A stretch of 33,217 nt of DNA. Source: Verrucomicrobiota bacterium. Lineage in GTDB: Bacteria; Verrucomicrobiota; Verrucomicrobiia; Limisphaerales; PALSA-1396. Location of the stretch: NCBI GenBank assembly GCA_016200005.1, contig JACQFP010000030.1, positions 1 to 33,217 on the forward strand. Reading direction: 5' to 3'. The notes below the pieces were generated by a model. The model had not been told where the DNA came from. It worked only from the letters and a program-made list of their open reading frames with translations, and searched no databases. The position numbers and the translations under genes are program-made. Shown here piece by piece: positions 1 through 33,217 of this stretch. Position 1 is the first letter of the stretch; every line of letters starts with the position of its first letter.

Positions 1-1
1 C

Positions 2-139
2 ATCCAAACCTACGAACAGCGCTATCTGCAGCAGCGGCTCAAGGGCGTGCAACGGCAAGCCAAACAACTGGGGCTGACGGTGTTCTCGCTCTCCCTGACC
101 CACGCGCTCCATACTCAAACCCAGGAGGTTCATGGATAG
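2..139 (+). CDS. 3' end of a gene, possibly a transposase C-terminus
   Basis: An open frame enters from the left edge and stops with TAG at 137-139, giving 45 residues. The peptide is basic and glutamine-rich (YEQRYLQQRLKGVQRQAKQL), then GLTVFSL and a polar tail. A basic helix followed by a short strand at the extreme C-terminus resembles the ends of some transposases, but no catalytic residue lies in the visible part, so the family is not known. The palindromic sequence just downstream would fit the edge of a mobile element. It could equally be any protein with a helical C-terminus. Confidence 0.4.
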   Translation: MQTYEQRYLQQRLKGVQRQAKQLGLTVFSLSLTHALHTQTQEVHG

Positions 140-188
140 GCGGACTTTCCAGGCGGCAGATCGAGTCACGTCCGCCTCCTTACGGCGG
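139..188. repeat. Compact inverted repeats after the left-edge gene
   Basis: GGCGGAC at 139-145 pairs with GTCCGCC at 170-176, and CCGCC at 172-176 can instead pair with GGCGG at 184-188 across a 7-base loop. The two stems are mutually exclusive. No T-run follows, so this is a poor intrinsic terminator. It looks more like a REP-type palindrome or the edge of a mobile element. Confidence 0.45.
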
Positions 189-260
189 CGCACAACCGTC
201 AGGATTTGTCGTACAGGTTCCAAGACGTCACTTCTCATCAGTAGGGTTTTTCTCGAACGT

Positions 261-290
261 TTGACATGCTTTCGGCCATGGCCGTGCTAA
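261..290 (+). promoter_or_regulatory. Possible promoter of the UPF0261 gene
   Basis: A perfect TTGACA lies at 261-266. A weak -10 such as TGCTAA follows at 285-290 with an 18-base spacer. This would start transcription about 10 bases before the ATG at 307, leaving a near-leaderless mRNA, consistent with the lack of a Shine-Dalgarno sequence there. The -10 match is poor. Confidence 0.35.
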
Positions 291-306
291 AGTCACCGCA
301 CGATTT

Positions 307-1605
307 ATGGCAACCATTGCAATCCTCGGCACGATGGACACTAAAGGCGAAGAACATGCCTTTGTCGCAAATCACATCAAACAACGCGGACATCAGGTGG
401 TGGTCATCGATGTCGGCGCACTCGGCGAACCGATCCTCAAACCGGACATTACGCGGCGCGAAATCGCGGCGGCGGCCGGCGTGGACTTCGACGCGCTCGT
501 GGCGCGGCGTGATCGCGGCGAGACGGTCGCAGCGATGTCGCAAGGCGCGCCGATTGCGTTAGCGCGCCTCGTCGCCGAGAAAAAAATCGACGGCGTTATT
601 TCGCTGGGCGGCGGCGGTGGCACGGCCATCGGCACGGCGGCGATGCGCGCGCTGCCGGTTGGTTTTCCCAAGGTGATGGTCTCCACGCTCGCCAGCGGCG
701 ACACCGCGCAATACGTCGGCGTAAAAGATATTGTGATGTTCCCGAGCATTGTGGATGTCGCCGGATTGAACCGCATTTCGCGGTTGGTTTTCGCGCGCGC
801 GGCTGGGGCGATTTGTGGAATGGTGGAGGCTGGAGTTCAATCTTCAGATTGTTTCCGTTCGCCAAAGCGCAAAGTTCCACCCGACAGCCTGAAGGCTGAA
901 CTCCAACCTGACGAAGACAAGCCGATCATCGTCGCCAGCATGTTTGGCAACACGACTGACTGCGTGCAGGCCGCGAAGAAAATTCTGGAGGCGGCGGGTT
1001 ATGAGGTGCTGGTGTTTCACGCCACCGGCACTGGCGGTCGCACGATGGAGTCGCTCATCGAATCGGGGATGGTGGCCGGCGTATTGGACGTGACCACGAC
1101 TGAATGGGCGGACGAATTGGTCGGCGGCATCCTCAGCGCCGGACCAACGCGACTGGAAGCCGCCGCCCGGCACGGCGTGCCCGCCATTGTTACGCCGGGC
1201 TGTCTCGACATGGTGAATTTTGGTCCGCCGGAAACGGTGCCGCCCAAATTCAAGGGCAGAATCTTTTATCAACACAACCCACAGGTGACCTTGATGCGAA
1301 CGACGCCGGAAGAGTGCGCCCAACTCGGCAAGATCATCGCGGGAAAACTGAACGCTTCCCAAGGGCCGGTCACGGTCCTGATTCCGACCAAAGCCATCAG
1401 TGTCATCAGCGCGCCGGGACAAAAGTTTCACGATCCGGTCGCGGACCAGGCCTTGTTTGACGCGCTGAAAACAAATCTGCGGCGTGACATCGAGGTCATC
1501 GAAACGGAATGCGCGATCAACGATGCAGTTTTCGCGGAGACGTGCGCCAACACCCTGTTGGGGCTGATGACCCGGAGCAAACAGCCCGCCGCGCGTGGTT
1601 CTTGA
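307..1605 (+). CDS. Tm-1-like ATP-binding (UPF0261) protein
   Basis: This 432-residue protein matches the UPF0261/Tm-1-like family over its whole length. It begins with the family signature ILGTMDTKGEE at about residues 6-16. A glycine-rich loop (SLGGGGGTAIGTAAMRAL) follows near residue 100, then VSTLASGDTAQYVGVKDI, and a second half with ATGTGGRTMESLIESG and TPGCLDMVNFGPPETVP. In plants and fungi this domain is fused to a TIM-barrel domain, as in tomato Tm-1, which inhibits tobamovirus replication. In bacteria its reaction is not known. Residues about 176-199 look inserted, because the DNA there is a palindromic repeat (832-904). No Shine-Dalgarno site precedes the ATG. The companion TIM-barrel gene is nearby on the other strand (2708-3592). 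Confidence 0.9.
   Translation: MATIAILGTMDTKGEEHAFVANHIKQRGHQVVVIDVGALGEPILKPDITRREIAAAAGVDFDALVARRDRGETVAAMSQGAPIALARLVAEKKIDGVISLGGGGGTAIGTAAMRALPVGFPKVMVSTLASGDTAQYVGVKDIVMFPSIVDVAGLNRISRLVFARAAGAICGMVEAGVQSSDCFRSPKRKVPPDSLKAELQPDEDKPIIVASMFGNTTDCVQAAKKILEAAGYEVLVFHATGTGGRTMESLIESGMVAGVLDVTTTEWADELVGGILSAGPTRLEAAARHGVPAIVTPGCLDMVNFGPPETVPPKFKGRIFYQHNPQVTLMRTTPEECAQLGKIIAGKLNASQGPVTVLIPTKAISVISAPGQKFHDPVADQALFDALKTNLRRDIEVIETECAINDAVFAETCANTLLGLMTRSKQPAARGS
832..904. repeat. REP/MITE-like palindromic element inside the UPF0261 gene
   Basis: GGAGTTCA at 832-839 is the exact inverse of TGAACTCC at 897-904. The inverted similarity extends inwards: 16 of 20 positions match between the left end and the reverse complement of the right end (core CTTCAG / CTGAAG). 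The element is about 73 bp, is read through in frame, and adds roughly 24 residues. The same terminal sequences recur at 24109-24154. Confidence 0.75.
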
Positions 1606-1618
1606 AGCGGGTTGCTCG

Positions 1619-2506
1619 CTACCCTTTTTTAAACGGAAAGCTGATGAAGAGGCCGTAAGTCATCTTGTCGCCGGTGTTGCGCCCGGCCCAATTGGCGCTG
1701 ACGTAAAACTGGTAGCGGCGACCCTCCTTGTCGGTCACTCCGACCCCGCCTTCGAGCATTTCGTTGCGCTCACGGACGCGAGGGGAGTAGTCCACCACGA
1801 AGCCATTAACCGTGACATCACGTCCCCAAAGCGATTCCTGGTTGCGATAGCCGAAGTTCATCGTGACGGATTTGATGGTCTGGTACACACCGGCAAAGCC
1901 CAGAATCTCTTGCGGCGCACCACGATTGAAGCAACGCCAGGCAAAATCGCCATAGACCCCGGTTCCCCAGGGGCCAACGGCTTTGCTCAACATCAAAGAG
2001 GGTTCAATCCCGGAAGCGCCCTTGCCCGGCGCGAAGGGATAGTTTCGATCGTAAGTTCCTTCAAGAATGCCTCCGAGTCGCAACGTAACGGTGGGCGCAG
2101 CCGGACACTCCACCTCGCGCTCGTTCACGCAACGGTAACGCGCACCGAAGGTCGTATCCATCAGGCCTTCGGTGGTGTCAGGTTGATGGTTGGGATCAAA
2201 AACCCGCGTGGCCGCTGACGTGTAACCCACCGTCAAATCCAACGCCACGTCGCGACTCGCGCCGTACTCCAGATTCATGGTCCCGTCATTGAGTTCGAAA
2301 TCGTATTGGCCCATGTTTACCCGCGTGTTGCCCTTCCAATAATGGGTGAAGCGCGAATAAACGTACCACGGCGTGACCACAAATTCGCCTGGCTCCGGCA
2401 GCCAGATCGCCCTTCCCACCGGTTGCGTGGCGAAGTTGTCGCCTGCGCGGCCTACCAAACTGGCCGCGCAGCAAATAAGAAAGGCCACATAGACCCTGTA
2501 CTTCAT
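1619..2506 (-). CDS. Probable outer-membrane beta-barrel protein
   Basis: The start chosen is the ATG at 2504-2506, because it opens a signal peptide (MKYRVYVAFLICCAASLVGRAG); longer starts add a polar stretch with no signal. The mature part of about 270 residues has alternating hydrophobic/aromatic strands with short turns, such as EFVVTPWYVYSRFTHYW, VALDLTVGYTSAATRVF and MTYGLFISFPF at the end. That pattern fits a beta-barrel in the outer membrane, perhaps of the transporter or MetA-pathway-phenol type often found in Verrucomicrobia. The last residue is not aromatic (…FKKG), unlike classical BAM substrates. No family is assigned. It lies 201 bases downstream of the PEP-hydrolase-like gene on the same strand. 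Confidence 0.75.
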   Translation of the reverse strand: MKYRVYVAFLICCAASLVGRAGDNFATQPVGRAIWLPEPGEFVVTPWYVYSRFTHYWKGNTRVNMGQYDFELNDGTMNLEYGASRDVALDLTVGYTSAATRVFDPNHQPDTTEGLMDTTFGARYRCVNEREVECPAAPTVTLRLGGILEGTYDRNYPFAPGKGASGIEPSLMLSKAVGPWGTGVYGDFAWRCFNRGAPQEILGFAGVYQTIKSVTMNFGYRNQESLWGRDVTVNGFVVDYSPRVRERNEMLEGGVGVTDKEGRRYQFYVSANWAGRNTGDKMTYGLFISFPFKKG

Positions 2507-2707
2507 GCCCGTTAAGAATTGCTCACTCTGGATTCGCTCAGTCAGCCGCTGCATTAAGCAAACCTGAGGCGCTTTCGTCAAGAAATCAGTAGTCGAGCCT
2601 GGCGACACCTTGACCGCGCAAAACTGAATTCCGATCACGACGCACTTCGCGCATTTTCGAAAGTTCCTACCAAAGCAGGTTGAGGACTGACACTACGCGG
2701 ACAATTC

Positions 2708-3592
2708 TCACTCCAGGCTTTTCAACGCCGACTTTTGCACCGGGATTGTTTTGAAGCGGCGAGTGAGGTTGGTCAGCGATTCTTCCACGGCGAGGCGCTC
2801 CAGACTCGAAGCGCCCACAAAGCCAACGGCGTCGGTGTGTTCGTTGATGTAGCCCGCGTCTTCCGGTGTCGCAATCGGGCCGCCGTGGGACATGAAAATA
2901 ATGTCCTTCCGCACTTTGCGGGCGCCGTTGATGATGTTCTGAACCCGTTTGACCGCTTCATCCATCTTGATGGCTGCGCCTTTCACACCGATCGAACCGC
3001 CGACCGTCGTTCCGACGTGGGCGATGATGGCGTCCGCGCCCGCCTTCGCCATCGAAGCGGCTTCCTCTGGTGTGCCAACATAGACAATGGTGAAAAGATC
3101 CATCTTCCGGGCCAGCGCGACCATTTCAAATTCCTTCTTCACGCTCATGCCAGTTTCTTCAAGGATTTGGCGGAATTGTCCATCCACGATGCAGTGCGTG
3201 GGAAAATTGTTCACGCCGCTGAAGCCCATGTCTTTCACTTGCAGCAGCCAGTGCCACATCCGCCGGCGCGGGTCGGTGGCATGGACACCGCAGATGACGG
3301 GAATTTCTTCCACGATGGGCAGCACTTCATGTTCGCCGATCTCCATCGCCACGGCGTTGGCGTCGCCGTAGGCCATCAACCCGGCGGTCGAGCCGTGACC
3401 CGCCATCCGAAAGCGCCCGGAGTTGTAGATGATGATGAGGTCGGCGCCGCCGCGCTCGATGAATTTCGCCGAGATGCCCGTGCCCGCGCCGGCGGCAATG
3501 ATCGGCTGACCTTTTTTCAAGGTGACGCGGAGACGTTCGACAACTTCCTTGCGCGTGTAGGGATTTCCTTTTCCAGTCCAGGGGTTGGGCAT
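2708..3592 (-). CDS. PEP hydrolase family TIM-barrel protein
   Basis: This 294-residue protein belongs to the phosphoenolpyruvate hydrolase / TIM-barrel signal-transduction family (Pfam PEP_hydrolase). Recognisable segments are the N-terminal GQPIIAAGAGTGISAKFIE, then GADLIIIYNSGRFRMAGHGS, VICGVHATDPRRRMW, GVNNFPTHCIVDGQFRQ, AGADAIIAHVGTTVGGSIG and the C-terminal FMSHGGPIATPEDAGYI and GFVGASSLERL. These follow the order of beta-alpha units in a TIM barrel. The family forms the C-terminal half of Tm-1 proteins, and in bacteria it is usually a neighbour of UPF0261. Here that partner is on the opposite strand at 307-1605, with one gene between. The true substrate is uncertain. Divergent from the response regulator. 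Confidence 0.9.
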   Translation of the reverse strand: MPNPWTGKGNPYTRKEVVERLRVTLKKGQPIIAAGAGTGISAKFIERGGADLIIIYNSGRFRMAGHGSTAGLMAYGDANAVAMEIGEHEVLPIVEEIPVICGVHATDPRRRMWHWLLQVKDMGFSGVNNFPTHCIVDGQFRQILEETGMSVKKEFEMVALARKMDLFTIVYVGTPEEAASMAKAGADAIIAHVGTTVGGSIGVKGAAIKMDEAVKRVQNIINGARKVRKDIIFMSHGGPIATPEDAGYINEHTDAVGFVGASSLERLAVEESLTNLTRRFKTIPVQKSALKSLE

Positions 3593-3835
3593 AGTTCAGT
3601 TTCGTTGTTAAGAATTGCGGGGCATTTTGGATTTGGCGGTCTTGAAATGCAACCAGTTAGAACAGGGTGGTCCGTGATGCGTAACGCTTGCTGTGTGGAC
3701 GAGCATAAAACCGCGGCTTGATCAACCCTGGCTTTGCCCTGACTGCGGGCATCTCCCGCACTCGCCATTTTTCACTTTCACTCCCGCGGAGTTCAGGCTA
3801 TTAACCGTGTCACTCTACTAGCGAAAAATCGATTT

Positions 3836-4207
3836 ATGCCGCGCATTCTGGTGGTGGACGATGATGATACTTTCCGCGATACCCTCGAGGTCGTCTTGAA
3901 GCGCGCCGGTCACGAAGTCCTCACGGCGCGCGACGGCAAGGAAGCCGTCAACGTCTACCGCCAGCAACCCGCCGACCTTGTCCTCACGGACCTGATCATG
4001 CCCAACCAGGAAGGCGTCGAAACCATCGTCGAACTGCGACGAGATTATCCCGGTATAAAAATCATCGCCATGTCGGGGGGCGGTCGCGTGGACGCCAAAG
4101 AGCATCTGGCCATCGCGGAACAATGCGGGGCCAGACGCACTCTGACCAAACCCTTCACGCTCGACCAAATCCTGACTGCCATCAGGGAAGTGCTGGGAGA
4201 AAGTTGA
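3836..4207 (+). CDS. Single-domain response regulator (CheY-like)
   Basis: The 123-residue protein is one receiver domain and nothing else. The acidic pocket is in VVDDDD (D8-D11), the phosphoacceptor is D52 in LTDLIMP, the switch serine is S80 in AMSGGG, and the conserved lysine is K105 in TKPF. With no output domain it should act by protein-protein contact, like CheY or Spo0F. No histidine kinase lies beside it, so it is probably an orphan regulator. It starts at the first ATG after a 243-base divergent region, which holds a small hairpin (3744-3760) but no convincing promoter. Its 3' end faces ppdK across a short gap with a possible terminator. Confidence 0.93.
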   Translation: MPRILVVDDDDTFRDTLEVVLKRAGHEVLTARDGKEAVNVYRQQPADLVLTDLIMPNQEGVETIVELRRDYPGIKIIAMSGGGRVDAKEHLAIAEQCGARRTLTKPFTLDQILTAIREVLGES

Positions 4208-4241
4208 GCAATCGGAGTAAAGCGAAATCGCCCAGCTTGTA

Positions 4242-4265
4242 CGGAGGAGCGGCTTTGATCCTCCG
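4242..4265. terminator. Possible bidirectional terminator hairpin
   Basis: CGGAGGA and TCCTCCG pair perfectly around a 10-base loop in the gap between two convergent genes, the response regulator and ppdK. No strong T-run is present on either side, so termination may be weak. A REP-type palindrome is the alternative. Confidence 0.4.
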
Positions 4266-4276
4266 GTCTGAAGCAA

Positions 4277-7021
4277 CTATTTCTTCTTTCCGCTCTGCTT
4301 CCCTTCCAATGCTGCTTGCGCCGCGGCCAGCCGCGCGATCGGCACTCGAAACGGCGAGCAACTCACATAGTTCAGACCGATCCGATGACAAAACTTCACG
4401 CTGTCGGGGTCGCCGCCGTGTTCACCACAAATGCCGAGCTTGATGTCGGGCCGGGTCTTGCGCCCAAGTTCACACGCCATTTGCATCAACTTGCCCACGC
4501 CGCTCTGGTCCACGCTGGCAAATGGATTCTTCTTCACGATTTCCAATTCCTGATACGCGCCCAGGAATGAACCGGAGTCATCGCGGCTCATGCCCAGAGT
4601 TGTTTGTGTCAGATCGTTCGTGCCGAAGCTGAAGAATTGCGCGTCCTTGGCGATCTCGTCCGCAATCAACGCCGCGCGCGGAATCTCAATCATCGTGCCT
4701 ACCAGATAATTGAATTTCGCCTTCTTCTCCTTCGCCACTTCCGCTGCGACGCGATGCACGATCTCCAGTTGCACTTGTAGTTCTTTCGGAAAGCCGACGA
4801 GCGGGATCATGATTTCCGGTTTTACCTTGATGCCCTTCTTGCGCACCTCGGCGGCGGCCTCGAACACCGCGCGCGCCTGCATCTCGCTGATTTCAGGATA
4901 AACGATGCCCAGCCGGCAGCCGCGATGACCCAGCATCGGGTTGAACTCGTGCAAGTCGTGCACGCGCTTGGAAATCTTGTCCACGTTCAAACCCAGTTTC
5001 TGCGCCAAAAGATTCTGCGCCCCGTGATCGTGCGGAAGAAACTCGTGCAGCGGCGGATCGAGAAAGCGGATCGTCGCCGGCAATCCATTCAATGCTTCGA
5101 ACATCCCGATGAAATCCTCCCGCTGATACGGCAGCAACTTGGCCAGCGCGGCTTTGCGGTCATCGGTCTTCTCGGACAGGATCATCTCGCGCATGGCGTC
5201 AATGCGGTCGCCTTCAAAGAACATGTGTTCGGTGCGGCACAGGCCGATGCCCGACGCGCCAAACGACACGGCGTTGGCCGTCTGCTCCGGCGTGTCGGCG
5301 TTGGTGCGAACGGACAGTCGTGTGACCTTGCTACACCACTTCATCAACTGCGCGTAGTTCTGATAGGTCTGGCTTTCGCCGGGTTTGAGCGACTTTTCCA
5401 ACAGCACCTGGATGATTTCTGACGCGGCGGTCTTGACCTGCCCCGCATAAACTTCACCCGCCGTGCCGTCGATGGAAAGATCATCGCCTTCGTTGAACGT
5501 CTGCCCGCCGGCTTCCATCGTCTTGGCGTTGTAATCCACATGCACGGCGCTCGCGCCGCAGACGCAGACTTTGCCCATTTGCCGCGCGACCAGCGCCGCG
5601 TGCGAACTGACCCCGCCGCGCGCCGTGAGAATGCCCTCCGCCGCAATCATCCCGCGCAAATCTTCCGGTGAAGTCTCCACGCGCACCAACAAGACCTTTT
5701 GGCCCGCGTGCGCTGCTTCCACCGCGCGCTCGGCGTTGAAATAAATCTTTCCCGACGCCGCGCCCGGCCCGGCGGGCAACCCGCGCGCAATCACCTTCGC
5801 TGACTTGATGGCAGCGCGGTCGAACACCGGCGCGAGCACTTGGTCCAATTGCTCGGCGGGAACGCGCGTGATGGCCGTCCGCCAGTCGATGAGTTTTTCC
5901 TTCACCATTTCAACCGCGATCCGCACCGCGGCCAGGCCGGTGCGCTTGCCATTGCGGGTCTGAAGCATGAACAATTCACCATTCTCAATCGTGAACTCGA
6001 AATCCTGCATGTCCTTGAAATGCGACTCCAAGGTTTTGCGCACCCGTTCCAGTTCCGCGTGCGCGTGCGGCATCTGGTCTTTGAGTTTCGCCACCGGTTC
6101 CGGCGTGCGCACGCCGGCCACCACGTCTTCGCCCTGCGCGTTCATCAAGAATTCGCCGTAGAAAACTTTTTCGCCCGACGCCGGATCGCGCGTAAACGCC
6201 ACGCCCGATCCGGATTGCTCGCCGGTGTTGCCGAAGACCATCGCCTGCACGTTGACCGCCGTGCCCCATTCCGACGGGATGTTGTACTTGCGACGATAAA
6301 CAATCGCACGGTCGTTCATCCACGAGCCGAACACCGCGCCCGCCGCGCCCATGAGTTGTTGCCAGGGATCGGTCGGGAATTCCTTGCCCGTGCGCTCCTT
6401 GACCAGCGCCTTGAAACGCTTGACCAACTCCTTCAAACCGTCGGCATTGATGCGTGTGTCCTCGACGTGCTTCTTGCCGGGGAACAATTCTTCCTTGAGC
6501 TTTTCGATGACCATTTCAAACGGATCGTGGTCTTCACTCGGACGCTTCTGCACACCCATCACTACGTCGCCATACATCTGGATGAACCGGCGATAACAAT
6601 CCCACGCGAAACGCGGGTTGCCGCTGGCGCGTTCCAACGCCAGCACCGTTTGATCGTTCAACCCCAGATTCAAAATCGTGTCCATCATGCCGGGCATGGA
6701 ATCGCGCGCGCCGGAGCGGACGGCGACGAGCAACGGCCGTTCGAGATCGCCGAATTTCTTGTTCAGAATGCGTTCCATGTTGGCGATGCCGGCTTCCATT
6801 TGCGGAACGAGCGCCTTCGGATAAGTGCGCTTGTTGGCGTAATAGTAAGTGCAGACCTCGGTCGTGATCGTGAAGCCGGGCGGTACGGGCAGACCGATGC
6901 GCGTCATCTCGGCCAGATTCGCGCCCTTGCCGCCGAGCAGCGGTTTCATCGAGCCATTGCCGTCGGCCATTTTATTTCCGAAAAGGTAAACGTATTTCTT
7001 CGCTTTGGGTGTTTTGGCCAT
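4277..7021 (-). CDS. ppdK: Pyruvate, phosphate dikinase
   Basis: This 914-residue protein interconverts pyruvate, ATP and phosphate with PEP, AMP and pyrophosphate in the cytoplasm. The N-terminal nucleotide-binding domain starts with [12 protein letters not shown] and [15 protein letters not shown] and contains [20 protein letters not shown]. The swivelling phosphohistidine domain has [16 protein letters not shown] with catalytic H474. The C-terminal PEP/pyruvate TIM-barrel has [23 protein letters not shown] and [10 protein letters not shown] with catalytic C865. The residue two before the histidine, a threonine in the GGMTSHA motif phosphorylated in plant enzymes, is serine here (S472). Length is normal for the family. 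The gene is monocistronic and lies convergent to the response regulator. It probably serves the glycolysis/gluconeogenesis switch, as does the glyoxylate-cycle gene aceB downstream. Confidence 0.97.
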
Positions 7022-7091
7022 AAATAATCAGTGCAATCGAGTTAACCCGAAAACTTTCGGGGTTGGGAATTTCCGCGAAAATCGAGGCGCG

Positions 7092-7119
7092 AGACTAACA
7101 AAGGTCAAACGCGTGTCAA
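7092..7119 (-). promoter_or_regulatory. Possible ppdK promoter
   Basis: On the minus strand a perfect TTGACA (7114-7119) is followed after 16 bases by TAGTCT (7092-7097). The spacing is acceptable and the -10 is weak. The leader to the ppdK ATG would be about 65 bases. A second TTGACC overlaps inside the spacer. Confidence 0.35.
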
Positions 7120-7296
7120 CGGCTGAGTGCGAAACAAACCGTGATCGGCTTTCGACGGCGAAGCTCCGGACACGAGTTTCAAGAATCCACGCGAATTGTT
7201 CCAGTCAAGAACAAGCGCAAAAGCTACGAGGAACTTTTTCGTTCCACTGGTCCGCTGGAAAGGAAAGCGCAGACGAACCCAATCCGCTTCGCCGCC

Positions 7297-7524
7297 TCAC
7301 TTGCCTGCCAACGACTTGCCTTGGCGACGGATGATGCCTGCGAGTGCGCGCAACGAATCGTTCACCGCCTCGGCATTGGGGAATACTTTTGCCACGTCCG
7401 CTTCGAGCACAACCACATTCGCGCCTTCGGCATAACGCCGGGCATACTTGCCGCGAATGCCGCCGGAAAAATCATATTGGCCCCGCATTTCCCGCTCGGT
7501 TGCCTTGTTATTTGCCTTCTTCAT
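7297..7524 (-). CDS. BrnA-like antitoxin of a toxin-antitoxin pair
   Basis: Starting at the ATG at 7522-7524, the product is 75 residues. A lysine/arginine-rich N-terminus ([19 protein letters not shown]) leads into SGGIRGKYARRYAEGANVVV and then VAKVFPNAEAVNDSLRALAGI. The RGKY-A-RRY and VVVLE-D-VAKVFP segments are typical of small antitoxin-like proteins found directly after BrnT-type toxins. They probably include a short DNA-binding strand and helix, as in BrnA. The start overlaps the last 17 bases of the toxin gene, so the two are translationally coupled, and the antitoxin would autoregulate the pair. An earlier in-frame ATG (7602) lies deep inside the toxin gene and was rejected. Confidence 0.8.
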   Translation of the reverse strand: MKKANNKATEREMRGQYDFSGGIRGKYARRYAEGANVVVLEADVAKVFPNAEAVNDSLRALAGIIRRQGKSLAGK

Positions 7525-7789
7525 AGCTCTTTCGTTCTCGCCGGCTCGCTCGCCGGGCGCTGATGATGCGGATATTATCACCCCGTTCCGTATGCACGAC
7601 AACTAGCAATTTCCGCTGGTGCGAATGTCCCAGCAGAATAAAACGGTCTTCCGCTTGCGAGTGTGTCGGATCGGGAATGGTCAGCGAAAGCGGGTCGCCG
7701 AACACGGTGCTCGCTTCTTCAAAGCTGACGTCGTGCTTTGCCAGATTGCCCTTGGCCTTGTTTGCGTCCCATTCAAACCTCAGCGGCAT
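7508..7789 (-). CDS. brnT: BrnT family ribonuclease toxin
   Basis: The start at 7787-7789 gives 93 residues beginning [20 protein letters not shown], the hallmark opening of BrnT (FEWDxxKAxxNxxKHxVSFEEA). [36 protein letters not shown] and the C-terminal [19 protein letters not shown] complete the family pattern. BrnT is a RelE-like fold ribonuclease that arrests growth by cleaving RNA and is neutralised by the antitoxin encoded next. Toxin-first order with a 17-base overlap is standard for this module. The gene is divergent from metH, with 208 bases between the starts. The ATG used at 7825 in a longer frame lacks family similarity. Confidence 0.9.
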
Positions 7790-7932
7790 GACCTCAGTCT
7801 GGACGGGTTCCTTTCTCAAAGCCAAGCTGGAATTGTTCCAACAACTTCAATCCTCCTCTACCGCGCGGCGAGTCGCTTGTGTGACGAGGTCGCGTTCTCA
7901 TGCGGCGATCAATTCTCCCTGCTTTCTAGACT

Positions 7933-7956
7933 TTCATATCTTCATATCAGGATACA
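7933..7956 (+). promoter_or_regulatory. Possible operator ahead of metH
   Basis: TTCATATC is repeated head to tail at 7933-7940 and 7941-7948. It runs into TATC-AG-GATA, a short inverted repeat. The block lies about 45 bases before the metH ATG at 7998. ArsR-type methionine-cycle regulators such as SahR bind repeated ATATC/GATAT-like sites, but the link to this site is an inference. No cobalamin or SAM riboswitch fold was recognised in the leader. Confidence 0.35.
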
Positions 7957-7997
7957 TTGATTTTTTACTTGCAACCAATGAATACAGGCTTACTGTC

Positions 7998-10900
7998 ATG
8001 CCCGTGAGTCAAGACTTGGGCCAGCAAACCAACCGTGCCGCGCAACTGGAACGCCTGTTGCGCGAACGCATCGTCATCCTCGACGGCGCGATGGGCACGA
8101 CCATCCGCGATTATGGCTTGACCGAAAACGACGTTCGCGGGGCGCGCTTTGCGGATGCCAGGAAGGACCTCAAGAACAACGGTGATCTCTTCTCGCTCAC
8201 GCGACCGGATGTGATTGGCGACATTCACCGGCGATTTCTCGAAGCCGGGGCGGACATCATCGAGACGAACACGTTTTCCGCGACGAGCATCGGCCAGAGC
8301 GAATTCTTCGTGGACGACCCGCGTGAACGCGGCGGGCGCAAAGACCCGGCGTTTTATCAGGGAGTGATTGAAAACAAATTCCTCAACGATCTTGCCTGGG
8401 AAATCAACGAGCAATCCGCCCGGCTGAGCCGCGACTGGGCCGACCGCATCGCGAACCAGACCGGCCGGCCGCGCTTCGTCGCCGGCGCAATCGGGCCGCT
8501 GACGGTTGCGTTGTCCAATTCGCCCGACAGCGACGATGCAGGTTTTCGCGTCTGCACGTTTGATCAGGTCAAGGCGGCTTACGCAAACCAGGTTCGCGCG
8601 CTCATATCCGGCGGCGCGGACCTCTTGCTCGTCGAAACGATTTTTGATGCGCTCAACGCCAAGGCCGCGCTCGTGGCGATTCAGGAAGTCTTCGAACGGG
8701 ACGGCAAGGTTTTGCCGATCGTGATTTCCGCCGCCGTCGGGCGCGGTGGCGAGACGATCATCTCCGCGCAAACCGTCGAGGCGTTCTGGAACGCGGTGAG
8801 GCACGTAAACCCGATGGCGGTCGGCTTGAACTGTTCACTTGGCCCGGATTTGATCAGGCCGCACCTGGCGGAACTGGCGGAGAAGTCGAACGTCGCCATC
8901 TCCTGCTACCCGAACGCGGGGTTGCCAAATCCGCTCTCGCCGACGGGTTTTGATCTGAAGCCCGAAGACATGGCGAAATATCTCGGTGAATTTGCGCAAA
9001 GCGGTTTGCTGAACATCGCCGGCGGTTGCTGCGGCAACACGCCGGAACACATTGCGGCCATCGCGAAGGCGCTTGAAGGCAGGCATCCAAGGGAGTTTGC
9101 GGGAGCGCAGCCGCCCGCGGCTGCCGCTGACCGCGCCCTCGCGGTCAGCATCGAGCGGGTGGAACCGTCCCATACGTCCGAGGTTTTCGACGAGGGCATC
9201 GAAAACAGCGAGCGAGGGCGGGCGCGCTCCCCGGATGTTTCCCGCGAGGCGCGGGAAGCTGCGCCCGAGGCGGGCGCGCTCCAGGTAACAATTCCGCCCC
9301 TCCCTCTCCGCCTCTCTGGTTCACAGCCGTTCACGCAACAGGTTGGTCAGTTCATTGTGATCGGCGAACGCACCAACGTCGCCGGCTCGCCGAAGTTTGC
9401 CAAGCTCATCAAGGAAAATAAATTCGAGGAGGCCGTCGCCATCGCGCGACAGCAGGTAGAGAACGGCGCGAACATCATCGATGTGTGCATGGACGAGGCG
9501 ATGATTGACGGCGTCGCGGCGATGACGCGCTTTCTGCTGCTGCTGGCGAGCGAGCCTGAAGTCGCCAAGTCTCCCATCATGGTGGACTCGTCGAAATGGG
9601 AAGTGCTTGAGGCCGGCCTGAAATGCCTTCAAGGCAAGGGCATTGTGAATTCCATTTCGCTCAAGGAAGGCGAAGCGAAATTTACTGAACAGGCGCACAA
9701 GGTCTTGCAATACGGCGCTGCGGTGGTGGTGATGGCGTTCGACGAACGCGGCCAGGCCGATACGTTGGAGCGCAAGATTTCGATCTGCAAACGTTGCTAC
9801 GATTTGCTGACGCAGGAAATTGGTTTTCCACCCGAAGACATCATTTTCGATCCTAACGTGCTGACCGTCGGCACGGGCATCGAGGAACACGCGAACTACG
9901 CCGTCGATTTCATCCGCGCGACGAAATGGATCAAGGAGAACCTGCCGCACGCCAAGGTCAGCGGCGGCATCAGCAACGTGAGCTTCAGCTTCCGCGGCAA
10001 TAACACTGTGCGCGAAGCGATGCACAGCGCGTTCTTGTATCACGCGATTCGCGCCGGACTCGACATGGGCATCGTCAACGCCGGGATGCTGGAAGTTTAT
10101 GAAGAGATTGGGCCGGAGTTGAAGGAGCTGGTCGAAGACGTATTGCTGAACCGCCGTCCTGACGCGACGGAGCGTTTGGTGGCGTTCGGCGAAAAGCTCA
10201 AAGCCGTCAGCGCCGGAACAACGAATGCCGATAAAAAGGTCGAGGAAGAATGGCGCAAGGGCACGGTCGAGGAACGAATCTCCCACGCGCTGGTGAAGGG
10301 CATCGACGCTTTCATTGAAGCCGACACCGAGGAAGCGCGCGCGAAATACAGCAAGCCGCTCTCGGTCATTGAGGGACCGTTGATGGCCGGCATGAGCGTC
10401 GTCGGCGATTTGTTTGGCGCATTCAAGATGTTTTTGCCACAGGTTGTGAAATCCGCGCGCGTGATGAAAAAAGCGGTGGCGTACCTCACGCCGTTCATGG
10501 AGGCCGAGAAAGCTGCGATGGCGGCACGTGGCGAGGCTGTAAAGGCGCAAGGCCGCATCGTCATGGCCACGGTTAGGGGTGACGTACATGACATCGGGAA
10601 AAACATTGTCGGCGTCGTGCTCGGTTGTAACAACTACGAAGTCATCGACCTCGGGGTCATGGTGCCGTGCGAGAAAATTCTCCAGACGGCGAGGGAGAAA
10701 AATGTGGACCTGATCGGTCTGAGCGGACTCATCACACCGTCGCTCGATGAGATGGTCCACGTGGCTAGGGAAATGGACCGGCAAGGGTTTACTGTTCCGC
10801 TGCTGATCGGCGGGGCGACCACGAGCAAGGCCCACACCTCGGTGAAAATCGCCCCTGCTTACGGCGAGGCCGTGGTTCACGTGCTGGATGCTTCGCGCGC

Positions 10901-12095
10901 CGTCGGCGTGGTAGGCAAATTGATCAATCCGCAACTCAAACCGGCATTTGTTCAAACCCTTCGCACGGATTACGAGAAACTCCGCCAACAACACGCTGGC
11001 CAGCGGACCAAATTGATTTCCATCGAAGAAGCCCGCCAACGCGCGCCCAAACTGGATTACAGCGACCTGCCCAAACCGGAGTTCATCGGCGTGCGCGCGC
11101 TCTCGACAGACGACGCCTCACGCCTCACGCCTCACGCCTCACGTATCGCCCTCTCCGACCTCGTCCCGTTCATCGATTGGTCGCCGTTCTTTCACACTTG
11201 GGAATTGCGCGGACGTTACCCGGCGATACTGAGCCACGAAAAACACGGCGAAGAAGCGCGCAAACTTTTTGCCGACGCGCAAAAGCTGCTCGACGCAATC
11301 GTGAGCAACAAGTCGCTGACCGCCCGGGCAGTTTATGGCTTTTTCCCAGCGAATTCCGTCGGCGATGACGTGGAGCTTTACACCGATGAATCTCGGACCA
11401 AGGTGCTGACAACGTTTCATTTCTTGCGCCAGCAAATTGAAAAACCCGACGGCCAGCCAAACTATTGTCTGGCGGATTTTGTTGCGCCGAAAGTCTCTCA
11501 ACCTTCAACTCTCAAGTCTCAACTCGCCGACCATCTCGGCGCCTTCGCCGTTACGAGCGGGCACGGATTGAAGGAGCTCGTGGAGAAATTCAAAGCCGAC
11601 CACGATGATTACAATGTCATCATGGCTGAAGCACTGGCCGACCGTCTGGCTGAGGCGTTCGCGGAGTACTTGCACAAACGCGTTCGCGAAGAATGGGGTT
11701 ACGGCAAAACCGAGATTCTCACCAGCGAGCAACTGCTTGATGAACAGTACCGCGGCATCCGTCCGGCGGCGGGCTATCCCGCGTGTCCCGACCACACTGA
11801 GAAGGGCAGACTTTGGGATTTACTCGATGCGGAGAAGCACACCGGCATCAAGCTGACTGAAAGTTTCGCCATGTGGCCCGGCAGCAGCGTGAGCGGACTT
11901 TACTTTGCCCATCCAGAATCGAAATATTTCGCCGTGGGTAAAATTGATCGCGACCAGATGCTCGATTACCATCTGCGTAAAGGGATGACGTTGCTGGAAG
12001 TCGAGAAGTGGCTGGGACCGTATTTGAATTACGAGCCGCTCCCAGCGACACTGCAAAGCGGGAAAAGGGCCTGCACGTGCGGCTTGCCACATTGA
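7998..12095 (+). CDS. metH: Cobalamin-dependent methionine synthase
   Basis: MetH moves the methyl group from 5-methyltetrahydrofolate to homocysteine through methylcobalamin in the cytoplasm. From the ATG at 7998 the protein has 1365 residues, against about 1230 in E. coli. Domains in order: the homocysteine/zinc domain with cysteines C279 (GLNCSLGPD), C344 and C345 (GGCCG); the pterin domain from about residue 452 ([16 protein letters not shown]); the cobalamin cap; the B12 domain with DVHDIGKN, axial ligand H864; and the AdoMet reactivation domain with [15 protein letters not shown] near residue 1255. Extra length comes from repeat-rich linkers at about residues 361-441, 1035-1050 and 1165-1180. 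The open frame continues upstream to 7563, but that part overlaps the toxin gene antisense and has no MetH similarity. Confidence 0.97.
9107..9282. repeat. Cluster of palindromic repeats inside the metH linker
   Basis: Four units lie within 180 bases of coding sequence. GCAGCCG/CGGCTGC pairs at 9107-9113 and 9118-9124. GCTGACCGC/GCGGTCAGC pairs at 9126-9134 and 9141-9149. TCCCGCG/CGCGGGA pairs at 9240-9246 and 9250-9256. A direct repeat containing GGGCGCGCTCC occurs at about 9213-9230 and 9266-9282. All remain in frame without stops between the homocysteine and pterin domains. Confidence 0.8.
11116..11143. repeat. Four tandem copies of a 7-bp unit in metH
   Basis: GCCTCAC is repeated four times without error, between the B12 and reactivation domains. 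The unit length is not a multiple of three, so gain or loss of one copy would shift the frame of the reactivation domain. The repeat encodes part of the linker [12 protein letters not shown]. Confidence 0.85.
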
Positions 12096-12118
12096 ACCGA
12101 AAGGCTTATTGTCCGGTC

Positions 12119-12340
12119 ATGGTTATCGTCCGATTCGACGACAGCGAAACCGAGAATAAGGCGCTCGATTACCTCATCGGCCGATTCTCCTTCAAAACGT
12201 GGGACAACGGCGACCTGATGCTCCCCGAAGGAGCTTTGGGCCGGGTGGCTGCGCAAGGCATTTCTTTCCGCGTGAAAGGACGGGCGACCTATGAGCACTA
12301 CCTACCGACGCTAGGAAATCCTGCTGCCGCGCCGGTTTAA
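12119..12340 (+). CDS. Conserved 73-residue protein of unknown function
   Basis: The start at 12119-12121 gives MVIVRFDDSETENKALDYLI and then GRFSFKTWDNGDLMLPE, a valine/phenylalanine strand and ATYEHYLPTLGNPAAAPV. The upstream in-frame ATG at 12008 lies inside metH and was not used. I recall similar short proteins (a VRF-D-ET opening and a P-AL—-GI-F-V—ATYE pattern) in varied bacteria, often just before a gene starting EILLPRRFNDG. That second gene is present here as a broken remnant that overlaps the 3' end. No signal peptide or membrane segment is present, and the function is unknown. Confidence 0.65.
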   Translation: MVIVRFDDSETENKALDYLIGRFSFKTWDNGDLMLPEGALGRVAAQGISFRVKGRATYEHYLPTLGNPAAAPV

Positions 12341-12493
12341 TAATGGTCAGCGGATTCCGCGACGATTGCTGACGGACACGGTGATAGAATTGCGGGAGCG
12401 GTTCGGCGGGGTTTCCTGCGAAACTCAAATCATTCAGGGAGAGTGGGAGGAGGAAGGCGAGGTTACCGAGACAAACTGGTGCGCGTGTTCATA
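12315..12493 (+). pseudogene. Frameshifted, truncated remnant of a conserved small gene
   Basis: In the frame starting at 12315 the peptide reads EILLPRRFNNGQRIP, RRLLTDTVIELRERFGG, VSCETQIIQGEWEEEGEV and then nonsense ending TNWCACS and TAG at 12492. From memory of the family, the usual continuation is VYRDELVRVFVD. Adding one base at about 12464 restores VYRDKLVRVFIA exactly, so a single-base deletion is the likely lesion. There is no start codon, because a TAG (12312-12314) directly precedes the reading frame where a tyrosine codon would fit. The remnant then runs into the left end of the element at 12494. Family function is unknown. Confidence 0.7.
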
Positions 12494-12669
12494 GCCCGAC
12501 TTGGCGGATTCAACCTGTGGTTCAACTTTTTTCGTGACACAAGGGCTTGATTTGCTGAGGAGGCCAGTCTCCGAAAGGACAAAACTGCCTGTAGTGAAGA
12601 CCTAGGAAATGCGTGCGCTGACTTTCAAGCACTTGCGCATTTTACTCCCTCGAATCCGCCAAGTCGGGT
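12494..12669. mobile_element. 176-bp MITE-like element with 17-bp perfect terminal inverted repeats
   Basis: CCCGACTTGGCGGATTC at 12495-12511 is the exact inverse of 12652-12668. With one more base each side the ends are G/A-CCCGACTT…, and both are bordered by TA (12492-12493 and 12670-12671). TA target duplication is typical of IS630/Tc1-mariner transposons, so this may be a non-autonomous derivative of one. The interior holds a further imperfect stem (AAATGCG … CGCATTT near 12607-12643) and no coding potential. It interrupts the gene remnant on its left and ends 13 bases from the PIG-L stop. With the remnant it accounts for the gap 12341-12681. Confidence 0.7.
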
Positions 12670-12681
12670 TATTCTGCGGTT

Positions 12682-13542
12682 TCAAAACTTGAACAAGCGC
12701 GCGGGATTTTCGTTTGCGCTTAGATAGCGCCCGTCTTCATGCACGCCTTCTAAATTTCCGTTCGCCCACTTCCACAGCCGATACAGCGTGGCGAAAACAA
12801 AATCCGGCGCCGCCCCACCCTGACCGCCTACCAGTTCGCCACCGCGCCTCACGTTGTCGATCATCCACGCCGGCAACGAGAGATGATACGGATTCCGCTT
12901 CACCTCGCCAACGTGAAATGTGAGCGCCGTGATAAGGTCGGCGACGTCCTGCGTGCTCGACTCGACCATAAGGTTCGGCGTTTGCATCTGGCCCCAGAAC
13001 TCGGTTTCGACTGCGTAACAAGCAAAGTTTGCGGGCAAACTTTTCAAAGCGTCCATCACCAGAAAATGCGTGCCGATATGAGAGCTGTTCGAGTCGAGTT
13101 CGTGCGGGAAGAAAATCACCCGGGGTTGCTGCGCGATCAAAATATCGGCGATGACTTTCACCGATTGCGCCCAATGGGCTGGTTCGTGTTCGCGCGTCTT
13201 GATGTTCACTTTTTCCAAACCATTCGTCGTCGTCGTCAGCAGCTTGAAGCCGATGCAGTCGCAGCAATTCTTCAAGTCCTGCAATCGCTCCGCTTGGCGC
13301 GTCTTGTTGCTGCCCAGTGTCACGGCCACGTTAATGACATTCCACTTCGCTTCGCGCAACAGGCGCAGCGCCAGTCCGCCGATGATGACCTCGTCATCCG
13401 GGTGCGGCGAGAAGATCAAGGCCTTGGGCGCGTCCAGCGGAATTTGCGGTCGCGGCGACGGCGGAAAACTTCCGAGCGGATAACTTTTTCCCTCTTTGGC
13501 AAAGCGGGCGTATTCAGAAACGAGATGTTGGTATGGGTTCAT
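12682..13542 (-). CDS. PIG-L family deacetylase
   Basis: This 286-residue protein is a zinc-dependent N-acetylglucosaminyl deacetylase of the PIG-L/LmbE fold. The metal and catalytic motif SPHPDDE is at residues 45-51 (H47, D49, D50). The second motif SSHIGTH at 153-159 supplies further histidines. A Rossmann-like core with VINVAVTLGSNKTRQAERLQ lies between them. There is no signal peptide, so it probably acts in the cytoplasm. The gene starts 6 bases after the ROK-like gene ends on the same strand, so both should share an mRNA. This suggests deacetylation and phosphorylation of an amino sugar or its conjugate. The substrate is not shown by the sequence. The MITE-like element lies just past its stop. 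Confidence 0.9.
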   Translation of the reverse strand: MNPYQHLVSEYARFAKEGKSYPLGSFPPSPRPQIPLDAPKALIFSPHPDDEVIIGGLALRLLREAKWNVINVAVTLGSNKTRQAERLQDLKNCCDCIGFKLLTTTTNGLEKVNIKTREHEPAHWAQSVKVIADILIAQQPRVIFFPHELDSNSSHIGTHFLVMDALKSLPANFACYAVETEFWGQMQTPNLMVESSTQDVADLITALTFHVGEVKRNPYHLSLPAWMIDNVRRGGELVGGQGGAAPDFVFATLYRLWKWANGNLEGVHEDGRYLSANENPARLFKF

Positions 13543-13548
13543 TGGGAA

Positions 13549-14964
13549 TTATGGCTGTCTGATGATCGGCAAACTCGCAGCAGCGACCGCTTGCCCGTGA
13601 CGTTTCTCCTTTTCTTCAGGTAGGTGGAACGCCACGCGACTGGTCAACTCAGGAAATTCAAGTCGCAAGACTTCCTTTGCGCTCTCGATGATAATGTCGC
13701 CGCCATGTCCTGAAGTTACACGGCCCAGAATCAGCACGTGTTTGAACTCATAAAAGTCAGCGTAGTGCGCGAGCCCGTAGCCGAGGTAGGTACCGATGGT
13801 CTGGTAAATCTTTCGGGCGCGGCCATCGCCTTGCTGCATGAGGCTTTGAACGTGTTTCAGTTGTTCCGGCAAAGGCATCGCCGCATCGACTTCAATTCCG
13901 GCCGCGGGGATCAGCCGCCCGACCGCCTGCTGGGAAAAATATTGCACGCCGCAACCGCGGTCGCCGGACCATTCGTCCACCGGCGCGGTCGGGCCGTAGT
14001 CGATTGGCGCGAACGCCAGTTCGTTAAGCCTCGAGGTGATGTTGCCGTCGGGCGTGACGTAGCCCGCGGCCTGACTCGAACCCATCGCGATGCCCAGCAC
14101 CGCATTTTGTCCGATCGCCATCGAGCCGGCCAGCGCGGTGACTTCGCCATCATTGACGACTTCGAACGGGATGCCGCCCCACGCCTTTTGCAGTTCCAGG
14201 AAAATGTCCGTGATGCGGGGATTGAAAAGTTCCCTCGGCACGCCGCGAAAGAGTGAAGCGACTTTCACCCGGTTGTTGACCAGGATCCCGGCGGAACTTC
14301 CGCCGATCGAATCGACGCGCGGCAGATGCGCCGCGGCGCGTTTGAGTGAATCCATGATTTGATCGAAATGCCACTGCGGGTCCATCTGCGGTACTGGATT
14401 CCAAAGCACCTCCTCGCTGAAGACCGGTTTGCCTTCGATGATGGCGGCGACTTTGCGGTCGCTGGCGCCGAGGTCGAAGCCGATGCGGCACCCGTCCCAG
14501 TGGCCACCCAGCGGGATGGTGTTGGCTCGCGCGGGCGGGATGTCCGCAGCATTGCTTGTAACGACTTCTAGCGGCCGTCCGTAAACTTTTTCTCCCAGCA
14601 AATTCGAATCGAATCTGCCCGTCGAGGTTTCGAAAAAATGTTTTTGCAACTGGTCGCCCAGCGATTTTGGCCCGGCCAAGTAAATCCGGAAACCGCCGCG
14701 CGACCAGAGCAGAAATTTCACCAGACGTTCTAGGTAAAAACAATTGCCAACGGCTTGTGGATGATTTTCGGGAAAAATCTCCGTCACAAAATGGCCGGTT
14801 GAACCGTCGGCTTGTTCCAGGGCGAGTCGAACTGGCACGGGAGTTTTGGAGGCTCGCACCGCTTCTCGAAAGGCACGGTTGGCCAGCACTGCGGGACGGA
14901 AAGCCGCATCCAGCACCGGAGTAATTCGCGGAGAAACGAGCTCAAGGCCGTGGTTATGATTCAT
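13549..14964 (-). CDS. ROK-family-like sugar kinase
   Basis: From the ATG at 14962-14964 the protein has 471 residues. An N-terminal region of about 140 residues (with NCFYLERLVKFLLWSRGGF) has no ROK signature. The ROK-type actin fold starts at RIGFDLGASDRKVAAIIEG, continues with GGSSAGILVNNRVKVASLF, the catalytic-type NDGEVTALAGSMA and the ATP-loop-like GIAMGSSQAAGYV. The zinc motif CxCGxxGC of ROK kinases is reduced to DRGCGVQYFSQQA. The length exceeds the usual 300. The likely role is phosphorylation of a sugar or amino sugar next to the PIG-L deacetylase. Start: an ATG 60 bases upstream exists but adds no recognisable sequence. The gene is divergent from the ThuA cluster. Confidence 0.75.
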   Translation of the reverse strand: MNHNHGLELVSPRITPVLDAAFRPAVLANRAFREAVRASKTPVPVRLALEQADGSTGHFVTEIFPENHPQAVGNCFYLERLVKFLLWSRGGFRIYLAGPKSLGDQLQKHFFETSTGRFDSNLLGEKVYGRPLEVVTSNAADIPPARANTIPLGGHWDGCRIGFDLGASDRKVAAIIEGKPVFSEEVLWNPVPQMDPQWHFDQIMDSLKRAAAHLPRVDSIGGSSAGILVNNRVKVASLFRGVPRELFNPRITDIFLELQKAWGGIPFEVVNDGEVTALAGSMAIGQNAVLGIAMGSSQAAGYVTPDGNITSRLNELAFAPIDYGPTAPVDEWSGDRGCGVQYFSQQAVGRLIPAAGIEVDAAMPLPEQLKHVQSLMQQGDGRARKIYQTIGTYLGYGLAHYADFYEFKHVLILGRVTSGHGGDIIIESAKEVLRLEFPELTSRVAFHLPEEKEKRHGQAVAAASLPIIRQP

Positions 14965-15093
14965 GCAGCGGGCGTGGTTGTAATTCAGAATGAAACCTGG
15001 TTCAAGCGTCCAAATGTTCACCAAAATCCCTACGAACAGCCTTGACCGAGACCCAAAAAATGAATTTCATCACCTCCTCAAAAGTCTTTAATG

Positions 15094-15105
15094 CAGACGC
15101 GTCTG
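15094..15105. promoter_or_regulatory. Perfect 12-bp palindrome in a divergent promoter region
   Basis: CAGACGCGTCTG reads the same on both strands. It lies in the 160-base region between the ROK-like gene (start 14964, minus) and the ThuA gene (start 15125, plus), 19 bases before the ThuA ATG. A LacI/GntR-type repressor acting on both catabolic operons is a reasonable guess, but no regulator gene is in the window. Confidence 0.45.
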
Positions 15106-15124
15106 TTTGGTTGCTGTTGATCTT

Positions 15125-15964
15125 ATGAAAATACGATTGGTCGGATTCCTCTATGGCCTGCTCGCGGCAGGAGTTGTCCTGGGTTGCTTGATTAGCTCCC
15201 GTGCGGCGGAAGAACGGGCCGGCAAACGCGTCCTGGTCGTGACGGTGACGAAGGGTTTCCGGCACAGTTCCATTCCCACGGCGGAAAAAGTCATTGGCGA
15301 GCTGGCCGCCAAGAGCCGCGCGTTCACGGTCGATTACGTCCGGAATGATCAAGACATGGCCGAGAAAATGACGCCCGCGGCATTGAAGAATTACGACGGC
15401 TTCATCTTCGCCAACACTACCGGCATTTTGCCGCTGCCGGACAAGCAGGTGTTTTTGGACGCGATCAAAGGCGGGAAGGGGTTCGTGGCCATGCATTCCG
15501 GCAGCGATACGTTTCACGGTACGAACGGGATTGATCCCTACACTGAAATGCTCGGTGGCGAGTTCGAGACACACCATGCGCAGGTTGGCGTGGAATGTCT
15601 GGTGCAAGACACGAAGCATCCGGCCACGCGCCACTTCGGAGAATCCTTCAAGGTGAAACAGGAAGAAATCTATCTGATCAAAAATTACAGTCCGACCAAA
15701 GTTCACGAACTGCTCGTTCTCGACAAACATCCAAACGACAAGACTCCGGGCCATTTCCCCATTTCCTGGTGCAAGGAATACGGGAAGGGCAGAGTTTTCT
15801 ACACTTCGCTCGGTCATCGGGAGGATATCTGGGACGCCGATCCCGACTTGAAAGGCCGCATCAATCCGGTTGAAGTGAGCGAGGCGTATCAGAAGCAGAT
15901 CCTCGGCGGCATCAAATGGGCGCTTGGCCTTGAACCCGGCGACGCCACTCCGCAGGCAAAGTGA
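15125..15964 (+). CDS. Secreted ThuA domain protein
   Basis: The start at 15125 opens a signal peptide (MKIRLVGFLYGLLAAGVVLG, then CLISSRAAEE). VLGC resembles a lipobox, so it may be a lipoprotein; cleavage after SRA is the alternative. The mature domain of about 245 residues is ThuA-like, a class I glutamine amidotransferase fold without a catalytic triad: VLVVTVTKGFRHSSIPTAE, YDGFIFANTTG, GKGFVAMHSGSDTFHG, HHAQVGVECLVQD and VFYTSLGHREDIW. ThuA proteins are tied to disaccharide (trehalose/sucrose) 3-keto utilisation in rhizobia. The gene leads a plus-strand group with DUF1080, Gfo/Idh/MocA and YceI genes, 50 bases from the next start. No clear Shine-Dalgarno site is seen. Confidence 0.92.
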   Translation: MKIRLVGFLYGLLAAGVVLGCLISSRAAEERAGKRVLVVTVTKGFRHSSIPTAEKVIGELAAKSRAFTVDYVRNDQDMAEKMTPAALKNYDGFIFANTTGILPLPDKQVFLDAIKGGKGFVAMHSGSDTFHGTNGIDPYTEMLGGEFETHHAQVGVECLVQDTKHPATRHFGESFKVKQEEIYLIKNYSPTKVHELLVLDKHPNDKTPGHFPISWCKEYGKGRVFYTSLGHREDIWDADPDLKGRINPVEVSEAYQKQILGGIKWALGLEPGDATPQAK

Positions 15965-16014
15965 CCTCGTCGTCTCATGCTCAACAAAGACAGATTCGCA
16001 AACAACCATTCAAC

Positions 16015-16635
16015 ATGAAAAAAACTCTCGCACTCCTTTCACTCGGCGCTTTGCTCGCGTCATCTTCTTTCGTCTTGGCCGCTGACGAAGCCGGTTTCAA
16101 ACCGCTCTTCAATGGCAAAGATCTCACCGGCTGGAAACTTCGCCGTCCCGACGGCCATCAAAGCTGGAGCGTTCTGTCGGGCGGCGTGCTCAAGAACACC
16201 GTCAATAAGGGCGAACACGGCACCGATCTGGTTACCGAAGAAAAATTCCGGGACTTTACCGTCCGTTACGAATTCATGGTGCCGGATGGCTCGAACAGCG
16301 GCTTCTACCTGCGCGGTCGTCACGAAATTCAAATCCTTGGCGATTACAAGACCGGCAAGACGGCACTGGGCGGTAATGGCGCCATCTATAATTTCAAAGC
16401 ACCGGATAAGTTCGCGTCCAAGCCTGGTGGTGAGTGGCAGACGGTCGAAGCTACGATAATCGGCGACAAGATCACCGTCACTCTCAACGGCGTCAAAATC
16501 CACGACAACGTCGAGTGCCGCAAGCCCACCGGCAGCCAGATTGACGACAAGGTCGATGAGCCCGGACCGATTTTCCTGCAAGGCGACCACGGCACGGTCA
16601 GTTTCCGCAACCTCAGGATCAAGATTTTGAAATAA
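16015..16635 (+). CDS. Secreted 3-keto-disaccharide hydrolase domain protein (DUF1080)
   Basis: The protein of 206 residues starts with a signal peptide (MKKTLALLSLGALLASSSFV, cleaved after VLA). The rest is a DUF1080 / 3-keto-disaccharide hydrolase domain, a concanavalin-like jelly roll: FKPLFNGKDLTGWKL, EEKFRDFTVRYEFMVPDGSN, GFYLRGRHEIQILGDY, NLRIKIL at the end. Family members cleave glycosides after oxidation at carbon 3, acting in the periplasm. The Gfo/Idh/MocA protein encoded next is the natural partner as the oxidoreductase. The upstream in-frame ATG at 15961 overlaps the ThuA stop and lacks a signal peptide, so the ATG at 16015 is preferred. Confidence 0.92.
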   Translation: MKKTLALLSLGALLASSSFVLAADEAGFKPLFNGKDLTGWKLRRPDGHQSWSVLSGGVLKNTVNKGEHGTDLVTEEKFRDFTVRYEFMVPDGSNSGFYLRGRHEIQILGDYKTGKTALGGNGAIYNFKAPDKFASKPGGEWQTVEATIIGDKITVTLNGVKIHDNVECRKPTGSQIDDKVDEPGPIFLQGDHGTVSFRNLRIKILK

Positions 16636-16645
16636 TCAAAGCTGG

Positions 16646-16664
16646 CGGACGGGCACGCCGTCCG
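16646..16664. repeat. Short perfect hairpin between DUF1080 and Gfo/Idh genes
   Basis: CGGACGG (16646-16652) pairs with CCGTCCG (16658-16664) around a 5-base loop in the 44-base gap. No T-run follows, so it is probably a REP-type palindrome or an mRNA-stabilising stem and not a terminator. Confidence 0.5.
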
Positions 16665-16679
16665 TAGAATGAAACCCGA

Positions 16680-18068
16680 ATGAAGAAGCAAGACAGCCTC
16701 ACCGAACAAAACCGGCGCGATTTCATCAAGGGCAGTTCGCTCGCCACACTGATGATGTTGATGGGCGGGGTTCCCCTCCGCGCGGAAGACAAACCCAAGA
16801 CCGAAGAGGGGACGACTTACAAGACGACTGGCGCGCCATTGAACTGCGCCATGATCGGCTGTGGTGTTTGGGGCCGCGAACTGTTGAAGGAACTGTCCCG
16901 GCTGCCCAATGCGCCAGTCGTGGCCATTTGCGACAGCTACGAACCGTTCCTGCGCCGTTCAAAGGAGTCAGCGCCGAAAGCCGAGACGTTCGCCGATTAC
17001 CACAAACTCTTGGAGAAAAAGGAAGTGCAGGGAGTTTTCGTGGCCACTCCGTCGCATCTTCACAAGGACATCGTCATTGATGCATTACAGGCCGGCAAGC
17101 ATGTCTATTGTGAAGCGCCGCTGGCCACCACGGTTGAGGATGCCCGCGCCATTGCGCAAGCCGCTCAAGCCGCCGGCAAATTGCATTTTCAAGTCGGCCA
17201 GCAACTGCGCTCGGACCCGCAGCGTCATTTTCTCCTCCAATTTGTCCGCACTGGCGCGATGGGCAAGACCGCCATGGCCCGCGCCCAATGGCACAAGAAA
17301 CAAAGCTGGCGGCGCACGTCATCCAATTCAGAACAGGAAAAATTGATGAACTGGCGTCTGAGCCGGGCAACTTCGCCCGGATTGATCGGCGAGATCGGAC
17401 TTCATCAATTGGACATGGCGTCCTGGTTCATCAACGCGCACCCGGTGTCGACCACCGGCTTCGGCGGCCTCATCAAGTGGAACGACGGACGCGATGTGCC
17501 GGACACCGTTCAAGTGGTCGTCGAGTATCCCGGCGACGTGCGGCTGACCTACGACTGCACGCTGGCGAATTCCTTCGATGCCGAGTACGAGATGTATTAC
17601 GGCACGGACGCCGCGCTGATGATTCGCGACAGCAAGGCGTGGATGTTTAAGGAAGTGGATTCACCGCTGCTCGGCTGGGAGGTTTATGCGCGGAAGGACA
17701 CGTTCTACAAAGAGAATGGCATTGCGCTCGTCGCCAACGCCACCAAACTCAAGGACCTGGGCAAGAAAGCGACCGAAGATGCCGGCCCGGCTGAGGAGAC
17801 TCCATTGCATTTTGCGCTGGAAGCTTTCATCAGCAGCAGCACCGCCATCAGCACTGCCGTGGAGGATTTTGCCTCCACGTATGATGTGTCCGACAAGAAG
17901 GCCTTGGCCGAATACCTGGCTGGGATCAAGAAGACACTTATGCTGGATAAACCGTGGGCCGGCTACAAAGAAGGTCTCGAAGCCACCGTCACCGCCCTCA
18001 AAGCCAACGAAGCCATCCTCAAAGGGCAGAAGGTGACATTTCAGAAAGAGTGGTTTGAACTCGGTTGA
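16680..18068 (+). CDS. Tat-exported Gfo/Idh/MocA oxidoreductase
   Basis: This 462-residue protein has a twin-arginine signal (NRRDFIKGSSLATLMMLMGG, R12-R13), so it is folded with its NAD(P) cofactor before export. The Rossmann domain starts at about residue 55 with CAMIGCGVWGRELLKEL (G60, G62, G65). The C-terminal domain holds GEIGLHQLDMASWFINAHPV. The motif EKP, whose lysine is catalytic in most members, reads E145-A146-P147 (HVYCEAPLATT). It is the third gene of the ThuA/DUF1080 cluster and could oxidise a sugar at C3 for the DUF1080 protein, but the lost lysine makes the chemistry uncertain. Its stop lies 29 bases before the YceI start. Confidence 0.93.
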   Translation: MKKQDSLTEQNRRDFIKGSSLATLMMLMGGVPLRAEDKPKTEEGTTYKTTGAPLNCAMIGCGVWGRELLKELSRLPNAPVVAICDSYEPFLRRSKESAPKAETFADYHKLLEKKEVQGVFVATPSHLHKDIVIDALQAGKHVYCEAPLATTVEDARAIAQAAQAAGKLHFQVGQQLRSDPQRHFLLQFVRTGAMGKTAMARAQWHKKQSWRRTSSNSEQEKLMNWRLSRATSPGLIGEIGLHQLDMASWFINAHPVSTTGFGGLIKWNDGRDVPDTVQVVVEYPGDVRLTYDCTLANSFDAEYEMYYGTDAALMIRDSKAWMFKEVDSPLLGWEVYARKDTFYKENGIALVANATKLKDLGKKATEDAGPAEETPLHFALEAFISSSTAISTAVEDFASTYDVSDKKALAEYLAGIKKTLMLDKPWAGYKEGLEATVTALKANEAILKGQKVTFQKEWFELG

Positions 18069-18097
18069 CGTGCCGCCAACTCCACAAAACAATTTTT

Positions 18098-18742
18098 ATG
18101 AAAACGAATTACTTACGGTTCACACGCAACTTCACCGCCGCCTTGTTGATGTTGGCCGCTGCCGTTCAGGCTGCGGACAACTGGACGCGTTACGACGCCC
18201 AACCCACCGGCAGCAAGGTGAAAATCGAAGGCACCTCCACCATTCACGATTGGACGATGGATGGGCAGATCATCGGCGGTTACGTGGAACTCGATCCTGC
18301 CTTCGACGCGTCGCCCAAGCCGGGTAAAGTCGGCGCCCGCGCGCAAGTGATGATTCCCGTGCGCTCGCTCAAGAGCGGCAAGGCGTCCATGGACTCAGTC
18401 ATGCAACAGGCCATGAAGCAGGACGTCCATCCCAAGATCGAATATCGCCTCACGGAAATGTCGCTCAAGGAAGCGCCCAAGTCGCCGGATGGACCGTATC
18501 AATTCGACACTAAGGGTGACCTGATCGTTGCTGGTGTCACGAACAAGATTGCGATGTTGGTCACGATGGAGCGCGCCGAGAAAACCAAGTTGAAATTCAG
18601 CGGCTCAACTCCGATCAAGATGACCGATTACGGCGTCACGCCCCCGGCTCCCAAGATCGGCCTGGGTTTGATCAAGACCGGGAACGACGTGAAGATCAGC
18701 TTTGAATGGATCACTTCACAGCGCGCCGCGACAGCGAAGTAA
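18098..18742 (+). CDS. Periplasmic YceI family protein
   Basis: The ATG at 18098 opens a signal peptide (FTAALLMLAAAVQA, then ADNW) of a 214-residue protein. The mature part is YceI-like, an elongated lipocalin fold that binds isoprenoid or other lipids: KVKIEGTSTIHDWTM, a middle with VRSLKSGKASMDSVMQQAM and DVHPKIEYRLTEM, and the final strand VKISFEWI. It is on the same strand as the Gfo/Idh gene with 29 bases between, so it is probably cotranscribed. Its role beside the glycoside cluster is not evident. The 176 bases after it contain GC-rich sequence and the promoter-like site of the next gene. Confidence 0.9.
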   Translation: MKTNYLRFTRNFTAALLMLAAAVQAADNWTRYDAQPTGSKVKIEGTSTIHDWTMDGQIIGGYVELDPAFDASPKPGKVGARAQVMIPVRSLKSGKASMDSVMQQAMKQDVHPKIEYRLTEMSLKEAPKSPDGPYQFDTKGDLIVAGVTNKIAMLVTMERAEKTKLKFSGSTPIKMTDYGVTPPAPKIGLGLIKTGNDVKISFEWITSQRAATAK

Positions 18743-18860
18743 AATCGTTCGCGGCAGGTAGGGTGTGACCTCCGGGCGCGCCGTTCTGGATCTGGTCTTT
18801 GTTGAGAAATAATGCCAGGGTCAGATTTGGCCGCCGTTTCCGCAAGGCTTCAAAGATGAA

Positions 18861-18888
18861 TTGATTTTCCGCGCTGGAAACATATCTT
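18861..18888 (+). promoter_or_regulatory. Possible promoter of the GAF gene
   Basis: TTGATT at 18861-18866 and TATCTT at 18883-18888 are separated by 16 bases. Both agree partly with sigma-70 boxes. Transcription would start about 25 bases before the ATG at 18919. Confidence 0.3.
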
Positions 18889-18918
18889 CGCGCTCAACAA
18901 AACAAGCTTACATCATCC

Positions 18919-19563
18919 ATGATCGCGCCATCACCCAAAAACGAAAAGAAGCGCCTCAAAATCCTCTGGCAATACGAATTGCTCGACACGATGCCCGAGG
19001 AAGCGTTCGACGACCTCACCGCGCTGGCCGCGCACATTTGTGAAGCGCCCATCGCTTTGATCAGCCTTGTGGACGAAAACCGCCAGTGGTTCAAATCCAA
19101 GGTCGGCATCAGCGTCAACGAAACCTCGCGCGATGTTTCCTTCTGTGCGCACGCCATCTTGCAGACCGACTTGTTCATCATTCCCGACGCGCTCAAGGAC
19201 AAACGCTTCGCCGATAATCCGCTGGTGACTTCCGAGCCAAAAATTCGTTTTTATGCCGGTGCGCCCTTGATTACGCCCGACGGTCATGCCCTCGGCACAC
19301 TTTGTGTGATCGATAAAATCCCTCGCGATTTGAGGCCGCAACAGAAGCAGGCGTTGCGCGTCCTTGCGCGGCACGTGACTACTCAACTCGAACTGCGTCG
19401 TCATTCCATGGAACTTGTCCGCGCTGGAGAGGAACGCGCCAAAATCGAACGCGATCTGCAGAAGGTGCGTTCCGATTTGATGAAAGCCCACCGCGAACTC
19501 GCAAGGTACGAGGCCCGCCTCAACAAAACGAAACGCCAAACCGCAAGGAAATCGGGCCGATGA
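18919..19563 (+). CDS. Stand-alone GAF domain protein
   Basis: This 214-residue protein has one GAF domain (residues about 20-160) of the type usually found at the N-terminus of histidine kinases and diguanylate cyclases. [64 protein letters not shown] and [10 protein letters not shown] are the typical segments. A basic coiled coil of about 50 residues follows ([20 protein letters not shown]) and then the protein ends, with no kinase, GGDEF or output domain. It may signal through the coiled coil or be a remnant of a longer sensor. The ligand is unknown. Confidence 0.9.
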
Positions 19564-19652
19564 GCGATTGCCGCGACGAGTATTCCTCTCCGGGACAGAT
19601 TAAGAATGGCCTGACCGTGCTGGCGCACAAGCTGGCAGAATTGGCAGAGTAA
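19560..19652 (+). CDS. Possible 30-residue small protein
   Basis: An ATG overlaps the GAF stop codon (ATGA at 19560-19563) and opens 30 codons to TAA at 19650. The peptide ends in an amphipathic helix ([17 protein letters not shown]). The four-base overlap suggests translational coupling, and the helix resembles a start of a receiver or phosphotransfer domain, so it may be the stub of a degraded downstream signalling gene. There is no family match and chance is possible. Confidence 0.3.
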
Positions 19653-19714
19653 ATTTCGCGTGACCACGATTTAGCGAAAGCGATGCGAGGATGGCCAGGC
19701 AGCGAACTGAAACA

Positions 19715-20152
19715 ATGAAAGAATTGCCTGACTTCAACCAACGCGGTGATCTGCCCGAGGGCATCCACGCGGCGACGCTTGAAGCTGTTCTCGCTCGTTT
19801 CGGTAAATCCCCGCGCCGCGCGGTCATCGCCCGGCGGCTGGAACGAATTCACGCGCTGGCCCGATCCACGGGGCATCTAGCGCGGTTTATCGTCTTCGGT
19901 TCGTTCATCACGGGCAAACCTGAGCCTAACGACGTTGACATTTTTCTGCTGATGGACGATTCATTTGACGTGCGACAAGTTTCAACCGAAGCCCGTCTGG
20001 TGTTCGATCACGCCGTCGCGCAGAATCTCCTCGGCGCGAGCGTGTTTTGGATTCGCCGCGCCGCCGCGCTCGGCGGAGAGGAAGTGACTCTCTCCCACTG
20101 GCAGATCAAACGCGACGGCGGCAAACGTGGCATCGTGGAGGTAAAAACATGA
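19715..20152 (+). CDS. Nucleotidyltransferase-like protein (DUF6932 type)
   Basis: The start at 19715 gives 145 residues beginning MKELPDFNQRGDLPEGIHAA, the typical DUF6932 opening; the ATG at 19691 adds nothing recognisable. The nucleotidyltransferase core is at FIVFGSFITGKPEPNDVDIF: the GS and D-x-D motif for metal and NTP binding is intact. The protein is small, like MNT antitoxin-type nucleotidyltransferases. Its stop overlaps the ATG of the next gene by four bases (ATGA at 20149-20152), so they are made together. A role as a toxin-antitoxin or defence pair is inferred from this layout only. No HEPN partner is seen. Confidence 0.75.
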   Translation: MKELPDFNQRGDLPEGIHAATLEAVLARFGKSPRRAVIARRLERIHALARSTGHLARFIVFGSFITGKPEPNDVDIFLLMDDSFDVRQVSTEARLVFDHAVAQNLLGASVFWIRRAAALGGEEVTLSHWQIKRDGGKRGIVEVKT

Positions 20153-20358
20153 TCAGCAATGACCGGGAATTGGAAGTCACCCAGGCGCGCATCCGCCAGT
20201 TGGAGCAACAAGTCGCGCGGATTCGCCAGACGGCAACCGACAGCGAGAACTACCGTCTGTCCGCCGCTGGATTCCTTGCCGAGATAGACCGGATGAACCT
20301 GGAAGTGCGCGATTATCTTTGGTCGCTTCCCGTTGAACGCGCCGTCCCTGCGGCGTAG
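20149..20358 (+). CDS. Small coiled-coil partner of the nucleotidyltransferase-like protein
   Basis: The 69-residue protein begins MISNDRELEVTQARIRQLEQ and is helical, with heptad-like spacing in its first 35 residues (QLEQQVARIRQTATDSENYR). A second motif follows: LSAAGFLAEIDRMNLEVRDYL. Similar short proteins with the MIxNxRE opening and a FLAEI-RM—-EI–YL segment recur near toxin-like genes in other bacteria, as I recall. It may bind and control its partner. The start codon overlaps the upstream stop (ATGA). There is no DNA-binding helix-turn-helix that I can identify with confidence. Confidence 0.65.
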   Translation: MISNDRELEVTQARIRQLEQQVARIRQTATDSENYRLSAAGFLAEIDRMNLEVRDYLWSLPVERAVPAA

Positions 20359-20420
20359 TTTCACTGCGCCGCACGTCTTGAAGTTGGAAAAGTAAAATCG
20401 CGCACTAACGACAATCCAAA

Positions 20421-22031
20421 ATGTCTCCGGAAATGGAAATCAAGCCGGCGATTGATTCCAACGCAGCGCAAATACTGACGCTCGACGCATTAAGCTTCGT
20501 GACAAATCTCGTCCGCGAGTTTGAACCGACGCGCCAGAAACTTCTCGCCCGCCGCGTCGAACGGCAGACGGAAATTGATAACGGCGCGATGCCGGATTTT
20601 CTTGCGGCGACTAAGTCCATTCGCGACGACAAATCCTGGCGTGTCGCTCCGATTCCCGCTGACTTGCAGGATCGCCGCACGGAAATCACCGGGCCGGTGG
20701 ATCGCAAGATGGTCATCAATGCGCTCAATTCCGGCGCGAAAGTTTTCATGGCCGACTTCGAGGACGCGACTTCGCCGACTTGGAAAAATATTATCGAAGG
20801 CCAGGCAAATCTCCGCGACGCGGTGCGCCGCACAATTTCGTTCAGCAATCCCGATGGCAAGCAATACAAGCTCAACGCGCAGACCGCGACGTTGCTCGTT
20901 CGTCCGCGCGGCTGGCATTTGCCGGAGAAGCACGTTCTCGTGGATGGCAAGCCGATTTCCGGCAGCCTGTTCGATTTCGGCCTGTATTTCTTTCACAACG
21001 CCGCCGAGTTGTTGAAGCGCGGCAGCGGCCCGTATTTTTATCTGCCGAAGATGGAGAGCCATCTCGAAGCGCGGCTTTGGAACGACGTTTTCAATTTCGC
21101 ACAGGACGCGCTGAAGATTCCGCGCGGCTCGATTCGCGCGACGGTTTTGATCGAGACGATTCTCGCCACGTTCGAGACCGAGGAAATACTTTACGAGCTG
21201 CGCGAACATTCGGCGGGGCTGAATTGCGGGCGCTGGGATTACATTTTCAGCTTCATCAAAAAATTCCGCAACCGCCCCGGCTTCACGTTCCCCGACCGCA
21301 CGCAGGTCACGATGACCTCGCCGTTCATGCGCGCGTATTGCCTGAACGTCATCAAGGTCTGTCATCGTCGCGGCGCGCACGCGATGGGCGGCATGGCGGC
21401 GCAGATTCCCATCAAGAGCGATCCGGCGGCGAACGAAGCCGCGCTTGCCCGCGTCCTCGCCGACAAGGAACGCGAAGCCGGCGACGGTCATGATGGCACA
21501 TGGGTCGCGCATCCCGGCCTCGTGCCCGTCGCGCTGAAGGCGTTCGACAAACACATGCCGACCGCGAATCACATTTCCAAACAGCGCGACGACGTGAACG
21601 TGACCGCAAAAGATTTGCTCGCCGTCCCGACCGGCACGATCACCGAAGACGGCTTGCGCGGAAACATTCGTGTGGGCGTGCAATATCTCGAAGCGTGGCT
21701 CGGTGGCAATGGCTGCGTGCCGCTTTACAACCTGATGGAAGACGCCGCCACCGCCGAAATTTCCCGGGCGCAAATCTGGCAATGGCTCGCGCACAACGCC
21801 GAATTATCCGAGGCAGGCAGGCTGGAAGCCTGCCCCACTAGCCGCAAAATCACCACGCAGCTTTACGACGAGATTTTACCGCAGGAAATGGCGCGTATCG
21901 AAAGGGAGGTCGGAAGCGCGCGGTTCAAGGCCGGTAACTACGCCCGCGCCGCGAAGCTGTTCAGCGAAATGTCGAAAGCCAAAGAGTTCGCCGAGTTCTT
22001 GACGTTGCCGGCGTATGAGTTGTTAGACTAA
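20421..22031 (+). CDS. aceB: Malate synthase A
   Basis: This 536-residue enzyme joins glyoxylate and acetyl-CoA to malate in the glyoxylate bypass. The A-type features are complete: [12 protein letters not shown] with catalytic R161 or R163, [20 protein letters not shown] with E245, the signature [17 protein letters not shown] (261-277), and [13 protein letters not shown] with catalytic base D441. Residues 463-474 ([11 protein letters not shown] region) lie where relatives have a short loop and come from a palindromic repeat in the DNA (21813-21836). Start: ATG at 20421; M5 is a possible alternative. No isocitrate lyase gene is in the window. The 62-base gap upstream shows no sure promoter. 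Confidence 0.97.
21813..21840. repeat. Palindromic repeat inside aceB
   Basis: GGCAGGC (21816-21822) pairs with GCCTGCC (21828-21834) around TGGAA, followed by CCACTAG. This kind of stem is common as a dispersed repeat in Verrucomicrobia. It is in frame and encodes AGRLEACPT. Confidence 0.7.
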
Positions 22032-22083
22032 GCTGAAGGTTAGCGATTCGAAAAGGACAGCTCCATCCGCGGGTACTTAGCCA

Positions 22084-22563
22084 TCAGACGTTTCCGTATC
22101 GGCCTTTAGTCAGCGCGGTGAGGATCGTTACAGTCAACATCACAAAGGTGACGGGAAATACCCCGAATTCAAACAGTACAAACTGTGGCAACTCGAAATT
22201 TGGTCCATGATGCAGACTCATCGGTCCACAGAAGCCGTCGTAGCAATAGCAGAACATGACCACCCAAAGCAAAGCAGCCTGCGCACACAAGCCGAGCACA
22301 GTGAGCTGGGATGTCCGAGTCGGACAGCGATAACATAAAGTAGCAGTGACAACGCCTATCAACCCGATTGCCAATGCGAAAGCCCAAGAGTATGCGACCG
22401 CAAAACGAGTAGGACCCTGCATAAAGTCCTGAACTTCGGCGGGAGAACTGAGCTTGTAACTGACTGCAAAAAAGCGTGGGAGCATGCTTCCAACAATGAG
22501 AATGATATAACTCATCGCGACCGCCGATGCGGTTACAAGAATTGCTGAAGTGCGAGCATGCAT
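22084..22563 (-). CDS. Four-pass membrane protein of unknown function
   Basis: The 159-residue protein has four hydrophobic helices, at about residues 8-30 (SAILVTASAVAMSYIILIV), 56-80 (YSWAFALAIGLIGVVTATLC), 88-108 (TVLGLCAQAALLWVVMFCY) and 128-150. A cysteine-rich segment (CYCYDGFCG) lies before a loop of about 20 residues. The layout fits a small inner-membrane protein. No family was recognised. The gene is on the same strand as the S8 protease gene upstream of it, with 166 bases between, which hold no clear terminator or promoter. The ATG start is in a reasonable position. Confidence 0.65.
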   Translation of the reverse strand: MHARTSAILVTASAVAMSYIILIVGSMLPRFFAVSYKLSSPAEVQDFMQGPTRFAVAYSWAFALAIGLIGVVTATLCYRCPTRTSQLTVLGLCAQAALLWVVMFCYCYDGFCGPMSLHHGPNFELPQFVLFEFGVFPVTFVMLTVTILTALTKGRYGNV

Positions 22564-22729
22564 ATCCGTGATTTAACCTATAAGCAAGATGCGAACTTGC
22601 AACTTATCAAGTTTCATTGCTCAAAGATTTCCGCTCGAAAGGGTTAGGTTGTCCAGAAGATTACCGCCACGTTTCGCTCCAGCCCGATTTACTCGTGAGC
22701 TCTCAGCCGCTTTACGGGTGGCAACGGCC

Positions 22730-24199
22730 TCAAGGAGAAGACGCGGGTTTCACCGCCAGTGTTTTGAGCATGTCAGCCTCGACTTTGGAAAGTGTCTGGC
22801 CGGTTTGTTCGGCGCGGCCCGCGGCCATGCCGGTGGCGTACGCAGTGGCCGCCGACGTGCCGCTGACATAAAACGCCTGTCCGTTGAAGTAAACGATGCT
22901 GGAGCCGGGCGCGACGATATCGACGAAGCTGCCTCGGTTGGCGTAGCTGGCGATCTGGCCCTTGCGATCTCCCGCCGTCACGGCGACGACTTCCGGATAC
23001 GCGGCCGGGTAGGTCGGCGTGGTGACGGGACTGTTGCCAGCGGCGGCAAAGAAGAGCACGCCTTGCTGAGAGGCGCTTTGAATGACGTTGTGCAGAAAGG
23101 TGCTGTCGCCGCCGCTGCCGAGGCTGAGGTTGATCGGATTGGCGCCGGCGTTGACGGCCTGATAAATCCCATAGGCGACATCAAACGTGGTCGTCATCAC
23201 ATTTTTTCCGTAAACATCGACGGGAAGAATCTGGACGGAACTGCTGCCGCTGAGCATTCCATCCAGGCTGCGCAGAATGGTTTCGGCCATCGACGTTCCG
23301 TGGGTCGGCAGCCCCGAGTTCGATTGCGATTCACCAGCAACGGCGATCGATGGGAGGAGAAAGGCATCGAGTCCGCCACCCAGCGACTGCACCTGCGTAT
23401 CGATCAGGCCGACGATGAGACGGCCGGTGTCGCCGGGCACCCTCGGCTTTAATTGAATCGGAGGTGAGGAACTGGCCAGCACCTGTTCGGCGGGCGCGGG
23501 GCGTTCGATGGGATAGTTGTAATCCACCTGGGCGACGTCCGGATTGTTGGCGAGCGATTCGCGCGCGGCCTGGGCGGCGGCTTCGTTTTCAAACTGGAGA
23601 CGGTACGCGTGAAGACCGTCGATGCGGCCGATGACTTTGGCACCGAGCAGACGGGCGAGGTCGTCGATGCTCATCTTCGAGCCGGGCTTCATCGCCACGA
23701 TCAGTTCGTTGGGGATTGGTTTGGCAGAGCCGGACGCGGTAGTCTTGGCGGGGACACGGACGAGTTGCGTGGCTTCCTGCAACGAAGTGCTGAAGACAAA
23801 CAGCCGCGGGCTGCCGTTGGTCTGGGGTAGCAGCGCAAAATTCAAATTGCCCAGCAGCGAGCGGAGCGCATCGCCTTGCTGGAGATTCTTGAATGTGACT
23901 GAAGAGGTATGGGTCGTCCCGGGTTCGACATAAACCTGCCAGCCGGTGGCGGTGGTGATTTTTTGCAACAACTTTTCCAGGTCCCACGATTGGATTTCCG
24001 CGTCCACACGGTTTTCTTTTCCCCGCCAAGTGAGGGAATCGGCGGCGTGGACGAGGGGAGCAGTGACGAGTATGAAACCAAGGCAGGCCGCAGTGAAACC
24101 CACGCGTTGGAGTTCACGCTTTAGCGTGCTCCGGCAGCCTAAAGGCTGAACTCGAACATCCCGGGAGGCCGCAATTTGGTTTTCGTGGCGTAGGTTCAT
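22730..24199 (-). CDS. Secreted subtilisin-like (S8) protease with STN-like domain
   Basis: From the ATG at 24197-24199 the protein has 489 residues. A signal peptide core (VGFTAACLGFILVTAPLVHA) ends near residue 52. Residues about 60-140 look like an STN/secretin short domain (VDAEIQSWDLEKLLQKIT … LQQGDALRSLLGNL). Residues 165-235 are a propeptide of the inhibitor I9/fervidolysin kind (ELIVAMKPGSKMS … DVAQVDYNYPIE). The S8 domain has catalytic D267 (LIVGLIDTQV), H300 (LPTHGTSMAE), oxyanion N389 (AAAGNSP) and S449 (VSGTSAAT), so it should be active outside the cytoplasm. It follows the TIGR03790 gene by 35 bases on the same strand. A palindromic repeat supplies residues about 16-31. Confidence 0.9.
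   Translation of the reverse strand: MNLRHENQIAASRDVRVQPLGCRSTLKRELQRVGFTAACLGFILVTAPLVHAADSLTWRGKENRVDAEIQSWDLEKLLQKITTATGWQVYVEPGTTHTSSVTFKNLQQGDALRSLLGNLNFALLPQTNGSPRLFVFSTSLQEATQLVRVPAKTTASGSAKPIPNELIVAMKPGSKMSIDDLARLLGAKVIGRIDGLHAYRLQFENEAAAQAARESLANNPDVAQVDYNYPIERPAPAEQVLASSSPPIQLKPRVPGDTGRLIVGLIDTQVQSLGGGLDAFLLPSIAVAGESQSNSGLPTHGTSMAETILRSLDGMLSGSSSVQILPVDVYGKNVMTTTFDVAYGIYQAVNAGANPINLSLGSGGDSTFLHNVIQSASQQGVLFFAAAGNSPVTTPTYPAAYPEVVAVTAGDRKGQIASYANRGSFVDIVAPGSSIVYFNGQAFYVSGTSAATAYATGMAAGRAEQTGQTLSKVEADMLKTLAVKPASSP
24109..24154. repeat. Second copy of the GGAGTTCA/TGAACTC repeat, in the S8 protease start region
   Basis: GGAGTTCA at 24109-24116 and TGAACTCG at 24147-24154 are the ends. 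CACGCTTTAGCGTG and AGCCTAAAGGCT are internal small palindromes. The outer sequence matches the element at 832-904. It is read on the minus strand as the positively charged part before the signal peptide core (TLKRELQR). Confidence 0.7.
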
Positions 24200-24234
24200 C
24201 GTCAATTGTTCGACAGTCGCGAGGCGCAATGTAC

Positions 24235-26802
24235 TCAAGGTGAAACGCGGACGCGATAGAAACGTTGCGGAGAATTGGGGTTGGTTTCGATCCATTGATA
24301 AGTGCCGACGTTGGTGGGCACGATTGTGTCGCGGAGTTGAAACGTGTTCGTGATGTTGTTGGCGCTCAAAACATCGTAAGAGTGACCAGCAATGGCAGGC
24401 CAGGAGAGCAGGAATGGCGAGGGTCCAGTGAGCTGAATCGGGAAAGACGAATCGCCGACGACGAGCCGGATGAACTTCGTCTCCGTGCGATATTGTTTTC
24501 CGTCGTTGGCGGTGACGAGCGCGTAAAACGGATGCAAGCCGAGATCGAGATTCGTGCCGACTACGGAAAAGTTGGCCGTGGATTGATTCGAAACCGTCGC
24601 CAGCAGACCGCCGGTGCTGAACAGTTCCGTCCTGGCAATGTTGGTGGTGTTGGCAGTGACGGTGAATTGCAGCGTCGCTCCGACGGCGATGTTGCTGCCA
24701 CCGGGAAGACTCATGAACGTGGCAGCAAGCGGCATGTTTTGGACACGGACGGTTTGCGTGATGCGTTTTTGCGTGCGCACATGGCTGCCTTCGTAAACGA
24801 CGGCGGTGAGTTCGTGATACCCGTCGGCCAGCGGGGTGGTGTTGAGCGGAAAGCTGAGGGAGAGATTCGTCACCCCAGCGGAGATGTAGAAATGATTGCG
24901 CGGTTGAAGATCAGAAAGATTCTCGTCGAGTGTTTGTGGCCCGGCGGGCGTGATAAGGAAGGTGCCGGTGAGAGTCGCCTGAATTTGCGACGCGGCATAT
25001 CCTATCCCGCGCGCGCGCAGATTAAAGTCCGCGCTGCCGGCGATACCGTCGGTCACGTCCTCGGCAGCGAGGCCATCGTCGCCCTGAAGTTGGGGCGTGG
25101 CATTGATGGCATTCGCGAGTTGCTGGACAAAGCCGGAGATGGCTCCGCTGCCCGAATTGTTCGTCACGGTTACGGTGACCGATGCGCCATTCGTTTTGGT
25201 CACGTCAAGCTGGAGCACGTCGCCCAGCACCAGCGTGCCGGCCACATTGAAACTGCGAATGCCCCACGCAATCGAATCAAGAAAGTTGCTGCGGCTGGCC
25301 GCGACATACGTCGTCAGCACCGACGCACTTCCAACGGAATTGCTGACGGCAATCGGAATCTGGTTGCCCACTTTATTGGGATCGAAGGATTGCAGTTCGA
25401 TGCGATCGCCGTGCAGAAAAGCCTGGACCTTGGTGGCGTTCTGATTCAACGGAGAATTCAAAACTCCGGCCAGACCCGAAGCGACAGATTTGATGGTTTC
25501 GCTTGCTTGCACCGTGTAATTCATCGGCGGTCGTCCGGGTAGGGTTACGGACAGAACGTTGCCCTGACGCGGCAGGATGTTGGTGAGCGTTTGCCTGAAC
25601 ACGCCATCAAGGAACAGATCGACTTGCTGAAGCGGGTGTTGCGCGTCGCTGACGGCGAATTGAAGGGAAAGATTTGTGGTGCCGGTGAGAAGGGCATTGA
25701 TTGGCAGATTGATCCACATTCCACAGGCCGGCTGTGCGAACGGCGCGGCGAGCGGTTCGCCGACGATGAGACCTTGATATGGATTGGTCAGACTTTGGTA
25801 GTAACATTCCGCCAGACTGAAACCGCGTGCCTGGTAGAAATAATTCTGGGGCGAAGGAAATTTTTGCAGGTAGTTGCACGGCTCCACGACCGTTCCGTAG
25901 CCGGCGGTCGCACCCGCGTACAGAAACTTCAGGATGGTGGTCTGATCGTTCGGTTCAAGAATAATTCCGCCGAACGAAGTGAGGCTGTCGGCCATGGCAC
26001 CCGGTATAAACGCGTTGGGGGAAATATTGAATTGATAGAGTCCGTTTTGATAACCGAGCAAATTGGTCTGGCCAAGAGGTGAGTCGGAAATGATTCGTTG
26101 CGTGGAATAATTGCCGCGGAGCCGGGTATTGAACACGGCATTGTCGAAAGTTGAGTATCGGACATTGCGCGCCGGGTCGCTGCTCTTGGCGAGCAGGACG
26201 GTTTGGGTGGGAAAAGTGGCGTCGCTGGCAAGACCGCGGTCGATAATGAGTCTGGCTTGCGCGAGGTTGCTGGCGGTGATCATCGTGACGAGGTAAGTGT
26301 TGGTGTCGCTGCCCGGTGCGACGTTGCGGAAAAGGTCTTCGCTGCCAGCGTAAGCATTCGAGCTGTTGTCAGGCAAAGAGCAGGAATCGGGTGTGTTGGG
26401 TGGCGGTGTGGTGTCGGCCTTGAAGCCGTAGAAGAGAGCCGACGTGGTGCTGTTGAGGCCGTTGGTGTCTGCGACGCGATACGGGATGTCCATTGAAAGC
26501 AAAACGAAATCGATTTGATTGGTCAGACCGCGCGCGGTCAGCGTGTTCCTGAGCGGGGTGGCGAGATTCGTTTCAAACTGTCCGCGCGTCCAGATCGCGT
26601 TGCCACCCGTCCAGTTGATGCGCACGATATTTTGTGGCGGGAGTTGCCGCTGTTCGGCGTAGTAATTGCCCAATTGTACGGAGTTGGTGCTGGTTTGATT
26701 CACGACCAGGGCGACGTTTAATCCACTTCCGGCAGCCCAAAGCGAGGAGGGCAGTGAGACGACTGAAAGAGTCGTCAGCAAAAAAATTACCAATTGTTTC
26801 AC
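24235..26802 (-). CDS. TIGR03790 family secreted protein
   Basis: The best start is the GTG at 26800-26802, which gives a signal peptide (VKQLVIFLLTTLSVVSLPSS, then LWAAGSG) and 855 residues. An ATG further upstream (26970) reads through the divergent gene's start. Residues about 25-380 match TIGR03790: LNVALVVNQTSTNSVQLGNY, YAEQRQLPPQNIVRINW, DFVLLSMDIPYRV and an acidic/serine loop (SCSLPDNSSNAYAGSEDLF). The remainder is a string of beta-rich Ig-like modules, ending in a tail with SYDVLSANNITNTFQ and RFYRVRVSP. TIGR03790 is uncharacterised but is reported only in genomes with exosortase. It leads into the S8 protease gene. Divergent from the haloperoxidase. Confidence 0.85.
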   Translation of the reverse strand: MKQLVIFLLTTLSVVSLPSSLWAAGSGLNVALVVNQTSTNSVQLGNYYAEQRQLPPQNIVRINWTGGNAIWTRGQFETNLATPLRNTLTARGLTNQIDFVLLSMDIPYRVADTNGLNSTTSALFYGFKADTTPPPNTPDSCSLPDNSSNAYAGSEDLFRNVAPGSDTNTYLVTMITASNLAQARLIIDRGLASDATFPTQTVLLAKSSDPARNVRYSTFDNAVFNTRLRGNYSTQRIISDSPLGQTNLLGYQNGLYQFNISPNAFIPGAMADSLTSFGGIILEPNDQTTILKFLYAGATAGYGTVVEPCNYLQKFPSPQNYFYQARGFSLAECYYQSLTNPYQGLIVGEPLAAPFAQPACGMWINLPINALLTGTTNLSLQFAVSDAQHPLQQVDLFLDGVFRQTLTNILPRQGNVLSVTLPGRPPMNYTVQASETIKSVASGLAGVLNSPLNQNATKVQAFLHGDRIELQSFDPNKVGNQIPIAVSNSVGSASVLTTYVAASRSNFLDSIAWGIRSFNVAGTLVLGDVLQLDVTKTNGASVTVTVTNNSGSGAISGFVQQLANAINATPQLQGDDGLAAEDVTDGIAGSADFNLRARGIGYAASQIQATLTGTFLITPAGPQTLDENLSDLQPRNHFYISAGVTNLSLSFPLNTTPLADGYHELTAVVYEGSHVRTQKRITQTVRVQNMPLAATFMSLPGGSNIAVGATLQFTVTANTTNIARTELFSTGGLLATVSNQSTANFSVVGTNLDLGLHPFYALVTANDGKQYRTETKFIRLVVGDSSFPIQLTGPSPFLLSWPAIAGHSYDVLSANNITNTFQLRDTIVPTNVGTYQWIETNPNSPQRFYRVRVSP

Positions 26803-26920
26803 AGGCCCATCTTCGTCTTGAAAGGCAAATTCGTAAAGCGAGAGTCGAGGTCCAGTCGCCGTGCGCCACGGTGAATTTTCTTTACATCCAAAGCCGGCAA
26901 TGGTATTGGGTTCTGTTTTC

Positions 26921-29020
26921 ATGAAAATATTGCGACTTGTTTTATTTCTCACCTTTAGCCTCAGTGTCATCAGTCAGGCCCACGCCACCAACAGCGTCGC
27001 CCGCGTCTGGGACGAACGGGCGCTCGCCGCCATACGCGCCGACACGCCGCATCCGCCGGCACAGGCGCGCAATCTCTTCAGTCTTTCGGTTTGCATGTAC
27101 GATGCTTGGGCGGCCTACGACAGCGTGGCGGTAGGTTATGTTTATCACGCCAAACATGCGGCCACGAATTTGTTGGCGGCCCGCAACGAAGCGATCAGCT
27201 ACGCGGCTTACCGGATGCTCAAGGAACGCCATTTTTATTCCAAGACTTTCAGCAACACGCTCTATTTGGACGACGCGCAGATGACGGCGCTTGGCTACGA
27301 CACCAATAATGTCTCGCGCGATACTTCCACGCCGGCGGGTGTTGGTAATTCTGTGTATGACGCCGTTTCCGCCTGGTTCATCAACGACGGCGCGCGGCAA
27401 ACCAATGGCACACGGACAGCGCCTTACCCGGATTATCCGACCAATCAGGGTGGATACATTTATATCAATCCGCCGTTGGCCACTTCCCTGCCTGGCATTG
27501 ACGATGGCTCTGAGGGCACAAACGGTCCCGGCCATACCGTGGTGGACATTAATCGCTGGCAGCGGTTGCAAGTCGTCAACGGAGTGGATCAAAACGGTTT
27601 TCCCACAGGCCCCATTCAAACTTACCTCGGTGCGCAATGGCTCGGGGTGCGGCCCTTTGCGCTGACCCGCACTGATCCGACGCTGTCTTGGATTGATCTG
27701 GCCGGGCCGCCGCCGCATCTCGGCGGAGTTGGTGATGCCGAGTTTAGAAACTCGGTAGTGGAAATGATTCGCAAAAGCAGTCAACTCACGCCCGACGACG
27801 GAGTGATGGTGGACATTTCGCCCACGGCTTTCGGAAACAATACTCTCGGCGCCAATGATGGCACCGGGCATCCCATCAATCCATACACAGGGCAACCCTA
27901 TCCATCGAACCTGGTGAAACGCGGTGACTTCGCGCGCGTGCTCGCTGAATTCTGGGCGGACGGCCCCAGCTCCGAAACTCCGCCGGGCCATTGGAACGTG
28001 ATCGCCAACAACGTGAGCGACAACACCAACTTCGTCAAACGCCTCGGTGGCACGGGTCCGGTGCTGAACGATCTGGAGTGGGATGTGAAGTTGTATTTCG
28101 CTTTGAACGCCGCCGTGCATGATGCGGCCTGCGCCGCCTGGTCGCTCAAACGCTACTACGACGGCTGGCGTCCAATCAGCGCGGTTCGTTACATGGCGTT
28201 GCAAGGTCAGTCCAGCGATCCGAGCAGCCCTTCGTATAACCCCAATGGTCTGCCGCTGATTCCGGAACTGATTGAACTCGTCACCAGCAACACGGTGGCG
28301 TCAGGTCGGCACGCTGGCCTGACCGTCGGCAAAATCGCAGTTTACAACTGGCCGGGCGGGCCTACCAACCCCGTCACGCAGCACAGTGGCGTCAAATGGA
28401 TTCACGGCGAGAGTTGGGTGCCGTATCAAAAGGCCACCTTTGTCACCCCCGCTTTTCCCGGGTACATTTCGGGCCACAGCACGTTCAGTCGGTCAGCGGC
28501 GGAAGTTCTCGCGGCCATCACGGGCACGCCTTATTTTCCCGGTGGCCTCTTTGTGGCGGACATTGCGGTTGCGAACACATCGACGGGACTTGCTTTTGAA
28601 AACGGACCAAGCCAGCCCGTCCAGTTGCAGTGTGCGACCTATTACGATGCGGCGGATCAGGCTGGCATTTCCCGGATCTTTGGCGGCATTCATCCGCCGG
28701 CGGATGATTTTCCCGGTCGCCGCACCGGCGCGCAGTGTGGCAAAGGTGTTTGGGCGCTGGCGCAAAAGTATTTTGACGGGTCCATTGCCCAGGTGCCCTT
28801 CGCTCTGACCATCCGGCCTTTGGATCCCACGGGTTGTGAATTGCGCTTCGATACGGTGCGCGGTTTCTTCTACAAGCTGCAATCCACCTCAGACCTGCTC
28901 CAGTCATTTGCCGATGATCCGGCTGGATTTGTCCAGGCCTATGATACATCGATGGTCCGCACTGACAATGTCGCTAACTCCGCCAAGTTGTACCGCGTGC
29001 TCCGCGCCTCCGCGCCGTGA
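26921..29020 (+). CDS. Vanadium-dependent haloperoxidase / PAP2-like secreted protein
   Basis: From the ATG at 26921 the protein has 699 residues and a signal peptide (KILRLVLFLTFSLSVISQAHA). The N-terminal part has VARVWDERALAAIRADTPHP and SLSVCMYDAWAAYD. Toward the C-terminus lies the PAP2/haloperoxidase signature: KWIHGESWVPYQK, PGYISGHSTFS with H519, and GGIHPPADDFPGRRTG with H591 and R600/R601. These positions bind vanadate or phosphate. Both a peroxidase and a phosphatase reaction are possible. The last 60 residues form the tail GFFYKLQSTSDLLQSF … KLYRVLRASAP shared with two neighbours. Only 118 bases separate its start from the divergent TIGR03790 gene. Confidence 0.88.
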   Translation: MKILRLVLFLTFSLSVISQAHATNSVARVWDERALAAIRADTPHPPAQARNLFSLSVCMYDAWAAYDSVAVGYVYHAKHAATNLLAARNEAISYAAYRMLKERHFYSKTFSNTLYLDDAQMTALGYDTNNVSRDTSTPAGVGNSVYDAVSAWFINDGARQTNGTRTAPYPDYPTNQGGYIYINPPLATSLPGIDDGSEGTNGPGHTVVDINRWQRLQVVNGVDQNGFPTGPIQTYLGAQWLGVRPFALTRTDPTLSWIDLAGPPPHLGGVGDAEFRNSVVEMIRKSSQLTPDDGVMVDISPTAFGNNTLGANDGTGHPINPYTGQPYPSNLVKRGDFARVLAEFWADGPSSETPPGHWNVIANNVSDNTNFVKRLGGTGPVLNDLEWDVKLYFALNAAVHDAACAAWSLKRYYDGWRPISAVRYMALQGQSSDPSSPSYNPNGLPLIPELIELVTSNTVASGRHAGLTVGKIAVYNWPGGPTNPVTQHSGVKWIHGESWVPYQKATFVTPAFPGYISGHSTFSRSAAEVLAAITGTPYFPGGLFVADIAVANTSTGLAFENGPSQPVQLQCATYYDAADQAGISRIFGGIHPPADDFPGRRTGAQCGKGVWALAQKYFDGSIAQVPFALTIRPLDPTGCELRFDTVRGFFYKLQSTSDLLQSFADDPAGFVQAYDTSMVRTDNVANSAKLYRVLRASAP

Positions 29021-29127
29021 AGTGTCTTGAGGCAGACTGATGGACAATTTGGTGGGTTTTCGAGGCCCGCGTCACCCTTACCCTTTCAGGATTTGACAGC
29101 ATAAAATCTAAAATCAAAAATAAGTTC

Positions 29128-29156
29128 TTGACATTAATTCTGACCTAGCCTCAAAT
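29128..29156 (+). promoter_or_regulatory. Likely sigma-70-type promoter
   Basis: TTGACA (29128-29133) and TCAAAT (29151-29156) are spaced by exactly 17 bases. A second TTGACA lies at 29093-29098 in an AT-rich stretch. The leader would be about 80 bases to the ATG at 29242. This stretch is markedly AT-richer than the rest of the window. Confidence 0.5.
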
Positions 29157-29241
29157 TGCCATCACTCAGCGCAAAAAATGCAAAACCAGAAGAACCATTG
29201 ATTACTCACCACACCACGAAGTTCCTCAACAAAAATCAAAA

Positions 29242-29385
29242 ATGAACACTACCAAAAAACACTCCCTCGTGAAACGCGTAGCTTCAAACGAAAAAGCGTT
29301 TCAACACAGTCTGGCGATCGGTCTGGCCCTGGCCACTCTCTGGACTGGCTCTTTGCCGGCTCAAGTTACGTTGGATCCGGCGTGA
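29242..29385 (+). CDS. Detached signal peptide of the following gene (47 codons, frameshifted)
   Basis: The ATG at 29242 opens 47 codons to TGA at 29383. The product has a basic start (MNTTKKHSLVKRV) and a hydrophobic core (SLAIGLALATLWTGSLPA), then a cleavage-like LPAQV. It ends exactly where the next frame begins with GTG (29382), sharing GTGA. A signal peptide with no mature domain followed by a large extracellular protein with no signal strongly suggests that both were one gene broken by a frameshift near 29365. A sequencing error would look the same. I found no slippery homopolymer at the joint. Confidence 0.75.
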   Translation: MNTTKKHSLVKRVASNEKAFQHSLAIGLALATLWTGSLPAQVTLDPA

Positions 29386-31373
29386 ATACGGGCAACAACA
29401 ACACGAGGACCGAAAGCGACTTGGCTGGGCAGTCAGCGTACCCAAATCTTGGCGACCCGGATACCGTTGGCGCGGGGATCACGAATGCGGCGCCTGTGAC
29501 TACGCCCAATGGTTTGTTGTTTTTTGAAATTACCAACGTCATCAATTTGTCCAAAACCGATGGTGGCGCTTCTGGATACTTTGCCGGTGACCAACTGGAA
29601 CCGGGCATCAACTTGACTGCGTCCACGGATGGCCAGTCGGCGGAGATTCTCAGCTACCTCACGCTTCCGGCCGGCACCAACTACATGGGTGTGAGAAGCG
29701 ATGACGGTTTCGGGGTCCAGTCGGGCACAAATCCTCAGGACATATTTACCAGGAGTCTGGTGGGTGAGCGCCCCGGTGGTGCTGGAGATTTGGTGTTCGC
29801 GTTTGTGGTGCCACCAGGAGGGGCCGGCACGTATCCTTTCCGCGTCATCTGGGAGAATGGTGGCGGGGATTCCCATGTTGAATGGTACACCGCAGATTCG
29901 CTGGCCCCCACGACCAGGGTGCTCGTCAACGATATTGCCAATGGTGGCATCCCGGCCTATCGCGAGCTATCCGGGGCTACGGTGACCCCGTTCGTCAAAA
30001 GTGTGACTCCTCTGCCCGTGCCGCGGCAAATAGAGGCCGTCCAAAATAAAGTGACTGTGGTCTTGGCAGACGGGACAACCGCGGTCAATACTAACTCCAT
30101 TACCCTTGAAATCGACGGAAGTCCCGCAGCGCTCACAATCACTCGCGCAGGAAGCACGGTGACCGCGGCTTCAGGCGTCCCGAGTGGACTGTTCGTCGCC
30201 GGGGAGGGTCATACGGCCGTGCTCAAGTACAACGACGGGGGAACGTATTCGCGCACCCAGGGATGGGCATTTGTCAACTTTGAAAACCTGGTGCTACCAG
30301 TCAGTCCGGTCACGGGGGAAAACTTCGATTCATACCCGGAAGCGACCAGTCCGGCGACTACGGTGCCCCCGGGTTGGACGGCGACAAATTACACCTGGCT
30401 CGAACAAACTCCACCTGCGGGATTTGGGGTTTGGGATCTTACAGACGTGGCGAATGACCCCTTCGTGAACTGGGTCATGATCACCACCAACACGGTATTT
30501 CCCCTCGAGGATGAGGTGATGCTCAACAACACGGCCCAAACGATCAACGGGATACCGTTGACCAATGTTGACAATTGGATGTCGAATAATTTGCTTTTTG
30601 CGGCTTCCGACGGGCGTGCGCGAAATGCTACTGACCCCATTGGCGGCACTAACGTCAGTGTCCCTCAAATTCAAATCGCAGTCAGTGCACCATTCAACCT
30701 GTCCACCGTGACCAATCCCGTGTTGACCTTCTCCAGTGGTCTTAGAATGTCTGGAAACGGAGAAGAAGACGCCTTGGAATACTCAGTTGATAACGGTGCG
30801 ACCTGGTTGCCAGCCCTCCTCTGCTTTAACAATAACCGCACCTTCCTGAATGCGGACGGGTCCTATGACGCCGTGAAAATCCTGACCAATGTCTGGACCG
30901 ATGTCGCGAAATTCCCGGTTGTTCAAGACCCAACTACCCGCGATTGGATTAGCTCCGGGCCGCTCGGTCAAAAGTTCGGGGATGTGCTCCTGACACCTAT
31001 CTCAGCCGCGTTGGCACCGTATATCGCGGAACGAAACGACTCGGTGGCCGCCCGCAAGGTGGAAGCGATTCGTCTGCCAGCCGCAAGCAAGAAGAGTCAA
31101 GTTCGCCTTCGTTTCAATCACTACGGCTCGTGTGGTTGGGAATGGGGTGTGGACAACATCGCGTTCTACGACATCGCTCCCACCACGCCTGCCCCTGTCA
31201 TTAGCAGCGTAGCAGCTTCTGGTGGTGTGGTCACCGTCAAATGGGCCAACGGTGGAGTGCTCGAGTCTTCGCCGAGTCTTAGCAGCCCGGTTTGGACGTC
31301 AACGGGCAACTATCTCGGAACTTTTAGTGAGGCGGCAGGATCCGGTACAAAGTTCTATCGCGCCAGGCGATAA
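29382..31373 (+). CDS. Large extracellular protein with PA14-like and Ig-like regions
   Basis: The open frame from GTG 29382 gives 663 residues with no signal of its own; the preceding 47-codon frame supplies one. The N-terminal 180 residues look PA14-like (GINLTASTDGQSAEILSYLT, NYMGVRSDDGFG, TYPFRVIWENGGGDSHVEWY). A beta-sandwich follows (TPLPVPRQIEAVQNKVTVVL), then a lectin/jelly-roll-like region from NFDSYPEATSP to RLRFNHYGSCGWEWGVDNIA. The last 55 residues carry the tail VTVKWANGGVLESSPSL … KFYRARR also found on the haloperoxidase and TIGR03790 proteins. It may be a surface or secreted carbohydrate-binding protein. The function is not known. A strong terminator follows its stop. Confidence 0.75.
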   Translation: MNTGNNNTRTESDLAGQSAYPNLGDPDTVGAGITNAAPVTTPNGLLFFEITNVINLSKTDGGASGYFAGDQLEPGINLTASTDGQSAEILSYLTLPAGTNYMGVRSDDGFGVQSGTNPQDIFTRSLVGERPGGAGDLVFAFVVPPGGAGTYPFRVIWENGGGDSHVEWYTADSLAPTTRVLVNDIANGGIPAYRELSGATVTPFVKSVTPLPVPRQIEAVQNKVTVVLADGTTAVNTNSITLEIDGSPAALTITRAGSTVTAASGVPSGLFVAGEGHTAVLKYNDGGTYSRTQGWAFVNFENLVLPVSPVTGENFDSYPEATSPATTVPPGWTATNYTWLEQTPPAGFGVWDLTDVANDPFVNWVMITTNTVFPLEDEVMLNNTAQTINGIPLTNVDNWMSNNLLFAASDGRARNATDPIGGTNVSVPQIQIAVSAPFNLSTVTNPVLTFSSGLRMSGNGEEDALEYSVDNGATWLPALLCFNNNRTFLNADGSYDAVKILTNVWTDVAKFPVVQDPTTRDWISSGPLGQKFGDVLLTPISAALAPYIAERNDSVAARKVEAIRLPAASKKSQVRLRFNHYGSCGWEWGVDNIAFYDIAPTTPAPVISSVAASGGVVTVKWANGGVLESSPSLSSPVWTSTGNYLGTFSEAAGSGTKFYRARR

Positions 31374-31425
31374 GCGTCAGACCCCTCTGCCTCGAAGTGG
31401 TCAGGGGTTCAGTTAAGTTGTAAGT

Positions 31426-31464
31426 GTCCACCACGCGCAGCAATGTGCGTGGTGGACTTGTCTT
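31426..31464 (+). terminator. Strong intrinsic terminator
   Basis: GTCCACCACGCGCA (31426-31439) pairs with TGTGCGTGGTGGAC (31444-31457) as a 14-bp stem with one G-T pair and a 4-base loop. TTGTCTTT follows. It lies 52 bases after the stop of the PA14-like gene and should end its transcript. The rest of the gap up to 31764 shows no gene or clear promoter. Confidence 0.85.
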
Positions 31465-31764
31465 TGGGGAAGGCTCAAGTTGAGCATGATGGTTGCTTCG
31501 AACAATAGCCGCTTAATCCAGATGAACAGGGGCGCGAAAAACCTTGAAGCGCTGGTATGGTCAAAGAGCGCTGAAAAAAGGGACTGACTCTCCGGTTTGA
31601 AACGTGTTTCCCAAGTCATGGGCATTGCCCTGACCCGCTCAGCGGGCGTGGATTCACCAGCACGCTGAAATCTACAAACGAGATGTCGCCGACGCCCGAT
31701 GACTAGTTGTTCCGACGCACGAGAATTCTTGCAAAGCTCGGGAGCGAATGATAAACACCCGCAC

Positions 31765-32538
31765 ATGCGAATGAGTAAGTTCTGGCTCTCGACTGTTTCC
31801 GTCCTGGTGATCACGCTGGCCTCCGGCTCCACGGTTCGCGCGGCGGCGGTAAACTTGAACCCGGCCGCAGACGCGTTCGTCACCACTGGGCCTGCGAATA
31901 ATCTCAGCACGAACAATTACGGCGGTGGCGGTTCAATCGGGTTGTCGGCGGTGGGCTTGCCCAAGGGCGAATTTCAATCCGTGCTGCGTTTTGATACGAG
32001 CAGCGCGAAGACCACCTTCGACGGTCTTTACGGCGCGGGTTTGTGGAGCTTGCAATCAGTGAGCTTGCAACTCACCGCCACCGCGGTGAACAACACCAAT
32101 TTCAACGCGAACAGCGCCGGCTCGTTTGCCGTGAACTGGATGCAAAATGATGGTTGGACCGAAGGCACCGGCACCCCCAACGCGCCTGGGAGCGCGGGCA
32201 TCACGTACTCCAGCTTGCAAGGGTCTTTCATCAATCCAACGGCGGACGAAGCGCTGGGAACATTCAGCTACAGTGGCGCAAGCAGTGGCGCGTTCATTTA
32301 CGCGCTCAACTTGACCAGTGGTTTCACGGCCGATCTCCTGGCCGGCGATCTCGTCAGTCTTCGCCTTCTGGCTGCGGATGGCTCGGTGAGTTATCTCTTT
32401 AATTCGCGCGAGTTTGGAACGGCAGCCAATCGACCGCTGCTGAGCATCACCGCCGTGCCGGAGCCGGGAACGGTGTCTTTGCTGATCTTGGGCAGTTTGA
32501 TGTGCGCGGTGCGCAGATGGACGCGGCGATGGTGTTGA
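31765..32538 (+). CDS. PEP-CTERM protein with DNRLRE-like domain
   Basis: Starting at the ATG at 31765 (or 31771), the protein has about 257 residues. The signal peptide is MRMSKFWLSTVSVLVITLAS, cleaved after VRA. The mature region fits a DNRLRE/CBM96-like beta domain: NLNPAADAFVTTGPANNLST, NNYGGGGSIGLS, SVLRFDTSSAKTTF, MQNDGWTEGTG. The end is a classical PEP-CTERM signal: VPEPGTVSLLILGSLMCAVR and then RWTRRW. Such proteins are cut by exosortase at the membrane and released to the surface or matrix. No exosortase gene is in the window. The start at 31699 adds 22 residues before the signal peptide and was rejected. Confidence 0.88.
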   Translation: MRMSKFWLSTVSVLVITLASGSTVRAAAVNLNPAADAFVTTGPANNLSTNNYGGGGSIGLSAVGLPKGEFQSVLRFDTSSAKTTFDGLYGAGLWSLQSVSLQLTATAVNNTNFNANSAGSFAVNWMQNDGWTEGTGTPNAPGSAGITYSSLQGSFINPTADEALGTFSYSGASSGAFIYALNLTSGFTADLLAGDLVSLRLLAADGSVSYLFNSREFGTAANRPLLSITAVPEPGTVSLLILGSLMCAVRRWTRRWC

Positions 32539-33027
32539 TGGACAGGCCATCTTTTACCCCGACTACTTTTGCTCGGGACGCCCGGCACCCACGACGGCAC
32601 CGACAGGCTTACCGCCAGTGAAGTCCCGCAGGCCTTGATGTTTCAGTCTCCGCTCTGTGCCCACCTTCAGGGATTTCGTAAAATTTTCTGACCCCGGTTG
32701 ACTCCGCCTTTGCTTTCAAGAGGTTGAGCAGATTTGCGTTGATGCGGAGACGAACCACCTTTGGCAATGTCGCCAAGCCTGATGAGATTTACGACTCGCG
32801 TCGGATTCAACACGCCAGTCCTTCTAACACCTGAATTGGGAGTGAGGTTTAGCATCGAGACTGTGGCGAAGGTTCTACCCAAACTTGAATTCTACGTAGC
32901 GCGAAATTTTGTGGCCTGAAAATAACTGAACACAAAAGAGCAATGGAAAACCAATTGAGGGTTAATGAAATCGCTTGCAATGGCATTTGTTTTGGGCAAC
33001 GGTGTAACTGAACCTAGATTCAAACTT
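32539..33027. other. Non-coding stretch with nothing recognised
   Basis: About 490 bases after the PEP-CTERM gene hold no gene I can support. A 71-codon minus-strand frame (32667-32882; RRTGVLNPTRVVNLIRLGDI) looks mildly protein-like but has no family. The last 150 bases are AT-rich. No promoter or terminator was convincing. Confidence 0.5.
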
Positions 33028-33102
33028 ATGAAAAACATCTACACCCTCACAATCATTGGACTCCTCGCCTTCGCGATGGGCGGCGCAATTCTTTTTCTGT
33101 AA
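33028..33102 (+). CDS. 24-codon signal-peptide-like frame, perhaps truncated by an IS
   Basis: The ATG at 33028 encodes MKNIYTLTIIGLLAFAMGGA and then ILFL before TAA. It is basic, then strongly hydrophobic, as in a signal peptide or single membrane helix. The stop lies in TTTCTGTAAATTTG, 25 bases from the transposase stop on the other strand. An IS256-type terminal repeat could lie here. If so, the frame is the 5' end of a secreted-protein gene cut by the insertion. A true small membrane protein is the alternative. Confidence 0.45.
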   Translation: MKNIYTLTIIGLLAFAMGGAILFL

Positions 33103-33126
33103 ATTTGTTGAGCATCAAACTGAGGG

Positions 33127-33216
33127 CTAGGTTTGGCATTCCATGTTGAGGTAAACTTTTCCGGTTTCCCAGACTTCACTGGTTTCCTGGAGCAGGGCCG
33201 AGACGAGTCGGAGCAA
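33127..33216 (-). CDS. C-terminal end of an IS256-type transposase (partial)
   Basis: The frame enters from the right edge on the minus strand and ends with TAG at 33127-33129, giving 29 residues: LLRLVSALLQETSEVWETGK and then VYLNMECQT. The RL-V-ALL-E–E-W-TGK-YL pattern is the usual C-terminus of IS256 family transposases (LRLVGAVLLEQNDEW…RRYM in relatives). The DDE residues lie outside the window. The left IS end would be expected in about 33080-33126. Confidence 0.7.
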   Translation of the reverse strand: MLRLVSALLQETSEVWETGKVYLNMECQT

Positions 33217-33217
33217 C

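Follow-up and report, generated by a model that had tools for sequence, protein, structure and literature searches.

More than 100 different proteins of one Verrucomicrobiota bacterium carry the same tail at their very end, and this tail also occurs in many related Verrucomicrobia. We give an even chance to the reading that it serves targeting, as a folded FN3-like domain at the C-terminus of Sec-exported proteins in Verrucomicrobiota; our working name for it is FYR-CTERM. Targeting, and with it the destination, the machine or partner involved and any cleavage, is what we infer from computation. No prior description of the tail was found in the open-licence PMC literature, which is a narrow basis for calling it unpublished.

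Results

Three neighbouring genes encode proteins with the tail

The window, i.e., the whole stretch of DNA analysed, is the complete contig C30 (33,217 bases), one of the 87 contigs that make up a genome of 6.54 Mb. On its reverse strand, the gene of a long TIGR03790-type protein occupies 24235–26802 and matches TIGR03790 with 147.3 bits (cut-off 67). Judged by eye, its start is more likely the GTG at 26802, which precedes a signal peptide, than the first ATG of the frame at 26970. The tail of this protein (24238–24453, reverse strand) ends in ...QRFYRVRVSP. On the forward strand lies a haloperoxidase-like gene (26921–29020) with Pfam DUF6851 over the cut-off, VCPO_2nd and PAP2 below it and a signal peptide recognized by eye; its tail at 28802–29017 ends in ...KLYRVLRASAP. 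The third carrier gene (29242–31373, forward strand) has its tail at 31155–31370, ending in ...KFYRARR, and was at first called PA14-like, a label that Pfam does not support. Its signal peptide, from 29242, and its body, 29382–31373, are in different frames: within 29242–29385, the signal-peptide frame stops at 29383 and the body is out of frame with it, so that the gene is broken or its sequence contains an error.

A PEP-CTERM protein encoded at 31699–32538 adjoins the three genes, and two types of C-terminal label are thereby found side by side. Further, a subtilase gene (22730–24295) shares the reverse strand with the TIGR03790 gene, and its first ATG lies inside the end of the latter (24235). 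This subtilase has no tail, and another subtilase of the genome (L128:2176–3819) has one.

The three tails belong to one module

The preliminary description had proposed that the three proteins end in one common C-terminal module. This is confirmed, and the phenomenon extends further than first claimed. The module has about 70 residues, is predicted to form an FN3-like β-sandwich, and closes with F-Y-R and a few further residues. Direct pairwise comparison of the three tails is not significant, with 215, 111, and 800 of 2000 shuffles scoring as high. When 24 other tails from this genome are combined into a profile that excludes the three, it matches the last ~60 residues of each, at 45.8 bits in the TIGR03790 protein, 20.1 in the so-called PA14-like protein and 17.8 in the haloperoxidase, compared with 12.5 for the best of 900 shuffled tails; this test is not fully independent because its 24 rows came from a profile seeded by the three tails. 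In a profile–profile comparison (hhalign), the 24 tails align to 24 haloperoxidase tails (our own and 23 relatives) with E 2.5e-11 and probability 97.3. The lack of significant profile similarity that the preliminary description named as speaking against its proposal was not found.

The module stands at the end of the reading frame

The first profile (A1), made of the three window tails, gave 33 matches in the genome, these three included, and of the 30 for which DNA was read, 28 are situated where an open frame ends. A second profile (A2) was built from 27 aligned tails, leaving out the internal copies L005 and L030 and the short contig-edge copy L011. It finds at least 150 matches, a lower bound since 150 were scored among 304 candidates and the rest remain unscored. 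When 147 of these matches were read, 128 proved to end 0–5 residues before a stop codon; without the 27 seeds, all of which are C-terminal by choice, the count is 101/120. One of the 128 (C33:97792) is a shortened tail without F-Y-R. Another match (C31:144659) ends 17 residues before the stop and runs on to ...SYRLRKF; judging by these letters, it is probably also a tail.

The remaining 18/147 matches are clearly internal, 10 with a stop at least 76 residues further on and 8 with no stop in over 160 residues, up to where the DNA examined ends. These internal copies, part of which are arranged in tandem, argue against a strict end signal. Some precede parts that, by eye, resemble a formylglycine-generating enzyme or a hydrolase. 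In L065 (G000:C6:86401–99190), a single open frame holds an fn3 match followed by three tandem FYR-like modules, the last of them C-terminal. At ~316–330 kb of G000:C22, there is a run of very similar tails of the PSPSTGFTLQQN type, and their similarity suggests recent local duplication.

In 40 other Verrucomicrobiota genomes, 57/60 matches end 0–7 residues before the stop; of the other three, one is followed by 46 residues and two run off the DNA, one of these after only 3 residues. This sample favours strong matches because one or two per genome were picked by hand among the best matches listed. The preliminary description had weighed an ordinary Ig-type domain without C-terminal bias. As to the fold, this alternative is probably right, since the tail is predicted to be of Ig type, yet the bias it denies is strong in the bacterium's own genome (128/147) and in the 40 others (57/60).

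Outside the phylum, the profile has one match each in 5/118 Planctomycetota genomes (best E 2.7e-5) and in 11/118 Bacteroidota genomes (best E 7e-6). None of the ten that were read is C-terminal, the nearest lying 31 residues from the stop. Among the weak matches in Bacteroidota is an FN3-like module that ends Y-Y-R-L or F-Y-R-L and directly precedes a T9SS CTD. From 5 loci of the 11 matches, we scanned the three (L331–L333) that were selected because ~100 residues follow the match, and in 3/3 a TIGR04183 domain follows over the cut-off. Unlike the FYR tail, this module is therefore not terminal.

Proline is the preferred last residue

Over 186 tails, the R of F-Y-R is conserved in 96%, F in 87% and Y in 82%, and high conservation is also seen for one W at 86%, one L at 77%, and one D at 71%. 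The commonest spacing after F-Y-R is four residues (61/128). Proline is the last residue in 79/129 tail genes as opposed to 35/354 background genes from that DNA, which gives an odds ratio of 14. The background was chosen mechanically, by taking the longest open frames with a minimum of 100 residues, and may include spurious ones. At positions −2 to −7, proline is nearly absent (4, 0, 1, 0, 0, and 0 of 129 tail genes). The A2 profile itself has proline last in 18/27 rows, a mild bias that may slightly favour such ends. In an earlier count of 124 genes, all four proline codons are used (CCG 44, CCC 11, CCA 11, CCT 10), and this mixed usage indicates selection on the residue rather than on the DNA. 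Glutamine is the next commonest last residue (19), and R, E, and D also occur. In the other genomes, proline is last in 25/57 and glutamate in 13/57 tails; terminal proline is thus not universal, which counts against the targeting reading.

The carriers are diverse proteins with signal peptides

Signal-peptide-like starts are enriched among the carriers, as had been supposed: by our own stricter rule, applied where the start lies within the DNA examined, they are found in 79/113 tail genes versus 86/286 others, and by a laxer rule in 89/113 versus 114/286. None of the three PEP-CTERM genes in the DNA examined holds the tail domain, which agrees with the expectation that the carriers lack PEP-CTERM. 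Seven PEP-CTERM labels exceed the cut-off in the whole genome, far fewer than the tails. As paralogues of tail proteins, the PEP-CTERM proteins were discarded, with one weak match (E 3e-4).

We scanned 20 carriers, taking every second one from the 40 best with 250–1100 residues. Pfam matches at E ≤ 0.001 occur in 9, each of a different kind, and 11 have none. The kinds comprise RCC1, fn3 with PKD, Ig, Ig with exo/endo-phosphatase, GBD_T9SS_assoc, subtilase, and LamG with others, as well as CBM6 and β-propeller below the cut-off. This diversity supports the earlier claim of one module on unrelated proteins. Thus, many unrelated proteins with signal peptides share one C-terminal domain, as is expected of a C-terminal targeting domain.

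The tail is predicted to be an FN3-like β-sandwich

AlphaFold predicts a confident small β-sandwich for the TIGR03790 tail (pLDDT 91.4, six strands) and for the haloperoxidase tail (pLDDT 86.6, five strands). Foldseek returned no match at E ≤ 0.001 for the model of the TIGR03790 tail. On structural re-alignment, FN3 domains are prominent in the lists for both models with Z ~7 (below 8). The arrangement is a widespread one, and likeness at this level is not proof of descent, nor does it single out a relative. The FN3 domains of PelI and Pel3 are within the first six rows for both models, where further FN3 domains score equally well. For one model they have Z 7.3 and 7.0 with an rmsd of 2.5 over 68 residues, for the other Z 7.0 and 6.8. 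We saw no structure of a T9SS CTD in the 50 rows of either list; some likeness to it may exist. Searches of 27 tails against Pfam and NCBIfam gave no credible model match, with stray single matches down to E 0.0033. In PDB sequences, the tail profile finds glucanase/chitosanase modules (best E 8.7e-5) and FN3 designs, matches that we take as a likely fold-level resemblance.

The haloperoxidase keeps its body and exchanges its tail

We read the tail as a targeting domain mainly because the label of the haloperoxidase switches with the phylum and the enzyme stays. A search with this protein gave 35 named loci, and the close relatives are found in Verrucomicrobia, several of them named Limisphaerales or Pedosphaera. 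All 29 readable Verrucomicrobial loci (of 30) end in the FYR module, 26 with proline last, and F-Y-R varies among them to F-F-R, F-H-R, F-V-R, F-I-R, and once F-H-H. Two loci, L322 (Verrucomicrobia) and L324 (Gammaproteobacteria), are cut off before the tail is reached. Outside the phylum, the enzymes are 40–51% identical and have other C-termini, each represented by a single locus. At the C-terminus, the Saprospiraceae protein (L320) has a T9SS type A domain that exceeds the NCBIfam cut-off, and the Planctomycetaceae protein (L319) a dockerin that exceeds the Pfam cut-off. The Flavobacteriales protein (L321), whose locus is cut, has by eye a T9SS-like end with no model match, and the Lysobacterales protein (L318) has by eye a terminal hydrophobic stretch with arginines and no NCBIfam match.

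TIGR03790 was tried as a second exchange family and proved a poor test. Neither an F-Y-R tail nor PEP-CTERM was seen in 30 canonical loci, a few of which were read in the wrong frame, and among 22 frames read in other genomes for the long form and genes near it, one of which lacks a stop, 6 end in a recognizable tail with proline last. In one of five proteins, the canonical domain (L163:1501–2529) matches Peptidase_C25 below the cut-off (E 0.0094), and a profile search against the PDB gave one unrelated weak match; TIGR03790 may have a distant gingipain/PorU-type fold. A literature search found no paper on TIGR03790.

Tail-rich genomes and secretion machinery

At E 0.001, the FYR profile matches 109/240 Verrucomicrobiota genomes, 84 of them with at least three tails, where the counts per genome rest on the best ~24 matches scored. 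Exosortase occurs in 84/84 of these tail-rich genomes versus 98/156 others, TIGR03790 in 74/84 versus 51/156, and a GspD-like match at E ≤ 1e-60 in 83/84 versus 108/156. The GspD limit was set after seeing the list, and the contrast rests on it because at 1e-10 nearly all genomes match (235/240). The co-occurrence of GspD and of exosortase with the tails is confounded by kinship, which these tests ignore: 20/49 genomes without strong GspD belong to one tail-free genus (g3). Further, many tail-poor genomes hold both GspD and exosortase. The bacterium itself has three exosortase matches and a best GspD match of 444 bits (cut-off 351.35; G000:C18:9387–11540, reverse strand) with an in-frame TAA inside the match. 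SprA was found neither in its genome nor in any of 96 Verrucomicrobiota, in a search whose controls were silent; two Bacteroidota (G240 and G241) were positive in a later one. No paper on type II secretion in Verrucomicrobia and Planctomycetes was found in a literature search.

Discussion

A FYR-CTERM that serves targeting could work as follows. Synthesized with a Sec signal peptide, the carriers would reach the periplasm and fold there. The terminal sandwich, with its last strand bearing F-Y-R and its free C-terminus, most often proline, would then offer a common handle for recognition, via which very different proteins might be taken across or onto the outer membrane. Among known machines, a type II-like system appears likeliest by analogy; this is a first guess and the weak step of the scheme. 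We propose it because an FN3 domain holds a T2SS signal in PelI/Pel3 and because GspD is present. According to PMC7949064, PelI has a T2SS signal in loop 3 of its FN3 domain and requires further signals outside this domain. The PelI/Pel3 domain has the FN3 fold predicted for the FYR tail and is a structural match of both tail models; in contrast to the tail, it is N-terminal, belongs to gammaproteobacterial enzymes and needs further signals.

More tentatively, FYR-CTERM might be the recognition signal of an undescribed pathway of secretion or surface display, in which a receptor of its own would read the folded FN3-like domain together with the free, usually proline, C-terminus. FYR-CTERM would then be the Verrucomicrobiota counterpart of the T9SS CTD. 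The comparison with this CTD, made in the preliminary description, holds as an analogy and fails as an identity, with no CTD model matching in 27 tails and SprA not found in 96 genomes of the phylum. Like the FYR tail, the T9SS type A CTD is a small C-terminal β-sandwich that recurs many times in a genome, on signal-peptide proteins of diverse kinds, and it takes the place of the FYR tail on the Saprospiraceae haloperoxidase. The T9SS CTD has seven strands, as opposed to the six or five predicted for FYR tails, and is cleaved by PorU in P. gingivalis (PMC4804311; PMC10202324).

Rather doubtfully, the tail could instead be a binding module and not itself an export signal. Its carriers would leave by another route, and the tail would then anchor them to a polysaccharide of the surface or to a protein nearby. 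Dockerins and some FN3 domains act as such modules, and a dockerin holds the same place on the Planctomycete haloperoxidase. The internal and tandem copies also fit this explanation, as do the LamG, Ig, and CBM6-like parts among the carriers. However, the consensus consists mainly of core and F-Y-R residues with no polar site evident by eye, and a binding module has no plain need for a C-terminal end with a favoured last residue.

It is unlikely that the tail is nothing more than an FN3-like end cap, specific to the lineage and freely shuffled, with the role of stabilizing extracellular proteins. Here, the terminal proline, a strand breaker, would only end the edge strand or hinder carboxypeptidases. 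The plain FN3-like fold predicted for the tail suits such a cap. So does the history of the carriers: 84/118 tail proteins compared have a paralogue in the sampled DNA (E ≤ 1e-10), 82 of them a tail-bearing and 30 a tail-less one, and spread by duplication together with tail loss or gain therefore appears common. Classical fn3 (PF00041) has the fold predicted for the tail and, like it, a last strand that contains Y-R, but differs from the tail in that no PF00041 match exceeds the Pfam cut-off in 27 tails and that only 4/12 readable fn3 loci of this genome (L213 being left out of 13) are C-terminal. Moreover, three of these fn3 proteins bear a FYR tail at their terminus (in one of them a tail-like end seen by eye only). 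This position of fn3, mostly internal, speaks against a mere cap, as does the replacement of the tail by known sorting or anchoring domains in other phyla.

A divergent T9SS CTD or exosortase-type signal is very improbable: such signals would account for a C-terminal β-sandwich on signal-peptide proteins as in T9SS (PMC4804311) and for exosortase in every tail-rich genome, but 0/27 tails match TIGR04183, PF18962 (Pfam, NCBIfam), or a PEP-CTERM model (NCBIfam), SprA was not found in the 96 Verrucomicrobiota searched, and by eye no transmembrane helix or basic cluster is seen in 128 tail ends. PEP-CTERM with exosortase, known from Verrucomicrobium, resembles FYR-CTERM as a C-terminal label on exported proteins that is also present in this genome. 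Its PEP motif, transmembrane helix, and basic cluster, as given in PMC1569441, are not seen in FYR tails.

If FYR-CTERM is indeed a targeting domain, the set of surface and exported proteins of these bacteria would be readable from sequence, and the tail would provide a bait for the translocon. Verrucomicrobiota would then be the second phylum in which a folded C-terminal β-sandwich marks proteins for the surface.
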